A DNA stretch of 64,000 bases, from assembly GCA_013285465.1 (NCBI GenBank), contig CP053449.1:1698735-1762734 (forward strand), read 5' to 3'. The first letter of the stretch is position 1, and each line of letters begins with the position of its first letter. Of this stretch, positions 1 through 64,000 are shown one piece after another. Both the position numbers and the translations under genes were made by a program. The notes beneath the pieces were generated by a model. It was given only the letters and a program-made list of their open reading frames with translations. It was not told the origin of the DNA and ran no database searches. The DNA is from Pseudomonadota bacterium. GTDB lineage: Bacteria > Pseudomonadota > Alphaproteobacteria > Micavibrionales > CSBR16-224.

Positions 1-95
1 TGCCTTGGCAATTGCGCCTGCGCCCCCGCCGTGATGATTGATGGCAAAACCTATGGCCGCGTTACGCCTGAAAAACTGAAGGAGCTGCTGTCATG
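1..95 (+). CDS. fdsG: FdsG, formate dehydrogenase gamma subunit (3' end only)
   Basis: Only the last 31 codons lie in the window, in the frame beginning at base 1 and ending at TGA 93-95. The tail reads [20 protein letters not shown] and continues to a KLKELLS end. The CLGNCACAP stretch matches the second cysteine pair of the thioredoxin-like [2Fe-2S] NuoE/FdsG family. In soluble NAD-dependent formate dehydrogenases this subunit passes electrons between FdsA and the FMN subunit FdsB. The stop overlaps the fdsB start (ATGA, 4 bases), so the two are translationally coupled. Identity rests on the cysteine motif and the fdsB-fdsA neighbours; the N-terminal part is outside the window. Confidence 0.85.
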
Positions 96-1598
96 AAAAT
101 TTATATTCCGCATGACACCTCATCCCTTTCCCTTGGCGCAGAGGATGTGTTGACCGCCATTCAGGCAAAAAATCCCGCTTTTGAAATTATCCGTAACGGC
201 AGCCGCGGGCTTTACTGGCTGGAACCCCTGATCGAAGTGGAAATAAACGATACCCGCGTTGCTTACGGTCCCGTCACCGCCGCCGATATCCCTGCCCTGT
301 TTGAGGCCGGATTCCCCGAAAATGCCAGATCCCATCCTTTATATCTGGGGCCAATAGAAGAACTTGATGCCTTTAAATGCCAGAGCCGCCTGACTTTTGC
401 GCGCTGCGGGCTGATTGATGCGCTGAATATTGATGATTACAAATTTGACGCGCTGGAAAAAGCGCGCGCATTATCGCCGCAGAAAATCATTGATGCCGTC
501 AAACAATCCGGCTTGCGCGGACGCGGCGGCGCGGCCTTCCCCACAGGGATTAAATGGCAAACCGTCTTGGATACAAAGTCAGAGCAGAAATATATCGTCT
601 GCAACGCCGATGAAGGCGACAGCGGTACGTTCGCAGACCGCATGTTGATGGAAGGTGATCCCTATTGCCTGATCGAAGGCATGATGATTGCCGGACGCGC
701 CGTTGAAGCCACGCAGGGCTATATTTACCTGCGCTCCGAATATCCCAACACCCAAAAAATCCTGCAAAAGGCGATTGATAAAGCCTATGCTGCCGGGTAT
801 CTGGGGAAAGACTTCGAACTCGAAATTCGTATAGGCGCAGGTGCTTATATATGCGGCGAGGAAACGGCGCTTCTGGAATCGCTGGAAGGCAAACGCGGCA
901 TGATCCGTTACCGCCCGCCTCTGCCTGCTGTCAAAGGATTGTTCGGCAAGCCGACGGCACTAAATAATGTCATTACACTGGCAAGCATTCCCTTTATTCT
1001 GACGCAGGGTGCGGAGGCTTACAAAAATCACGGCGCAGGGAAATCAAAAGGCACATTGACCATCCAGCTTTGTGGCAATGTCAAATATCCCGGCCTGTAT
1101 GAAATTGATTTCGGCCTGTCGCTGAAAGAGCTTCTTTATGATATCGGTGGTGGCACGGCAACCGGAAAACCATTGAAAACAGTGCAATGCGGCGGGCCAC
1201 TGGGGGCTTATCTGCATGAAAGCCAGTTCGATCTGCCGATGACCTATGAGGATTTTGCCGCGCAAGGGGCGATGCTGGGCCATGGCGGCGTCGTGGTTTT
1301 TGATGACAGCGTCGATATGGCGCAACAGGCGCGCTATGCCATGGAATTCTGTTCTATTGAATCCTGCGGAAAATGTACGCCCTGCCGTATCGGCTCCACC
1401 CGCGGTGTGGAGGTCATTGATAAAATCATCGCCAATACGGAGCGCGCCAAAAATCTGGAACTTCTGGAAGATCTTTGCGAAGTGATGACCGAAAGCTCGC
1501 TCTGCGCAATGGGCGGGCTGACACCGGCACCGGTCTTAAGCGCTCTGAAATACTTCCCCGAAGCTTTTGGTCTAAAACCCGGCAAAAAGGCGGCGTAA
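93..1598 (+). CDS. fdsB: FdsB, NAD-dependent formate dehydrogenase beta subunit (NuoF-like)
   Basis: This 501-residue NuoF-type flavoprotein takes electrons from the iron-sulfur chain of FdsA onto FMN and reduces NAD+. The FMN/NADH site is visible as [13 protein letters not shown] near residues 141-153 and [12 protein letters not shown] near 171-182, followed by [14 protein letters not shown] near 250-263. The C-terminal [4Fe-4S] ligands are [10 protein letters not shown] near 423-432 and a later SLCAMG cysteine. The first 100 residues look like the degenerate thioredoxin-like region seen in FdsB proteins. It starts inside the fdsG stop and ends two bases before fdsA, so fdsGBA is one transcription unit. 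The same fold occurs in NuoF and hydrogenase HoxF, but the fdsA and fdhD neighbours point to formate dehydrogenase. Confidence 0.93.
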
Positions 1599-1600
1599 CC

Positions 1601-4432
1601 ATGGCGATATTGAAAGAAAAAGATTTCGGTACCCCTGCCCGCAAAACGGCAGCAGATATCACGCTGGAAATTGACGGGCATCATGTCACCGTGCCGGAAG
1701 GCACATCCGTCATGCGGGCAGCGGCGGAAATCGGCATCAACATTCCCAAGCTTTGCGCCACGGACTCACTGGAGGCTTTCGGCTCCTGCCGCTTATGTGT
1801 TGTCGAAATCGAAGGTCGCAAAGGCTATCCCGGATCATGCCATACGACCGTCACCGACGGCATGAAAATCAAGACCCAAAGCGAAAAACTGGCAAAACTG
1901 CGCCGCAATACGATGGAGCTTTATATCTCCGACCATCCGCTGGACTGCCTGACCTGCGCCGCCAATGGTGATTGCGAATTGCAGGATATGGCGGGCGTTG
2001 TCGGATTACGTGACCAGCGCTATGGCGATGAGGGAAAAAACCATCTGTCCGCGCAAAAGGATGAAAGCAACCCCTATTTCACTTTTGACCCAAGTAAATG
2101 TATTGTCTGTTCCCGCTGTGTCCGCGCCTGCGAAGAAATTCAGGGAACACATGCTTTGACTGTTGAAGGGCGCGGCTTTGACTCCGTTATTTCCGCCAGC
2201 CAGCATGATGATTTTCTGGCGTCCGAATGCGTTTCTTGCGGCGCTTGTGTTGATGCCTGCCCCACAGCCACGCTGATGGAAAAAACCACCATCGAACACG
2301 GTATCGGCGAACATTCCGTCATTACGACCTGCGCCTATTGCGGTGTCGGCTGCTCCCTGAAGGCCGAGATCAAGGGCGACCAGCTCGTACGCATGACACC
2401 TTATAAAGACGGCCATGCCAATGAAGGCCATGCCTGTGTTAAAGGCCGTTTTGCCTGGGGTTATGCCACGCATCCGGACCGTATCACAAGCCCGATGCTC
2501 CGTGAAAAAATTACCGATCCGTGGCGTGAAGTCAGCTGGGAAGAAGCGCTGGACTATACGGCACGTGCCTTTAAACGCATCCAAAAGGAATACGGCGTTA
2601 AAGCCATCGGCGGTATTACCTCCTCCCGCTGTACGGCGGAGGAAACTTTTCTTGTGCAAAAACTTGTCCGCGCCGGTTTCGGCAACAACAATATCGACAA
2701 CTGCGCCCGTGTTTGCCATGCGCCGACCGGTTACGGTTTGCGTGAAACGCTCGGCACCTCCGCCGGAACGCAGAATTTTGCTTCCGTTGCCGCCGCCGAT
2801 GTCGTTCTGTTGATCGGTGCCAACCCGACCGATGCCCATCCGGTCTTTGCCTCGCGCCTAAAAAAGCGTCTGCGTGAAGGCGCGCAGATTATCGTTATCG
2901 ACCCGCGCAAACTGGCACTTGTCGACTCTCCGCATATCAAGGCCGCTTTTCATCTGCCGCTGCGCCCCGGTACAAATGTCGCCATGCTGAATGCGCTGGC
3001 ACATGTGATCGTGACGGAAAATCTGGTCGATGAGGATTTTATCAAAACACGTTGTGAAGAATTTGAAATCTGGAAGGACTTCATTTCAGAGGAAAAACAT
3101 TCGCCCGAGGCAATGGAAAAAATAACCGGCGTTCCCGCCGATGACATCAGAAACGCCGCGCGCCTCTATGCCAAATCCGGAAATGCCGCCATTTACTATG
3201 GTCTCGGCATTACCGAACACTCACAAGGCTCCACCGCTGTCATCGGGCTTGCTAATCTGGCAATGGCGACAGGCAATCTGGGGCGCGAAGGTGTCGGCGT
3301 GAACCCCTTGCGCGGTCAGAATAACGTACAGGGTGCCTGTGATGTCGGCGGCTTTCCCCATCAGTTCCCCGGTTACCGCTCCGTGACGGATGAGGCAACA
3401 CGGAAGATTTTTGAAAAAGAATGGGGCGTTCCCCTTGATGATGAGCCGGGACTGCGTATCCCGAATATGATTGATGCAGCCTGCGCCGGAACATTTAAAG
3501 GGATTTACATTCAGGGTGAGGACATCGTCCAATCCGACCCGAACAGCCAACACATCGCCGCCGGACTGGAGGCGATGGACTGTGTCGTCATCCATGACAT
3601 TTTTCTGAATGAAACATCGAAATATGCACATGTCTTTCTGCCGGGTTCATCCTTCCTTGAAAAAGACGGTACCTTTATTAATGCCGAACGGCGCATAAAC
3701 CGTATCCGCAAAATCAAGGAGCCGCTCGGCGGTTTGGCAGACTGGCAGGGTACGGTCGCTTTGTCCAAAGCCATGGGCTATGACATGGATTATAATCACC
3801 CTTCGGAAGTCATGGATGAAATTGCCCGCACGACGCCTGCTTTTTCCGGCGTCAGCTATGAAAAGCTGGACAGGCTCGGCAGCGTGCAATGGCCGTGCAA
3901 TGAAGAAAATCCGAACGGCACACCCGTGATGCATATCGACAAAATCGTCCGCAATCCGGGGCGCTTTGTCACGACGGAATTTGTACCGACCGAAGAAAAA
4001 ACCAGCAAAAAATTCCCGTTGATCCTGACGACAGGCCGCATCCTGACACAATACAATGTCGGTACCCAGACACGCCGTACCGCCAATAATGTCTGGTGCA
4101 GTGAGGATTTACTGGAAATCCATGAGCATGATGCCGAACAGCGCGGTATTTCCGATGGTGATCTGGTGGCCATTCAAAGCCGCAGCGGCACGGTCAGCCT
4201 GCGCGCAAAAATCTCGCAGCGTGTCCAGCCCGGCGTTGTTTATACCAGCTTCCATTTCGCCGAAAGTGGCACCAATGTCGTCACCACCAAACAATCCGAC
4301 TGGGCGACCGAATGCCCGGAATATAAAGTTGTCGCCGTTGAAATCCGCCTAACCAATGAACTGTCCGACTGGCAGAAAAAAGTGCACCAATCCCACCGGG
4401 ATGAGCCGCGTCTGGCAGCCGATGCGGAATAG
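1601..4432 (+). CDS. fdsA: FdsA, formate dehydrogenase catalytic alpha subunit
   Basis: The protein has 943 residues from the ATG two bases after the fdsB stop; an in-frame extension inside fdsB is ignored. It oxidises formate to CO2 at a bis-MGD molybdenum (or tungsten) centre. In order it shows a plant-type [2Fe-2S] domain (CATDSLEAFGSCRLC near 52-66), a His-Cys cluster motif HPLDCLTCAANGDCELQ near 112-128, and two [4Fe-4S] motifs (CIVCSRCVRAC near 167, CVSCGACVDACP near 210). The catalytic domain then opens with CAYCGVGC near 244. The motif RVCHAPT near residue 372 carries the likely Mo-ligand cysteine; in FdhF of E. coli this position is selenocysteine. The modular N-terminus is that of cytosolic NAD-linked FdsA enzymes. 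The maturation gene fdhD follows after 3 bases. Confidence 0.93.
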   Translation: MAILKEKDFGTPARKTAADITLEIDGHHVTVPEGTSVMRAAAEIGINIPKLCATDSLEAFGSCRLCVVEIEGRKGYPGSCHTTVTDGMKIKTQSEKLAKLRRNTMELYISDHPLDCLTCAANGDCELQDMAGVVGLRDQRYGDEGKNHLSAQKDESNPYFTFDPSKCIVCSRCVRACEEIQGTHALTVEGRGFDSVISASQHDDFLASECVSCGACVDACPTATLMEKTTIEHGIGEHSVITTCAYCGVGCSLKAEIKGDQLVRMTPYKDGHANEGHACVKGRFAWGYATHPDRITSPMLREKITDPWREVSWEEALDYTARAFKRIQKEYGVKAIGGITSSRCTAEETFLVQKLVRAGFGNNNIDNCARVCHAPTGYGLRETLGTSAGTQNFASVAAADVVLLIGANPTDAHPVFASRLKKRLREGAQIIVIDPRKLALVDSPHIKAAFHLPLRPGTNVAMLNALAHVIVTENLVDEDFIKTRCEEFEIWKDFISEEKHSPEAMEKITGVPADDIRNAARLYAKSGNAAIYYGLGITEHSQGSTAVIGLANLAMATGNLGREGVGVNPLRGQNNVQGACDVGGFPHQFPGYRSVTDEATRKIFEKEWGVPLDDEPGLRIPNMIDAACAGTFKGIYIQGEDIVQSDPNSQHIAAGLEAMDCVVIHDIFLNETSKYAHVFLPGSSFLEKDGTFINAERRINRIRKIKEPLGGLADWQGTVALSKAMGYDMDYNHPSEVMDEIARTTPAFSGVSYEKLDRLGSVQWPCNEENPNGTPVMHIDKIVRNPGRFVTTEFVPTEEKTSKKFPLILTTGRILTQYNVGTQTRRTANNVWCSEDLLEIHEHDAEQRGISDGDLVAIQSRSGTVSLRAKISQRVQPGVVYTSFHFAESGTNVVTTKQSDWATECPEYKVVAVEIRLTNELSDWQKKVHQSHRDEPRLAADAE

Positions 4433-4435
4433 ATT

Positions 4436-5251
4436 ATGATCCATCCGCGCACAGGACATGTCACGGTCAAAGCCAGCAGCCGGGAAGCACAGCTTGAACA
4501 GGAGATCGAAAAAGCCATCGCCTCCGAAGTGCCGGTTGCCTTTATCTATAATGATGTTTCCCATGCAGTCATGATGTGCACGCCGCAAGATCTGGAAGAT
4601 TTTGCGCGGGGTTTCAGCCTCAGCGAAGGCATCATCAACAAAGCCGAAGATATCGAATCTATTGATATACGGGAAGCAGAAAACGGGCTGCTGCTGACCA
4701 TGAAAATCCCGGAGGAAAACTTTATGGGTGTCTTGCGCCGCAAGCGTAATTTAACCGGATCAACATCCTGCAGCCTTTGCGGTATTGAAAATCTGGAAGA
4801 AGCCCTCTGCATGCCGCCTGCCATTGAGAGTACAGTGAATATTTCCGCGGATGCCATCTACAAAGCTTATGATGACTTAATGCAGCACCAGCCGGAAAAA
4901 AAGATCACCGGCGCGGTTCACGCTGCCGCCTTCGTTGATGTGGACGGAAATATCATGCTGGTGCGCGAAGATGTCGGGCGTCATAACGCACTTGATAAAC
5001 TGATCGGCGCCTCTCTTGCCGCAGGCATATCTCCGCAAAACGGCTTTGTCCTGCTGACCAGCCGCTGCAGTTCTGAAATGGTTCAAAAGGCCGTTTTCTT
5101 TGGTGCGCCGATATTGGCAGCCATCTCCGCACCGACAAGTCTGGCTGTCACACTCGCCGATGCCGCTAATCTGACACTGGTTGCACTGCTGCGGGAAAAG
5201 AGATTTATAACATTCACCCATACCGACAGGATCACCGATCCCCGCCTCTAA
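4436..5251 (+). CDS. fdhD: FdhD, formate dehydrogenase sulfurtransferase
   Basis: The 271-residue FdhD family protein is known to transfer sulfur from a cysteine desulfurase to the molybdenum cofactor, which is essential for formate dehydrogenase activity. The conserved CxxC loop is visible as CSLCG at about residues 112-116. Other family blocks are VHAAAFVD and VREDVGRHNALDKLIGA in the middle and SRCSSEMVQKA later. It begins three bases after the fdsA stop and is therefore in the fds operon. No fdsD-like small subunit gene is seen between fdsA and fdhD or directly downstream. The family assignment is secure; the dedicated client is inferred from position. Confidence 0.93.
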   Translation: MIHPRTGHVTVKASSREAQLEQEIEKAIASEVPVAFIYNDVSHAVMMCTPQDLEDFARGFSLSEGIINKAEDIESIDIREAENGLLLTMKIPEENFMGVLRRKRNLTGSTSCSLCGIENLEEALCMPPAIESTVNISADAIYKAYDDLMQHQPEKKITGAVHAAAFVDVDGNIMLVREDVGRHNALDKLIGASLAAGISPQNGFVLLTSRCSSEMVQKAVFFGAPILAAISAPTSLAVTLADAANLTLVALLREKRFITFTHTDRITDPRL

Positions 5252-5318
5252 ACGCGGCAATGTTATTTTTATGTTAACAAATAGGCGGTAATATATAAAG
5301 AAATGAAAAAGGAAAAGC

Positions 5319-5960
5319 ATGACTGGCGAGACAGTACAAAAAAGCAATTTCCAGATTTTTTCTGCCCATGTTGAAAAAGCGGGGCTGCGCGGTTTTGAAG
5401 ATATTGTCAGCGCCCATATCAATACATGGGGCAATACGGTACAAGGGCTGTGCAATTTTCATCACAGCACGATTGACGCAATGGAGGGCAGCTCCCTTGC
5501 CTATTTACAACAGGATTTCCTGGACCGCCTGAATGACCTGCGCACCGGTACGGAAGAGCACCGCAGCCGTTTTCAAACTGTTCTGAATAACCCGCCGTCA
5601 CAAACAACAAAATGTTGCGACATCAATGTCCACAGCCCGAAACAGCTAAAAACAGATGCGCTGTTTGCGCTTGTTAACCATTTACCCGCGCAGGACAAAC
5701 AACAGGGCTTGAAAATTTTAAGCCATGCCGGATACGCCGTATATCAGATGATGCATGATGCGGCTTTTCTTGAGGAAGACCTGCTCAAGACCATCACACC
5801 GGAGCGCGATGCCTTAACCCTCGCCCGCGGTAAAGATGTGATCCCGCCGCTGACACAGAATGTCAAATATCATAAGGACGTTGCAGCAGATTGGTCCGCC
5901 CTGCAAAAACGTGCAACAACTTCTTTACAGCCCCGCTCACCCTCAACAACAGCACCCTAA
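5319..5960 (+). CDS. Hypothetical protein, 213 aa
   Basis: I do not recognise this family. The start ATG at 5319 has a good ribosome site (AAGGA about 6 bases upstream), and it lies 67 bases past fdhD in the same direction. It could be a late operon member or have its own promoter in the AT-rich gap. The product is soluble, mostly helical by composition, without signal peptide or membrane segment. A CC pair occurs near residue 98, and the C-terminus is low-complexity (Ser, Thr, Pro). Its last 4 bases overlap the convergent end of cmk. It is not an FdsD homologue by length or sequence. Coding is supported by the start site and full-length open frame only. Confidence 0.55.
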   Translation: MTGETVQKSNFQIFSAHVEKAGLRGFEDIVSAHINTWGNTVQGLCNFHHSTIDAMEGSSLAYLQQDFLDRLNDLRTGTEEHRSRFQTVLNNPPSQTTKCCDINVHSPKQLKTDALFALVNHLPAQDKQQGLKILSHAGYAVYQMMHDAAFLEEDLLKTITPERDALTLARGKDVIPPLTQNVKYHKDVAADWSALQKRATTSLQPRSPSTTAP

Positions 5961-6676
5961 CGTCCGAAACGGAATTTTCCGGTACCGTTTTTGAAACGCG
6001 GCGGCGCGAGCTTGGCTTTTACGGCGGCAAGGCCTTTTTCCAGCGTCTCGGCAGGCGAGTCTTCGGTCGTGTCAAGAATATGCGCATCATCGGCAGGGCG
6101 CAGCGGCGAGAATTGACGGTTCATATCACGCGCATCACGCAAGGTAATATCTTTCAGCACCATCTCGCGCGTCAGACCGGGATTGTCATCCTTCTGCTGC
6201 TGATAGCGGCGCTTCGCGCGTTCTTCCGGCGTCGCAGTGACGTAAAATTTGACATCAGCATGCGGGAACACGGATGTTCCGACATCGCGTCCGTCCAGCA
6301 CCGCGCCGGCGGCTTTGTTTGGCGGGTTTTTGACAAAGTCTTCCTGATAACTGCGAACGGCGGCCTGCGCTTCCTGCATCGCGCCAATATGCGGTGTCGC
6401 CTCCTCGACCCGCGGCGTACGCAGATCAGGATTTTTCAACACCGTATCCGGCAGAGGATATTTGATTGTCTCCAGAACCGGCCTGACATCTTCGATATTC
6501 GTCGGATCACCACCGCGCTCCAGCACTTCATGCGCAATGGCGCGGTATATCGCGCCGGTATCGAGATACGCATAGTCGAGGCGCTTTGCCAGTGCCTTGG
6601 CAAACGTACCTTTACCGCTCGCAGCAGGGCCGTCAACGGCAATAATGGTTTTTCGTGGCTGTTCAGACATGAACAT
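5957..6676 (-). CDS. cmk: Cytidylate kinase
   Basis: This enzyme phosphorylates CMP and dCMP to the diphosphates using ATP, in pyrimidine salvage and RNA-turnover recycling. The N-terminal P-loop reads DGPAASGKGTFAKALAKRL, followed by YLDTGAIYRAIA, the CMP-binding start typical of the family. LDGRDVGTSVFPHADVKFYV and RDARDMNRQFSPL are the other conserved blocks. At 239 residues it is slightly longer than the usual 225-230. Two in-frame ATGs (6676 and 6670) precede the conserved region and neither has a clear Shine-Dalgarno. In many alphaproteobacteria cmk sits near rpsA, but not here. It overlaps the convergent upstream gene by 4 bases. Confidence 0.93.
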   Translation of the reverse strand: MFMSEQPRKTIIAVDGPAASGKGTFAKALAKRLDYAYLDTGAIYRAIAHEVLERGGDPTNIEDVRPVLETIKYPLPDTVLKNPDLRTPRVEEATPHIGAMQEAQAAVRSYQEDFVKNPPNKAAGAVLDGRDVGTSVFPHADVKFYVTATPEERAKRRYQQQKDDNPGLTREMVLKDITLRDARDMNRQFSPLRPADDAHILDTTEDSPAETLEKGLAAVKAKLAPPRFKNGTGKFRFGR

Positions 6677-6754
6677 TATTCTATATGAAAATGCCCGCTG
6701 CCGCCATAGGAAATATCAAGCGGCGCTATCATTACAAAGCGGCAACACAGATAT

Positions 6755-7519
6755 TTACTCCTGCAAGCCCTGCGGCTTCTCAGGAACTTTTATGTTTGAA
6801 TCTCTCGCGACCTCATGAAATTTATCCGTTGCGCTCGATAATGTTTCTTTAATGTTATGCACTTGTTCTGCCCAAAAATATTCATCAACACTGCTGGTTC
6901 TATTAAGCGTACGCTCTGCATCTTCCAGCAAATCTTTACACTCCTGGAACAGTTCCCAGTAATCTCCGCTTTTTTGCAACCGAATTTCCGACATGATCAT
7001 TTGAATATAAAAATCGATATGTTGCCTCAGCTCAGCCAACTCTTTAATACGGCGCTCTAAAAGTTCTTCCGCCAATATCTGGTCTCTTTCGATCTCTGTG
7101 TTCAGCTCAACGGCTTTTTCCTCCGCCTTCTCTAAAAGCTCAAGCTGCTGTGCTGTAATATCTTCAAGCTCCACAACTTTCTCATCTGTTCTAAGCTCTT
7201 CTTTTTCGATTGTTTTTATTTCCTCCTCAGTCGCCTCGGGGTTCGGAGCGACGTCATGTAAAGCATCTTTAACAATTTCGCTACGTCTGACATCTTCATC
7301 CATAACATTTTCGACTATGCGCCGTGTTTGCTTCAGAACGGCATTATGGTCCCGCGGTTTACGAATGGATGTTTTAAATGGCATGCCCTGACGGAAAGAG
7401 ACCTCTGTCAGAAAAATGTCAACAGCCTCATCCGGAGAAATCCCCAGCTTTTCAAAAACCTCAAAAGCTTTTTCTTTTGTTTCCGCGTGAATAGAAAATG
7501 CGGCTTTTTCATGTGTCAT
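6755..7519 (-). CDS. RelB/DinJ-like N-terminal domain fused to a coiled-coil tail
   Basis: The 254-residue product starts with about 45 residues resembling RelB/DinJ antitoxins: a short strand, then KAFEVFEKLGISPDEAVDIF and FRQGMPF, which fits the ribbon-helix-helix dimer and hinge of that family. The remaining two thirds are strongly charged and heptad-like (many Glu, Lys and Leu, around residues 90-230), predicting a long coiled coil. A normal DinJ is about 90 residues and sits next to a YafQ/RelE toxin. No toxin-like gene is adjacent on either side here. The start is supported by AGGAG nine bases upstream of the ATG. It may be a DNA-binding or scaffolding protein that borrowed the antitoxin fold; its function is unknown. 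Confidence 0.6.
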   Translation of the reverse strand: MTHEKAAFSIHAETKEKAFEVFEKLGISPDEAVDIFLTEVSFRQGMPFKTSIRKPRDHNAVLKQTRRIVENVMDEDVRRSEIVKDALHDVAPNPEATEEEIKTIEKEELRTDEKVVELEDITAQQLELLEKAEEKAVELNTEIERDQILAEELLERRIKELAELRQHIDFYIQMIMSEIRLQKSGDYWELFQECKDLLEDAERTLNRTSSVDEYFWAEQVHNIKETLSSATDKFHEVARDSNIKVPEKPQGLQE

Positions 7520-7913
7520 GTTTAAATTCTCCTGTATTTTATTCTAAATAATATATTTTCTACGCCCTATGTGATGATTACAGTTTTTTTCTTTTCCCTT
7601 TCTTCCGTTGCCTCTTCGGCGCTGATATTTGTCCGGTCCGGATGATATAAACCATCACCTGCGATAAGATTCTTATCGGAGCAACTCAAAATAATGTCAT
7701 GGGAAAACTATCGACGGGCTTGCCGCCGATCTTGAGCGAAATTATGTACACGTACAGTGCCTGTTATAATAAACATTTCAAATCCTGTTTTTCGTATGCA
7801 TATAGTTCCATTATAACACATGCCATAATAATGCGCAAAAAGCAGGTATTTTGAGCCCTGCTCTAGAGTGCAGGGCCTTATGCCGTGGATTTTCAGTGTG
7901 TCACCGGATTGCA
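7520..7913. other. Intergenic region between lpd and the RelB-like gene
   Basis: This 394-base gap holds no convincing gene. A short hairpin (GCCCTGC at 7855-7861 pairing with GCAGGGC at 7870-7876) lies 38-60 bases past the lpd stop. It could mark the 3' end of the leftward dehydrogenase operon, but no T-run follows it on either strand. The rest is AT-rich and probably holds the promoter of the leftward RelB-like gene. A 68-residue open frame on the minus strand (7708-7914) has no features of a real gene. Confidence 0.5.
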
Positions 7914-9326
7914 TTAAATATGAATGGCATGACCCAGTGTTTGCAACACGGCCTCATGGAAAGATTCACTCATCGTCGGATGGACATGGATTGTACCTTC
8001 GATATCTTCCAGAACCGTGTTCATTTCCAGCGCGAGTGCAAATTCTCCCGACATTTCCGAGATATGCGGCCCGACACCGTGAATACCGATAATCACATGA
8101 TCGTCTTTGCGTGCAGTCACGCGAATAAAACCGCCTGATTTGTCGGCCTCAGTCGAAAGAGCGCGTCCGTTTGCGGCAAGCGGGAATTTTCCGGTGATGA
8201 CCTCAATGCCTTTTTCTTTCGCCTCTGCAGGGGATAGGCCAACACCGATGATCTCGGGTTCGGTAAAGCAAACCGCAGCAATGGCACGCGGTACAAAACG
8301 GCGTTTTTTGCCCGCGATAATTTCAGCGACCATTTCCCCCTGTGCAGAGGCGCGATGCGCCAGCATCGGCTCGCCCGTGACATCGCCAATGGCCCAGACA
8401 TTTTTCATCGAAGTGCGGCATTGTTCATCCACTTTGATAAAGGCGCCGTCCATATCGACCGCCATATTTTCCAGCCCCCAGCCCTCGGTATTCGGTTTGC
8501 GGCCGACCGTCACCAGTACTTTATCCGCAGGTAATTTTTGTTTTTTGCCGTCCGCATCAGTATATTCGACCGCCTGTTTTTTGCCGTCGCCTTTCAATCC
8601 GGCGGCTTTGCAATTCAGATGGACCGCAACATCATGTGCGCGCAACCATGCCGCGACAGGGCGGGTCAGCTCCTCATCATAGGAGGACAAGATACGATCC
8701 ATAGCCTCAACAAAAGCGACATTAACCCCCATTTTGCGATAAGCGATGCCGATTTCCATACCGATATAACCGCCGCCGATGACGACAAGATTTTCCGGTA
8801 GCTTTGTGAGTGACAGTGCCTCGGTTGATGAAAGCACATCACCGCCAAATGGCATAAAGGGCAGTTCAACCGGTGTGGAGCCATTAGCCAATATCACATG
8901 TTCGGCCGTGATGGTGACAGCGCCCTCCTTGGTTTCAACAGTGCAGGTTTTGCCGTTCTGGAAATGTGCCCAGCCCATGATCCGGCGCACTTTCGCTTTT
9001 TTCAGCAGAGCTTCAACACCTGTATTGAGTTGGTCTACAATACCCTCTTTCCATGCGACGGTTTTGGCAAGGTCAAGTTTTGGCGCGGATTTGACGCTGA
9101 TCCCCAGATGAGCCTCGCCGGTATGACGCCCTATTTCCTCAAAACGCGTTGCTGCATGGATGAGCGCCTTGGACGGAATACAGCCGCGGATCAGGCAAGT
9201 GCCGCCGCAACGGTCTCCCTCGACAATCACCGTATCCAGACCAAGCTGTCCTGCACGAATGGCGGCAACATAACCGCCGGGTCCCGCACCAATGACAAGA
9301 ACGCTGCATTTGATGTTTTCTGACAT
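7914..9326 (-). CDS. lpd: Dihydrolipoyl dehydrogenase (E3)
   Basis: This FAD flavoprotein reoxidises the dihydrolipoyl groups of the E2 protein and reduces NAD+. The FAD-binding GAGPGG is at residues 13-18. The redox-active disulfide motif GGTCLIRGCIPSK places the cysteines at 44 and 49. A second NAD-binding Rossmann stretch reads VVIGGGYIGMEIG, and the C-terminal HPTMSE carries the catalytic His-Glu pair. The 470-residue length is normal. It is the last gene of the leftward unit E1-alpha, E1-beta, E2, E3 and starts nine bases after the E2 stop. It is therefore most likely the dedicated E3 of the branched-chain complex, though E3 enzymes often serve several complexes. Confidence 0.95.
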   Translation of the reverse strand: MSENIKCSVLVIGAGPGGYVAAIRAGQLGLDTVIVEGDRCGGTCLIRGCIPSKALIHAATRFEEIGRHTGEAHLGISVKSAPKLDLAKTVAWKEGIVDQLNTGVEALLKKAKVRRIMGWAHFQNGKTCTVETKEGAVTITAEHVILANGSTPVELPFMPFGGDVLSSTEALSLTKLPENLVVIGGGYIGMEIGIAYRKMGVNVAFVEAMDRILSSYDEELTRPVAAWLRAHDVAVHLNCKAAGLKGDGKKQAVEYTDADGKKQKLPADKVLVTVGRKPNTEGWGLENMAVDMDGAFIKVDEQCRTSMKNVWAIGDVTGEPMLAHRASAQGEMVAEIIAGKKRRFVPRAIAAVCFTEPEIIGVGLSPAEAKEKGIEVITGKFPLAANGRALSTEADKSGGFIRVTARKDDHVIIGIHGVGPHISEMSGEFALALEMNTVLEDIEGTIHVHPTMSESFHEAVLQTLGHAIHI

Positions 9327-9335
9327 TATTTTTCC

Positions 9336-10640
9336 CTACACAAAGATCATCGCCGGATTTTCAAGCAAAAGCTTGATGTAATTTACAAATTCCGCCGCAT
9401 CATAACCATCGATGATACGGTGGTCGAAAGAGGAAGACAAATTCATCATTTTACGCACGGCAATATTGCCGTCCACGACCATCGGGCGTTCCACGATTTT
9501 GTTGACGCCGACAATCGCAACTTCGGGGGCATTAATAATCGGCGTTGAAATCAAACCGCCCAGCGGCCCCAGACTGGTGATTGTGATGGTGGAACCGATG
9601 AGTTCGTCCCGCGCGGCGGTGCCGGATTTTGCGGCTTCGGACAGGCGCTGCATTTCTGCGGCAACACCCCAGATATCCAGAGCCTCACTATGTTTGACAA
9701 CAGGAACCATCAACCCCTGCGCCGTCATGGCCGCAATACCGATATGGACAGGATTGTGCTGGTAGACAATTTCCGCTGCATCGTCGAATGTTGAATTGCA
9801 TTTCGGATATTTTGCGCAGGCCTTGACCAGCGCCAGCATTAAGAACGGCAAAATCGTCAGGCGGGGCTGGCCCTCTTCACGCGTATTGTTCATACTGTGG
9901 CGCAGGTCTTCAATCCCCGTGACATCCACTTCCTCCACATAGGTAATATGCGGAATATTCTGTTTGCTTTCCTGCATGCGCCGGGCAATGATGCGGCGCA
10001 TACCGATCACAGGGATTTCCTTTACGCCGTTTTTCTTTTGCCCGCGACTGCTGCGCGGCGCTCCTGCGGCGGCAAAACGGTCATAATCCTCCTGCGTGAT
10101 GCGTCCGGACGGGCCTGTGCCTTTGATCTGCGTTAAATCCACACCTTGTTCATAGGCAATGCGGCGCAAATAAGGTGAGGTCAGAACCGTATTATCAACC
10201 TCCGGCGGGGCAGAAACACTTTCAGAGACAGGCTGAGCCACCGCCTGTTGCATTTGCGGGGTTTTGGTCTTCACCTCTTTTTTCGGTGCCGCCTCCGGCT
10301 GCACTTTCGGCGCGCCCTCTTGGGGCGTATCGCTGTTGGCGGTATCTTTTCTCAAGATATCCTCCAATGACTGGTCATCAGGGATATTCGCCAATGAATC
10401 CTCAACTTCAAAAACAGCAATCGGTGTCCCCACGGCAACAACATCACCTTTTTTACCGGCCAGATAGACAACCTTTCCCGTGACCGGGCTCGGCAGCTCC
10501 ATAACGGCCTTATCCGTCAGAACATTCATCAGCTGGTCATCTTCCTGAATAATGTCGCCGACATTGGCCTGCACTTCGGCAATCTCCGTCGATACAATAC
10601 CTTCACCAAGATCCGGCAGAATAAAAACATATTTTCCCAT
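9336..10640 (-). CDS. bkdB: Branched-chain 2-oxoacid dehydrogenase E2 (dihydrolipoyl acyltransferase)
   Basis: This is the core acyltransferase of a 2-oxoacid dehydrogenase complex, 434 residues long. It has one N-terminal lipoyl domain with the modified lysine in LTDKAVMELP (Lys44). An Ala/Pro/Gln-rich linker follows, then a peripheral-subunit-binding domain near residues 155-190 (SPYLRRIAYEQGVDL, GTGPSGRITQEDYDRF). The C-terminal catalytic domain contains the active-site SFDHRIIDGYDAAEF. The single lipoyl domain and the two-gene E1 downstream in the unit match BCKDH rather than homodimeric-E1 pyruvate dehydrogenase. A heterodimeric-E1 pyruvate or acetoin enzyme cannot be fully excluded from sequence alone. 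It is spaced 1 base from E1-beta. Confidence 0.87.
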   Translation of the reverse strand: MGKYVFILPDLGEGIVSTEIAEVQANVGDIIQEDDQLMNVLTDKAVMELPSPVTGKVVYLAGKKGDVVAVGTPIAVFEVEDSLANIPDDQSLEDILRKDTANSDTPQEGAPKVQPEAAPKKEVKTKTPQMQQAVAQPVSESVSAPPEVDNTVLTSPYLRRIAYEQGVDLTQIKGTGPSGRITQEDYDRFAAAGAPRSSRGQKKNGVKEIPVIGMRRIIARRMQESKQNIPHITYVEEVDVTGIEDLRHSMNNTREEGQPRLTILPFLMLALVKACAKYPKCNSTFDDAAEIVYQHNPVHIGIAAMTAQGLMVPVVKHSEALDIWGVAAEMQRLSEAAKSGTAARDELIGSTITITSLGPLGGLISTPIINAPEVAIVGVNKIVERPMVVDGNIAVRKMMNLSSSFDHRIIDGYDAAEFVNYIKLLLENPAMIFV

Positions 10641-10641
10641 A

Positions 10642-11658
10642 CTATCCCCCTTGCATCATGTTTTTCAGAGAGTCGGCCACGCGCTGTTTGGTCGGGAAAT
10701 AATCCCATTCAAAGGACAGCGGATACGGCACATCCCAGCCGGTAATTCTCTCGATCGGCGCTTTCAGATGCCAAAAACATTCTTTTTGCACCATGGCGGC
10801 AAGCTCTGCGCCATAACCGCTGGTCAGGGTGGCTTCATGCACGATGACACAGCGCCCCGTTTTCTGCACAGATTGATTGATGGTATCAATATCCAGCGGC
10901 AACAAAGTACGGAGATCAATAATTTCCGCATCAAGCCCGGCTTGTTCAACAGCGGCTTGGGCAACATGCACCATTGTGCCGTAAACAAGAATAGTGACAT
11001 CACTGCCTTCGCGAACAATAGCGGCCTTCCCAAGGGGAATGCTGTAATAATCTTCGGGCACATCTCCGCCCGGATGGCTGTCCCAACCAATGCCCGCCGC
11101 GTTCGGGTCACCGTTAAACGGGCCGTTGTAAATGCGTTTGGGCTCTAAAAATATGACGGGGTCATTCTTTTCAACTGCGGAAATCAACAACCCTTTTGCA
11201 TCATAAGGGGTGGACGGCACAACAACTTGCAAGCCGGAAACATGGGTAAAAACAGCCTCCGGACTTTGACTATGCGTCTGCCCGCCTTTGACGCCGCCGC
11301 CATAGGGCGTACGAATTGTCATCGGACAGGTGAACATACCGGCGGAACGAAAGCGCAAACGTGCGGCTTCCGAGACAATTTGGTCATAGGCCGGATAGAT
11401 GTAATCCGCAAATTGAATTTCCACAACCGGGCGCAAATCATTGGCCGCCATGCCGATGGCTGCGCCGACGATACCGGATTCTGAAATCGGGGCGTCAAAA
11501 CAGCGTTCTTTCCCGAATTTTTTTTGCAGATTTTGCGTGGCATTAAAAACGCCGCCGAAATATCCGACATCCTGCCCGAACACAACCACTTTAGGATCCC
11601 GCTCCATAAGAACGTGATGTGCTGAGTTAATGGCTTCAACCATATTCATTACCGGCAT
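10642..11658 (-). CDS. bkdA2: Branched-chain 2-oxoacid dehydrogenase E1 beta subunit
   Basis: This is the beta half of the thiamine-diphosphate-dependent E1, which decarboxylates branched-chain 2-oxoacids (from valine, leucine and isoleucine). I place the start at ATG 11656-11658 (MPVMNMVEAINSAH), just past the E1-alpha stop; the upstream in-frame extension lies inside E1-alpha. Family blocks include FGQDVGYFGGVF, DAPISESGIVGAAIGMA, EIQFADYIYPAYDQIVSEAA, and the C-terminal transketolase domain with HEATLTSGYGAELA. At 338 residues it is the usual size. Gene order alpha, beta, E2, E3 with near-zero spacing indicates a stoichiometric operon. Confidence 0.92.
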   Translation of the reverse strand: MPVMNMVEAINSAHHVLMERDPKVVVFGQDVGYFGGVFNATQNLQKKFGKERCFDAPISESGIVGAAIGMAANDLRPVVEIQFADYIYPAYDQIVSEAARLRFRSAGMFTCPMTIRTPYGGGVKGGQTHSQSPEAVFTHVSGLQVVVPSTPYDAKGLLISAVEKNDPVIFLEPKRIYNGPFNGDPNAAGIGWDSHPGGDVPEDYYSIPLGKAAIVREGSDVTILVYGTMVHVAQAAVEQAGLDAEIIDLRTLLPLDIDTINQSVQKTGRCVIVHEATLTSGYGAELAAMVQKECFWHLKAPIERITGWDVPYPLSFEWDYFPTKQRVADSLKNMMQGG

Positions 11659-11659
11659 A

Positions 11660-12946
11660 TCAAACTCCCAGTTCTTGTCTTTGGCGTAAAAGATGTAGCG
11701 GCATATCTTCATACACATCTGTGAACATATCAGCGACGTTCAAGCCGTGATTTTTACCGAAACCGTAACTTTCCGCAGTTTTATAAGTTTTACTGACATA
11801 GGCTTTTTTGTCTTTCACCAGTTCCTCATGTTCTTTTTCAGACCATTTTCCAAGGCCGATCAAATGCTGTTTTAAACGTTCCACCGGATCACCGAGCGGC
11901 CATTTTTCGGCCTCAGAATCCGGACGGTATTTGCTGGGATCGTCACTGGTGGAATGTGCGCCTGCACGGTAGGTCACATGTTCGATAACCGTTGCGCCAA
12001 GTCCGGCACGCGCACGGTCTGCCGCCCATTTGGATGCGGCATAGACAGCCAGAAAATCATTGCCGTCAATCCGCAGGCTCGGCAGGCCGTAACCGCGACC
12101 GCGGCGTGCAAATGTTGCCGTCTCGCCGCCGGCAATCCCCTGAAAGGAAGAAATGGCCCATTGGTTATTAACGATATTTAAAATGACAGGCGCTTTATAG
12201 ACTGCAGCGAAAACCATGGCGGCATGGACATCATTTTCAGCTGTGGCACCGTCACCGACAAAGGCGGTGGCAAGATTATCCGTGCCTTTATAGGCTTCCG
12301 CCATGGCCCAGCCGACCGCCTGAATATATTGTGTGGCCAGATTTCCGGAAATGGTGAAATAACCTTTACCTTTTTCGTTAGAGGAATACATCACCGGCAG
12401 TTGGCGACCTTTGACAGGGTCTTTTTTATTACCGAACAGCTGGCACATCATTTTTTCCAGATCATAGCCGCGAGAGATTAGAATCCCTTGTTGGCGGTAT
12501 GTCGGGAAAGACATATCATCCTCTCCCAAAGCCATGCTATGGGCGACAGAAACGGCTTCTTCACCGCGGCTGCGCATATAGAACGAGATTTTTCCGACAC
12601 GTTGCGTGTTTTGCATGCGGTCATCAAATTCACGGGTCAGAACCATGTGGGACAGCCCCTCCAAAAGCAGCGCGGGGCTAAGCTTCGGATCCCATTCGCC
12701 AACGGCTTTGCCGTTATCGTCCAGCACGCGGATCATATCATCGGCATAATGGGCAATCTCGTCATGGTGGGTATCCACTGCCGGGCGCGGTAATGTTCCG
12801 GCATCCGGAATGACCATATTTGAAAAATCCGGTGCCTCCCCCGGGCGGGCTTTTGGTTCAGGCACATATAATTTGTTATGCCGTACGGATTTTTTCGCTG
12901 ACGCTTTAGGTTTTTTTACCATCTTCATCGATTTTTTTACCGTCAT
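11660..12946 (-). CDS. bkdA1: Branched-chain 2-oxoacid dehydrogenase E1 alpha subunit
   Basis: This is the ThDP-binding alpha subunit, first gene of the leftward operon, 428 residues. The ThDP/Mg motif runs from GDGATAENDVHAAMVFA to VNNQWAISSF. Other family marks are MRSRGEEAVSVAHSMAL, SFPTYRQQGILISRG and the phosphorylation-loop-like YRAGAHSTSDDPSKYR, all typical of BCKDH E1-alpha rather than pyruvate dehydrogenase E1-alpha. The first 30 residues are Lys-rich and not conserved, so the exact start is open. With IcmF encoded nearby, the isobutyryl-CoA made here from valine has an obvious next step. Confidence 0.92.
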   Translation of the reverse strand: MTVKKSMKMVKKPKASAKKSVRHNKLYVPEPKARPGEAPDFSNMVIPDAGTLPRPAVDTHHDEIAHYADDMIRVLDDNGKAVGEWDPKLSPALLLEGLSHMVLTREFDDRMQNTQRVGKISFYMRSRGEEAVSVAHSMALGEDDMSFPTYRQQGILISRGYDLEKMMCQLFGNKKDPVKGRQLPVMYSSNEKGKGYFTISGNLATQYIQAVGWAMAEAYKGTDNLATAFVGDGATAENDVHAAMVFAAVYKAPVILNIVNNQWAISSFQGIAGGETATFARRGRGYGLPSLRIDGNDFLAVYAASKWAADRARAGLGATVIEHVTYRAGAHSTSDDPSKYRPDSEAEKWPLGDPVERLKQHLIGLGKWSEKEHEELVKDKKAYVSKTYKTAESYGFGKNHGLNVADMFTDVYEDMPLHLLRQRQELGV

Positions 12947-13156
12947 AACCGTTTTCTTCCAGAATAGTCTGTTTTATTAATGGGGTGCATGCTGTGTGAT
13001 ACAGCGGCGGATTTTAAGGAGTAATATTTATGGCTCACTTATAATCTCGCACGATTGGAAATTACCAAGAATATATGATATATTTCCGCCGAGCGCAATA
13101 TATACACCCCCTTTCCGCTTTTGCGCGAAATCAGACCAGCAAAAGGACCTCTGCCG

Positions 13157-13819
13157 ATGAGTATTGCAAAAACGCTAGAAGCGCGGAAATCAACACGTGC
13201 CTTTTTGGATAAAGCTGTACCGCGCGCCGTCATTGAAAAAATTTTAAAATCCGCACGCCATGCGCCTTCCGGCACCAATACGCAACCCTGGAAAGTGGCT
13301 GTTGTCTCAGGGGAAAAACGCCGCGCTTTATCTGATAAAATTGTGGCGGCATTTCAGTCCGGTCAGCCGCCGCAGATGGATTATCATTATTATCCGCAAG
13401 ACTGGACAGAACCGTACAAAACCCGCCGGAAAGAATGCGGACTGCAGCTTTACCAAACGCTGAGCATCACGCGCGAGGACAAAGAGCGGCAAAAAGAACA
13501 ATGGCTGGCCAATTACCGTGCCTTTGAAGCACCCTCTGTGCTGTTCTTTTTTATGGATCCTGTCTTGGAAAAAGGCTCCTTTGTGGATATGGGTATGTTT
13601 TTGCAATCCGTTATGCTGATGGCTGTGGAAGAAGGGCTGGCAACATGCCCGCAAGCCTCGCTTGGAGAATATCCGGATATCGTCCGCGCAGAGCTTGGTT
13701 ACGGAGATGAAGTGCTGATTTGCGGTATGGCTCTGGGTTATGAAGACAAAGAGGCCGTCATCAATTCCTATCGCACACCGCGGCTGGAGGTCGACGCCTT
13801 TACACGCTTTTTTGAATAA
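13157..13819 (+). CDS. Nitroreductase family protein
   Basis: This is an FMN-dependent NAD(P)H oxidoreductase of the nitroreductase fold, 220 residues from the ATG at 13157, which has AAGGA nine bases upstream. The N-terminal block ARKSTRAFLDKAVP and ARHAPSGTNTQPWKVAVV are the classic FMN-contacting motifs. GMFLQSVMLMAVEEGLATCPQ and ICGMALGYEDKEAVIN are also family signatures. The physiological substrate cannot be told; family members reduce quinones, nitroaromatics or flavins. It stands alone on the plus strand, between two leftward units, and its end is 9 bases from the convergent icmF stop. Confidence 0.9.
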   Translation: MSIAKTLEARKSTRAFLDKAVPRAVIEKILKSARHAPSGTNTQPWKVAVVSGEKRRALSDKIVAAFQSGQPPQMDYHYYPQDWTEPYKTRRKECGLQLYQTLSITREDKERQKEQWLANYRAFEAPSVLFFFMDPVLEKGSFVDMGMFLQSVMLMAVEEGLATCPQASLGEYPDIVRAELGYGDEVLICGMALGYEDKEAVINSYRTPRLEVDAFTRFFE

Positions 13820-13828
13820 GCCGCCGTG

Positions 13829-16800
13829 CTACATATTGCGCCGGTACTGCCCCCCGACATGGAACAGCATATCGGTAATCTGCCCCAGCGAGCAAACACG
13901 CACAGCATCCATCAGAGCTTCAAAACCGTTCCCCCCGCCCATCAATGTCTTTTTCAAGTTTTCAAGTGCGGCTTCGGAATGGGCGGCATGTTTCTTTTTA
14001 AAGGCTTCCACGCGTTTGATCTGGCTTTCTTTTTCCGCAGTGGTGGAGCGGGCAAGCTCAATCTCGAAACTCTCTTCCGGCTTCTCCGGCAAAAAGGTAT
14101 TCACACCGATAATCGGCAGACTGCCGTCATGTTTTTTATGTTCATACAGCAATGATTCTTCCTGAATCTTGCCGCGCTGATACCCTGTTTCCATTGCGCC
14201 CAAAACGCCGCCGCGTTCGGAAATGCGCTCAAATTCACGCAAGACGGCCTCTTCGACCAAATCGGTCAGTTCTTCAATGATAAATGCGCCTTGCAGCGGG
14301 TTTTCATTTTTGGCCAGCCCGTATTCCTGATTGATAATCAGCTGAATAGCCAAAGCACGGCGTACCGATTCATCGGTTGGTGTCGTGATCGCCTCATCAT
14401 AGGCGTTGGTATGCAGACTGTTACAATTATCATTGATCGCCAGCAATGCCTGCAAGGTCGTGCGAATATCGTTAAAAGCCATTTCCTGCGCGTGCAAGGA
14501 GCGTCCCGATGTTTGAATATGATATTTTAAACGCTGGCTGCGCTTGTTCGCATTGTATTTTTCGCGCATTGCCACCGCCCAAATGCGGCGCGCCACGCGC
14601 CCCATAACCGAATATTCCGGATCCATGCCGTTGGAAAAGAAAAAGGATAAATTCGGCGCGAAATCATCAATATCCATACCGCGTGCCAGATAGGTCTCGA
14701 CATAGGTGAAAGCATTGGCCAATGTGAAGGCAAGTTGAGAAATCGGGTTCGCTCCGGCTTCGGCAATGTGATAGCCGGAAATTGAAACGGAATAGAAATT
14801 CTGCACATTGTGATCAATGAAATATTGTTGAATATCCCCCATCATGCGCAGACTGAATTCCGTCGAGAATATACAGGTGTTCTGCCCTTGATCTTCTTTA
14901 AGAATATCGGCCTGCACCGTGCCGCGCACGCTGTTGAGAGCGCCGGCCTTCAATGCCGCGTATTCCTTATCAGTGGGTTTGCGGTTATTATCTTTTTCGA
15001 ATTTATCGACTTGCTGGTCGATCACCGTATTCAGGAAAAACGCCAGAATCGTTGGCGCAGGCCCGTTGATGGTCATAGAGACGGATGTTTTCGGGCTGCA
15101 CAGGTCAAAACCGTCATAGAGCTCCTTCATATCATCCAGCGTGGCGATAGATACGCCGGAATTACCGATTTTCCCGTAAATATCAGGCCGTGTCGCAGGA
15201 TCAAATCCGTAGAGTGTCACACTGTCAAATGCGGTGGAAAGGCGTTTTGCCTCGGAATGCATTGACAGTTTTTTGAATCTTTTATTGGTACGGAAGGCAT
15301 CCCCCTCACCGGCAAACATACGTGCAGGGTCCTCGCCTTCACGTTTGAACGGGAACACACCCGCCGTAAACGGGAAGTTGCCCGGCAGGTTTTCCGTCAG
15401 CAGCCATTTTAAGAGATCACCTTGGCCGGTATAGCGCGGCAGCGATATTTTCGGCACCATCGTACCGGACAGGCTGGGACGTTTGATGATGGTCGTAATA
15501 TCGTCCTTACCGGGAATTTCAACCGTTATCTTGTCTTGCGTATATTGCTCTCTGACCTTGGGCCAGTCTTGTAAAAGCTGTTTGGCGTTTTGTCCAAGCG
15601 CATCCCAGCGCTGATCGATCAGATTTTTCAACGCGTCATCTGCTGCGCTGTCACCCAGCATCTTTTGCGTTGCCGTTAAATGTTCATGTTCAGCGGCAAG
15701 ACGGCTTTGCTCCGCGGCATATTCGTGATAATTGCGGAGCGTGTCCGCAATCTCCGCCAGATAGCGCGTGCGATCAGCCGGTACGATGGTGCTTTTTTCC
15801 GTTGAAACTTTTGTCGTCACAACAGGCAATTTACTGTCATAGTCTTTCAGACCTTTTTCGCGCAAGACACCCAGCAAATATTGATAGGCTGCGGTGACAC
15901 CATCATCATTGAAATGAGAGGCAATAGAACCGAAGACCGGCATATCTGACGGCATGCGGTCAAAAGCTTCACGGTTGCGTTGCAGTTGTTTTGACACATC
16001 CCGTAACGCATCATCGCTGCCCTTGCGGTCAAATTTGTTGATCACCACAATATCAGCAAAGTCGAGCATGTCGATTTTTTCAAGCTGGCTGGCGGCTCCG
16101 AATTCCGGGGTCATCACATACATCGCCGTATCGACAAAGGGCACAATACCGGCATCGCCCTGACCGATACCGGGGGTTTCGACAATTACCAGATCGAATC
16201 CGGCCAGTTTCATCAAATCCATAACATTTGGCAAGCAATCCGGCACCTCGCCCTGCGTCGCGCGGGTGGCGAGCGAGCGCATATAAATATTCTCGTGATA
16301 AATCGCATTCATACGGATGCGGTCGCCTAGCAATGCGCCGCCGGTTTTGCGGCGGCTGGGGTCAATGGCCAGAATGGCAATTTTGATATGATCGCCGCTG
16401 TCCAGACGAAAACGGCGGATCAACTCATCGGTCAGGGATGATTTACCCGCACCGCCCGTGCCGGTAATACCCAATGTCGGCGTTTTGGAAAACGCGGCTT
16501 TTTCTTTTAAAACATCAAGGTCTTTGCCGTCGACAAGGCCGCGTTCAACGGCACTGACAGCCTGCGCAACGGCGCAGCGATCCCCCGTAGCAACAGCATC
16601 AAGATCAAAAGCCGGCGGCGTCTCAAACGCACCTTTCGCAAGCGTCATCATATCATCGATCATGCCTTGCAGACCCATTTTCTGCCCCATTTGCGGCGAA
16701 TATAACCGCGCAACGCCATAGGCCTCCATATCTTTAATCTCATCAGGAATAATGACGCCGCCACCGCCGCCGAAAACACGAATATGCTCGGCGCCGCGCT

Positions 16801-17089
16801 CTTTCAAAAGATCGATCATATATTTGAAATATTCAACATGCCCGCCCTGATAAGAGCTGACGGCAATGCCTTGCACATCTTCCTGAATGGCGGATTCAAC
16901 AACTTCCAACGCGGAACGATTATGCGCCAGATGAATAACCTCCGCACCTGACGATTGCAGGATGCGGCGCATAATATTAATGGCGGCATCATGGCCGTCA
17001 AACAGCGCGGCAGAGGTGACAAAACGCACAGGTGTTGTGTCAACGGCAGGGGCAGGTTTGTTCTGTGTTTTTGTTTTGCTCATTGTCAT
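13829..17089 (-). CDS. icmF: IcmF, fused isobutyryl-CoA mutase with G-protein chaperone domain
   Basis: One polypeptide of about 1086 residues carries three modules. The N-terminal cobalamin-binding domain has [16 protein letters not shown], whose histidine is the expected lower cobalt ligand. A MeaB-like GTPase follows, with P-loop [17 protein letters not shown] and [19 protein letters not shown]. The C-terminal mutase TIM-barrel contains [20 protein letters not shown] and [18 protein letters not shown]. This order is diagnostic of IcmF, which interconverts isobutyryl-CoA and butyryl-CoA with adenosylcobalamin; the GTPase segment protects and reloads the cofactor. Substrate is inferred from architecture; some IcmFs also act on pivalyl- or isovaleryl-CoA. 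Start choice: ATGs at 17113, 17089 and 17083 are possible, and the AGATGGA before the latter two favours them. The adenosyltransferase gene lies just upstream. Confidence 0.93.
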
Positions 17090-17128
17090 TCCATCTGTTT
17101 GGTTAGGGGCCATCTGTTGGGTTGGCGG

Positions 17129-17698
17129 TTAGCCGTTTTCCTTTTTGGTGACAGCGGCAGGCTGCCACAAAATTTCGGTTTCGCCATGTGCATGGGCAAG
17201 ATACCGCGCCGTCACAAAGGCAAGATCAGATAGGCGGTTAAGATAAATGCGCGCATCGGCATTGACGTCTTCTTCCGCTCCCAGCGCGACGATATAACGC
17301 TCGGCACGGCGCGATACCGTGCGCACAATATGGCAATAAGCCAGCAATTTTGACCCGCCCGGCAAAATAAAGTTTTCAAGCGGTGCCAGCGTTTCGTTCA
17401 AATGTGAAATATGCTCTTCCAGTTTTTCCCAATGTTCTGCCTTGATCATGGTGTAGCCGGGCATGGACAACTCCCCACCCAGATCAAACAAATCATGCTG
17501 AATACGTAAGAATATTTTTTGTAAATCCTCATGCCCGTCCAGATAGGCGATAAAAAGACCGACAAAAGCGTTTAATTCATCCACTGTGCCGATTGCCTGC
17601 ATGCGTGCGGCATTTTTGGGGATACGACCACCGCCGGTCAGACCCGTTGTGCCGTCATCACCGGTGCGCGTAACAATTTTCGACAGCCGTTTTCCCAT
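17129..17698 (-). CDS. pduO: ATP:cob(I)alamin adenosyltransferase (PduO type)
   Basis: This enzyme makes adenosylcobalamin, the cofactor of IcmF, from ATP and cob(I)alamin. The 189-residue protein shows the PduO/MMAB signatures: TRTGDDGTTGLTGGGRIPKN at the N-terminus (ATP binding), IGTVDELNAFVG, FILPGGS and the C-terminal RRAERYIV and YLNRLSDLAFVTARY blocks. The ATG at 17698 is preferred because GGGAG lies 11 bases upstream; an ATG six codons earlier has no ribosome site. It precedes icmF in the same direction with a gap of about 40 bases, giving a cofactor-plus-enzyme unit. Confidence 0.93.
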   Translation of the reverse strand: MGKRLSKIVTRTGDDGTTGLTGGGRIPKNAARMQAIGTVDELNAFVGLFIAYLDGHEDLQKIFLRIQHDLFDLGGELSMPGYTMIKAEHWEKLEEHISHLNETLAPLENFILPGGSKLLAYCHIVRTVSRRAERYIVALGAEEDVNADARIYLNRLSDLAFVTARYLAHAHGETEILWQPAAVTKKENG

Positions 17699-17770
17699 TT
17701 TGTCTTGTACTCCCATGCTATGGACAGGTTTTGTTTGCCATTATAATCAGCAATATAAAGGATTGTCGTC

Positions 17771-17869
17771 ATGCAAAACAAGCAAAAAGGCGTTGCCGGT
17801 GAAATCAAACAACGCGCGAAACACGGTGTAATTCCGGGTAACGCTGATCTGACTTGGAGCGCTCTGTAA
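17771..17869 (+). CDS. Small protein, 32 aa, unrecognised
   Basis: A short reading frame begins with ATG at 17771, has AAGGA eight bases upstream, and ends at TAA 17867-17869. The product starts MQNKQKGVAGEIKQRAKHGV and ends ADLTWSAL; it is basic and soluble. It sits in the gap between the leftward adenosyltransferase gene and a rightward hypothetical gene, where a promoter region would otherwise be expected. The strong ribosome site and sensible composition make it plausible, but 32 codons can arise by chance. I know no family for it. Confidence 0.4.
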   Translation: MQNKQKGVAGEIKQRAKHGVIPGNADLTWSAL

Positions 17870-17970
17870 ACAGCGTATTTCAGCCAATCTCATCGCGCCA
17901 TAACTTTAATATTTTGTTATATTTTTTTATGTAATATATAGCGGTAAGTCTTTATATTACATGAAAGAAC

Positions 17971-19119
17971 ATGTTCCAAATGGCAGACAATACGGCAGAA
18001 ACCAATTTCAAATATGGCTGGTGCAAAACAGACCGTAAGCAGGGGCAAGATATCCGCCGTGATATGCGTTCGATAGATTACATGAATGATGAACCCTATG
18101 CGGCGCGGACGCGCGCAATTTTAAAGCAAATGGGACTGCCGGATCCGGAACCGGGGCAAATATATCGCGGCACACACCATGATATGTTGTTTTTAGACAG
18201 CCATGGCGTTGTCATACGCATTGGCCCCACAGATATCGAAGATTTAATGAATCCTGCAATTGTTCAGCCTTTGGGATGGGTCGAGGATAAAACACTCACC
18301 ATCAAATCCGACAATCAAAGCCATACAGCCGAGATCCCCTTTACTGTCGCAATATATCCCGGCATTGAACTCTATGAAGATTTTTTTCAAAAAACGCCAC
18401 GCCCCGCTATTGTCGGGGATGTTGAGGATTTCTTTCGTGAAACCGGACAAACCGCCAGCGACCTCGTCACCCATAATATGGGCATTATCCGCATATTGGA
18501 CGATAACGGTGTCGAAGTCGCTGTTCCCATGTTGCTGGACTCGGATAACAGATTTAACTTTTCCACTGCGGCGTTACGGCAAAAACGTTCGGAAAGAATA
18601 AAAGAGCTCGACAAACGCACCAAAGACAAAGGACAGATCATGTCCTATGTTCTCAAAGACGTTTTCAAAGATGCTCAGGATGCCAACCTGTTCCAGCGCG
18701 CCTATCAACTGCACCAACCATTGCGCAATCTGTTCTGGCGCGCCTTCCGCAGCGTTGAAACAATTGAAGATGTCCCCGGAAAAGATCATATGGACGCTTT
18801 CTGGAATGAATGCGCCGCCATCACAAACTCCCCCAAAGAAACCACATCATTCCAGTGGACGTCACGCGTCAATGACAGCGGATTACACGTCTTTAAACGG
18901 GAAGAAATTGTCATCCCCAATCTGACCTTGTACCGCCCCTGGACAGGCGAGGAACAAGATAAACTTGTTCTACCCATTTCCCAATCAGAGGCCGTCAAAA
19001 AAGCATTGGCAAAAGCTGTGCAAAAAGACGACAGACTGGAAACAGGTGAAGAACCGCCCAAACCGAGAAAACTTATTGATCTGCGATTTCTCAATGATTT
19101 TGCAGCACGTTTTCGATAA
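17971..19119 (+). CDS. Hypothetical protein, 382 aa
   Basis: No family recognised. The protein is soluble, with no signal peptide or transmembrane stretch, and is rich in charged residues; the C-terminal part has a Lys/Glu-rich helix followed by a Pro-containing segment. Two start codons are possible (ATG 17971 and ATG 17980), neither with a good ribosome site. The upstream 100 bases are AT-rich and contain several TATAAT-like stretches, so it probably has its own promoter. It has no operon partner: the next gene is 129 bases away. The frame is long with codon use like its neighbours, so I regard it as real. Confidence 0.6.
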   Translation: MFQMADNTAETNFKYGWCKTDRKQGQDIRRDMRSIDYMNDEPYAARTRAILKQMGLPDPEPGQIYRGTHHDMLFLDSHGVVIRIGPTDIEDLMNPAIVQPLGWVEDKTLTIKSDNQSHTAEIPFTVAIYPGIELYEDFFQKTPRPAIVGDVEDFFRETGQTASDLVTHNMGIIRILDDNGVEVAVPMLLDSDNRFNFSTAALRQKRSERIKELDKRTKDKGQIMSYVLKDVFKDAQDANLFQRAYQLHQPLRNLFWRAFRSVETIEDVPGKDHMDAFWNECAAITNSPKETTSFQWTSRVNDSGLHVFKREEIVIPNLTLYRPWTGEEQDKLVLPISQSEAVKKALAKAVQKDDRLETGEEPPKPRKLIDLRFLNDFAARFR

Positions 19120-19248
19120 TTAGATAATATGGCTGGTTTTTGTACAACATGGCTTGAGCCTGACAACACCGTCACCAGAGTCGACACAATTTACCTTTCA
19201 CCTACACTTTTATGATAGCGGGTGAAGAACATTCGCAAAGAGGATTTT

Positions 19249-19872
19249 ATGAATTCTGACAGCAAAGACCCCACAATCGCACCTGATTATCTCGCGAAAC
19301 AATCCAAGTCGGCCGCAGAACAAGCAAAGGAGGCGACAGAACCTACAGTAACAGCGGTTGAAGCAGCCGACGCTCACCCTCTAAATAAGGTGACATATTA
19401 TTATGCTGTTTCAACTGTCAAACTGATTGTTTTATCGACTCTAACGTCTGGCCTATACGATATTTACTGGTTTTATAAGAACTGGGTAGAAATCAAGCGC
19501 CGGGAATATGCGAATATAACGCCGTGGGCACGCGCCTTGTTTTCACCGTTATTTGCATTCAGCTGTTTTGATCGTGTCTATAAATCTGCGGCATATACAA
19601 ACCTGCATATCTCTCCGAAGTTGAAATGGCATGGTATCGGCTACGTGTTTGTGACCGCGCTTTACAAGTTGCCGGATCCTTATTGGTGGCTGTCATATGG
19701 TTCAGTGTTCTTTTTAGTCTCTGCAAACAAAGCCATGGCGGATATCAATGCAAAAACAGGAGGTGATGAAAAACCGCTCGGACTTCACGGATGGGATTGG
19801 TTATTGGTACTCCTTGGTGGTGCATTTATGACTTTCGCCCTCATTCCTGAATCGTGGATCCCCCAACCCTAA
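19249..19872 (+). CDS. Membrane protein, DUF4234-like
   Basis: The 207-residue protein starts at ATG 19249 with AGAGGA six bases upstream. After about 45 soluble, Ala/Glu-rich residues come at least three hydrophobic segments: one around STVKLIVLSTLTSGLYDIYW, a middle one around YVFVTALYKLPDPYWWLSYG, and a C-terminal one around WLLVLLGGAFMTFALIP. The pattern GLYDIYWFYKNW followed by a charged turn and ARALFSPLFAF resembles the small DUF4234-type membrane proteins of proteobacteria, whose function is unknown. A complex inverted repeat that could act as its transcription stop begins just after the TAA. Confidence 0.6.
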   Translation: MNSDSKDPTIAPDYLAKQSKSAAEQAKEATEPTVTAVEAADAHPLNKVTYYYAVSTVKLIVLSTLTSGLYDIYWFYKNWVEIKRREYANITPWARALFSPLFAFSCFDRVYKSAAYTNLHISPKLKWHGIGYVFVTALYKLPDPYWWLSYGSVFFLVSANKAMADINAKTGGDEKPLGLHGWDWLLVLLGGAFMTFALIPESWIPQP

Positions 19873-19879
19873 CAGAGAA

Positions 19880-19963
19880 CTGACCCAGCCCCTATAAAGG
19901 AGTCCAGTTATAGCTACGGTAATGCTATACATAGCTGGGTATTTTTTATAGGAGCTGGTTCAG
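19880..19963. repeat. Nested inverted repeat, possible terminator or miniature element
   Basis: The outer arms are 19 bases (19880-19898 and 19945-19963) and pair with two mismatches. Inside them ACCCAGC (19883-19889) can alternatively pair with GCTGGGT (19934-19940), which is followed by ATTTTTT like an intrinsic terminator. TATAGC (19909-19914) pairs with GCTATA (19924-19929). These mutually exclusive helices sit between the membrane-protein gene and feoA. The structure could be a terminator, a short palindromic mobile sequence, or an RNA switch; which one cannot be decided here. Confidence 0.6.
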
Positions 19964-20185
19964 ATAAAGATTTGATACCATTCGAGGTACGTTTCATTAT
20001 ATCCGAAAATCACTCGTAACCGGGACGTCAGCAGAAACCCGACAATTTCGACATTCAGAAAAAAATCCTTTATCAGCAAATAAAGATGGAATAGGAACCA
20101 ATTTAGTCCTATATTACGGCCTATCAGTGAACCCTGACAGTCGCGCTCCGTTTTGACTTTAAAGCAAAGGACGTCAATAACAGCC

Positions 20186-20509
20186 ATGGAAAATACTGTA
20201 CAATCATTACAAATGACCGGGGATACTCCCGCTGTCCTTCCCTGTGATGTTGCGACAAATGCAACGGCACTGGGTGCGGAACAGCCCGGTTTTTGCGGCT
20301 ATATTCACAGCATTGACACCACGCAAGTTCTCTCTTCCTGCCCCGCGCCTGAGCTGGAGCGCCGTCTGCTTGAAATGGGCTTTATCGAAGGACATCTTGT
20401 TGAAATATTACATCAGGGATCCTTTCGCGGTGATCCTATCGCCGTGCGTATAGGCTCCTCCACCGTTGCCCTGCGCCGATGTGAAGCCATGGCAATTCTT
20501 GTCTCATAA
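20186..20509 (+). CDS. feoA: FeoA, ferrous iron transport accessory protein
   Basis: This 107-residue SH3-fold protein assists the FeoB ferrous iron channel at the cytoplasmic membrane. After a variable N-terminus, the FeoA core reads LERRLLEMGFIEGHLVEILH and DPIAVRIGSSTVALRRCEA, with the usual IRIG...RR.EA ending. The ATG at 20186 is chosen over an extension beginning 11 codons earlier. The N-terminal 40 residues are longer than in the E. coli protein (75 residues). feoB follows after 14 bases, so the two are co-transcribed. No clear Fur box was identified in the upstream gap. Confidence 0.9.
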   Translation: MENTVQSLQMTGDTPAVLPCDVATNATALGAEQPGFCGYIHSIDTTQVLSSCPAPELERRLLEMGFIEGHLVEILHQGSFRGDPIAVRIGSSTVALRRCEAMAILVS

Positions 20510-20523
20510 GCAGAGATAAAGCC

Positions 20524-22398
20524 ATGCCCAGCGTTAAACACGATATTACCTATGCGGCACTTGTTGGCACGCCGAATTCAGGCAAAACGTCCCTGTTCAA
20601 CAGACTGACCGGTAGCCGTCAAAAGGTCGGCAATTATCCGGGCGTCACGGTCGAGCATCGATCCGGTCATTTTGTGACCCCTGCAGAAAAAAAGATTTCC
20701 ATCACTGATTTACCCGGCACCTACTCCTTGCGGGGGCGCAGTCCCGATGAAGAGATCACACGTAAAGCCGTACTCGGTCTCCTCGATAGTGAAACACCGC
20801 CACAGCTCCTGATCGTCGTTGCAGATAGTACACATTTAATCGCCACATTACGCCTTGTACTGGAATTAAAGGAAACCGGTAAACCGCTTATCCTTGCACT
20901 CAATATGCATGATATCGCCCTGCATCGCGGTATAGAGATTGACCCGGAGGTGCTTTCGACCGCGCTTGGCATAGCTGTCGTTCCTTGCGTTGCCGTGCGT
21001 AAAGGCGGAACAGACAAACTTCTCGCCGCCATTGATAACTTTGCTGCGGCACCTGTTGCAGCCACTGCCAATACATGGAAAGAGCCTGATAGCACAGCTC
21101 TGCGCGCCATCAATAAAGAAGCGGAGCGGCTGCTTTCACTCTGCCTGCGCAGAACGGGAAAAATGGATACGCGCACAGCATATATTGACCGCATTCTTCT
21201 ACATCCCGTCTACGGCATTATGATTTTGCTGGCTGTACTTTTCATGCTCTTTCAGGCCGTCTTTGCATGGTCGACGCCTTTTATCGATCTCGTCACCGCC
21301 GGGTTTGACGGCTTAAGCGGTCTGGTTATCGCACATACGCCTGACGGAAAATTGCAAAGTTTTATTGTAGACGGCATCATTGCAGGCGTCGGTGGTGTTG
21401 TTGTCTTTCTGCCGCAAATTCTTATGCTGTTTTTCTTTATCCTGCTGCTGGAAGATACGGGATATATGCCCCGCGCAGCATTTCTAATGGATAAGATCAT
21501 GGGAAGTGTCGGATTGCATGGGCGGGCTTTTATTCCGCTTTTATCAAGCTTTGCCTGCGCCATCCCGGGCATCATGGCCACACGTGTGATTGACGGCCAA
21601 CGCGATCGCCTGAGAACAATTATGATTGCCCCGCTTATGACCTGTTCGGCACGTATTCCCGTTTATACGCTCATTATCAGCGCTTTCATACCAAATGAAA
21701 CAATCATGGGGTTGAAACTGCAAGGACTTGTGATGTTCGGCCTTTATGCCATCGGCATTCTTAGCGCTCTTGCCGTTTCCCTTGTCATGAAAATTTTTAT
21801 GGACCGCCATGCACATCCACCGTTATTTATGTTGCAACTCCCCGATTACAAACCTCCGCATTTACGCAGCCTGGCTATCGGTCTTTGGACACGGGCGATG
21901 ATTTTTCTAAAACGCGCCGGCACCATCATTTTCACAATGTCCATGGTCATATGGGTCCTCTCCACCTTCCCGTCAGCGCCTGAGGGGGCGACGGATTCCG
22001 CCATCAACTATTCCTTTGCAGCAATACTCGGCAACTGGATTGAACCGCTGCTTGCGCCGATCGGCTTTAACTGGCAAATCAGTGTTGCGCTTATCCCCGG
22101 CATGGCGGCGCGCGAGGTTATGATCTCCGCCCTTAGTACCGTTTATGCAATTTCCAGCCAAGGCGACTCTCTGAAAAGCATTACGGCCGCCCTGCAAAAT
22201 GACTGGTCTTTGGCCACCGCACTATCTGTACTGGCATGGTATGTTTTTGCACCGCAGTGCCTCTCTACACTTGCCGTTATTCGACGTGAGCTTAACAGCT
22301 GGCGTATGATGCTTATTGCCTTCGGCTATATGTTGGTTTTGGCCTATGTCGCAGCTTTCATCACCTATAATATTGCCTGCGCCTTCGGTGCGGGATAA
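20524..22398 (+). CDS. feoB: FeoB, ferrous iron transporter (short form)
   Basis: This inner-membrane Fe(II) transporter has an N-terminal G domain. G1 is GTPNSGKTSLFNRL near residues 15-28, the G2 loop is NYPGVTVE, G3 is DLPGTYSL near 62, and G4 is ALNMHD near 125, the NMxD variant usual in FeoB. Several hydrophobic segments follow, from about residue 230 on, including the Gate-type blocks PLLSSFACAIPGIMATR and IPGMAAREVMISALS. At 624 residues it is about 100-150 shorter than enterobacterial FeoB. The loss is mainly in the helical guanine-dissociation-inhibitor region and the C-terminus; there is no FeoC gene. Translation is probably coupled to feoA. Confidence 0.95.
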   Translation: MPSVKHDITYAALVGTPNSGKTSLFNRLTGSRQKVGNYPGVTVEHRSGHFVTPAEKKISITDLPGTYSLRGRSPDEEITRKAVLGLLDSETPPQLLIVVADSTHLIATLRLVLELKETGKPLILALNMHDIALHRGIEIDPEVLSTALGIAVVPCVAVRKGGTDKLLAAIDNFAAAPVAATANTWKEPDSTALRAINKEAERLLSLCLRRTGKMDTRTAYIDRILLHPVYGIMILLAVLFMLFQAVFAWSTPFIDLVTAGFDGLSGLVIAHTPDGKLQSFIVDGIIAGVGGVVVFLPQILMLFFFILLLEDTGYMPRAAFLMDKIMGSVGLHGRAFIPLLSSFACAIPGIMATRVIDGQRDRLRTIMIAPLMTCSARIPVYTLIISAFIPNETIMGLKLQGLVMFGLYAIGILSALAVSLVMKIFMDRHAHPPLFMLQLPDYKPPHLRSLAIGLWTRAMIFLKRAGTIIFTMSMVIWVLSTFPSAPEGATDSAINYSFAAILGNWIEPLLAPIGFNWQISVALIPGMAAREVMISALSTVYAISSQGDSLKSITAALQNDWSLATALSVLAWYVFAPQCLSTLAVIRRELNSWRMMLIAFGYMLVLAYVAAFITYNIACAFGAG

Positions 22399-22666
22399 TG
22401 CCCTCAAAACGCAAAGCCGCCGTAGAGAGTTCGGGGGCAGTCGCGACCAAATTCAGATGAACATTCACAGCCTGAGAATTGAGGCTACGAACGATCATAT
22501 ATAGCCCTCCGCGTAAAAGCATAAAAAAAACCGCTGTAGAAAAATAAACCCACTTATTTCCACTCTGCTTTAAAGGCAACAATCTATGTCAATGCTTCCC
22601 AAAGTATGCAGCTCTACAATGCAACGAATTTTAAAAATTGCTGCCAGACTAAGCCAAGCGGTAAAT

Positions 22667-23386
22667 TTAATCTGATACAACAGCCGAAAGGCCAGGCTTC
22701 CACTCTTTAAGTCCGCTCCTAATAACTTTCAATTGTTCATCCGTTAAGTGATTTGCTGCGTCCTCGCGTTTCTCCATGGCCTCATCAAACTTTTTGGAAG
22801 CAAGTGCGAGCCAGAAATACGCCCTCCGGTAATCTTGCACAATCCCTTTCCCTTCCAAATACAGAAGCCCTAATTCATATTGTGCTTGATGCTGGCCTTG
22901 TATGGCGGATAGTTTATACCACTTCGCGGCTTCCGAGTAATCTTGCTCAACTCCGCGGCCATTCGCATAGAGGCTACCAAGACCATACTGCCCACCTTTA
23001 TTCATCTGCTCCGCAGACAAACGATACCATTTGAGTGCTTCAGAATAATCTATTTCGATACTTTCTCCCCACTCATACGCCACACCCAAACGATACTGTC
23101 CATCAGGAGAACCTAATTTAGCAGCCCTACGAAACCATTTCACGGCATATTCAATATAGTCATACCGTTTTTCTTCATCATTATAGTATTTGACTCCAAT
23201 ATTATAGGCGGCATCCGCCTCCGATTTCTCAAGGATTTCTTCCGGCGCAGGAAGATGAGCCAATTCCCTCTCTATATGTTCCGTCGCCCCGCGCAGAACC
23301 GCAAACCCCTTCTCCGTACTATAGGTACAGATCATCACGGCAATGACTGCGGATAATAAAAATTGTAGCGTGCCATTCATATGCAT
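22667..23386 (-). CDS. Exported Sel1-like repeat protein
   Basis: The 239-residue product opens with a hydrophobic stretch (FLLSAVIAVMICTYS) that could be a signal peptide or anchor. Sel1-like repeats follow, of the form A..WFRRAAKLGSPDGQYRLG, ALKWYRLSAEQMNKGGQYGLG and AAKWYKLSAIQGQHQAQYELG, spaced 36 residues apart. Such repeats form alpha-alpha solenoids for protein binding, often in the periplasm. The ATG at 23386 has AAGG eight bases upstream. It is the last gene of a leftward run of four exported repeat proteins, 11 bases after the preceding stop. The specific role is unknown. Confidence 0.75.
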   Translation of the reverse strand: MHMNGTLQFLLSAVIAVMICTYSTEKGFAVLRGATEHIERELAHLPAPEEILEKSEADAAYNIGVKYYNDEEKRYDYIEYAVKWFRRAAKLGSPDGQYRLGVAYEWGESIEIDYSEALKWYRLSAEQMNKGGQYGLGSLYANGRGVEQDYSEAAKWYKLSAIQGQHQAQYELGLLYLEGKGIVQDYRRAYFWLALASKKFDEAMEKREDAANHLTDEQLKVIRSGLKEWKPGLSAVVSD

Positions 23387-23397
23387 CCGATTCACCT

Positions 23398-24819
23398 TCA
23401 GAAGCCCGTTACAACCTGTCCAATATTCTCATACTGTTTCATGACTTGTTCGGTCAGCCAGCGTTTTTCTTCAATAATCGACTCTTCAAAGTCCATGATC
23501 ACGGTCTCAGGCAAACCTATCAGTTTTGCCTCTTCCAAATACTCCTCCATCAGCTCCAAACTTCCGCCCCATCTTGTCTGCAGGCTATCCATATAGGCCA
23601 TACGCACAATGGCGTTTTTAGGATCAACGATATTTGCCCGTTCCACTGTTGCATAAATCTGCTGCCGCCCGCCACCTGTTTGCAATAGAGAGACCATGGT
23701 TCTATAAGACAGGATCGGCTTAGCCGTCAATGTAGCGGCTTCAACGCAATCATCCCACGCACGTCCCAAATAATGTTCCATACCTTCAACTTCCTGACTG
23801 GATGTCTCTGTCATATATTTGTTGCCGCGCGCACGCCATGCGGCGCTTAGAAGATACATCGCCCTTGTCTGGCGTGCCGCGTAAGATTTGGGATATTTTT
23901 TAATCCAGGCATTCAACTTCTCGGCATGATCAGGGTTTGCCAGACCAAAATCATAAAAGTATTTTCTTAAAGTCCGGTCATGAATTTTTCCCGCTTCATA
24001 TTTCCGCTGGATATCTCCCATTCTTTTTTCGAGTTCCGCGTATTTGCCTTCTTTCAGTAATCGAATGTGAAATAAATCCGCAATTTCTATATGTTCGTCT
24101 TCCAGAGAAAAGCCTGCGGCTTCGTCTGCCAATTTGCGCATTTCATCCAATGTTTCATCACCTTTGTAGAATCTGTCAGAGTGCAATAAGGTCATATATG
24201 AGAGACGCGCAATCTTATTATCCGGAGCAATCCTGTTTACTTTTTCCAGCAATGCGCGGCTTGTTTTCATGTCACCGGTTACGGCATACAGCATAATCAA
24301 TTTCGCATACGCCAATACCGGCTTCCCCTTCCGTAATTTGATCGCCGTATTGTGATCTGTGATGGCAAGCGCCGCATAATGCTTGATTTTATCTGCCTGC
24401 GCGGGAGGAATGTCCTCCCAACTCTTGATTTTCGTTATTTCCAAAGCCTCTTTGTAATATCTGTCTACCAGTCGGCTAAAATATAGACCGCGTGCCTGAT
24501 GCGCCGCATATGATTTCGGAAAGACCTCCACCCATTTATTATAGACTGCCTCAAGCTCCGGAGCGTGACCTCTCAAAGACCAGGAAAACAAGTCATCCAG
24601 CTCTTCATCGCTCCAGCTCCCGTCTTCGTATTCACGCTGAATGCTATTCATCGCTTTATCCAGACTGGTGAAATCCTCCATCGCAAACATTTCTCTGTGC
24701 GTCAGATTCAAAGATGATTTTTTCTGAATATTCTCGCGCGTGTCTGACAAGGCGGGTTGGGACAACAACACAAGAAAAAACAGCAAGGGCAAAATAAGCG
24801 AGAGCAGTATCTTTTTCAT
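23398..24819 (-). CDS. Exported helical-repeat protein with internal duplication (DUF4034-like)
   Basis: The 473-residue protein has a clear signal peptide (KKILLSLILPLLFFLVLLSQ at the N-terminus, cleavage likely after PALS). The mature part consists of two similar halves. LDKAMNSIQREYEDG...WVEVFPKSYAAHQARGLYFS near residues 55-115 is echoed by LEKRMGDIQRKYEAG...WIKKYPKSYAARQTRAMYLL near 265-320. The pattern of a counting helix followed by W...P.S..A...RA resembles DUF4034/TPR-like domains. Its ATG overlaps the stop of the preceding large gene by one base (TAATG), so translation is coupled. Function is unknown; a periplasmic binding or scaffold role is a guess. Confidence 0.7.
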   Translation of the reverse strand: MKKILLSLILPLLFFLVLLSQPALSDTRENIQKKSSLNLTHREMFAMEDFTSLDKAMNSIQREYEDGSWSDEELDDLFSWSLRGHAPELEAVYNKWVEVFPKSYAAHQARGLYFSRLVDRYYKEALEITKIKSWEDIPPAQADKIKHYAALAITDHNTAIKLRKGKPVLAYAKLIMLYAVTGDMKTSRALLEKVNRIAPDNKIARLSYMTLLHSDRFYKGDETLDEMRKLADEAAGFSLEDEHIEIADLFHIRLLKEGKYAELEKRMGDIQRKYEAGKIHDRTLRKYFYDFGLANPDHAEKLNAWIKKYPKSYAARQTRAMYLLSAAWRARGNKYMTETSSQEVEGMEHYLGRAWDDCVEAATLTAKPILSYRTMVSLLQTGGGRQQIYATVERANIVDPKNAIVRMAYMDSLQTRWGGSLELMEEYLEEAKLIGLPETVIMDFEESIIEEKRWLTEQVMKQYENIGQVVTGF

Positions 24820-27800
24820 TATTGCTGTCCTCTCTTTTTTTCTTCACAAGCCTTGGGCAAATAGCCTATCTCGGTGATCGGAGCCGTCTTAAACATTTTG
24901 CCCATCTCCGCCTCCGGTGCCGCAGTATCAACGGGATTTGCATCAAGCCACATATTCGCCGCGACAGACCCTTGCATTGCCGCCTTTTCCATCCAAATGC
25001 GCGCGGTCATCAGGTCTTTCTTAATCGGCACAGCTGAAACTTGCGGCGCGTTCACGCCCCGTGCATATAATCGCCCAATATTAAACATCGCGTGTCCGTA
25101 ACACATATCCGAAGCTGTCTGATACAGTTCCAAGGCAGTTGGTTTTGGCTGCCCTTCCAGATATGCTTCATCTTTTGCGTCCAATCCGTGCTCATACATA
25201 TAAGCTCTGTTATTCAGGGCCACTGGTGATCCGGCACGGCTGAGCAGTTTAAGCGCGCGATCGTAATCATACGGAAGATAATTTGTCAGGATTGCAGCCG
25301 CTTGAATGGCTCCCACCGGATGCCCTCGTTCCGCCGACTTCAAATACCACTTCAAAGCTTTTTTGTGATCTTTGGAAACGCCTCCCAAACCATATAAATA
25401 AATCATACCCAGTGCATTATTCGCTTCGTATATGCCACGCGCGACCGCTTTCTCATACATCGCGACCGCCTTTTCTCCGCTGTTTTGCAGCCCGTTTAAA
25501 TAAATCCAGCCCAAACGGTCTATTGCAGGTTTAAAGCCGCGACTAGCATCCAATTCATACCACTCCGCCGCTTTATTAAGGTCTTGAGGGACCGCGATAC
25601 CAAAATGGTAATATTTTCCCATCCAGCTTGCCGCTTCAATGCGCCCCCCCAACAATGCCTTCTTATAAAACCCTATCGCCCTTTCAAAATCATTTCCGGC
25701 ATCAAGATTCGCACCGACTTGCATCTGCGCACGCGGAAGCCCCATGGAAGCGGATTTCAGGTAAAAATAACTGCTCGAATGATCATCTTCCTCATAAGCT
25801 CTTTTCGCACGCAAAAATATTCTCGCTGCCTCTTTCAATTCTTCGCTCGGCGATGCGGGATGCCTGTCATCTATACGCCATTTTGCAACGACAATTTGCT
25901 CGGGCGAGAGCTTCTTAGCCATTTGCGCGGCCTCGCTTTCGGCATATACGCCCAATGTCTTTTTTTCATCTGCCGGGAGATAGGCATCTTCTAGTGAGTC
26001 CAGCACAAGGCTATACCAGTAATAAGCCTCGAAATAATCCGGCGGATTCTGCTTTGCAAACAAATCTGCCAGACCGGAAAAGACCCGCGGATCAATTTCT
26101 TTCGCAACTGTCCTGTAGAGTTCCAACACATCATCATAATCAAGAACCGGCGCGTCATTCAGGAGATATTTACCAAAAAATTTGCGCATACCGGACTGAT
26201 AGCGCGGTACGGGAACACCGATCTCGCGGTACGTCTCAATCAACCGACGCAATGATTGCTTATTTCCGATGCGCGCCGTCCTGTACCAAAGTTTAAGAGC
26301 CATATCTGTGCGGGACTGTAATAAATAAAGTTCAGCTTGTGCATTGACATGCCCTTCATCCGCGGCCTGCTGAAACCACTCCGCAGCTTTTTCTTGATTT
26401 TTTGGCATCCCGCGCCCTGCGGCAGCAAAGCGCCCCAGATTATATATCGCTTGCGGATAACCTTCTTCAGCTGCGCGCCGGTATAATTTAAGGGCTTTGG
26501 CATCACTTTGCGTCACACCGTCACCATGCTCGTAAAGCTCACCCAGATTATTCATTGCAACGATGAAACCTTGATCTGCGGCTTTACTATACCATTTAGC
26601 GGCCTCTGCAAAATTTTCAGGCTCATCAAATCCGAAAGCATATAGAACGGCTAAATTATACTGCGCGACCGCGACACCTTTCTCAGCCTGTTCTCGCAGC
26701 AATTTTCTATTCAGCGCGAAGTCCTGCGCTTTTGTACAGCCCCCCATCATACGGTTTGCGTGCTCAAAAGCGCGATCGGCCTTCCCCTGCTCTATAATCC
26801 GGCTATACCACCCGGCTGTTTGATATTGCCTGTTTTTGCTTTCTTTTCCCTGTAGCGGCACTGCACCCAGCCGGTTGCGTGCCGTCACATTACCTTGCGC
26901 CGCAGCCTTTTCCCACCACTCAATGGCAAATTTTGCTCCGGCACCATACGAACAATCCCCGACATGAAGCTGCGCGATCGCATCCCCCGCTTCTGCCGCC
27001 TCTCTATCCTCCTGTTTCAATTCCCGTGATGTCAGCGGCAGGAACATCCCTCCTCTGTAAACACTTGCCGAACGCGCCATCTTCATAAGATTATCCGGAA
27101 AAACCGGCGCGACCGGATTCAAAAATGCGCGCTTTATATCAATATCGGAAATTTCCGGTTCACCGTCTGTCCGCTTGACCGTAAGTTCGTAACCGCTTTT
27201 CTGATCGTTTGCCTCTATCTGGCTAACAATGACCGTATAATCACCATATTCCTTCATGTCCAAATCAACGAAACACCCTTCCGAGCATCCTATCGCCGTT
27301 GCCAGACCGCCATTTGGAGAAAAAACGGTAATTTCGGGAAAAACGCTTACCTCTTCTTTCGGTGTGAATCTGATCCGTCCAAGAACGTCCGGCGTACCGC
27401 TAATGGTATAAACACCGGTCTTGCCGCGAAAAAGATCGCCGGAATAAGTTTCACCGAATTTCATTCTTTTGCCTTGTGCGCCGGGAACCTGGAACAGCGT
27501 CATCTCGTATTTCCGGCCCTGCTCATTCCCATCTTTTTCGCCATGACCTATATCAAGACCGACATCTATTCTCCAATCTCCGGCCGATGCCTCCACCACC
27601 TGAAAGCCGGTATTCAGCTCAAAGGATCGCCCCTCTACCAGACGGTTATCAGGATCAAACAGCTTTACATCAATATTTGCACCGGGACCGTGCTCTCCGA
27701 TCTCGCTAAGAGAAATCACAAAACTGCTGCCTGAGGCAACACTGAAACCATAGCGATGAATATCACCAACCCTTACGACACCGCTGACCGTCTTTTCATT

Positions 27801-28586
27801 CTCCATCCTTTCCACAATTCTGTCTTCATTATAGGCCGGATCGTCTACCATCCCGTCCCCCGTTTTTCTGGCAGCTAGACTATAACTGCCGTCTACATCC
27901 TGCTGATCAATGCGCCAGACCAATATTGTGTAAGTACCTGGTTCCATCAACGGCAAACCCAGCTCGCAACTCTCCGTGCAGCCTGCAGAATTCATGAGTT
28001 CACCGCGTGGAGAAATAACGGTCACTTCCGGAATAAATCCCTGTCCTCCTTCTGGCGCCAGTGATAAATCCCCCATTAGATCAGGTGCGCCCTTTATCGT
28101 ATAAACATCTATTCCCCCACGGAGAATATTGCCTTTGTAGGTTTTATGAAATTTCATCGGCACCCCTGATGAACCGGGCACTTCCATAAATTTGATCTCG
28201 TAAGCACCGCCAGAAGCGCCCCGATCCCCCCGCCCGATTTCAATCGTCCAATCTCCTTCCGCTTCATTAATAAACGGTGCACGAAAAAAAAGCTGCTGCG
28301 CGCCCCCTGCCAGCAATCTCTTGTCCGGGTCAAAAAGCTTTACGGCGAGCATAAAGTCCTTATCAAACTGCTTCTCTGATTTATCAAGGCTAAGAACAAA
28401 GCTTTTACCCGCTTCAACCGTAAAAGTGTATTTATCGGTTGCCGTACCGGTAACGGCTCCGGTCACAGTTTTGTCCCTGTTCAAACGGGCATCAACCCCG
28501 TTGGCAAGACAAGCGGTCGACACCATGAATAGAAAGATCCCCGGCAACATACCCGCCAACATTTTCCAAAGTGAAGGCACGACCAA
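24819..28586 (-). CDS. Large exported protein: two beta-type repeats plus Sel1 repeats
   Basis: The 1255-residue product has a signal peptide (PGIFLFMVSTACLA). Two copies of a beta-rich module follow: YTFTVEAGKSFVLSLD...VKLFDPDKRL near 50-105, and YGFSVASGSSFVISLS...VKLFDPDNRL near 280-330. Each is followed by a second beta segment ending in ...TYTILVWRI or ...DYTVIVSQI. These look like bacterial pre-peptidase (PPC)-type domains. The C-terminal 700 residues are Sel1-like repeats, for example AAKWYSKAADQGFIVAMNNL and ALKLYRRAAEEGYPQAIYNL. TTG at 28586 with GAGG five bases upstream is the best initiation; GTG 28580 or ATG 28562 are alternatives. It lies centrally in the four-gene exported-repeat run. 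Confidence 0.72.
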   Translation of the reverse strand: MVVPSLWKMLAGMLPGIFLFMVSTACLANGVDARLNRDKTVTGAVTGTATDKYTFTVEAGKSFVLSLDKSEKQFDKDFMLAVKLFDPDKRLLAGGAQQLFFRAPFINEAEGDWTIEIGRGDRGASGGAYEIKFMEVPGSSGVPMKFHKTYKGNILRGGIDVYTIKGAPDLMGDLSLAPEGGQGFIPEVTVISPRGELMNSAGCTESCELGLPLMEPGTYTILVWRIDQQDVDGSYSLAARKTGDGMVDDPAYNEDRIVERMENEKTVSGVVRVGDIHRYGFSVASGSSFVISLSEIGEHGPGANIDVKLFDPDNRLVEGRSFELNTGFQVVEASAGDWRIDVGLDIGHGEKDGNEQGRKYEMTLFQVPGAQGKRMKFGETYSGDLFRGKTGVYTISGTPDVLGRIRFTPKEEVSVFPEITVFSPNGGLATAIGCSEGCFVDLDMKEYGDYTVIVSQIEANDQKSGYELTVKRTDGEPEISDIDIKRAFLNPVAPVFPDNLMKMARSASVYRGGMFLPLTSRELKQEDREAAEAGDAIAQLHVGDCSYGAGAKFAIEWWEKAAAQGNVTARNRLGAVPLQGKESKNRQYQTAGWYSRIIEQGKADRAFEHANRMMGGCTKAQDFALNRKLLREQAEKGVAVAQYNLAVLYAFGFDEPENFAEAAKWYSKAADQGFIVAMNNLGELYEHGDGVTQSDAKALKLYRRAAEEGYPQAIYNLGRFAAAGRGMPKNQEKAAEWFQQAADEGHVNAQAELYLLQSRTDMALKLWYRTARIGNKQSLRRLIETYREIGVPVPRYQSGMRKFFGKYLLNDAPVLDYDDVLELYRTVAKEIDPRVFSGLADLFAKQNPPDYFEAYYWYSLVLDSLEDAYLPADEKKTLGVYAESEAAQMAKKLSPEQIVVAKWRIDDRHPASPSEELKEAARIFLRAKRAYEEDDHSSSYFYLKSASMGLPRAQMQVGANLDAGNDFERAIGFYKKALLGGRIEAASWMGKYYHFGIAVPQDLNKAAEWYELDASRGFKPAIDRLGWIYLNGLQNSGEKAVAMYEKAVARGIYEANNALGMIYLYGLGGVSKDHKKALKWYLKSAERGHPVGAIQAAAILTNYLPYDYDRALKLLSRAGSPVALNNRAYMYEHGLDAKDEAYLEGQPKPTALELYQTASDMCYGHAMFNIGRLYARGVNAPQVSAVPIKKDLMTARIWMEKAAMQGSVAANMWLDANPVDTAAPEAEMGKMFKTAPITEIGYLPKACEEKKRGQQ

Positions 28587-28767
28587 TTATTCCTCAAAAA
28601 AATTTACGAGCAAACAACACAAAAATTTATAACTGTTTAAACATCGATAAATCATAGGACAGTTCAACATCCGTCTTTTTCAAAGTTAGACTGAATACGC
28701 TAAAATATCGTTAAAACATTTTTTGAACAGAAAGCGTTTCAGCCGCCAAACACAAAAATGAAAATTG

Positions 28768-30672
28768 CTATTTCGCTTGCGATGCGAATTGCTGACAAGC
28801 TTCAAACAAGTCGCCGCCCCATACCGACGGATATGGAACCTCCAGCTTCTGAAGAAGCTTTTTCGTCATATCCTGATCCTGAGCCATACACGCAAAAAAC
28901 GCAAAATTATTAATATTCCATTGATCAGGGTATTTCGCCAAAACATCATTGATGCCTTGCTTCATCTTCTTCCAATCGGCATTGAAATCCTTAAAAAGCC
29001 CGCTCGGATTTGTCATACTGGCTACATACCAGTATATACGGGCATACATGCCCATCCCCTCTGTCCTGCGCGAATTCTCGACAGCCGCGTTCACAAAATC
29101 CTCAATCTGGCTTTTACTACCATGCCAGCGCGGCAGTAAGTAGATTGAGGCGGAAAAATATATCTCATAAAAATCAGGATATTTCTTAATCCCTTCTTGA
29201 AGGGTTTTCTGAAACGCAGGCAATTCAACACCCAGACCTCTTTCAACTAACAGCATTAGGTCATACCATTGCGGATCTTGACTAGAGATTTCTTTGGTCG
29301 CCAAAAGGTAATCTCTGGCTTGCTGATTGTATTGATTGAAAAGCTCCCACGCTTTTGGCGATACATCCTTCGCCCATCCACCGCCCCGCATTTTTCCGGC
29401 ATAATTTGTTAGAAACGTGGCCTTTACAATATGAGCCACAGGAGAATTGGGATATAATTTTACCCATTCATCCGCAGTTTGAAAGGCTCTGCTCCAGTTT
29501 TCCGCAGAATCCGGCTGGGAATCCACGACAGCCACAATTCCGCCATAGAAAACACTTAGCTTCCACACTCCACTTGGGGTTCTGCTTTTCTTTTTCCGAT
29601 ATGTATCGGCAATTTCATCCAGTTTTTTAAAGTCTTTGCGCCAAAATAATCTTACGACTTCCAATCTGATATCGCCACGCAATGACATTTCATCATCCAT
29701 CTCTGAAAATTGCTTACAGTCTGGATAAGCCCCTTTCCACACATCAGAGATGGGGCTCTTCACCTGCTTGATCAGCTCTTTCGTCATATTGCGGTCGTGG
29801 GCGATACAAGCAAAAAAGGCAAAATTGTTAATATTCCACTGGTCAGGGTATTGACTGACGATATCCTCCATACCCTGTCTAATCTTGGACCAGTCAATCT
29901 CAAGGCTTTGAAACAACGCTCCCTGATCATTCACCAGTTGTGACACCGTCCAATAGAAGCGGGCGAACATTCCCATACCTTCTGATTTATGCGTCAGCTG
30001 TGCAACCGCATTGGCAAAAGCCTCTATCTTGGATAAATCGCCCTGCCATTTTGGTAGGAAATACTCCATTGCGTTCAAATAAATAGGGCCATATTCCGGA
30101 TAGCGCTTGCTGGCTTCATCCAGCTGCTTTTGAATAATACCTTCTGCGACATCCAAATCCTTCAGCATGAGAATCATGCGTGCATACCATTCCGGATCCC
30201 CGCTGGAGGTTTTCTTCGTGCTCTGCAGATATTCAATCGCTTTCTGAAGGTTCTCAATATAGGCGGAACTCGGTTTCGCATCAGGTTCCTCTCCGCGAAA
30301 TTTCCAAGCATATAGATGCAGAAAATTTGCTTTCACGATATAGGCCGATGGCGCGTCCGGATATTGTTTGATCCATTCATCCGCTTTCTGGAATACACTA
30401 TCCCAGCTCTTCTTATCAGCGAATTTAGGGCTCACAAGACCAGCAAGGCTATTGTAATAAATATGCGACATCCACAAACCATCAGATGTCCTGCTGTTGT
30501 TTTCCCTGTATGAATTCAGTCTTTGTTCAAGATCAGTAAACTTACTTTTCCAAAACAAATTTGCCACTTCCATTCTTATATCTTTATGCCTTGTGGCGTT
30601 GTTAGCTATGGCTTCTGAAATTCCTGAAAATAGCAAGACACATGAAAATAAAACCACAAAAAAGTGCCGCAC
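28768..30672 (-). CDS. Exported helical-repeat protein, two tandem halves of about 310 aa
   Basis: The 634-residue protein has a signal peptide (FFVVLFSCVLLFSGISEAIA). The start is a GTG with GGGAG seven bases upstream; the overlapping ATG is out of frame. The mature protein is an obvious tandem duplication: DIRMEVANLFWKSKFTDLEQ near residue 30 and DIRLEVVRLFWRKDFKKLDE near residue 335. Each half ends with DQWNINNFAFFACIAHD or DQWNINNFAFFACMAQD. The domain resembles the DUF4034-like helical repeats of the downstream protein. It is the first gene of the leftward run of four exported repeat proteins, with a 181-base gap before the next. I know no function. Confidence 0.72.
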   Translation of the reverse strand: MRHFFVVLFSCVLLFSGISEAIANNATRHKDIRMEVANLFWKSKFTDLEQRLNSYRENNSRTSDGLWMSHIYYNSLAGLVSPKFADKKSWDSVFQKADEWIKQYPDAPSAYIVKANFLHLYAWKFRGEEPDAKPSSAYIENLQKAIEYLQSTKKTSSGDPEWYARMILMLKDLDVAEGIIQKQLDEASKRYPEYGPIYLNAMEYFLPKWQGDLSKIEAFANAVAQLTHKSEGMGMFARFYWTVSQLVNDQGALFQSLEIDWSKIRQGMEDIVSQYPDQWNINNFAFFACIAHDRNMTKELIKQVKSPISDVWKGAYPDCKQFSEMDDEMSLRGDIRLEVVRLFWRKDFKKLDEIADTYRKKKSRTPSGVWKLSVFYGGIVAVVDSQPDSAENWSRAFQTADEWVKLYPNSPVAHIVKATFLTNYAGKMRGGGWAKDVSPKAWELFNQYNQQARDYLLATKEISSQDPQWYDLMLLVERGLGVELPAFQKTLQEGIKKYPDFYEIYFSASIYLLPRWHGSKSQIEDFVNAAVENSRRTEGMGMYARIYWYVASMTNPSGLFKDFNADWKKMKQGINDVLAKYPDQWNINNFAFFACMAQDQDMTKKLLQKLEVPYPSVWGGDLFEACQQFASQAK

Positions 30673-30900
30673 ATTATATCTCCCTCAATAACAAACGCCG
30701 CAATCAGAGAATAAAAAGTATAAGTTCAGAAATAAATACTACTTATACTAATATAACATTTCGTTAATTGTTGCTGTCAAATCGCAACGCAAAAATCTCA
30801 ATAATCAGAACCGACAAAACGATTGCACTCTAGACAACACCCGATCGTTTTTGGCAGGTCGCTGAACGGAATAAAAGCGCGGGCATATCTTGAAAATACA

Positions 30901-30922
30901 AAGCCCCGCAAACGCAGGGCTT
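30901..30922. terminator. Possible intrinsic terminator hairpin
   Basis: AAGCCCCGC pairs with GCAGGGCTT around a four-base AAAC loop, with one mismatched pair, and T-rich sequence follows on the plus strand. It lies 22 bases left of the IS end. No gene now reads into it on the plus strand, so it may be a leftover from a gene removed or displaced during formation of the island edge. Confidence 0.45.
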
Positions 30923-30943
30923 GAGTTTGTAAATTCTCTGAAT

Positions 30944-30960
30944 GGTGTTGTCAGACTAAA
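30944..30960 (+). repeat. IS terminal inverted repeat, left
   Basis: GGTGTTGTCAGACTAAA, matching the right end at 16 of 17 positions in inverted orientation. It defines the left boundary of the IS6-like element. Confidence 0.85.
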
Positions 30961-30995
30961 ACGCATAATTCTCGAAACCCGCCTCGCCTACCAAT

Positions 30996-31694
30996 CTATC
31001 CTACGAGAATTGCCTGCCACTCGACAAGAGAAGCATCACGTAATTCCTTAAATGTTGTTCGTTTTTCGAGGTGACGTTGGTGGTTAAAATGGTTGAGAAA
31101 GACGGATTGAAAACTGGTAAATTTCTGTAGTGATCGCATTGATCGAAACTTGTTCATCAGCTTTTCTCGCCTTCGAAAATGGAGATGAGAGTTTTCAACT
31201 TGGTTGTTTTCATACTGCTTCGTTTCGTGGAGATACGCCATGTTCAGAGCCTTCAAAGCAGCGCGATATGATTTCAATTTATCTGTCACGATCTGTTTTG
31301 GAATGCCGTATTGCTTCACCATTTTCTTGAGGAATCTCTTGGCTGTACGGGCGTCACGGCGTTTCGAAACATAGCAGTCAATGACCGTTCCCTCTTGATC
31401 GACAGCGCGCCAAAGATAATGGAGTTCACCATTAATTTTGACGAAGACTTCATCAATATGCCACCGCCAGTTGGAAATACTTTGTGGCTTTTTCTTTTTC
31501 ATCTCTTTGGAAAACAAAGAGCCAAAACGGTTCCACCAATAGCGGATTGTTTCATGGCAAACATCAATGCCGCGCTCATACAAAATGTCTTCAACCTGTC
31601 TCAAGCTGAGTGGATATCGGATGTAATACATCACCGCCATTTTGATGATTTCTGGACTCGTATTGAAGTATTTAAAATGATTTATTTTTGCCAT
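30996..31694 (-). CDS. IS6-family transposase
   Basis: The 232-residue DDE transposase has an N-terminal helix-turn-helix-like region (RYPLSLRQVEDILYERGIDV, HETIRYWWNRFG). The catalytic core shows WHIDEVFVKING (first Asp), IPKQIVTDKLKSY (second Asp) and ENNQVENSHLHFRRREK (Glu). This spacing and the ENSHL...RREK block are typical of IS6 family enzymes, and the length is in the usual 220-240 range. The frame is complete, so the element may still be active. It fills nearly all of the 806-base IS. Confidence 0.95.
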   Translation of the reverse strand: MAKINHFKYFNTSPEIIKMAVMYYIRYPLSLRQVEDILYERGIDVCHETIRYWWNRFGSLFSKEMKKKKPQSISNWRWHIDEVFVKINGELHYLWRAVDQEGTVIDCYVSKRRDARTAKRFLKKMVKQYGIPKQIVTDKLKSYRAALKALNMAYLHETKQYENNQVENSHLHFRRREKLMNKFRSMRSLQKFTSFQSVFLNHFNHQRHLEKRTTFKELRDASLVEWQAILVG

Positions 31695-31732
31695 GTTTCA
31701 TCGTAACACGGCTACATTTTCGAAAACATGGA

Positions 31733-31749
31733 TTTAGTCTGACAAGACC
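31733..31749 (-). repeat. IS terminal inverted repeat, right
   Basis: Reads GGTCTTGTCAGACTAAA on the minus strand and mirrors the left end with one mismatch. The base after it (31750) is already dndD-like coding sequence. Confidence 0.85.
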
Positions 31750-33785
31750 TTATTAGCGGTAAAAACGGCTTTGGAAAGACGACATTTCTTATGTCGCTTG
31801 TTTGGTGTCTGTATGGTAAGCAAATGGAAAAAGTTGACGTTCTTTATCAGAAAGAGATCAGCGATCATGGCGGGTATGGAAAATATATTGGGCACAGCCT
31901 AAATAGATTGGCAAAAGTAAACGGAGATAACGAGTTTTCGGTTTCCATCACGTTTTCAAACGTGAAAATCCCTGATATTACATGCAACGAAATTAAAGTT
32001 ACACGTATATGGAACGAACGTGCCGGGGAAAGTGTTGAAGTCTTAATTGATGGTCATAGAAATGAGTTAATAGAAGACCTTAGAACAGATGGGAAGCAAA
32101 ACGGAGAAGAGATTTTTATCCGCGACTTTATTCTGCCAATTGAGATTGCCAAATTCTTCTTTTTTGATGCAGAAAAAATTGTCTCTCTAGCGGAGATTAA
32201 CTCTCCAGATCAAAGAAAGCTCCTGAGCAAAGCATATACAGAGGTTTTGGGAATTAAGAAATATGAAGATTTGAAGGATCAGCTTGAAAGTATTCAAGAT
32301 GAATATCGTAAAAAATCAGCTAGTCGTAAGGATAAGGCTGATTTAAACCAATTGATCACAGATATTGATAATGCTGACATTCAGATCAATGAAATAGAGG
32401 AAAACATCGAAGAGCTTAGGAAGGAAAAGGCGGAAAAACGCCTTGAGTCAGATGATATTCAGCGAAAGCTAATCCAAGAAGGTAATCAAATTACATTGGA
32501 GCAATTAGAAGATTTGAAGGGAGAGGAAGCTGATTGGTTCCAAAAAATTGAAACTTTACAAGAAGAGTTAAAGGAGCTTTATGACTTTATTCCGTTTGGG
32601 CTGGCTGGAGAAACTCTTATTGAAATTTCTACACAGATTAAGCATGAGAAAGATTTTAGAGATAACACTTTCCGGCAAGAAGATATTCAGGAAAAGATTT
32701 CTCAATTTTTGATCGAGATCGAAGAGCAAAAGAAAGAGTTACCTCATGTGGTGCCAGTAGAGATACGAGATTTCTATGAATCCCAAATCAAGAGATTGAT
32801 TCCGCAGTTTTTCGGAGGAGCTGCAAGCGATCTGCCATCGAACTTTGTTGTGTTACATGATTTCTCAGATGCAGAAATTAATGAGTTTAACTCTTTGGCC
32901 GAAAGTTTACGCCAGTCATTACGTGACCGTTACAAGAGCCTGTATGAGCGCTTTAGTAGTGCGAAAACGGAACATGATGGTGTTAGAAGAAAAATTCGAG
33001 AGGCGGAAAAGGATGCAGAAGATGATTATATTGCAGGCTTACGGTCTCGTAAATCAGAGTTAGATAAGCGGATTGTAAAAATAGAAGAGGATATTAACAC
33101 CCTGCATCAAGAGATTGGTTCGATAAAAGCGAAACAGAAAACACTCCGTCAGAATCAAGAAATTCTAAGGAAGAAAATTGACACTTCGCGTAACTTCAGC
33201 GACAAAGAAGAGAAGGCGCAAGAAATTATCCAGCAACTTAAATCATTTATCAGAGCATTTAAAGAAGAGAAGAAAAAGTCTCTGGAAAAAAGTATTTTGG
33301 ATGAACTTAGCAAACTAATGCATAAAAAAGGCTTTATCAAAAAAGTAGTCGTTGATATTAGCCAATCCGGCGATGATGTTGATATCAATTTATTTGATAA
33401 GCGTAATCATAAAATTGATAAAGGCTCTTTGTCGATGGGAGAGCGCCAAATGTATGCCTCATCACTTCTAAAAGCACTTGTAGATGAGTCTGATATCGAA
33501 TTTCCGGTGTTTATCGACAGTCCTATGCAGAAATTTGACAAAGACCATGCGCGAAATATCATTAAAGAGTTTTATCCTAATGTCTCCGAGCAAGTCGTGA
33601 TTTTTCCCTTGATCCATAAAGAACTGACTTCTGATGAATTTGATCTCTTAAAAGGGAATATTAGTGCTGCATATTTAATTAACAACTTGGATGTAGATTC
33701 TTCGGAGTTCCTTAAAACGGTTCCGGAAGAGCTAATCACAACATACGATGAGATTGAAAATGCAAATAAACTTAAAAACGTCTGA
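31750..33785 (+). pseudogene. dndD: dndD, 5'-truncated by IS insertion
   Basis: DndD is an SMC/Rad50-like ATPase of the DNA phosphorothioation machinery. Coding similarity begins right after the IS end: the frame from 31749 gives LISGKNGFGKTTFLMSLVWC, a textbook Walker A. A stop (31740-31742) in the IS terminal repeat closes the frame upstream, and the first ATG (31791) lies after the Walker A lysine. Any protein made from it would therefore lack the P-loop. About 25-35 N-terminal residues are missing by comparison with the family's usual start. The remaining 664 residues include long coiled coils and a C-terminal ABC signature (LSMGERQMYASSLLKAL) and Walker B (FPVFIDSPMQKFD). It overlaps the next gene by 38 bases. 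Confidence 0.85.
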
Positions 33786-35337
33786 GGCCAACCTAGAAGT
33801 CGTCAAAAGTCTGACGAGTAAATTGCCTACGGGAACCAAAGAAAATGTCATAGCGCGGATTGCTCTTTGTTATTCTTTGCAACAGGGAAAGCATTTCAGT
33901 TCGTCTGAATTTAATGCGTATGATTCAAAAGGGAAGGAATATAAAGATCAAACCCTTTTTGATTCTAAGTACAAGGATTTTTATATTGCGCTAATCTGTC
34001 AACATTACGGTGTTTACCGTACAGATGAGAATATTCCGAAATATATCAAGCTTCATATTGATCACGGCTTAGAGACAATGGGGAATGTCTTTGAGAATAG
34101 CAAAGAATATAACTTCTTTGACTTTTTGTTAGAACACTTAGAAAAAGGCATGTCCGTTCTGGATACAGTCAAAATCAGCCTGGATGCTGTCCGTAATAAT
34201 AACCAGAAAGTCGAAAAGACACATTTTGCAGAGCCGATCAAAATAAACATCGGTCGTACGTTGGATACAAACGAGCCAATCGTTTTGAATTTTAACAATT
34301 CCGAAAAATACAATAACAACCATATTGCGGTGGCGGGTAATTCAGGTACTGGTAAGACGCAGTTTGCTTTGGAGCTGTTAAGGCAAATAAGCGAAGCTTC
34401 CAATCATCATGTGAATTTTATCTATTTGGACTTTAAGGGTCTCAAAAAAGATGGTGTTAAAGAATTGCAGCCATTTTTTGATAAGACAAAATCAATATTT
34501 GTTGATGCCCCTCAAGTTCCTTTCCCTGTTAACCCGTTGTCGTTTATAGATACGATTAATGAAAAAGATCGTCTGATGGGGATCGACAAATTTGTCGATA
34601 TTGTGGGTAAATATTCAAATTTGGGGATCAAGCAAAGTGGAATATTACGCGATGCCACTGTTGCAGCGTTTGCGAATAAGAAGGCCGGAGATTATCCCTC
34701 GATTCCAGAGATCAACGAAATTCTTTTGGAAATGGTGGGGGATAAACGAGATACGCTAACTGAAATTATTGGAGATCTCAGCCGGTATAACATTTTTGAA
34801 GAAGATCGGAAGGGAAAGCATTTTCTTGATAAAAATGTATACCTCTCTCTTTCTGGCGACTTGCCAAACACAGTTCGTTTTACAGCGTTGTTTCTGATTA
34901 TCAATTACATCTACAACACGTTTATGAACTTGGATAACACACCTGTTGAAAAGGGGCATCGTGGAATGCGCTATGTGCTTTTGATTGACGAAGCGCACGT
35001 GATTTTTAAAGAGCGTAAATACCAAGGCATCCTTGAAAAGATTTTGCGTGAGATCCGGTCAAAAGGTGTTTCTGTTGTCCTGCTCTCGCAAGGGATTGAG
35101 GAATTCAATCAGTCTGAGTTTGATTTTTCCAGCATGTGCGAAATGTCATTTTTGTTAGATGTGAAAGACAAAAACAATGGCAGGGCGATTAATAAGTTTC
35201 TGGGCCTGAGTGAGAGTGAGGCGAACAAAGTTTGCCGTAGCTTAGAAAAAATAAAGAAAGGACAGGCTGTTTCTAATATCAAGGAATTTTCAAAAGGTGA
35301 ACTATTTAAGATGAGCCAACTTTGGGAAAATATATAA
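33748..35337 (+). CDS. dndE: DndE domain fused to a HerA/FtsK-like ATPase
   Basis: The 529-residue protein joins two modules. Residues of about 5-115 match the small nicked-DNA-binding DndE family: NVIARIALCYSLQQGK, then ...YKDFYIALICQHYG and YIKLHIDHGLETM. A normal DndE ends there. Here a P-loop ATPase follows, with Walker A VAGNSGTGKTQFALELL near 195-210, Walker B LLIDEAHVIF near 411 and the sensor-like VVLLSQGIEEFNQ after it, like HerA/VirB4-type motors. The frame is intact. Its start lies inside dndD, so translation was coupled to it. I believe DndE-ATPase fusions have been noted in a subset of phosphorothioation clusters, but cannot check this here. The ATPase could stand in for the restriction motor DptH/DndH. 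Confidence 0.8.
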   Translation: MRLKMQINLKTSEANLEVVKSLTSKLPTGTKENVIARIALCYSLQQGKHFSSSEFNAYDSKGKEYKDQTLFDSKYKDFYIALICQHYGVYRTDENIPKYIKLHIDHGLETMGNVFENSKEYNFFDFLLEHLEKGMSVLDTVKISLDAVRNNNQKVEKTHFAEPIKINIGRTLDTNEPIVLNFNNSEKYNNNHIAVAGNSGTGKTQFALELLRQISEASNHHVNFIYLDFKGLKKDGVKELQPFFDKTKSIFVDAPQVPFPVNPLSFIDTINEKDRLMGIDKFVDIVGKYSNLGIKQSGILRDATVAAFANKKAGDYPSIPEINEILLEMVGDKRDTLTEIIGDLSRYNIFEEDRKGKHFLDKNVYLSLSGDLPNTVRFTALFLIINYIYNTFMNLDNTPVEKGHRGMRYVLLIDEAHVIFKERKYQGILEKILREIRSKGVSVVLLSQGIEEFNQSEFDFSSMCEMSFLLDVKDKNNGRAINKFLGLSESEANKVCRSLEKIKKGQAVSNIKEFSKGELFKMSQLWENI

Positions 35338-35351
35338 AGAGGCTTGAATTA

Positions 35352-35993
35352 ATGTTAAGTGATGATTGGCGAAATCGCATAGCATTGGTTTGGTGTTTCG
35401 TGAAAGAATATTCCTATTGGCTCGGAATGAACTTCATTTTTAGTCTGGTTCCAGTGGGTATAACACTCGTTGTCGATTGGGATAATAGCAAGGTTTTCGA
35501 AATTAGTAATGCCGTTATGTTAGGAATTTTATCATTCTCTATGACGATATTGCTATCGGGCATCCATGCATTTCAGCTGTCTTCAAAAAAAGTTGGAAGA
35601 GATATAATTATATTCCTATCTTTCTTTGGGACAGCAGTCGTAGGCCTCGTTTACCTGTACTACTATCAAGCAACCTCAGACACGCAATGTACGAACTTTG
35701 TAACGCCGCAATGCGTTGGAACTTTTGAGTTAAAATGCGATGGGGTGAAGATATTCCTTTGTGAGCAAGATCAATTCGAGAAGGCTGGTGTGAACTTAAT
35801 CGTTAGTCACAAAGAATCTATAGTAAGGTGGTTCTTGGGTATAACTTTACTGCTTGCCTCCGTCTTGAACTATAGTGCTTTACTGAAGGCAGCGTTTGAT
35901 GTGAGAGCGGCACAGATTACTGACAAACAGGAACAAGGTAAACGTGATGGGGATGCTATGAATTCCGAAGCGCAACAGCAGGGGCTTAGGTAA
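35352..35993 (+). CDS. Four-helix membrane protein in the dnd cluster
   Basis: The 213-residue protein of unknown family starts at ATG 35352, with AGAGG nine bases upstream; an earlier TTG overlapping the dndE stop is less likely. Four hydrophobic segments are visible: MNFIFSLVPVGITLVV, AVMLGILSFSMTILLSGI, IIIFLSFFGTAVVGLVYLYY and WFLGITLLLASVLNYSALL. Between the third and fourth is a loop with four cysteines (around residues 118-148), possibly a metal site or disulfide-bonded. The tail is charged and cytoplasmic-looking. It sits between dndE and dndB with no gap to dndB, so it probably belongs to the phosphorothioation system, which does not normally include a membrane subunit. Confidence 0.6.
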   Translation: MLSDDWRNRIALVWCFVKEYSYWLGMNFIFSLVPVGITLVVDWDNSKVFEISNAVMLGILSFSMTILLSGIHAFQLSSKKVGRDIIIFLSFFGTAVVGLVYLYYYQATSDTQCTNFVTPQCVGTFELKCDGVKIFLCEQDQFEKAGVNLIVSHKESIVRWFLGITLLLASVLNYSALLKAAFDVRAAQITDKQEQGKRDGDAMNSEAQQQGLR

Positions 35994-37355
35994 ATGCAGA
36001 CGGAGAGTAGAATTTTTCAAGGTAAAGAATATCTACTGTTAGATGTTGAACCCATTTATCAGAAATCTAAGGTTTTCTATCTTGCGAAGATGAAAGCCAA
36101 AGACCTTGTTGAGATGTTCACTGTTAGCCCTACGCAATACGATATCGATAAGAATAAAGCCCTTGCATCATCATTTGTAAGTGATGCGGACTATTACCAA
36201 GACCTTGTTGAGAAGTTAGAAAAGAGAACACCCCGCAATGATGATCGCAATACCGGTTTTCAGAGAGAGTTAAGAAAAGATCGTGCGAAAGCTATTAATA
36301 AATACTTAGCTGAGGAAGAGTACCCATTCTTTCCAAATACAATTATAGCGAGCTGTGAGTTAATTAATGATATTGAAGAAGCTGGTCTTAATACATCTTC
36401 GGGTATTGGCGACTTTGAATCCTTAGAGAATAGACCTGACCGTTTAGGCTTTTTGTATAAAGATGACGGAGAACACTATAGGCTTTTATTACCAAAGATG
36501 AAAGGCGCAGTATTAGTTATTGATGGACAACATCGATTGGAAGGTTTGAGGCTTTGGCTGGACAATGAGCAGAATGCCGATGGTTACAATGTGTTGGTAT
36601 CTTTTATCGTTGGGTATGATCGCTCTGTGATCGCAAAGCAATTTTACACTATTAATTATGAACAGAAATCAGTCAATAAGTCCTTATTGCTCCATTTAAC
36701 TGCAGAGTTTAGCCAAGACCTTGATGAAGTCACATTCTTACATAATCTTGTGAAAATATTGAACGAGCACGAGGACAGCCCGTTTCTTGGCAGAATTAAA
36801 ATGCTCGGTGTGACTCCAGAAGAAGCTCGCGGTGATGAAAGGTATCTGTATTCGGTATCGCAAGCATTCCTAATTGAGCATATGAAAAGATTTATTGATA
36901 AAAAATTTATAGATAGTAAAGCGTATACGCCAATTTTTTTGTATTACTTTCAACATAGAAATATGCATATTGATATTATTCGATTTTTGAGCAGATATTT
37001 TTTGGCCATAAAAGAGCTCAAGAGTGATTGGAATGACCCTCAGAATTCAATTTTATCGAAGGGAATGGGAATAGGAGCGTTTTTAGTGGCTTTGCACACG
37101 ATATTTCCAATAATTTTCGTTAATGATCTGGGACGCGATCCAAATAAAATTGGTGAAGTGAGTGTTGATTACTTTAAGAATGTTTTGAGTGGAATTGAAA
37201 ATGTGAATTTCACACGATCGGGCGACTTTACTGGTGTTGGTAGTTCCGGCACGGTAACTAAGATAAAAAACGCAATTTTGGATGAGATTGGCTATCGAGA
37301 TAATGGAGAAGTGGAAGAATTCCAAAAATGGCTACGGAGTAAAACAAAATTTTGA
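35994..37355 (+). CDS. dndB: DndB, DGQHR-domain protein of the phosphorothioation cluster
   Basis: The 453-residue protein has the defining DGQHR motif (VLVIDGQHRLEGLRLW near residues 173-188) and the surrounding block of the DndB family. In studied systems DndB is a transcriptional repressor of dnd operons and modulates modification sites. Its ATG directly follows the stop of the membrane-protein gene, so it is the last gene of the unit. In classical clusters dndB precedes dndC, dndD and dndE; here it is at the 3' end. DGQHR proteins also occur outside Dnd systems, but dndD- and dndE-like neighbours make this identity firm. Confidence 0.85.
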   Translation: MQTESRIFQGKEYLLLDVEPIYQKSKVFYLAKMKAKDLVEMFTVSPTQYDIDKNKALASSFVSDADYYQDLVEKLEKRTPRNDDRNTGFQRELRKDRAKAINKYLAEEEYPFFPNTIIASCELINDIEEAGLNTSSGIGDFESLENRPDRLGFLYKDDGEHYRLLLPKMKGAVLVIDGQHRLEGLRLWLDNEQNADGYNVLVSFIVGYDRSVIAKQFYTINYEQKSVNKSLLLHLTAEFSQDLDEVTFLHNLVKILNEHEDSPFLGRIKMLGVTPEEARGDERYLYSVSQAFLIEHMKRFIDKKFIDSKAYTPIFLYYFQHRNMHIDIIRFLSRYFLAIKELKSDWNDPQNSILSKGMGIGAFLVALHTIFPIIFVNDLGRDPNKIGEVSVDYFKNVLSGIENVNFTRSGDFTGVGSSGTVTKIKNAILDEIGYRDNGEVEEFQKWLRSKTKF

Positions 37356-37383
37356 TAAACTTTTCTTAGGCCTAGACCAAAGG

Positions 37384-37761
37384 TTATGTGTCGCCCCTAT
37401 AATAAAGACCTCGAGTGAAGCCGCCACGGTATTTTCTTTTATTCTGAGCAAATGTAAGTAGTTCATCTTCTGAGAAATTATGCCATGTAGCAAGGGCGCT
37501 AATTACTTCAAAAATATCCGCGAGTTCTTCTACCGCTTTGTTGTCGTCTGGCGCATTGAGAAATTCTTCAACTTCTTCGATAAGTTTGGCGTTTAAAGCG
37601 TCTTTAAGCTCTAAGCCGCTTAATGTCTCTACAATCGGTGTGCGGCCAGATTGTTTTATAATTTCAGGTATTCTATCGCGCACCAATTTGTTCGATTTTC
37701 TGGGCGATATATTTTGAACGTCTACGTTTTGGAGTACTAATTTTTTAAATATATCAGGCAT
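37384..37761 (-). CDS. MazG / PRA-PH-like nucleotide pyrophosphohydrolase
   Basis: The 125-residue protein has the PRA-PH/MazG-like core: NKLVRDRIPEIIKQSGRTP, followed by LIEEVEEFLNA and KAVEELADIFEVISALA. The EExxE...ExxD helices bind the magnesium needed to hydrolyse (d)NTPs or phosphoribosyl-nucleotides. Start: ATG 37759-37761, overlapping the stop of the upstream HNH gene by 8 bases, with GGAGAG six bases upstream. A longer version starting at 37797 is less likely. The two genes are therefore translationally coupled. A house-cleaning or nucleotide-sensing role beside a nuclease is inferred; its substrate is unknown. Confidence 0.72.
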   Translation of the reverse strand: MPDIFKKLVLQNVDVQNISPRKSNKLVRDRIPEIIKQSGRTPIVETLSGLELKDALNAKLIEEVEEFLNAPDDNKAVEELADIFEVISALATWHNFSEDELLTFAQNKRKYRGGFTRGLYYRGDT

Positions 37762-38662
37762 GGCGCTCTCCAATTTTACCCTTAAATACTTGCTCATGGT
37801 GCCACTTTAGATATTCTCCGGCAGGTGAATATTCCGTTTTTCGAGGAGGGCGAATTTTTTTGTTTTGGAGCTCTGAAGTCAGTTTTCTTGCCCAATTACC
37901 AGCAATGTTTTCTGAAACATGTATTGTATGGTCGCTCAGAACTGTTAAAGCTCCAAAGTCAAATAATCTGTGATGCAGTACGCAAAGGGCAAGTCCGTTT
38001 ATTACTTGATCTGGGCCGTTTGCTGCATGCCACTGGATATGAGCGGCTTCCAGCGCGATGCCTCTCCCATTAAGCTTCATATCAAAATCACAAAAACAAC
38101 ATTGTTCAAAATATGCGTTAATAACCTCTCTGCGAAATTCAGGGTTTCTATTTTTCTTGGGAACAAGAGAAGTTGTGTCGCTCCCAATTTCTAAGCCAAC
38201 GGCCTCTAGAATCTCTTCGTGAAGTCCGTCTGCAAAGTGATGCGATAAAAGAAGTGTTGCGACATTTTCGATCAGATGCGGGTTTTGTTCGAAAATTTTT
38301 ATAGTGTCGTGTGTGAAGCCGGCTTTGATATTGAGTGATCGAGCTTCCGTCACTCTAAGGTCTCCACCTGGCCCCAGAAGGTTGGGCTTGTCTTCAAACC
38401 ACCAAATATCTTTCATGTCATTCGCAAGCCGATTATACGGGTACGATACCGTAGAACTGGCGTTTGACCAAGGGCGGTACATTTCGATCAACGGTGCTAC
38501 GTCTTTTTCGGCATCATTAAAAGTAATGAACTTTTGCTGATCTCTTTGAAGTTTGGCTAGCGCATATAGCAATAAGAGGGGTTTGTGCGGTGCACGTTGC
38601 CCTTTTTTTGTGAAGACAGACAGTTTTTGAAATTTGGCAAGGAAGCTTTCCAGATTTTTCAT
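37754..38662 (-). CDS. HNH endonuclease with phosphorothioate-binding-type (SBD) domain
   Basis: The N-terminal domain contains APHKPLLLLYALAKLQ and YPYNRLANDMKDIWW, the pattern of the sulfur-binding domain found in ScoMcrA-type enzymes that cut phosphorothioated DNA. The C-terminal HNH fold is visible as CCFCDF, IALEAAHIQWHAANGPDQV and NGLALCVLHHRLFDFG, with zinc-type cysteines and the catalytic His in AAH. I set the start at ATG 38662 (302 residues), which leaves the usual short lead before the SBD. An in-frame ATG at 38803 would add 47 residues with no family match. It is the upstream partner of the MazG-like gene and converges on dndB. Recognition of phosphorothioate is inferred from family, not proven. 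Confidence 0.78.
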   Translation of the reverse strand: MKNLESFLAKFQKLSVFTKKGQRAPHKPLLLLYALAKLQRDQQKFITFNDAEKDVAPLIEMYRPWSNASSTVSYPYNRLANDMKDIWWFEDKPNLLGPGGDLRVTEARSLNIKAGFTHDTIKIFEQNPHLIENVATLLLSHHFADGLHEEILEAVGLEIGSDTTSLVPKKNRNPEFRREVINAYFEQCCFCDFDMKLNGRGIALEAAHIQWHAANGPDQVINGLALCVLHHRLFDFGALTVLSDHTIHVSENIAGNWARKLTSELQNKKIRPPRKTEYSPAGEYLKWHHEQVFKGKIGERHA

Positions 38663-38803
38663 CGCTTTGTGTCGTGTTCCTGTTGCGTTTAAGCCTGTTG
38701 CGATCAGGTCATCGGATATTATCATATCACGCGATTGGGCAATTGACAGTTTCTTATGTTTGGCAACCAAATAATATCGGCCTGTGTCTGCTTTTCCTTG
38801 CAT

Positions 38804-39175
38804 GATTGCGCCACTAAAAGCGGCTCGGCATTACATTGTACCACCATGTAAACTACTGAATAATCATCATTTTATCCCCCCCCCCCTTTCTAAAGCTTGC
38901 CTATCGTCGCTGACCTACGCGGTCGTCTCTTTTATGGCGAACCTGACGGCATGCGCCCTGCGGCGCAACGCTTGCGGTTGGTTTCTTCCCCGGCCTCTAG
39001 CCTTCCTCGCGGAAATCAAGAAACAGCCCTCTTTTCGCGTCCTTCACTTTGTTACGGTCTCCTCGTCGAATTCTCCGGGGAGATGCGCCTTTGGCTTGGC
39101 CTGCCGTCTATCGGTTGCCATGAGACGGCCGCGGCGGTTGCGGCCAACAAACGCCAAGCAAAAGGAAGTAAGACA
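38804..39175. other. Divergent promoter region and GC-rich leader of ardC
   Basis: This gap between the leftward HNH gene and rightward ardC holds an 11-C tract at 38876-38886. A markedly GC-richer stretch follows, from 38890 to 39175, unlike the AT-rich DNA on its left. The latter stays open in two overlapping plus-strand frames, one in frame with ardC, but neither gives a recognisable protein. I read it as a leader or gene remnant carried together with ardC. Poly-C tracts of this length can be prone to slippage. Confidence 0.5.
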
Positions 39176-40069
39176 ATGACAAAACAACATTCAGATATTT
39201 ACAGCAAGGTAACGCAGAACATCATCACCGCCATCGAGAAAGGCGCAGGCGACTGGCAAATGCCCTGGCACCAAGCCGGATCAGGCCTCAACCGCCCGAA
39301 CAACATCAATACCGGCAATCCCTATCGCGGCATCAATATCCTGAACCTCTGGGTATCAGCACAGGCACAAGGCTTCAGCACCGGAACATGGGGAACCTAC
39401 AAGCAATGGCAAGAGAAGGGCTGCCAAGTCCGCAAAGGCGAAAAATCCTCTCTGGTCATCTTCTACAAGACAGACGAGATCGAGAACACCGATGGTGAAC
39501 TTGAAACGCGCTATATCGCCAGAGCCTCATACGTCTTTAATGCCGATCAAGTCGATGGCTTTGATGCACCGCCAGCACCCACACCGGAAAATCCGGTTGA
39601 AATCCTCGAGAATGTCGAGCAATTCATCAAGCATGCAAATGCAACAATTAAGCACACCGGCAACAGTGCCTTTTACCGTCCGGCAGATGACAGCATCACG
39701 ATGCCCGAGCAAAGCCGTTTTCTCGGCTCCAAGACCAGCACGGCAACAGAAGCATATTATTCCACGCTGCTGCACGAATTGTCACACTGGACAGGTGCAA
39801 AGCACCGTCTAGACAGAGCATTCGGCAAACGCTTTGGTGATAACGCCTATGCGGTAGAAGAGCTGGTCGCGGAACTGAGTGCTGCATTCCTCTGTGCTGA
39901 TCTCGGCATCACAGTAGAACCGAGACAAGACCACGCAGCATATCTTGAAAATTGGCTGACAGTACTCAAAGCCGACAAGAAGGCAATCTTCACCGCCGCA
40001 AGTCAGGCTGCAAAGGCAGCAGACTTTCTGAAAGCACTGCAACCGCTAGCTCAAAAGGAGGCGGCTTAG
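39176..40069 (+). CDS. ardC: ArdC-type antirestriction protein (zincin-like)
   Basis: The 297-residue protein starts at ATG 39176 with AAGGAAG eight bases upstream; an 93-codon upstream extension is ignored. The N-terminal ArdC domain is typical: IYSKVTQNIITAIEKGAGDW, NPYRGINILNLW, GTWGTYKQWQEKGCQVRKGE. A metallopeptidase-like domain follows with HELSHWTGAKHR at residues 200-211, where the two His and the Glu are the expected zinc/catalytic residues. ArdC of plasmids protects incoming DNA during conjugation from restriction and binds single-stranded DNA. It suggests that the island, or an ancestor of it, moved by conjugation. GC content is higher than in neighbouring island genes, so it may have been acquired separately. 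Confidence 0.9.
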   Translation: MTKQHSDIYSKVTQNIITAIEKGAGDWQMPWHQAGSGLNRPNNINTGNPYRGINILNLWVSAQAQGFSTGTWGTYKQWQEKGCQVRKGEKSSLVIFYKTDEIENTDGELETRYIARASYVFNADQVDGFDAPPAPTPENPVEILENVEQFIKHANATIKHTGNSAFYRPADDSITMPEQSRFLGSKTSTATEAYYSTLLHELSHWTGAKHRLDRAFGKRFGDNAYAVEELVAELSAAFLCADLGITVEPRQDHAAYLENWLTVLKADKKAIFTAASQAAKAADFLKALQPLAQKEAA

Positions 40070-40099
40070 GCCGCCTCCAGAATCTTCAACAAATTTTCT

Positions 40100-42949
40100 T
40101 TAAGTATTGGTGTTTTGTTCTTTGGTTGGGTCGTAGTACAAACGGTATACTGAAGCTGCTCCCGTTCTCTGGATAAGAAATTTTAATTTGAACAATAGAA
40201 GCATAGTGTTATCTGAATCAGTCTCATGTGATAACTCCACAGGGTTTGCAGGTAAAGAAATATTTTCTATACTAGATTGCGGAAGCAAAAGACTGTATCC
40301 AACATCAGTTGCGGCTATAGTATAGACATCAATTTTATCGTTAATTGTTGCTATATATGCTGCGGAGCGGCTTTGTTTATCTGGATTATGCGTTACTGAA
40401 CAGTTGGGTGGCTGAACGAATTTCTGCAAGCCGCCATATTCATCGCACCAGTCGTAAAGCCATGATGGGCTTGTGACATTAGTTGTCAACAAAATATAAT
40501 TTTCTTGGTTCCCATTATTTAGAATATATTTCTCAATACTTTCCCAATATTGAACAGAATTATAGCCTTTCAGCCATTGCGGGTTACTACCAGCAATTTC
40601 ACTCCATAATACATGTGACAGGTGCTGAATAAGATAATGAGATATTTCTTGAGATAGTTCATCATCAAAACGATTGCTATCATCTTCCGTGAGAAAATAT
40701 CTTTTATGAGACTGCATTTTCCAAACCGTGTCACGATATGAGCCTTCTTGCACATCTCCATTAAATTGGTCAATAAATGCTTTTAAAGGTGAGTTGCTAA
40801 GTGCTTGCTCATCTCGCAGTCTTGCCGACACATTACGTTCAATATTCGCAAGGCGATTTTGGTCTATGCTTGTTGCGGCAATCTGTTGTTCTTCTAGCTG
40901 ATCTATTTTTGTGATTAATCCATTTAACTGTTTCTGCAAATCAGTTAGTTTCTTTTTTTGATAAGAAACGCTTAAATACCCAAGCAGCTCCTTTACATCT
41001 GCGATAGCATTGTTCTTTTTGGAGGCGTCTAAAATTTTTCTTGCTTTATATTTCAACTGTTCCGTTTTTTTGCATTCATGTGCATTTTCACAGAGCTTAT
41101 TGAAATTCCCATTATCTGGACAAGCGAGTAAAATGGCTAAAAACACTTCTGGCGGAATGTTACGACCATCACTCAATCTTGGGCGCCCCATAATTTGTGT
41201 CATTTGACAGTCAGCTATCGTATCAAGGCGATACATATCTATAATTGGGGCGTGTTCTTCAATCCGTACAATGCTATAAAGTACATCAGTTTGTTTGGTG
41301 AATATCCAATCATTCTTATCTGTTTCACCAAATACTCTTCCCGTCCAAAAATCTTTGATGGTGTGGTTTTCAGTATCAGCCTTTTGTTTCTTTTTCCACT
41401 CTACAAGCTTCGCCAGACAGGCAAGCCGTAAATCCTGCCACAGATTTTGGAATGCCCAATGGTATACATCTCTCTGTAATTTATCATCATTATTACTTTC
41501 CAACCGCTCTTTTAAATGTGCTGGAGATAAAAAGTACCTCTCTTGTACTGAATATAAAGCGTATTGGTACCCGAATACGGTCTTTTTCCACAAATGAAAA
41601 GCATCACTAAAATAGCGTTGCGCTACTTGATCTTTCTGTACACAAGACATCAAGTAGCGATGAGCTATTTGTATGAGAGAAGATTTATGGGGTTCCTCGT
41701 ATTGCAGAAACAGATCAAGGCCTATTTCCAGATTTTTATCCCTTGGAAAAGAGAAGTAATAACGTAACAATGCTTCCCAACTTCCAACAAGCTCATTAAC
41801 CAGTGTTTCGTATGTTACATCATTAAAGCGATTACGTTCACGCTCAACAATCCAGTAGCTGTTCAATATCCACTGCATAATTCCAGAACGAATAGGAGGT
41901 GTAAACAAATCGGAACGAAATGCTCTCCGATAGAGATTAAAAGCATTTCTGCTGGCATGCGCATAAAAACCTTGCTGGTTGGTCAAAATAATACTCTGCA
42001 CTAAGCCATGATAGGATTGTATTAAACTGTGTAAAAAATATTGAGGTGTTTTACCTTCTTTTATTTTAAAGAAATAGTTGTCATTATCATCAGGTAGACG
42101 CAGGAGATCTAAAAGGTATTTGACATAGGAATTGATTTCATCAACAAAATTATCTGCTTCAGCGAACGTGAGATTCCTGCTAGTAAGTACTGTGTTAATT
42201 TTTTCCCTGAGTAAGCTAACACTATCGGAAGAGTCAAAATTAGATTGGGTTTCACTCTTTGTTTCTATCTCTTGTGAAGCTAAATCACGTATTACATTTA
42301 GGCCTAGTCTTTTTTTGAGAATATTATCCTGTTGTCTGGGCAGTAAAAATTCAACCGTATTCCATATCAATTTACTCGTATAAAAAATATTTCCAAAAAA
42401 TAAAACCGTTGCCACAATAATGAGGCTGAAATACTCTAATAGCAAAGCAGCACTTAGCAGCAACAAAGTCAAAGTCGATATCATAATAAGTGGTTTTAAG
42501 GATACATGTTGTTTAAAACATATGTAGGCCGTTGGTTCGTTTTTCTGGGTCAATAAGTTCTCAGTAATGCTGGCGGTTATTGGTATCGCAAAACCTAGCA
42601 ATGCCGCCTGTACTGTTAGGATTGCCACTAGCACGTTGTTACTATTGTTTATTGTCTCGAATTCAACCCATTCCAATTGAATTGATAGCAAAGCCATAGC
42701 GATTAGAAAAAAATAAGAAACTATAAAATGGTTGCGTTCAATCCATTTGGGAAAACATCTCTGATATTCTTTATTGTTTTTAATTTTGCTAATAATCTGA
42801 TGAAACTGTCTGTGCCGTAAAAATATCTTTTTACCTGCATAGAATGCGCTTTTTACCAAGGCTAGAAATGGTCTTTCTGTAAGGGCAAGGCTGATCATTT
42901 GTGCATAAGACAAAAGAAAAGTGATTGTAATAATAAAGAAATCAGCCAT
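40100..42949 (-). CDS. Large membrane-anchored protein of unknown function, 949 aa
   Basis: No family recognised. The N-terminal 200 residues hold about five hydrophobic segments, near residues 3-25, 73-92, 105-128, 152-170 and 172-192, for example FIVSYFFLIAMALLSIQL and LTLLLLSAALLLEYF. The remaining 740 residues are soluble and mainly helical, with a coiled-coil stretch near 670-720 (KKLTDLQKQLNGLITKIDQL). I see no P-loop, nuclease, or protease motif. The gene lies alone between ardC and the integrase, is AT-rich, and converges on ardC. Its place in a defence-type island makes an antiphage role possible, but that is only position-based. Confidence 0.55.
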   Translation of the reverse strand: MADFFIITITFLLSYAQMISLALTERPFLALVKSAFYAGKKIFLRHRQFHQIISKIKNNKEYQRCFPKWIERNHFIVSYFFLIAMALLSIQLEWVEFETINNSNNVLVAILTVQAALLGFAIPITASITENLLTQKNEPTAYICFKQHVSLKPLIMISTLTLLLLSAALLLEYFSLIIVATVLFFGNIFYTSKLIWNTVEFLLPRQQDNILKKRLGLNVIRDLASQEIETKSETQSNFDSSDSVSLLREKINTVLTSRNLTFAEADNFVDEINSYVKYLLDLLRLPDDNDNYFFKIKEGKTPQYFLHSLIQSYHGLVQSIILTNQQGFYAHASRNAFNLYRRAFRSDLFTPPIRSGIMQWILNSYWIVERERNRFNDVTYETLVNELVGSWEALLRYYFSFPRDKNLEIGLDLFLQYEEPHKSSLIQIAHRYLMSCVQKDQVAQRYFSDAFHLWKKTVFGYQYALYSVQERYFLSPAHLKERLESNNDDKLQRDVYHWAFQNLWQDLRLACLAKLVEWKKKQKADTENHTIKDFWTGRVFGETDKNDWIFTKQTDVLYSIVRIEEHAPIIDMYRLDTIADCQMTQIMGRPRLSDGRNIPPEVFLAILLACPDNGNFNKLCENAHECKKTEQLKYKARKILDASKKNNAIADVKELLGYLSVSYQKKKLTDLQKQLNGLITKIDQLEEQQIAATSIDQNRLANIERNVSARLRDEQALSNSPLKAFIDQFNGDVQEGSYRDTVWKMQSHKRYFLTEDDSNRFDDELSQEISHYLIQHLSHVLWSEIAGSNPQWLKGYNSVQYWESIEKYILNNGNQENYILLTTNVTSPSWLYDWCDEYGGLQKFVQPPNCSVTHNPDKQSRSAAYIATINDKIDVYTIAATDVGYSLLLPQSSIENISLPANPVELSHETDSDNTMLLLFKLKFLIQRTGAASVYRLYYDPTKEQNTNT

Positions 42950-42990
42950 AAAGTCTTCTTCATAGGAAAGTGAGAATAGAGGCTTGAATT

Positions 42991-44313
42991 TTATACCTCT
43001 GGTGCCTGAAAGGCAATTTTATTTAGCCACTCTAGCTTTGTCTCCAGAATATGCCCGCGCCCGTATTTCGGGCCACGTGACTTATGTCCCATCAGGTTAT
43101 CAATGACTTCTTCCGGTGCCTGAATATCACGAAGGCGATCTTTGAAAGTGTGGCGCAGGGAATAGAGTGACTGGCCTTCGGACGGGCTCAGGTTATTTTC
43201 GCGCAGGAATTTATTAATAACGTTCGAGGCTGTATCGCCGCTGGCATAGCGCTCAAGCCCCTGTGGAAACATTTTTATACCGTACAGCGCCGAACCCACC
43301 AGCGGAATTTGTCTGTCTGATTGCGCTGTTTTCAGTGTTCCGCGTGCATTGTTGCGAATATGGATGAAAGGAATATCCGTATCAAGCCGGATGTCTTCGG
43401 GCAAAAGGCCGGTAATTTCGGAGACCCTCGCCCCGGTATCGGCCATGATATAAATCAGCGCCCTCGCCTCCTCATTCAAGCCGTCGAGCGCGTTGCTGTT
43501 CAGGAAGACTTTCTGCACATAGTCAGCCTCGTATGATTTGCGGCTGTCATCCCCTTCCCGCAGTTTCACCTTTGCAAACAGCGCGGTGATTTCCGTGTCC
43601 GGCACAACATCGGTGACGTTGCACACCATCTCGACAATATCTTTCACATAGCCGATATTTTTATTCGCCGTCGCCGGTTTGCGTCCCTCCTGCGTCACGC
43701 GACGCAGCCACCATTCCTGAAAATGTAAAACATCTTTGCGCGTCACTTCCGCAACAGGTTTATCCCCGATTACTTCAATAAAATTTTCAATCGCCAGCTT
43801 ACGCGGGTTTTCCCATTTGCGGATTTGATGTTCTGTCTTACCAAGAAGACGATCCGCACAGCGTGGCCGGTAAATCTCCCACGCTTCACCGAGCATGGTT
43901 TTTGGAATATCTGCCGTGCCTAGCAACGCTGTTTGCAGTTGTTGTGATTTCTCCGGCTGCTTTTCTTCCGCCTCTCTTAAGGCCAGCAGTCTGTCAACCA
44001 GTTCAGCGGCAGACGCATTTTCGGAAAGGTCGGAAATATCCCGATAAGCAAAGCCGTGCAGCCTCGCCGTTGTAACGGCCTTCCGGTAAAGCGAATCTCT
44101 GCCTTGCTTTGCAGTATCCGGTGATGCCAGAAGTTCCCGCCAGTATTTTTCAACAGCTTCATTCTGCACAACCGCCCGTTTTCTAGCGGTCGCGCGGTCT
44201 TTCGTCTTCAGAGATATTTTGATATGTCTTCGGCTGTCATAGGCGGACAGGTCTTTCGGCACACGCCGAAAGTAATAATACCACCCATTATACTGCATCA
44301 GATAATCAGACAT
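42991..44313 (-). CDS. Tyrosine site-specific integrase
   Basis: The 440-residue tyrosine recombinase probably inserted the island at tRNA-Tyr. The N-terminal arm-type domain reads MQYNGWYYYFRRVPKDL and ISLKTKDRATARKRA. The core-binding domain follows in the middle. Catalytic residues are visible: Arg in DTGARVSEITG, YSLRH (Arg387, His388), His410 in LMGHKS and the nucleophile Tyr417 in GPKYGRG. It is encoded so that transcription runs away from the tRNA, 147 bases from the tRNA 3' end, a standard layout. The frame is intact, so excision may still be possible if both attachment sites survive. Confidence 0.9.
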   Translation of the reverse strand: MSDYLMQYNGWYYYFRRVPKDLSAYDSRRHIKISLKTKDRATARKRAVVQNEAVEKYWRELLASPDTAKQGRDSLYRKAVTTARLHGFAYRDISDLSENASAAELVDRLLALREAEEKQPEKSQQLQTALLGTADIPKTMLGEAWEIYRPRCADRLLGKTEHQIRKWENPRKLAIENFIEVIGDKPVAEVTRKDVLHFQEWWLRRVTQEGRKPATANKNIGYVKDIVEMVCNVTDVVPDTEITALFAKVKLREGDDSRKSYEADYVQKVFLNSNALDGLNEEARALIYIMADTGARVSEITGLLPEDIRLDTDIPFIHIRNNARGTLKTAQSDRQIPLVGSALYGIKMFPQGLERYASGDTASNVINKFLRENNLSPSEGQSLYSLRHTFKDRLRDIQAPEEVIDNLMGHKSRGPKYGRGHILETKLEWLNKIAFQAPEV

Positions 44314-44459
44314 ATTGGAGCTTCCTCGCGCCTCTTGTATTCTATTTCGTATACTAAAATGTATACTAATTTTAGAAACAGCGCAAGCGGAAAAATAAAA
44401 GAAATTCAGTATTTTCTTTTATTTTTAAATAGTTATGTTCGTTATCAGTGAGGAAAATT

Positions 44460-44544
44460 TGGTGGAGGGGACAGGATTCGAACCTGTGTACGCTATGCGG
44501 GCAGATTTACAGTCTGCTGCCTTTAACCACTCGGCCACCCCTCC
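44460..44544 (-). tRNA. tRNA-Tyr (GTA)
   Basis: On the minus strand the gene reads GGAGGGGTGGCCGAGTGG at the 5' end. It has an anticodon arm GCAGACTGTAAATCTGC (GTA at 44510-44508), a long variable arm, GGTTCGAATCC in the T arm, and CCCCTCC-A-CCA at the 3' end. The seven-base acceptor stem pairs perfectly and CCA is encoded. The 85-base length fits the long-variable-arm class. Its 3' end faces the integrase and is the likely attachment site. Confidence 0.97.
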
Positions 44545-44555
44545 ATCATCAGGGA

Positions 44556-44583
44556 ATTTTAAATTGAGTGGAAACATATCCAA
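44556..44583 (-). promoter_or_regulatory. Promoter of tRNA-Tyr
   Basis: On the minus strand a -35-like TTGGAT (44583-44578) and a -10-like TAAAAT (44561-44556) are separated by 16 bases. Transcription would start about five bases before the mature tRNA 5' end. The match is partial and no other candidate is better. Confidence 0.45.
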
Positions 44584-44633
44584 GAACGGGATACATTGTA
44601 TTGACCCTGTCTGTCAAGATTGAAAGGAAGAAA

Positions 44634-45518
44634 ATGCAAAAAAAACGCCCCCCCGGCAAGCGCACATCCGATAAACGCGGCGCGAAAAAACACGCTCCGC
44701 GCCCACCGGCCGCGGCTCCGCAAAAAATACGCAGTGCCGGGCGTGATGACTGGCAAAAACAGGCTTTATTATTCGGCGTCCATGCCGTGCGCGAGGCTGT
44801 GCTGAATCCGCAACGGCGTATTCAAGCCATTTACGTCACCGAAGCCGGGAAAAAACTGCTTTCTCCCACACTGGAAAAGGCGCTGAAGGCAGGCATAAAT
44901 CGTCCCGATCTTCAAATCATCGACAAACCCGTGCTGGATAAAATGCTGCCCGAAAATGCCGTCCACCAAGGCATGGCTGCTCAGGTTCAGCCTTTGCTTG
45001 TCCCGGATCTGGAACAATTCTGCGCCGCACTGCCGCAAGACAGCAGCCATATCCGCGACAATATCATGGTGATTCTCGATCAGGTAACCGACCCGCATAA
45101 TATCGGTGCCATTTTGCGCTCTGCCGCCGCCTTTGGGGCAAAAGCGCTGATCGTGCAGGACCGCCACACACCGGAGATTACCGGCACACTGGCAAAATCC
45201 GCCTCCGGCGCGGTTGAACATGTGCCGATTCTGCGCGAGGTTAATCTGGCGCGCAGTATTGCCCTGCTGCAAAAACACGGCATTCTCTGCACAGGCTTTG
45301 ATGAGCGCGGCGCAATGACACTTGCGGAACTGACAGCGGATAAAAACCTGTCTTCCTATGCCGGTATTGCGCTGGTCATGGGGGCGGAAGGTGACGGCAT
45401 GCGCCGCCTGACCGCCGAAAGCTGTGATGTGCTGGTGCGCCTGCCGTCGAAAGGCGCAATTCAAAGCCTGAACGTCTCCAACGCCGCCGCCGTCGCATTG
45501 TATGAACTGGTGCGTTGA
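44634..45518 (+). CDS. rlmB: RlmB/TrmH-family 2'-O-ribose methyltransferase
   Basis: This SPOUT-class SAM-dependent RNA methyltransferase most likely methylates G2251 of 23S rRNA. Start ATG 44634 has AAGGAAG five bases upstream. A basic N-terminal tail (about 40 residues) precedes LLFGVHAVREAVLNPQRRI, the substrate-binding domain typical of RlmB. The knotted domain has LDQVTDPHNIGAILRSAAAFGAKAL, VMGAEGDGMRRLTAESCD and LPSKGAIQSLNVSNAAAVAL, which are the three SPOUT motifs. At 294 residues it is slightly long because of the basic tail. TrmH tRNA Gm18 activity is the alternative; the N-terminal domain favours RlmB. Confidence 0.88.
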   Translation: MQKKRPPGKRTSDKRGAKKHAPRPPAAAPQKIRSAGRDDWQKQALLFGVHAVREAVLNPQRRIQAIYVTEAGKKLLSPTLEKALKAGINRPDLQIIDKPVLDKMLPENAVHQGMAAQVQPLLVPDLEQFCAALPQDSSHIRDNIMVILDQVTDPHNIGAILRSAAAFGAKALIVQDRHTPEITGTLAKSASGAVEHVPILREVNLARSIALLQKHGILCTGFDERGAMTLAELTADKNLSSYAGIALVMGAEGDGMRRLTAESCDVLVRLPSKGAIQSLNVSNAAAVALYELVR

Positions 45519-45532
45519 GTTTGAGGATAAGA

Positions 45533-46339
45533 ATGCAGGACGACCACGACCAGATCGCCGCGCAGATTGCCGCATGGCAAACCGCGCATAACGGGACGCT
45601 GACCGTCGGCATCAGCGGCAGTCAGGGCTCAGGGAAAACCACACTGACCCGCGCACTGGCAACAGCACTGATGGAGCAGCACAATCTGCGCGTTGTGCAA
45701 TTTTCCATTGATGATTTATACAAAACCAAAGCGGAACGTACGGTAATGGCGCAAGAGGTGCATCCGCTGTTTGCCACCCGCACCCTGCCCGGCACACATG
45801 ATATCGCGCTGGGACTGGAGGTCTTCAAATCCCTGAAACACGGAAAGCAAACCGCCATCCCGTTTTTTGACAAAGCCGTTGACGACCGCACCGCACAGAC
45901 GGCATGGACGGTTTTTGACGGACAGCCCGATGTCATTTTATTTGAAGGCTGGTGTCTGGGTGCCCGACCCGCAGCAAATGCGGAGGCGCTTGCAGAACCG
46001 CTAAACGACTTCGAACGCCAAAAAGACCCTGACGGCGCATGGCGGCGCGCAATCGACCTTTATCTGCGCCGCGACTACCCCGCGCTGTGGGATGAAATTG
46101 ACAGGCTGCTCTTCATTAAAATCCCGTCATTCGACTCCGTGTTTCACTGGCGCAAACAGCAGGAAGCCGAAACTTTTTCCCATGCGCCCGAACAGGCTAT
46201 GAGCGATGATGAAATTCGCCTGTTTACAGGACAGGCCGAACGCATTACCCGCCGCAATCTTGAAACCCTGCCCGCAAAGGCAGACATGACCCTCCATATC
46301 GCGGAGGATCACGCGCTCATAAAAATCACACGAAATTAA
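45533..46339 (+). CDS. Glycerate kinase-like P-loop kinase
   Basis: The 268-residue P-loop protein has Walker A VGISGSQGSGKTTLTRAL near residues 24-41. SIDDLYKTKAER, RTLPGTHDIALG, IPFFDKAVDDR and ILFEGWCLGARP follow. These blocks match the plant/cyanobacterial-type D-glycerate 3-kinases (PRK/PanK-like fold). The reaction would be D-glycerate plus ATP to 3-phosphoglycerate, which feeds the adjacent serA-serC-serB pathway. Start ATG 45533 has GAGG six bases upstream; TTG 45515 overlapping the rlmB stop is an alternative. Its end overlaps the convergent serA stop by 4 bases. Substrate is inferred from family. Confidence 0.75.
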   Translation: MQDDHDQIAAQIAAWQTAHNGTLTVGISGSQGSGKTTLTRALATALMEQHNLRVVQFSIDDLYKTKAERTVMAQEVHPLFATRTLPGTHDIALGLEVFKSLKHGKQTAIPFFDKAVDDRTAQTAWTVFDGQPDVILFEGWCLGARPAANAEALAEPLNDFERQKDPDGAWRRAIDLYLRRDYPALWDEIDRLLFIKIPSFDSVFHWRKQQEAETFSHAPEQAMSDDEIRLFTGQAERITRRNLETLPAKADMTLHIAEDHALIKITRN

Positions 46340-47919
46340 AATGACAAGGCGTGCGCACGGGCGATTTGCGGCAATTCCAGAATTTGCTTCAACACATCCG
46401 GCGTTAAAGCCTCATCCACCGACACAATTGCCAATGCCTGCCCCGTTCCTTCGGCGCGACCCAGACGGAAATCGGCAATATTAATACCCGCATTCCCCAG
46501 CAATGTTCCCAGCGCACCGATCAAACCCGGCTTGTCTTCATTGCGCATGAACAGCATATGCTGCGTCAGGCTGGCCTCGACCGGAACACCGTCAATATTA
46601 ACGATGCGCGGCGACTGATCGCCGAATAATGTGCCGCCAGCGCTGATTTTGCCGTTTTCGGTTTCAACTTCCAACCTGATCTGGGTGTGGAAATCAGCAC
46701 TGCTTTCATGAAATGTTTCGCTGATTTTAATGCCGCGTTCCGCCGCACGGACAGGCGCATTGACCATATTGATGCCGTCCAGTACCGGCTGCAGCAATCC
46801 CGCAACCGTGACACAAGTCAGCGGCTTGACATTCAGGCGGCTGACCGCACCTTCATAAATAATATGGATGGATTTGATCGGGCTTTGCGCGATCTGTCCG
46901 ATCAATGCGCCAAGCTGCCCCGCCAAGGCCATATAAGGCTTCAGCTTCGGCGCATCCTCGGCACTGACCGATGGCACATTCAGCGCATTCTGCACAGCAC
47001 CTGTCAGCAGAAAATCGGCAATCTGTTCTGCCACCTGTACAGCAACATTTTCCTGCGCCTCGACAGTTGACGCGCCCAGATGCGGCGTACAAATCACATT
47101 TTCATGGCCGAACAGAATATTCTCTTTCGCGGGCTCGACCACAAACACATCCAGCGCCGCCCCCGCGACATGGCCGCCGTTCAACGCCTCCAGTAAATCC
47201 TCTTCCGCCACCAGTGCACCGCGTGCGCAATTGATGATATAAACGCCCGGTTTGGTTTTTGCGAGAAAGTCTTTTGAAATAAGCCCGCGGGTCTTATCGG
47301 TCAAAGGCGTATGCAGCGTAATGTAATCCGCACGCGCCGCCAGCGTATCCAGATCGACTTTTTCCACGCCCAGCTCTGCCGCCTGCGCATCCGCCAAATA
47401 GGGATCATAGGCGATGACTTTCATTTGCAGGCCCAAGGCACGGGTCGCCACAATTTTCCCAATATTGCCGCAACCGACAATGCCGAGCGTTTTCGCATAA
47501 AGCTCCTGCCCCATAAAGCCGGATTTCTCCCATTTTCCGGCATGGGTCGAGGCATTGGCCTGCGGAATGCGGCGGCTGATGGCAAACATCATCGCAATCG
47601 TATGTTCCGCCGTGGTAATCGCATTGCCGAATGGCGTGTTCATCACAACGATGCCTGCATCTGTTGCGGCTTTTTGATCAATATTGTCCACGCCGATACC
47701 GGCGCGGCCGATAACTTTCAGATTTTTTGCCGCAGAAATAATATCGGGCGTCACGACCGTTGAAGAGCGGATGGCAAGCCCGTCATAATTGGCGATTTTA
47801 TCTTTCAGCTCATCAGGCGATAAGCCGGGAATGAAATCAACCTCCACACCGCGTTGTTTTAAAATTTCGACCGCACGGTCAGACATTGAGTCACTAATCA
47901 GTACACGTACCGCTGACAT
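46336..47919 (-). CDS. serA: D-3-phosphoglycerate dehydrogenase
   Basis: This enzyme catalyses the first step of serine synthesis, oxidising 3-phosphoglycerate to 3-phosphohydroxypyruvate with NAD+. It is the long 527-residue form. The substrate/NAD domains have KVIGRAGIGVDNIDQ, the Rossmann loop GIVGCGNIGKIVATRALG, INCARGALVAEEDL, and the catalytic His in CTPHLGASTVEAQENVA. An allosteric substrate-binding domain and a C-terminal ACT domain (DKPGLIGALGTLLGNAGINI) allow serine feedback. It is oriented like serC, with serC 69 bases upstream, so the two may be co-transcribed (serC first). Confidence 0.95.
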   Translation of the reverse strand: MSAVRVLISDSMSDRAVEILKQRGVEVDFIPGLSPDELKDKIANYDGLAIRSSTVVTPDIISAAKNLKVIGRAGIGVDNIDQKAATDAGIVVMNTPFGNAITTAEHTIAMMFAISRRIPQANASTHAGKWEKSGFMGQELYAKTLGIVGCGNIGKIVATRALGLQMKVIAYDPYLADAQAAELGVEKVDLDTLAARADYITLHTPLTDKTRGLISKDFLAKTKPGVYIINCARGALVAEEDLLEALNGGHVAGAALDVFVVEPAKENILFGHENVICTPHLGASTVEAQENVAVQVAEQIADFLLTGAVQNALNVPSVSAEDAPKLKPYMALAGQLGALIGQIAQSPIKSIHIIYEGAVSRLNVKPLTCVTVAGLLQPVLDGINMVNAPVRAAERGIKISETFHESSADFHTQIRLEVETENGKISAGGTLFGDQSPRIVNIDGVPVEASLTQHMLFMRNEDKPGLIGALGTLLGNAGINIADFRLGRAEGTGQALAIVSVDEALTPDVLKQILELPQIARAHALSF

Positions 47920-47988
47920 CTTCTACACACTCCTAAAAACTATTACCCTTCAAATTCTTACAACACACACTTTATCCGTTTTCTTCTT

Positions 47989-49167
47989 TTAGGCGGCCTC
48001 CTGCTCATATTGCGCACGCACGGTGCGGTAGCCCCAATCCAGCCAATTCAGCGCAGATTCAATATCCGCCTTATCCACTGTTGCGCCGCCCCAAAAACGG
48101 AAACCCGGAACGGAATCACGGTGATTGGCAAAATCATAGGCCACGCCCTCACCTTCCAGCAGCTTTTGTACGGATTTGACAATCGGCCAATGATCTTCCG
48201 ACGGGCGGTTCAGAAACCACGGATCAGTCAGTTTCAAGCAGATGCTCGTATTCGAGCGGATCGCTTCTTCCTCGGGCAGGAAATCGATCCAGTCTTTTTC
48301 CGCAGCCCATGCGGTAACGACGGCAAGATTATCATCGCTGCGTTTTTGCATCGCGGAAAGCCCGCCGATTTCCTCGGCCCAGCTCAGTGCGGACAGGCAA
48401 TCCTCCACCGCCAGCATGGACGGCGTATTGATGGTTTTGCCGACAAACGGGTCTTGCGAGACTTTACCTTTTTTGGAAATGCGGAACAGCTTCGGCAGCG
48501 GACGTTCCGGCGTATAGCTTTCAAGGCGCTGAATGGCACGCGGCGACAGGGCGATCATCCCGTGCCCGCCTTCACTGCCCAGCACTTTTTGCCACGACCA
48601 TGTCACGGCGTCCAGCTTATTCCACGGAATATCCATCGAGAACAGCGCCGAGGTCGCGTCACAAATAGCCAGCCCCTTGCGGTCATCTTTAATCCAGTCA
48701 CCGTTTGGAACACGCACACCCGATGTTGTGCCGTTCCATGTAAAGACCACATCACGGTCCGTATCAATCTCCGCAAGATCGGGCAGCATACCGAAATCGG
48801 CTTCAAAGACACGGACATCACGAATACGTAACTCCGCCACAATATCCACGACCCAGATTTTTCCAAAGACTTCCCATGCCATCACATCCACGCCGCGCGG
48901 GCCGAGAAGATTCCATAGCGCCATTTCAAATGCACCGGTATCAGATGCCGGCGTAATCGCGATTTTATAATCTTCCGGTATACCGAGAAGCTTGCGTGAG
49001 CGTTCAATCACGGCCTCAAGCTTTTTCACTTCTCCGCCGGCACGGTGCGACCGACCGGGATGAAAATCTTTTAAACCATCCAAACTCCAACCCGGAAATT
49101 TTGCGCAAGGCCCCGAAGAAAATGTCGGACGCCCCGGGCGTGTAGCGGGTTTTTCAAACTGCGTCAT
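47989..49167 (-). CDS. serC: Phosphoserine aminotransferase
   Basis: This PLP enzyme transaminates 3-phosphohydroxypyruvate with glutamate to give phosphoserine. The 392-residue form resembles the alphaproteobacterial/archaeal SerC subgroup. Visible are FSSGPCAKFPGWSLD at the N-terminus, the phosphate-cofactor region ITPASDTGAFEMALWNLLG, and VTWSWQKVLGSEGGHGM, where the lysine is the PLP Schiff-base residue. FRFWGGATVDKADIESAL is near the end. With serA downstream and serB divergently upstream, all three enzymes of the phosphorylated serine route are clustered. Confidence 0.94.
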   Translation of the reverse strand: MTQFEKPATRPGRPTFSSGPCAKFPGWSLDGLKDFHPGRSHRAGGEVKKLEAVIERSRKLLGIPEDYKIAITPASDTGAFEMALWNLLGPRGVDVMAWEVFGKIWVVDIVAELRIRDVRVFEADFGMLPDLAEIDTDRDVVFTWNGTTSGVRVPNGDWIKDDRKGLAICDATSALFSMDIPWNKLDAVTWSWQKVLGSEGGHGMIALSPRAIQRLESYTPERPLPKLFRISKKGKVSQDPFVGKTINTPSMLAVEDCLSALSWAEEIGGLSAMQKRSDDNLAVVTAWAAEKDWIDFLPEEEAIRSNTSICLKLTDPWFLNRPSEDHWPIVKSVQKLLEGEGVAYDFANHRDSVPGFRFWGGATVDKADIESALNWLDWGYRTVRAQYEQEAA

Positions 49168-49254
49168 TTTTTATTGTTCCTTTTCGCCATGTCTGATTCC
49201 TGCTAAAGTGTATGCCTCTGACGGCAAAACCGCAAGGCAAATACGGACGAAAAG

Positions 49255-50127
49255 ATGACGCAAATTCTCACGCTGATCGCAGGGACGGAACGCAGCCTGC
49301 CCGCAGAATTCATGAATAATGTGAAAGCTGATAAAATCACGGTTCTGCACCGGGACAAAGCCGTCGACTTATTCTTTGAGGATGCCGCCCGCGCTGCCGC
49401 GGTTTTTCAGGAGCTCGCAGCAGAATGCGATACACAAAAAATTGATGCCGTCCTGCAGGATGACAGCCCCGCCCGCCGCAAAAAACTGCTTTGCGCCGAT
49501 ATGGATTCCACCTTAATAGAGCAAGAAGGCCTGGATTTGATTGCCGCGCATCTGGGATTGGGCGCAGAAACCGCCGCTGTAACCGAACGCGCCATGCGCG
49601 GTGAAATCGATTTTGCCGCATCACTGACCGAACGGGTCGCTCTGCTGAAAGGGCTGCCTGCCGCCAAGCTTGATGAAACATTTGCTGCGCTGACAGACAC
49701 GCCCGGTGCGGAAAAACTGGTCAAAACCATGCGAAAAAACGGTGCCAGATGCGTTTTGATTTCCGGCGGCTTTACCGTTTTTGCTGATAAAGTCGCCGCA
49801 CGTCTCGGCTGTCATGCCGCACACAGTAATATTCTTGATATTGCCGATGGCGCTCTGACCGGGCAAGTGCTGCCGCCGATACTTGATAGCCTCCGCAAAC
49901 GAAGTATTCTGGAAGATGAGCGCAACAGACTGAAAATCGGCAACAGCGATGTGCTGGCCGTCGGTGACGGCGCAAATGATATTCCGATGCTGGAAGCCGC
50001 CGGAATGGGAGTCGCCTTCCGCGCAAAACCGAAGGTAGAAGCGATCACACCATACCGCATAAGGTATGGCGACTTATCCTCCCTGCTTTATCTGCAAGGC
50101 TATACGGAAGCGGATATCGTGGCGTGA
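49255..50127 (+). CDS. serB: Phosphoserine phosphatase
   Basis: This HAD-superfamily phosphatase dephosphorylates phosphoserine to serine, the last step of the pathway. The HAD motifs are clear: motif I LLCADMDSTLIEQEGLD (DxDxT/S form), motif II CVLISGGFTVFADKVA, and motif IV LAVGDGANDIPMLEAAGMGVAF. The first 80 residues form a degenerate regulatory (ACT-like) region common to SerB. At 290 residues it is normal for alphaproteobacteria. It is transcribed divergently from serC across an 87-base gap that probably holds both promoters. Confidence 0.95.
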   Translation: MTQILTLIAGTERSLPAEFMNNVKADKITVLHRDKAVDLFFEDAARAAAVFQELAAECDTQKIDAVLQDDSPARRKKLLCADMDSTLIEQEGLDLIAAHLGLGAETAAVTERAMRGEIDFAASLTERVALLKGLPAAKLDETFAALTDTPGAEKLVKTMRKNGARCVLISGGFTVFADKVAARLGCHAAHSNILDIADGALTGQVLPPILDSLRKRSILEDERNRLKIGNSDVLAVGDGANDIPMLEAAGMGVAFRAKPKVEAITPYRIRYGDLSSLLYLQGYTEADIVA

Positions 50128-50128
50128 A

Positions 50129-50542
50129 TTACGCCCTGAGCTTTTGCTCCATAATCTTCATAATATGCTTTTTCAAAAAGATCGGCATAACCGGCTTCAG
50201 CAAATAAGCATCAATCTGCAATTCAATTGCCTTTTTGACGAAATTTTCATCCGCATGGCTGGTCAGGAAAATTATCGGCACACTGCGCAGAGGCGTTTCA
50301 AGACGGCGCACCTGCTTTAAAAATTCAAAGCCGTTCACAGGGCGCATATTGATATCGCAGATGACAACATCAGGTTTTTCCCGTGTTAAAAACCGCAGCC
50401 CTTCAAAACCGTCATCAGCCGAAAAAACTTTTTGAAAACCAAAGCTTAGAAGATGCTTTTCAACCATAAACCGCACAAACTCGTTATCATCAATAACAAG
50501 TGCACGCATCAATGAAAAATCCATTCCCCCGTTAAGAAACAT
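50129..50542 (-). CDS. Single-domain response regulator (CheY-like receiver)
   Basis: The 137-residue protein is almost entirely a receiver domain. The acidic pocket is in RALVIDDNEFVRFMVE, the phospho-accepting Asp in DVVICDINMRPVNGFEFL, the Thr/Ser switch in IIFLTSHAD, and the Lys in YLLKPVMP. No DNA-binding or output domain follows. Start ATG 50542 is chosen for the GGAAGGG nine bases upstream; TTG 50563 is weaker. No histidine kinase gene is adjacent, so its partner is unknown. It ends one base after the convergent serB stop. Confidence 0.9.
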   Translation of the reverse strand: MFLNGGMDFSLMRALVIDDNEFVRFMVEKHLLSFGFQKVFSADDGFEGLRFLTREKPDVVICDINMRPVNGFEFLKQVRRLETPLRSVPIIFLTSHADENFVKKAIELQIDAYLLKPVMPIFLKKHIMKIMEQKLRA

Positions 50543-50718
50543 ATCTTTACGCCCTTCCCACAATATACTCTTCTATTATTATTCATTAAAAATATCATAT
50601 ATTGCTTACGGAAAGCTTAAGCTTACATAAAAGATGTTTAAAATTTTATCTATTATACAAATGACAAAACCGCGCAGAACGGCACGGAGACAAGAGTCAT
50701 AAAGAAGCGGAGATGGTT

Positions 50719-51357
50719 TTATTCCGTCAGCATAAAGGAAGACAGCAGGACATTCACCCCTTCCTGAAAGGCCTTATTCTCGGCGGAATAACGCACAAAC
50801 AGTATCAAGGCATTGTTTTTATAGGTAAAAACATCCCGCGCATAAGCTGTAACACCGTTATAGCCGTGCTGGGTTTCTTCAACCAGGGCACGCAGTTTCA
50901 TCCAGCGGATGCCGTTATCCTGTTCGACAAAATCGACATTGGCCTGAGAAAAGGCGGATTTCAACCGCTCGGAATCATTCTGCTCAATCGCATTTTTCAA
51001 CAACACGAGCATCTCGTTCGGCGAAAACTCATCTCCCGCTATTTCCGGATCAAACACCATGCAATAAGCGTCAACCGTCACAGAATCGCCGGTTGTGAAA
51101 TCTGATTCGCTGTAAATAATCTTTAAGGCACGGATATTGTCATGCCGTTCTTTCAACGGTGCCCCGACAAGAAATCTGGCAAAGATATTTTCTTCGCCCG
51201 GCCAGATCGGCAAAATTGACGGCGCGCCGGGGAAGACCATAGAAAAACTGCAGGCATTGTGTTCCAGGCGATACTCCCCCGCCACGGCCTTTGCCGGCAT
51301 CAAGCCGACAGCCAAAAGAAACACAAACATAAAAAGCCCTGCAATACGCATCATCAT
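50719..51357 (-). CDS. Exported protein of unknown function
   Basis: About 212 residues from the ATG triplet at 51357-51349; an in-frame ATG at 51381 gives eight more. A signal peptide is evident (IAGLFMFVFLLAVGLMPAKAVA) with likely cleavage after the AVA. The mature part is a mixed alpha/beta domain of about 190 residues with a single cysteine pair (Cys in HNACSF and DAYCMVF). I recognise no family. It lies alone between the response regulator and hisS, with no operon partner. A periplasmic location is inferred from the signal peptide. Confidence 0.65.
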   Translation of the reverse strand: MMMRIAGLFMFVFLLAVGLMPAKAVAGEYRLEHNACSFSMVFPGAPSILPIWPGEENIFARFLVGAPLKERHDNIRALKIIYSESDFTTGDSVTVDAYCMVFDPEIAGDEFSPNEMLVLLKNAIEQNDSERLKSAFSQANVDFVEQDNGIRWMKLRALVEETQHGYNGVTAYARDVFTYKNNALILFVRYSAENKAFQEGVNVLLSSFMLTE

Positions 51358-51445
51358 CGTTTTTTCCAATATCTTTATCATTACTTTTAGCGTTTCCGGA
51401 TTTTCTTCCTATCCCAAATCTATCATAAGAAACATAAAGAATAGT

Positions 51446-52807
51446 TTACACGTTTTTTTGTAAACGTAAAATTTTACCATCCTGCGGCTGCCATGTTGCA
51501 GGATTCGCGCTTTCCTGTGTGTGTTCCTGCATGTCTTTGACCTCATGTTCTTTTCCATCCGCAAAAGGCGGAAACCAGACATAGGGAATACCTTTCTTTT
51601 CAGCATAGGCCAGTTGCTTTTTCAACTTGGTCGGAGAATGATACAGCTCCGCCTTAAAACCGCGCTTGCGTAAAACAGCCGCTGTCTCATGCGCCAGATC
51701 ATAAGAATCCTTATCCGGCTGAATAACCAGTATCTCTGTCGGTGAACAGCGTTGCGGCGATAATGCACCGCGATCCATCATCCGTGCAAACAGACGCGTC
51801 AGACCGATAGAAATACCGATGCCGGGCATATTTCTGTTGATAAAATTACCGGTCAGATCATCATAACGCCCGCCTGAACCGACAGAGCCGAAACCGGGAT
51901 CATCCACCAGCACAGCCTCCAGAATGGTTCCGGTATAATAATCAAGCCCGCGCACAATCGACAAATCACCGATCACATCACCTTCCGGCAAATGGTCCAG
52001 CGCACCCAGAACAAAGGCCAGCTCCTCCAGCCCTTCCTGCATCACTTCATTTTCGATCCCCAGCGCCGTCACAGCCTCGGAGACGGCGTAACCGTCACCA
52101 CGGATAGATGCCAGCGCCAGTGCCTTTTCAGCCGTTTGCGCCGTCAGACCGACATCATCAGCCAGCTGTCCGCAAACCGCCTCTGCCCCGATTTTTTCCA
52201 GCTTGTCCAGAATACGCGTAACATCCTGAATATGATCCGCGGTAATGCCGATACCTTGTAGATAACCTGTCAGAATTTTACGGTTGCTGATACGGATCTG
52301 GATTTTTTCCGGCAGATCAAGCCTGCTATAGACCGCATGCATCACCTCCGGCACTTCCGCATCGAAATGCAGTGGAAGATTATCGATATTAATGACATCA
52401 ATATCGCATTGGTAGAATTCGCGGAAGCGGCCTTTTTGCGGACGCTCGCCGCGCCAGACGCGCTGCATCTGATAGCGTTTAAACGGAAAAGTCAGATCAT
52501 TGAAATATTGCGCCGCATAGCGGGCAAAGGGTACCGTCAGGTCAAAATGCAGCGCCAGACGGGCATCGCTGTCATCATCATCATCCGCCTGCAACCGCGA
52601 CAAAGTGTAAATTTCCTTATCCGCCGCGCCTTTTGCCATCAAGGCGTCCAGTTCCTCCACCGACGGCGTTTCAATATTGGCATAGCCGTAGCTTTCAAAA
52701 ACCTCGCGGATCACATCCATCCATTGCTGTTCAATGGCGCGGAATTCCGGCAACCATTCCGGATAGCCGCTAATCGGTTTCGGTTTGTATTTTCCTTGTT
52801 TTGACAT
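51446..52807 (-). CDS. hisS: Histidyl-tRNA synthetase
   Basis: This class II aminoacyl-tRNA synthetase charges tRNA-His, 453 residues. Motif 2 is visible in FKRYQMQRVWRGERPQKGR followed by FREFYQCDIDVIN, and the histidine-specific signatures are LDYYTGTILEAVL and GRYDDLTG. Motif 3 is GIGISIGLTRLFARM. The anticodon-binding domain (ILVIQPDKDSYDLAHETAAV) is at the C-terminus. The Asp-rich insert ADDDDDSDARLALH between motifs 1 and 2 is slightly unusual. It lies 14 bases downstream of the cobT stop, in the same direction, so it may share that transcript. Confidence 0.95.
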   Translation of the reverse strand: MSKQGKYKPKPISGYPEWLPEFRAIEQQWMDVIREVFESYGYANIETPSVEELDALMAKGAADKEIYTLSRLQADDDDDSDARLALHFDLTVPFARYAAQYFNDLTFPFKRYQMQRVWRGERPQKGRFREFYQCDIDVINIDNLPLHFDAEVPEVMHAVYSRLDLPEKIQIRISNRKILTGYLQGIGITADHIQDVTRILDKLEKIGAEAVCGQLADDVGLTAQTAEKALALASIRGDGYAVSEAVTALGIENEVMQEGLEELAFVLGALDHLPEGDVIGDLSIVRGLDYYTGTILEAVLVDDPGFGSVGSGGRYDDLTGNFINRNMPGIGISIGLTRLFARMMDRGALSPQRCSPTEILVIQPDKDSYDLAHETAAVLRKRGFKAELYHSPTKLKKQLAYAEKKGIPYVWFPPFADGKEHEVKDMQEHTQESANPATWQPQDGKILRLQKNV

Positions 52808-52821
52808 TTTTCTCCGCTTTT

Positions 52822-54570
52822 TCAGGCCAGCATTTCGATCATTTTATCAACCAGCGTTTCCGCGAGGTCATTCACATCGGTGATTTTGACAGCCTTCTGA
52901 TAATAACGCGTCACATCATGGCCGATACCGATTGACAGCAATTCTATGTTCTTTTTGTTTTCAAGCCAATGAATAACTTTATGAAGATGTTCTTCCAGAA
53001 ACTGGCCGTGATTGCAGGACAGCGTCGCATCATCAATCGGCGCACCGTCCGAAATGACAATCAGGATCTTGCGTTCCTCCGGCATTGTCCGTAAACGGTC
53101 ATAGGCCCAAAGCAATGCTTCGCCGTCAATATTTTCCTTTAATAAGCCGTCCTGCAGCATCAGGCTGAGCGCGATACGGGCGCGCCGCCACGGCGTATCC
53201 GCCGCCTTATATATAATGTGCAGTAAATCATTCAGCCGCCCCGGTGCCGGCGGGCTGCCTGCCAGCTTCCATTTTTTCTGCGATTCGCCGCCCTTCCAGT
53301 GTTTGGTGGTAAAACCGAGGATTTCGGTACGAATGCCGCAACGCTCCAGTGTCCGTGCCAGAATTTCGGTACTGATTGCCGCCGTCATAATCGGACGTCC
53401 GCGCATGGAACCGGAATTATCAATCAACAAACTCACGACCGTATCGCGAAACGGCGCATCATGGCTTTGCTTATAACAGAGCGGATTTTCCGGGTTTGTG
53501 ACGATTTCGCCCAGACGTTTATGATCCAGTAAACCGGTGTCATAACTGAACTGATATGCGTATTTTTGCCGTGCCAGAATGTAGCGCTGCAGCTTCGCGG
53601 CAAAACGGCCAATCATTTTCTGGGTGGAGGCCATCATTTCATCAAGATATTTGCGCAGTTCCACCAATTCTTCCTGCGTTGCAAGCTTACCGGCCTGCTC
53701 GACCGTATCGAATTCCGTCGTATAGATATTATAGCTGTAATCCGCCATCTCCAGCGCAAACTGGCGGGCATATTGCGGCAACTCCGCCATCTGTTGCTCC
53801 TGCGTCGGCTGGCTGCGTCCGCGCACCATCTCCTCCAGCAGCGCATTGGTCATCTGGCGCATATTCTGCGGATCGCTCTGCGCAGATTCCGCTTCGCCCA
53901 GCGCCGCCGTCGCCATCATTTTCTGCATGCTGTCTTCCTGCCCCGCCGCGCCGCCGCTCTCGTCCTGATCGCCGTCATCGGCAGATTCTTCATCCGTCAA
54001 TGCGCCGTCCGCATCCGCACTATCCGAAGGCGGCAAAACATCACGCTCCGTTTCAAAACCAAGGTCTTTCAAAAGAGCAAGCCCCATCCGCGCATAGGCG
54101 GCCTGATCGGACAGCACGTCTTTCATCAGTTCCGCATGTTTTTCAATGCGCGCCGTATCAGCTGCGGGAAAGTCTTTGGAAAATTTGCGCCCTGTCAAAG
54201 ACTGCCACAGGGAAAAATAGACGCTTTGCGCCGCTGACGGCGCTGCGCTGATTTCCTGTTCGATCGCATGCTGCATATTCACCGCCGCACCGCGCATCCG
54301 TGCCGCACCCAAAGCTTCGCAACGCGCATATTCCAGCAATGTCGCCGCCATCGCGGTTTCCGCATCGCGCGGAGACAGTTTTTTATGAAGTGACGGGTTG
54401 TGATAGCGGCGGCGGAATGCCTCGCGGTCAGCCGCACCACGCAGATCACCGCCGGTATTTTCGATTTCTTCAAGACCCGTCAGATCAATATCATCGTCCT
54501 CGGCAAGGGCGCGCATCGCAGCGGCAACGGCCGCTTCAAAAGCTTCTCTTTCCTCAGGCGTCGCGGTCAT
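52822..54570 (-). CDS. cobT: Cobaltochelatase subunit CobT
   Basis: This is the VWA-type subunit of the aerobic cobaltochelatase, which with CobS and CobN inserts Co2+ into hydrogenobyrinate a,c-diamide. The 582-residue protein starts at MTATPEEREAFEA, 17 bases inside the cobS end. A highly acidic low-complexity middle (near residues 200-235, Asp/Glu/Ser-rich) is typical of CobT. The C-terminal VWA domain has the MIDAS motif VSLLIDNSGSMRGRP, and later ILVISDGAPIDD. cobS overlaps upstream. CobN is not in the window. The same AAA+/VWA pair type also appears in other metal chelatases, but this size and acid tract fit CobT. Confidence 0.93.
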   Translation of the reverse strand: MTATPEEREAFEAAVAAAMRALAEDDDIDLTGLEEIENTGGDLRGAADREAFRRRYHNPSLHKKLSPRDAETAMAATLLEYARCEALGAARMRGAAVNMQHAIEQEISAAPSAAQSVYFSLWQSLTGRKFSKDFPAADTARIEKHAELMKDVLSDQAAYARMGLALLKDLGFETERDVLPPSDSADADGALTDEESADDGDQDESGGAAGQEDSMQKMMATAALGEAESAQSDPQNMRQMTNALLEEMVRGRSQPTQEQQMAELPQYARQFALEMADYSYNIYTTEFDTVEQAGKLATQEELVELRKYLDEMMASTQKMIGRFAAKLQRYILARQKYAYQFSYDTGLLDHKRLGEIVTNPENPLCYKQSHDAPFRDTVVSLLIDNSGSMRGRPIMTAAISTEILARTLERCGIRTEILGFTTKHWKGGESQKKWKLAGSPPAPGRLNDLLHIIYKAADTPWRRARIALSLMLQDGLLKENIDGEALLWAYDRLRTMPEERKILIVISDGAPIDDATLSCNHGQFLEEHLHKVIHWLENKKNIELLSIGIGHDVTRYYQKAVKITDVNDLAETLVDKMIEMLA

Positions 54571-55540
54571 AGATAAGTTCCACTCCGAAACAACGCTGAT
54601 AATATTCGGCCAGAACACGGTGTTCCATCGGGTCGGTACGGTTCATAAAGGTAATGCGGAACGCATGTGCCAGATCATCAAAAATCAGGTAATTTTCTGC
54701 CCAGTGCAGCACGGTACGCGGCGACATCACCACCGACAGATCACCGGCCTTAAAGCCCTGACGCGTCAGATGCGCCATCCGTACCATCAAGGTCGCGGTT
54801 TCGCGTTTGTCCTTGTCTTTGGCGAATTCCGGCAGCTTTGCCAGCAGAATCGCAATTTCCTGTTCTTCCGGCAGATAATTCAGCGCTGTCACAATATGCC
54901 AGCGATCCATCTGCCCCTGATTGATCGTCTGTGTGCCGTGATACAGCCCCGTCGTATCGCCCAGACCCACCGTATTGGCGGTCGCAAAAATACGGAAGGC
55001 CGGATGCGGCGTAATCACGCGGTTCTGCTCCAGCAGCGTCATGCGCCCATCCGCCTCCAGCAGACGCTGGATCACAAACATCACATCGGGACGCCCCGCA
55101 TCATATTCATCAAAAACCAGCGCGACCGGATTTTGCAGCGCCCAGGGCAGCAATCCTTCCTGAAATTCCGTCACCTGCTTGCCGTCTTTCAGAACAATGG
55201 CATCACGCCCGACCAGTTCGGTCCGGCTGATATGGCTGTCCAGATTAATGCGGATGCACGGCCAGTTCAGCCTTGCCGCGACCTGCTCGATATGGGTTGA
55301 TTTTCCTGTACCGTGATAGCCCTGAATCATCACACGGCGGTTATGCGTGAATCCTGCCAGCAGCGCCAATGTCGTGTTACGGTCAAAGACATAGCTGTCA
55401 TCGATTTTCGGCACATAGGCATCATTCGCCGGAGACGAAAAAGCCGGCACCTGCATATTGCTTTCAATACCGAAAATCTGCTGAACCGATACGGTCGTAT
55501 CCGGTGTTTCCAGTACAAACTGGTCCGCTTTAATTGTCAT
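54554..55540 (-). CDS. cobS: Cobaltochelatase subunit CobS (AAA+ ATPase)
   Basis: This is the AAA+ partner of CobT, 328 residues. Walker A is MIQGYHGTGKSTHIEQVAAR, Walker B LVFDEYDAGRPD, and the substrate-arm region is IRINLDSHISRTELVGRDAI. The sensor-like IFATANTVGLGDTTGLYHGT and the pre-sensor insert GQMDRWHIVTALNYLPEEQE are typical of the MoxR/CobS branch. Its ATG overlaps the J-domain gene stop by four bases, and its end overlaps cobT by 17. The product with CobN and CobT completes cobalt insertion, so this organism makes cobalamin by the aerobic route. It supplies the cofactor used by IcmF. Confidence 0.95.
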   Translation of the reverse strand: MTIKADQFVLETPDTTVSVQQIFGIESNMQVPAFSSPANDAYVPKIDDSYVFDRNTTLALLAGFTHNRRVMIQGYHGTGKSTHIEQVAARLNWPCIRINLDSHISRTELVGRDAIVLKDGKQVTEFQEGLLPWALQNPVALVFDEYDAGRPDVMFVIQRLLEADGRMTLLEQNRVITPHPAFRIFATANTVGLGDTTGLYHGTQTINQGQMDRWHIVTALNYLPEEQEIAILLAKLPEFAKDKDKRETATLMVRMAHLTRQGFKAGDLSVVMSPRTVLHWAENYLIFDDLAHAFRITFMNRTDPMEHRVLAEYYQRCFGVELIYDRDA

Positions 55541-56157
55541 TCGTCTTCCCTCTCCAGTTCCTGGTATTTCTGATAGGCAATTTTTAAAACCGAATAGGCC
55601 ATATTGAGTTTTTTCATCATCTCTTCGGCCTCCGGGTCGCTGCCGCCGCGTAAATCCGGATGATATTTTTTGACCAGACGTTTATATTCTGATTGAATCT
55701 CCGGCCATGTCAATGGCGGCGACAGCCCAAGAGCGGCCATCGCTTCGCTTTCCGGTGTCAGGAGTGTTTCACTATCCTGTGTTTGGCGTTTTTGCTCATG
55801 ATAATTGATGCGCTCACCAAAGAAGTTCATATCCTCATAAATGCGGCGCTGCAGGCGTTCAAAATCCACGGGATGCGGCGCCATATCCCATGTCGGACGA
55901 TCCCACAGATAAGTATTATACATCTGCCGTTCAATCTCTGCACGCGTCATGCCCTCAAAGAAATTCCAGTTTCTGTTGTAATTCGTGACATGTTCAAGGC
56001 AAAAGTGATAATATTCCTTCAAATCACGGGATTTTGGGGCACGGTATTCGCCGGGATTGGTGCAACCCGGCACATCGCAAGGACCCGGCTGCGGAGTGTA
56101 TTTTTCCTTTTCCTTCGCCAGCAAGTCCAGAAAGTATTTTGACGGCCTAAACCCCAT
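55537..56157 (-). CDS. J-domain (DnaJ-type) protein linked to cobST
   Basis: The 206-residue protein carries a J domain at its C-terminus: WPEIQSEYKRLVKKYHPDLRGG, with the HPD motif, near residues 150-175, ending SVLKIAYQKYQELE. The N-terminal part has a Cys-rich stretch CDVPGCTNPGEYRAPK and CLEHVTNYNRNWNFF, a possible zinc-binding module. In many alphaproteobacteria a J-domain protein of this type precedes cobS. It may recruit Hsp70 to the chelatase, but this is inferred. Its stop overlaps cobS by four bases. It is the first gene of the leftward J-cobS-cobT(-hisS) unit. Confidence 0.87.
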   Translation of the reverse strand: MGFRPSKYFLDLLAKEKEKYTPQPGPCDVPGCTNPGEYRAPKSRDLKEYYHFCLEHVTNYNRNWNFFEGMTRAEIERQMYNTYLWDRPTWDMAPHPVDFERLQRRIYEDMNFFGERINYHEQKRQTQDSETLLTPESEAMAALGLSPPLTWPEIQSEYKRLVKKYHPDLRGGSDPEAEEMMKKLNMAYSVLKIAYQKYQELEREDE

Positions 56158-56204
56158 ATCTGCCGCTTTCCAAAAGCAATTATTTTTAAAGGGTGAAGTG
56201 TAAC

Positions 56205-56489
56205 ATGGAACAGATGACAGACAAAATAAAACACAAAATCGAAGCCGCTTTTTCTCCGGATCTTTTGGAGATTCGCAACGACAGTGACAAACACCGCGGC
56301 CATGCCGGAGATGACGGCAGCGGCGAAAGTCACTTTCACCTTACAATTGTTTCCGGAATTTTTAAGGATAAATCGCGCATCGACCGACAGCGCATGGTCC
56401 ATACATTATTGAAAACAGAGATAAAATCCGGAATCCACGCCCTTGCCCTTGTTCTGCGCACTCCCGAGGAACATAACCGCTCAATTTAA
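56205..56489 (+). CDS. bolA: BolA-family protein
   Basis: The 94-residue BolA/IbaG-type protein shows KHKIEAAFSPDLLEIRNDSD, then HRGHAGDDGSGESHFHLTIV, where the His residues include the [2Fe-2S] ligand shared with monothiol glutaredoxin partners. IDRQRMVHTLL is the recurrent helix. It works in iron-sulfur trafficking and stress response. Start is ATG 56205; a GTG at 56193 and an ATG at 56214 are alternatives. It is divergent from the J-domain gene across a gap of about 50 bases, a linkage seen in several alphaproteobacteria. Confidence 0.9.
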   Translation: MEQMTDKIKHKIEAAFSPDLLEIRNDSDKHRGHAGDDGSGESHFHLTIVSGIFKDKSRIDRQRMVHTLLKTEIKSGIHALALVLRTPEEHNRSI

Positions 56490-56616
56490 ATATTTTTGAA
56501 AGAATATTGCGTCTTTTTTCCTGCTCTTGCGTTTTGCGAAAGAACACTCTAAAGTTGCGACCAGAGGAAATGCTCTGAATATGCTTTGTTTTTGAAACTT
56601 GATCAGAAAGACCGCA

Positions 56617-56973
56617 ATGAGCAAGAATAACGGTAGCGGTAACACAACAAAAAAATGCGTCCCCAATTCCATGCTTCCGGAAGCCCTTTCGGCTGTGCAG
56701 GGAATCCGTATGGATGCACCTTCCTGTCGCAATATCCGCATTCACGGACGGCGCACCAGCATACGTCTGGACGACCATATGTGGGATGCACTCAACGAGA
56801 TTGCAAATCTGGAAAAATGCACCGTACATGACATCTGCGCAAATGTGCATGATAAAAAAGAGGCTTCTTTCGGTTTCACCGCGGCTTTACGCGTTTTCCT
56901 GCTACATTATTACCGTACGATTACGCTCAAATGCGCGACCTGCCGCCTCCATATCCACAAAAAAGAAGGCTGA
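56617..56973 (+). CDS. Ribbon-helix-helix domain protein
   Basis: The 118-residue protein has a central ribbon-helix-helix-like stretch GRRTSIRLDDHMWDALNEIA followed by LEKCTVHDICANV and FGFTAALRVFLLHYYR, as in the small RHH_4-type domains of alphaproteobacteria. The N-terminal 50 residues are variable. It is expected to be a dimeric DNA-binding regulator. Start ATG 56617 has only a weak ribosome site. Two cysteines (CATC) lie near the C-terminus. It ends 3 bases before the convergent uracil-DNA glycosylase stop. Target genes are unknown. Confidence 0.72.
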   Translation: MSKNNGSGNTTKKCVPNSMLPEALSAVQGIRMDAPSCRNIRIHGRRTSIRLDDHMWDALNEIANLEKCTVHDICANVHDKKEASFGFTAALRVFLLHYYRTITLKCATCRLHIHKKEG

Positions 56974-56976
56974 TTT

Positions 56977-57870
56977 TCAGCCTTGCCGCTCCGCAAGACG
57001 TTTTTTAACCGCCAGCAAATCCTGCCAGGCCAGTTTTTTCTGCATCGGTGAGCGCAGCAGAAAGGCAGGATGAAAGATTGCCATTGCAGGAACAGCTTTC
57101 TCAAGCCCTTCACTTTTATAATCCGTCCAGCGTCCGCGCAGCCGCGTAATGCCCTGACTGGTTTCCAGCAGGGCCTTTGCTGCGACACCGCCGACAAACA
57201 GCAGAATATCGGGGTTTACAAGCTCGATATGCCGCCGCGTAAAAGGCAGGCAAACAGCGATTTCCGAGGCTGAAGGTGCGCGGTTCCCCGGCGGCCGCCA
57301 ATTGACGATATTTGTGATATAGACCGTTTCACGGTCAAGCCCGATTGCTGCGAGCATCTTATCCAGCAATTTTCCGCTGACACCGACGAAAGGTTTTCCC
57401 AAGCGATCCTCATCCGCGCCGGGCGCTTCACCGACCAGCATAATTTTTGCCTGCGGATTGCCATCCGCAAAAACCGTATTGGTTGCCGTGCGTTTTAATG
57501 CGCAGCCTTCGAAACCGTTCAGCGCATCTTCCAGCTCTTTCAAACTATTTGCTTCACCGGCCAGTCTGCGGGCGTCAAGACTGGCTTCCGCCGTGCCGAG
57601 CGGTTGTGCCGCAGGCTCTGCTGCTACAGCGGGTGCTGCATCATAACCGGATATGGGAGACGGAGCGGTGTCTTGCACCGGTGCCGGACTCTGCAAGTCC
57701 TGCGGCGGCATTTCCGCCTCCTGCTCCCCTTGCAGAAATTTGGCGGCGGCCGGAAAATCTGCGCTGCGAAAATCGGACGGCATCTCCGCCACGGGATCAG
57801 TCACCCCGATCTCCTGATACCAGCGCAAAGCGGCAATCGCGTCTGTTTTTGTAAGCTGCTCTTGTGTCAT
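56977..57870 (-). CDS. Uracil-DNA glycosylase, family 4 type
   Basis: This enzyme removes uracil from DNA, initiating base-excision repair. The C-terminal 190 residues form the catalytic domain: GEAPGADEDRLGKPFVGVSG (active-site motif with the GEAPG/F pattern), TNIVNWRPPGNRAPSASEI, and the second motif FHPAFLLRSP. Cysteines near GCALKR and AVCLPFTRRH fit the [4Fe-4S] ligands of family 4. The N-terminal 100 residues are Ala/Pro-rich and poorly conserved, common in alphaproteobacterial members. It is transcribed leftward, next to ssrA, and separated from it by a terminator. Confidence 0.9.
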   Translation of the reverse strand: MTQEQLTKTDAIAALRWYQEIGVTDPVAEMPSDFRSADFPAAAKFLQGEQEAEMPPQDLQSPAPVQDTAPSPISGYDAAPAVAAEPAAQPLGTAEASLDARRLAGEANSLKELEDALNGFEGCALKRTATNTVFADGNPQAKIMLVGEAPGADEDRLGKPFVGVSGKLLDKMLAAIGLDRETVYITNIVNWRPPGNRAPSASEIAVCLPFTRRHIELVNPDILLFVGGVAAKALLETSQGITRLRGRWTDYKSEGLEKAVPAMAIFHPAFLLRSPMQKKLAWQDLLAVKKRLAERQG

Positions 57871-57908
57871 CTGTCTTTTATAGCCGTATTTCCGCCGAAA
57901 AAACAGGC

Positions 57909-57946
57909 AAAAAAAAGCGGGGCGGTTCTGTTGCTAGGTCCGCCCC
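57909..57946 (-). terminator. Intrinsic terminator of ssrA
   Basis: On the minus strand a GC-rich stem (GGGGCGG...CCGCCCC, roughly 57943-57919) is followed by eight T residues (57916-57909). It ends the ssrA transcript and separates it from the UDG gene. Confidence 0.85.
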
Positions 57947-58256
57947 GAACCCCACCTACCTCAAGTCAATGAAGCAGGGATTAAAATGCTTGGTAGCTTA
58001 AGCTGCGATACGCAGATCAGCAACCTGACTGTTGTTGTCGTTTGCATTTATAAGTTTTTGACCGATAACGGCGGTACACCACCGGGTGAAAGCTAAAACC
58101 GTCTTTACTGCGCGCGTCGATCCTATTTCGGCCCCATCACAACGGTACATGCCTCATCTGCTAATGTATCGTTATGGTGGAGCCGCCGGGTACTGCCCCC
58201 GGGTCCGCAAGCGCCTATTCCACAGCGCGTTTATCACCATAGTCAGACAAGCTGAC
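57947..58256 (-). ncRNA. ssrA: Circularly permuted (two-piece) tmRNA
   Basis: This is the trans-translation RNA that rescues stalled ribosomes. On the minus strand the acceptor piece comes first and ends CGGCTCCACCA, with CCA at 58177-58175. A spacer of about 40 bases is expected to be processed out. Then the coding piece begins GGGGCCGAAATAGG at 58135, like the tRNA-like 5' end of one-piece tmRNAs. The tag frame runs from 58045 to the TAA at 58000-57998 and encodes ANDNNSQVADLRIAA, a standard alanine-ended degradation tag. This permuted order is characteristic of alphaproteobacteria (also found in a few other lineages). The outer ends are set by the promoter and terminator, so they are approximate. 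Confidence 0.95.
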
Positions 58257-58262
58257 AATTCC

Positions 58263-58292
58263 ATTATATCACAAATTCGGGAATTTCATCAA
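58263..58292 (-). promoter_or_regulatory. Promoter of ssrA
   Basis: TTGATG (58292-58287) and a consensus TATAAT (58268-58263) are separated by 18 bases on the minus strand. The start would be near 58256, just before the acceptor piece. Confidence 0.8.
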
Positions 58293-58303
58293 GAAAAGCG
58301 CGG

Positions 58304-59077
58304 TTATCCGCGAAAATTGTCTTTTCGTTTGCGAACCTCGGCAAAAACCTCTGCAGGATCCGCCTTTTCCATACCAACCGCTTTTTTCACTGCGGGATGG
58401 TCACAACGCAGAAACGGGTTGATCGATTTTTCAATCGCCAGCACGGAGGGGACCGTCGGTTCGTTCTTGCTGCGCATTTTTTCAATTTTTTTACGATAGC
58501 TTTTCAACAACGGATTGGATTTCTCGATCGTTTCGGCAAAAGCTGCGTTATCCAGCGTATATTCATGCGCACAATAAACATGTGTTTCATCCGGCAGATT
58601 GCGGATTTTTTTCAAAGAGTCCCACATCTGCTCAGGCGTGCCTTCAAACATCCGTCCGCAGCCCAGCGAAAACAGACTGTCGCCGCAGAATAGCGCATTC
58701 TGTTTCTCAAACCAGTAAATGACATGCCCCGTCGTATGTCCCGGCACTTCGATCACCTTCGCCCTGCACATGCCAAGACGTACGGCACTGCCATCCTTGA
58801 CCGGAACATCAATATCGGGAATACGCGCGGTTTCGCTGGCAGGCGCGACAATTTCGCAATCGGGATAGCGTTGCAACAGCTTTTCATTACCGCCGGTATG
58901 GTCTTCATGGTGATGGGTGTTGAAAATACAATCGAGCTTTTTTCCCTTTGCCATCAGATAGGCAATGACCGGATCAGCGGAGGCAGGGTCGACCACCCCC
59001 GTCATCCCTGTTTCTTCGCAGGTGACGATGTATATATAATTGTCAGACAGGACTGGTAGCTGTATAATTTCCATCAT
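58304..59077 (-). CDS. gloB: Hydroxyacylglutathione hydrolase (glyoxalase II)
   Basis: This metallo-beta-lactamase-fold enzyme hydrolyses S-lactoylglutathione to D-lactate and glutathione, the second step of methylglyoxal detoxification. The metal motif is FNTHHHEDHTGGNEKL, with further ligands in VPGHTTGHVIYW, FCGDSLFSLGCGRMFEG and VYCAHEYTL. The C-terminal glyoxalase II domain (about residues 165-257) confirms the assignment over generic MBL proteins. The start at MMEIIQLPVLSDNY is preferred to an ATG three codons earlier. It is divergent from bcp with a 26-base gap. Confidence 0.93.
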   Translation of the reverse strand: MMEIIQLPVLSDNYIYIVTCEETGMTGVVDPASADPVIAYLMAKGKKLDCIFNTHHHEDHTGGNEKLLQRYPDCEIVAPASETARIPDIDVPVKDGSAVRLGMCRAKVIEVPGHTTGHVIYWFEKQNALFCGDSLFSLGCGRMFEGTPEQMWDSLKKIRNLPDETHVYCAHEYTLDNAAFAETIEKSNPLLKSYRKKIEKMRSKNEPTVPSVLAIEKSINPFLRCDHPAVKKAVGMEKADPAEVFAEVRKRKDNFRG

Positions 59078-59103
59078 AACCGCCATTTATAAAGGAGAAT
59101 ATG

Positions 59104-59580
59104 ATGAGTGTCGACATAAATGATAACGCCCCGTCTTTTGATGCCTTGACCGATGGCGGCGGCAAATTGTCGCTCAAGGATTTGAAAGGGCAGGCTTTCG
59201 TACTGTATTTTTATCCGAAAGACAACACGCCCGGCTGCACCAAAGAATCTTGCGCTTTCCGTGACAATCTGCCCGCCTTTGAAAAAACCGGCTTGCGCAT
59301 TATCGGCGTGTCCAAAGACAGTGTTGCCAAGCATGACAAGTTTAAAAGCAAATATGACCTGCCCTTCACCCTTCTCAGCGATGAAGACGGTAAAATCTGC
59401 GAATCTTACGGCACATGGGTCGAAAAATCCCTCTATGGCCGTAAATATATGGGGATCCAGCGCGCAACTTTTCTGATCGACGGCACCGGAAAAATCCGTC
59501 ATATCTGGCGCAATGTCAAAGTAAAAGGCCATGTTGAAGAGGTACTGGCGACCGCGCAGGAGATGGAACTGGCCGCATAA
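59104..59580 (+). CDS. bcp: Bcp-type peroxiredoxin
   Basis: The 158-residue thiol peroxidase of the BCP/PrxQ class uses a peroxidatic cysteine in KDNTPGCTKESCAFRD; the second cysteine, five residues on, is the resolving one. FYPKDNTPGCTKE and GVSKDSVAKHDKF are the family landmarks. It reduces hydrogen peroxide and organic peroxides at the expense of thioredoxin. ATG 59104 is six bases past AGGAG; the adjacent ATG 59101 is also possible but too close to the ribosome site. It is cytoplasmic and not in an obvious operon. Confidence 0.94.
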   Translation: MSVDINDNAPSFDALTDGGGKLSLKDLKGQAFVLYFYPKDNTPGCTKESCAFRDNLPAFEKTGLRIIGVSKDSVAKHDKFKSKYDLPFTLLSDEDGKICESYGTWVEKSLYGRKYMGIQRATFLIDGTGKIRHIWRNVKVKGHVEEVLATAQEMELAA

Positions 59581-59585
59581 AAGCC

Positions 59586-60350
59586 TTAAAATTTCGGCCG
59601 GTAAAACGGATGCATATAATCATGCGGGTCGCGCTGCTGTTCTGCAGGGCGATTGTCCGGCATCCATCCCGCATGCATCGACGTATCTGCAGGTGAAAAT
59701 CCCAGTGCGATCTGATGAATATAGTTCAATGTCTGCGGCGCGGGCCGCCAGGAAATCAAGCCGACATAGCTTTGCACATTGGCGCTGAGCGCTGCGTAAT
59801 CCTCCGCTTCCTTGATTTTGCGGCCGCTCATATTAAATTCATCACCACGCCCTTGGAAACGGTCAAGAAAAAATCCGATATCCGTGACGTTATATCCGTC
59901 ATCCACGCCGATAATCGCCGCACGTTTTTGCTTTGTCGCCCATTCTTCACCCAGATTACCCTTTCGCGTAGGGTCGTGGCGAATATGCACTTTATTTAAA
60001 ACAGGGTTGATCTCTTTCAGCGCTTCCCACAAACGGTCAATCCGTTCCGCATATTGCGGCAAGGTTACCATGCCCCGCTTTTTCCCCTCATCCAGCAATA
60101 CCATGTAATTCTGCATTTCGCCGAATACCAGATCACCCGGGCAGTGGTACTGCCCTGTTATTTCAGGCATACCGAAACGCTCCGCCATATTCCGCACCGG
60201 AGAATCGGCCGCATAAAGATAATAGAAACCGCCTTGCAGCGACTGCAGGGAAACGGCAGGACAAGTTTTGCCGCGGCGCTGCGCCGGACGCGCCTCCCGC
60301 AGGAAAACATCCAGAAACGCCCGCACTTCTTGCACGATATCGGATCTCAA
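59586..60350 (-). CDS. Hypothetical protein, 254 aa
   Basis: I do not recognise this family. The protein is soluble with no signal peptide. It carries an LQSLQGGFYYLYAADSPVRN stretch near the N-terminus, a conserved-looking DGYNVTDIGFFLDRFQGRGD in the middle, and a C-terminal end DPHDYMHPFYRPKF. A cluster of aromatic and charged residues suggests a compact enzyme-like fold, but no motif can be named. It begins on the minus strand at 60350, 221 bases from rplU, and ends 5 bases from the convergent bcp stop. Confidence 0.6.
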   Translation of the reverse strand: MRSDIVQEVRAFLDVFLREARPAQRRGKTCPAVSLQSLQGGFYYLYAADSPVRNMAERFGMPEITGQYHCPGDLVFGEMQNYMVLLDEGKKRGMVTLPQYAERIDRLWEALKEINPVLNKVHIRHDPTRKGNLGEEWATKQKRAAIIGVDDGYNVTDIGFFLDRFQGRGDEFNMSGRKIKEAEDYAALSANVQSYVGLISWRPAPQTLNYIHQIALGFSPADTSMHAGWMPDNRPAEQQRDPHDYMHPFYRPKF

Positions 60351-60462
60351 ATTTTTACACCCTTATATTTTGACCAAATATAGTATTATGTTAATTTATA
60401 CCATAAAAAACCGCCGGAATGCAAGTTTGTCCTTATTCTGCTGTTTTTCCGCAATTTCCTGC

Positions 60463-60490
60463 TTGACATTATGTTGCGTAAAGGTATATT
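60463..60490 (+). promoter_or_regulatory. Promoter of the rplU-rpmA operon
   Basis: A consensus TTGACA (60463-60468) and TATATT (60485-60490) are 16 bases apart. They lie 81 bases upstream of the rplU start, which leaves a leader of about 75 bases. Confidence 0.75.
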
Positions 60491-60571
60491 GTCCACCTGT
60501 TTTAGGGATTCCGGGGCAGAATTAATCTGCGCCCGCGCATTTATAATGAAGAAGAAAGAAACGGTAACACC

Positions 60572-60886
60572 ATGTTTGCAGTTTTGAAAACCGGCGGTAA
60601 GCAATACCGCGTACAAAAAGACGATGTCATCCGCGTTGAGCGCCTTGATGTAAACGAAGGCGACAAAATTAAACTGGATGAAATTCTGATGGTCGGTGAA
60701 GCCGGCAGCGCCAAAATCGGTACGCCGGTTGTAAAAGGTGCGTCTGTAACGGCTGAAGTTGTCGCACAAGCACGCGGCCCGAAAATCGTTGTCTTCAAAA
60801 AGAAACGTCGCCAGAACTACCGTCGCAAAAAAGGCCACAGACAAGATCTGACCCTTCTGCGCATCACAGAGATCAAAGCGGCTTAA
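60572..60886 (+). CDS. rplU: 50S ribosomal protein L21
   Basis: The 104-residue ribosomal protein opens with [20 protein letters not shown], the L21 signature, and has [15 protein letters not shown] in the middle. The basic C-terminus [20 protein letters not shown] binds 23S rRNA. It is the first gene of the classical rplU-rpmA-obg cluster, with a consensus promoter upstream. The length is normal. Confidence 0.97.
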
Positions 60887-60919
60887 AGTATTTAAAGAGT
60901 CTTCAAGGAGTAAAGAACC

Positions 60920-61180
60920 ATGGCACATAAAAAGGCAGGCAGTAGCTCGAAAAACGGTCGCGATTCGGCAGGTCGTCGCCTTGGCGTAAAAAAATTCGGT
61001 GGCGAATTCGTCATTCCGGGTAACATCATCATTCGTCAGCGCGGTACGAAATATCATGCAGATAAAAATGTCGGTATGGGTAAAGACCACACGCTGTTCG
61101 CCCTTGTCGAAGGCCGCGTTCAATTTATCAAACGCGCCGGCAACAAAACTTTTGTCACGGTTCAGCCCGAGGCAGCATAA
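60920..61180 (+). CDS. rpmA: 50S ribosomal protein L27
   Basis: The 86-residue ribosomal protein has the N-terminal [20 protein letters not shown], which extends towards the peptidyl-transferase centre. [20 protein letters not shown] and [20 protein letters not shown] are the other conserved blocks. There is no cleavable leader as in Firmicutes. It follows rplU by 33 bases, with AAGGAG before the ATG. A terminator lies 28 bases after the stop. Confidence 0.97.
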
Positions 61181-62320
<1,140 letters not shown>

Positions 62321-62327
62321 TATTCCT

Positions 62328-64000
62328 TCACACCGCCTGACGGATAACGCGCAGGAAAGCCTGTCCGTATTTCTCCAGCTTGCTTGCGCCGACGCCATGA
62401 ACCATCGCCATATGTTCCATTGTATCGGGTTTGAGCAGCACCATATCCTGCAATGTTTTGTCATGAAAAATCACATAAGGCGGCACACCCTGCGTGCGGG
62501 CGAGCTCAGTACGCACGGCCTTCAAGGCGTTGAAAAGGACGATATCGGCCTCGTCCGTAAAGATTTGCGCCGCGGCGGTTTTGCGGAGGGCTTTGGCTTT
62601 TCTGCGCTTGTCGGCTTTACGCAGGCGTAGCTCCTTTTTCTCTTTTAAAAAATCCAGCCCTGTCTGTGTCAGCTGCAACCCGCCATATTGCGCATCGACT
62701 TTCAACAGGTTCAGCGCGATCAATTGGCGGAACACCGCCTGCCATTCGCTCACCGACAAATCACTGCCGATGCCATAGGTACTGATTTGATCATGGCCAA
62801 AGCGCAATATGCGCTCATCCTCTTTCCCCCGCAGAACATCCGTCACATAAGCCACACCGAAACGTTGATCGGTACGATAGACGGCAGAAAGCGCCTTTTG
62901 CGCAACGAGCGTTCCGTCAAACGTTTCCGGCGGATTAAGGCAGGTATCACAATTACCGCATGGGTCGCAGCTGTCCCCGAAATAATCAAGTATGACCTGA
63001 CGGCGGCAACCCGCCGCCTCGCACAGCCCCAGCAATGCATTCAGTTTTTGATGTTCGATGCGTTTTTGCGCGTCGGAAGCACCTGATGTTTCAACAAAAT
63101 TTCTCTGCATTGCGGCATCCTGCGCCCCATAGATCATCAGTGCGTTCGATGGCAACCCGTCCCGCCCGGCACGGCCTGTTTCCTGATAATAGGCCTCAAT
63201 GTTTTTGGGGATGGTCATATGCGCGACAAAGCGTACATCGGGCTTATCGATCCCCATACCAAAGGCAATGGTGGCGACCATAATGATCTGCTCTTCTTGT
63301 AAAAATCTTTCCAGATTTTTTTCGCGTTCCTCCGCCGCCATGCCCGCATGATAAGGTAGAGCGATAAATCCTTCGTCGCACAGCCATGCAGCGGTTTCTT
63401 CCGTCAGCTTGCGTGACAGGCAATAAACAATACCGCTGTCATTGCTGTGATTTTCCTTGATAAAACGCAGCATTTGCGCGCGGGCATTATTTTTCTCGAT
63501 AATGCTGTAGTGAATATTCGGCCTGTCAAAACCTGCGATAAAGCTGCGCCCCTCTTCCAGCTTCAGGCATTCAACAATGTCGCGACGGGTCGGTGCGTCA
63601 GCCGTGGCGGTCAAGGCGATCCGCGGTACTTGCGGATATTTCTCCGCCAGCACGGAGAGCTGTTTGTAATGCGGACGAAAATCATGCCCCCATTGTGACA
63701 CGCAATGCGCCTCGTCAATCGCGAAGAGGGCAATAGGAAATTCCGCCAGCAGAGCCATAAAATCATCCATCAGCAGCCGTTCGGGCGCAACATAGACCAG
63801 ATCAAGCTCCCCGCGCAAAATGGCGTTTTTGGTTTCAGAGATATTGCCCAGACTGATGGCGGAATTGATTGCCGCGGCACGAATTCCCAGTTGCTGCAAA
63901 GCATCGACCTGATTTTGCATGAGCGCGATCAATGGGGAAATAATAACCCCCACCCCCTGCCGCAGCAGAGAAGGAATTTGATAGCACAGGGACTTACCGC
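62328..64000 (-). CDS. recQ: RecQ ATP-dependent DNA helicase (N-terminus outside window)
   Basis: The 5' end lies beyond base 64000; 557 codons are visible. The frame enters with GKSLCYQIPSLLRQGVGVII, part of Walker A. The DEAH box is in FAIDEAHCVSQWGHDFRPHY. Helicase motifs continue with GIVYCLSRK and AGRDGLPSNALMIYG, then a RecQ-C-terminal zinc site (CRRQVILDYFGDSCDPCGNCDTC) and an HRDC domain at the end (GVPPYVIFHDKTLQDMVLLKP). This is the standard RecQ domain order. RecQ unwinds DNA in recombination and fork repair. It is transcribed towards obgE. Confidence 0.95.
   Translation of the reverse strand, partial: GKSLCYQIPSLLRQGVGVIISPLIALMQNQVDALQQLGIRAAAINSAISLGNISETKNAILRGELDLVYVAPERLLMDDFMALLAEFPIALFAIDEAHCVSQWGHDFRPHYKQLSVLAEKYPQVPRIALTATADAPTRRDIVECLKLEEGRSFIAGFDRPNIHYSIIEKNNARAQMLRFIKENHSNDSGIVYCLSRKLTEETAAWLCDEGFIALPYHAGMAAEEREKNLERFLQEEQIIMVATIAFGMGIDKPDVRFVAHMTIPKNIEAYYQETGRAGRDGLPSNALMIYGAQDAAMQRNFVETSGASDAQKRIEHQKLNALLGLCEAAGCRRQVILDYFGDSCDPCGNCDTCLNPPETFDGTLVAQKALSAVYRTDQRFGVAYVTDVLRGKEDERILRFGHDQISTYGIGSDLSVSEWQAVFRQLIALNLLKVDAQYGGLQLTQTGLDFLKEKKELRLRKADKRRKAKALRKTAAAQIFTDEADIVLFNALKAVRTELARTQGVPPYVIFHDKTLQDMVLLKPDTMEHMAMVHGVGASKLEKYGQAFLRVIRQAV

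Follow-up and report, generated by a model that had tools for sequence, protein, structure and literature searches.

A fusion of DndE with a HerA-type motor in a truncated dnd locus

The window (i.e., the whole stretch of 64,000 nucleotides analysed here) encodes a protein that, by profile and by structural model, is a DndE domain joined to a HerA-type motor whose nearest relatives are the motors of DndH. Our preferred reading, to which we give a probability of roughly 0.55, is that the fusion is the DndE of a phosphorothioation (PT) system and bears a DndH-related HerA translocase, that this motor serves the DndC/DndD/DndE complex, and that the locus has been inactivated here, the intact dndE::herA gene having been left behind recently next to a gene for a PT-dependent nuclease (Table 1). 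The window locus itself is just a broken example of the fusion class.

Table 1. Features of the dnd locus and its surroundings, in window coordinates.
Feature	Position	Strand	Basis and remarks
IS6-family insertion element	30944-31749	-	17-bp terminal inverted repeats 30944-30960 / 31733-31749
IS6 transposase gene	30996-31694	-	NCBIfam IS6 transposase, E=1e-59
dndD, truncated	31752-33785	+	first 32 codons lost at IS6 end; TIGR03185, E=2e-67
dndE::herA fusion	33748-35337	+	open for 529 aa; likelier start ATG 33760
DndE domain	33772-34092	+	residues 9-115, two ribbon-helix-helix units; PF08870, model secondary structure
HerA-type motor domain, DndH-like	34192-35328	+	residues 149-527; PADLOC, Foldseek
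Membrane protein, 223 aa	35322-35993	+	four predicted TM segments (hydropathy); orphan by sequence
DGQHR-domain, DndB-like protein, 453 aa	35994-37355	+	TIGR03187, E=6e-36; PF14072 DndB, E=2e-10
Phosphorothioate-DNA-dependent HNH restriction endonuclease (type IV), 349 aa	37754-38803	-	NF045808, 262.6 bits (cut-off 180 bits)
ArdC-type antirestriction protein	38897-40069	+	ArdcN and zincin domains
949-aa protein	40100-42949	-	GC 0.37
Tyrosine recombinase, probable island integrase	42991-44313	-	PF00589, E=2e-8; adjoins tRNA-Tyr
tRNA-Tyr	44460-44544		ARAGORN
tmRNA	57907-58268	-	ARAGORN, marked with an asterisk

Both halves of the fusion were recovered in profile searches. The Pfam DndE profile (PF08870) reached 71.6 bits, its cut-off being 25 (E=8.6e-20, profile positions 2-107 of 111), which bears out an earlier note on this DNA that had placed DndE in the first 115 residues; the NCBIfam DndE equivalog profile scored 44.3, under its stricter cut-off of 71.85, and the PDB sequence match for this part is the DndE structure 7x4e (E=8.7e-7). 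Residues 149-522 matched the PADLOC profile for the DndH C-terminal motor (E=3.1e-29) and, in the PDB, DptH (7es4, E=6e-14). The Walker motifs are intact, as the earlier note had also said of this ATPase: GNSGTGKT (Walker A, residues 197-204) and LLIDEAH (Walker B, residues 411-417) are present together with Q448, the expected sensor 1 glutamine, and an alignment of 44 homologues shows no variation at most of these sites. Searches of Pfam, NCBIfam and PADLOC matched no other domain, and no nuclease, in the 529 residues.

An AlphaFold2 model built with the 44 homologues (mean pLDDT 85.7) predicts the DndE part, a helical linker and a HerA fold. In it, the DndE part forms a pair of ribbon-helix-helix units (E8-10, H14-24, H32-45 and E64-66, H76-87, H96-117). 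Compared with the PDB by Foldseek, the whole model matches the DndH C-domain best (7es4, E=4.8e-20, TM 0.84 by target length), with further matches to VirB4, HerA and the anti-phage HerA-SIR2 and HerA-DUF4297 complexes. On the question of whether the motor groups with HerA/FtsK clade 3, bit scores alone were used—a profile of the motor gives DndH 71-96 bits and the HerA-like protein YjgR about 28 bits—because the outgroup was misaligned in a rooted HerA tree, which also had very long branches.

Relatives of the fusion were found by genome scan at 74 loci, mostly in Bacteroidota and mostly full-length (48-77% identity in the best segment). Their gene order is dndC-dndD-dndE::herA, with dndD intact in 55 loci, and 23 loci have a DndA/IscS-type cysteine desulfurase nearby. 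Because most relatives begin MQINI and dndD overlaps dndE::herA by 11 nt in 55 of 66 loci, we take the in-frame Met5 as the likelier start of the window gene. The fusion is the sole DndE found in 38 of 40 relative genomes, so DndE::HerA is what serves its system as DndE. Of the other two genomes, one has an additional stand-alone DndE (G416) and the other has a fusion that lost its DndE part (G409, locus L037).

Downstream (3') of dndE::herA the relatives carry an exchangeable cassette. Among its types are a GIY-YIG-like gene (a weak match) followed by a DGQHR gene (14 loci), a small multi-TM protein followed by DGQHR (12 loci), two unnamed proteins of about 367 and 328 aa (17 loci), and a GHKL ATPase with, in most cases, a Methyltransf_35 protein after it (6-7 loci); an Mrr nuclease is sometimes included (10 loci). 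Specifically, GHKL/HATPase_c_3 and Methyltransf_35 proteins were seen 3' of dndE::herA at L004, L007, L051, L052, L059 and L072.

The earlier note had suggested that this version of the fusion, with its membrane partner, may be a distinct subtype, and had named the order dndD, DndE::ATPase, membrane protein, dndB for a survey of genomes. The relatives do not support this suggestion. The slot between dndE::herA and DGQHR holds a small multi-TM gene in only 12 of 26 relatives and a GIY-YIG-like gene in the other 14, and the DGQHR genes that we examined outside DndE::HerA loci are likewise preceded by a small protein that has two or more hydrophobic segments (e.g., in Aliivibrio, beside dptH and dndDE; in Rhizobium and Pontibrevibacter; in Acinetobacter, beside a BglII-type system; and in others). 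Such TM-DGQHR pairs adjoin canonical dptGH/dndDE and restriction-modification genes as well. As one filler of a variable slot that also pairs with DGQHR outside fusion loci, the membrane gene defines no subtype, and TM plus DGQHR appears to be a mobile pair and no hallmark of the DndE::HerA fusion. A small multi-TM protein directly upstream of a DGQHR/DndB-like gene, possibly a two-gene module, was noted in the window (35322-37355) and at L102, L111, L113, L114 and L115.

The window's own membrane protein had no family match in Pfam, NCBIfam or PADLOC and no homologue in plasmid and viral scans, and its single-sequence model is poor (pLDDT 47). It is linked to the TM genes of the relatives through position and topology, not sequence: homology to them was not supported, profile comparisons giving a non-significant E of about 0.1. 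For the relatives' TM proteins, a SLATT effector was considered and dropped as weak (2 of 7 members matched, best E 0.004, 16.6 bits against a 60-bit cut-off).

In the window, the dnd operon is cut by the IS6 element. Alignment to intact relatives of 705 aa shows that dndD resumes at codon 33 (ISGKNGFGKTTFLM) past the IS6 end, and the first usable start (ATG 31791) lies downstream of the Walker A codons. The terminal inverted repeats of the element match at 94%; no 8-bp target duplication was found around it and no dndC fragment beyond its far side. The simplest reading is a deletion adjoining the insertion. A search for DndC in the complete, single-contig genome gave no match, and neither a second copy of the fusion nor DndF was found there. 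With dndD truncated and dndC gone—dndC and full-length dndD being what we take to define a working Dnd locus—the window cluster cannot be a working phosphorothioation system. What remains is well preserved: DndD keeps all 106 of the positions that are invariant in 54 relatives, DndE::HerA keeps 96 of 97 invariant residues, and dndD and dndE::herA overlap as in the relatives, though this dndD is truncated. Since these invariant residues are kept, the loss of dndC and of the dndD start looks recent, and we judge it somewhat more probable than the reverse, jointly with the rest of our preferred reading, that dndE::herA is here a leftover; against this, the gene in the window may still fill an orphan role of some kind. 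No distal att repeat of the probable island was found within the window. The 949-aa protein inside this island seems to have membrane segments near its N-terminus, and searches of Pfam, NCBIfam and PADLOC assigned it to no family with significance. Elsewhere in the window, the tmRNA is probably permuted, and permutation would fit an alphaproteobacterial host.

The PT-dependent nuclease gene lies 2.4 kb downstream of the fusion, at a locus where PT synthesis has been lost. A related SBD-HNH gene was seen at eroded dndC/dndD/dndE::herA loci with differing break points (L013, L030, L037, L069 and L076), these SBD-HNH genes falling under the NF045808 cut-off where scored; beside intact dndD, such a gene occurs at none of 55 loci. 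A strict incompatibility between PT nuclease and intact dnd genes was rejected, as two intact-operon genomes carry a near-full-length NF045808-like protein elsewhere, and on account of these counter-examples the nuclease beside lost dnd genes is a tendency only. The pattern fits gain of the nuclease after, or with, loss of modification. The ArdC-type antirestriction gene adjoins the nuclease gene in the window.

Fusions of DndE to a motor are common beyond these relatives. An even sample of the window's phylum (398 genomes) contained DndE in 18; with the window's own genome set aside, 9 lay in reading frames roughly 500-570 aa long, 7 were stand-alone and 1 was cut by a contig end. All nine long-frame genes carry an FtsK domain, 8 of them matching the FtsK alpha domain, and they match DndE weakly, with E between 1e-7 and 5e-4 and in some cases under the cut-off. 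A Bacteroidota sample (395 genomes, DndE in 10) gave, with the search centre set aside, 4 HerA fusions and 5 stand-alone genes, such that motor fusions make up about half of the DndE genes sampled across the two phyla. Judged from these domain matches, DndE::FtsK is a second fusion, separate from DndE::HerA. In Rhizobium phaseoli its operon reads dndC, small protein, dndD, DndE::FtsK. DndE::FtsK was seen in dnd operons at L111/L117 (Rhizobium phaseoli), L126-L133 and L135, and also in Aureimonas, Burkholderia glumae and Mesorhizobium plasmids. The megaplasmid of Methylorubrum extorquens AM1 has a divergent DndE::HerA (26% identity) 3' of dndC-dndD. In the random samples, DndC was present in all 12 genomes with stand-alone DndE vs 7 of 12 with a fusion. 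The five fusion genomes without a DndC match (G145, G085, G041, G703 and G538) may hold non-phosphorothioation systems or reflect assembly gaps; because of them, and allowing for such gaps, fusions need not all serve phosphorothioation.

We used DndF (TIGR03238) as the marker for DndFGH. It scored over the cut-off in one of the 40 DndE::HerA genomes, and in that genome a stand-alone DndE is also present, on the contig that bears DndF. In the random samples, DndF occurred in 4 of 12 stand-alone-DndE genomes vs none of 12 fusion genomes (2 of 5 vs 0 of 3 in Bacteroidota, where new fusion genomes are counted, and 2 of 7 vs 0 of 9 in the window's phylum). Combined, 0 of 51 fusion-only genomes have DndF against 4 of 12, for a one-sided hypergeometric probability of about 8e-4 that is indicative only, because the genomes are related; the 51 include one sub-threshold DndF match (E=1e-4) and the genome whose fusion lost its DndE part. 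Absence of DndF is common with stand-alone DndE too (8 of 12). By co-occurrence, fusion systems do not use DndFGH, and the motor seems to be located on either DndE or DndH. The earlier suggestion that the fusion perhaps replaces DptH/DndH is thereby supported as far as co-occurrence goes, the counts being consistent with the fusion taking over the place of the DndH motor.

How might such a protein work? Phosphorothioation cannot proceed without DndE (PMC4182426). DndE attaches to the coiled coil of DndD, and a ring of DndC, DndD and DndE around DNA has been predicted (PMC12193691). We propose that the DndE part of the fusion binds to DNA and to the DndD coiled coil in the manner of stand-alone DndE, and that the motor part would form a ring pumping duplex DNA, hexamer formation and ATP-driven movement being predictions of this proposal. 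This second ring would move DNA through or past the DndC/DndD/DndE complex, which could thereby scan or load with its own motor, and the variable downstream gene (membrane protein, GIY-YIG-like, GHKL ATPase plus methyltransferase, or others) would probably be an effector or regulator.

It is possible, though on balance unlikely, that DndE::HerA is instead an invader-handling translocase in place of DndH. DndE would then tell PT from unmodified DNA, the HerA ring would pump or stall on the invader, and a downstream nuclease or membrane gene would act as effector, by analogy with HerA-SIR2 and HerA-DUF4297. The closeness of the motor to DndH in sequence and fold, the exclusion with DndF, the exchangeable effector-like genes 3' of the fusion and the anti-phage HerA complexes among the structural matches all speak for such a role; yet the fusion is the only DndE, which modification needs (PMC4182426), and must therefore at least modify, and the protein itself is without a nuclease domain. 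We consider it distinctly improbable that the downstream genes are ordinary island cargo, that the motor helps the modification complex only, and that the missing DndF reflects lineage and not exclusion. The 74 loci are mostly from Bacteroidota, where dnd systems may lack DndFGH anyway, and the genomes are not independent; however, within Bacteroidota DndF still divides between stand-alone and fusion genomes, and the window's phylum points in the same direction. Chance N-terminal resemblance in an ATPase unrelated to DndE systems, which the earlier note had named as a refutation, can be dismissed, given the PF08870 match over the full domain, the PDB match to DndE, the modelled DndE part and the dndD overlap conserved in relatives.

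The motor carried by about half of the sampled DndE genes, in two types and in the absence of DndF, leads us to hypothesize that a PT system needs a DNA translocase, kept on DndE or on DndH. More tentatively, and with the odds somewhat against us, PT systems might come in two layouts—one with the motor on DndH and a stand-alone DndE, the other with the motor on DndE through separate captures of HerA and FtsK, without DndFGH—and in the latter, modification and interception of invaders would be coupled in one translocating machine with an exchangeable downstream effector. These patterns bear on the role of DndE in phosphorothioation and on protection by modification without DndFGH.

The architecture is not new: the earlier note's belief that DndE-ATPase fusions had been reported is correct, for Rakesh, Aravind and Krishnan (2024; PMC10853773, citing Krishnan 2020) describe fusions of DndE to clade-3 HerA/FtsK domains, with a DndD-like ATPase alongside. 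Their fusion has the same architecture, an adjacent DndD-related ABC ATPase and a motor grouped with DndH motors, the window operon differing in its loss of dndC and of the dndD start; the main-text parts searched contained no mention of DndE::FtsK, the DndFGH exclusion or the TM-DGQHR pair. The nearest motor by sequence and fold is the C-terminal motor of DndH/DptH (7es4), a protein of about 1,700 aa with eight domains, including REase and target-recognition domains, whereas the fusion has 529 aa, carries its motor on DndE and has no nuclease. Anti-phage HerA-SIR2 and HerA-DUF4297 likewise place a HerA motor beside a changing effector gene, but have neither DndE nor a modification system, and their likeness to the fusion is one of fold only. 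Stand-alone DndE (E. coli B7A; N. bangense, 7x4e) shares the two ribbon-helix-helix units and a gene position after dndD and, unlike the fusion, has about 110-130 aa and no motor. DndE::FtsK of Rhizobium phaseoli and relatives also joins an N-terminal DndE to a DNA motor after dndC-dndD; its motor belongs to the true FtsK type and includes an FtsK alpha domain, unlike the HerA-type motor of the window.
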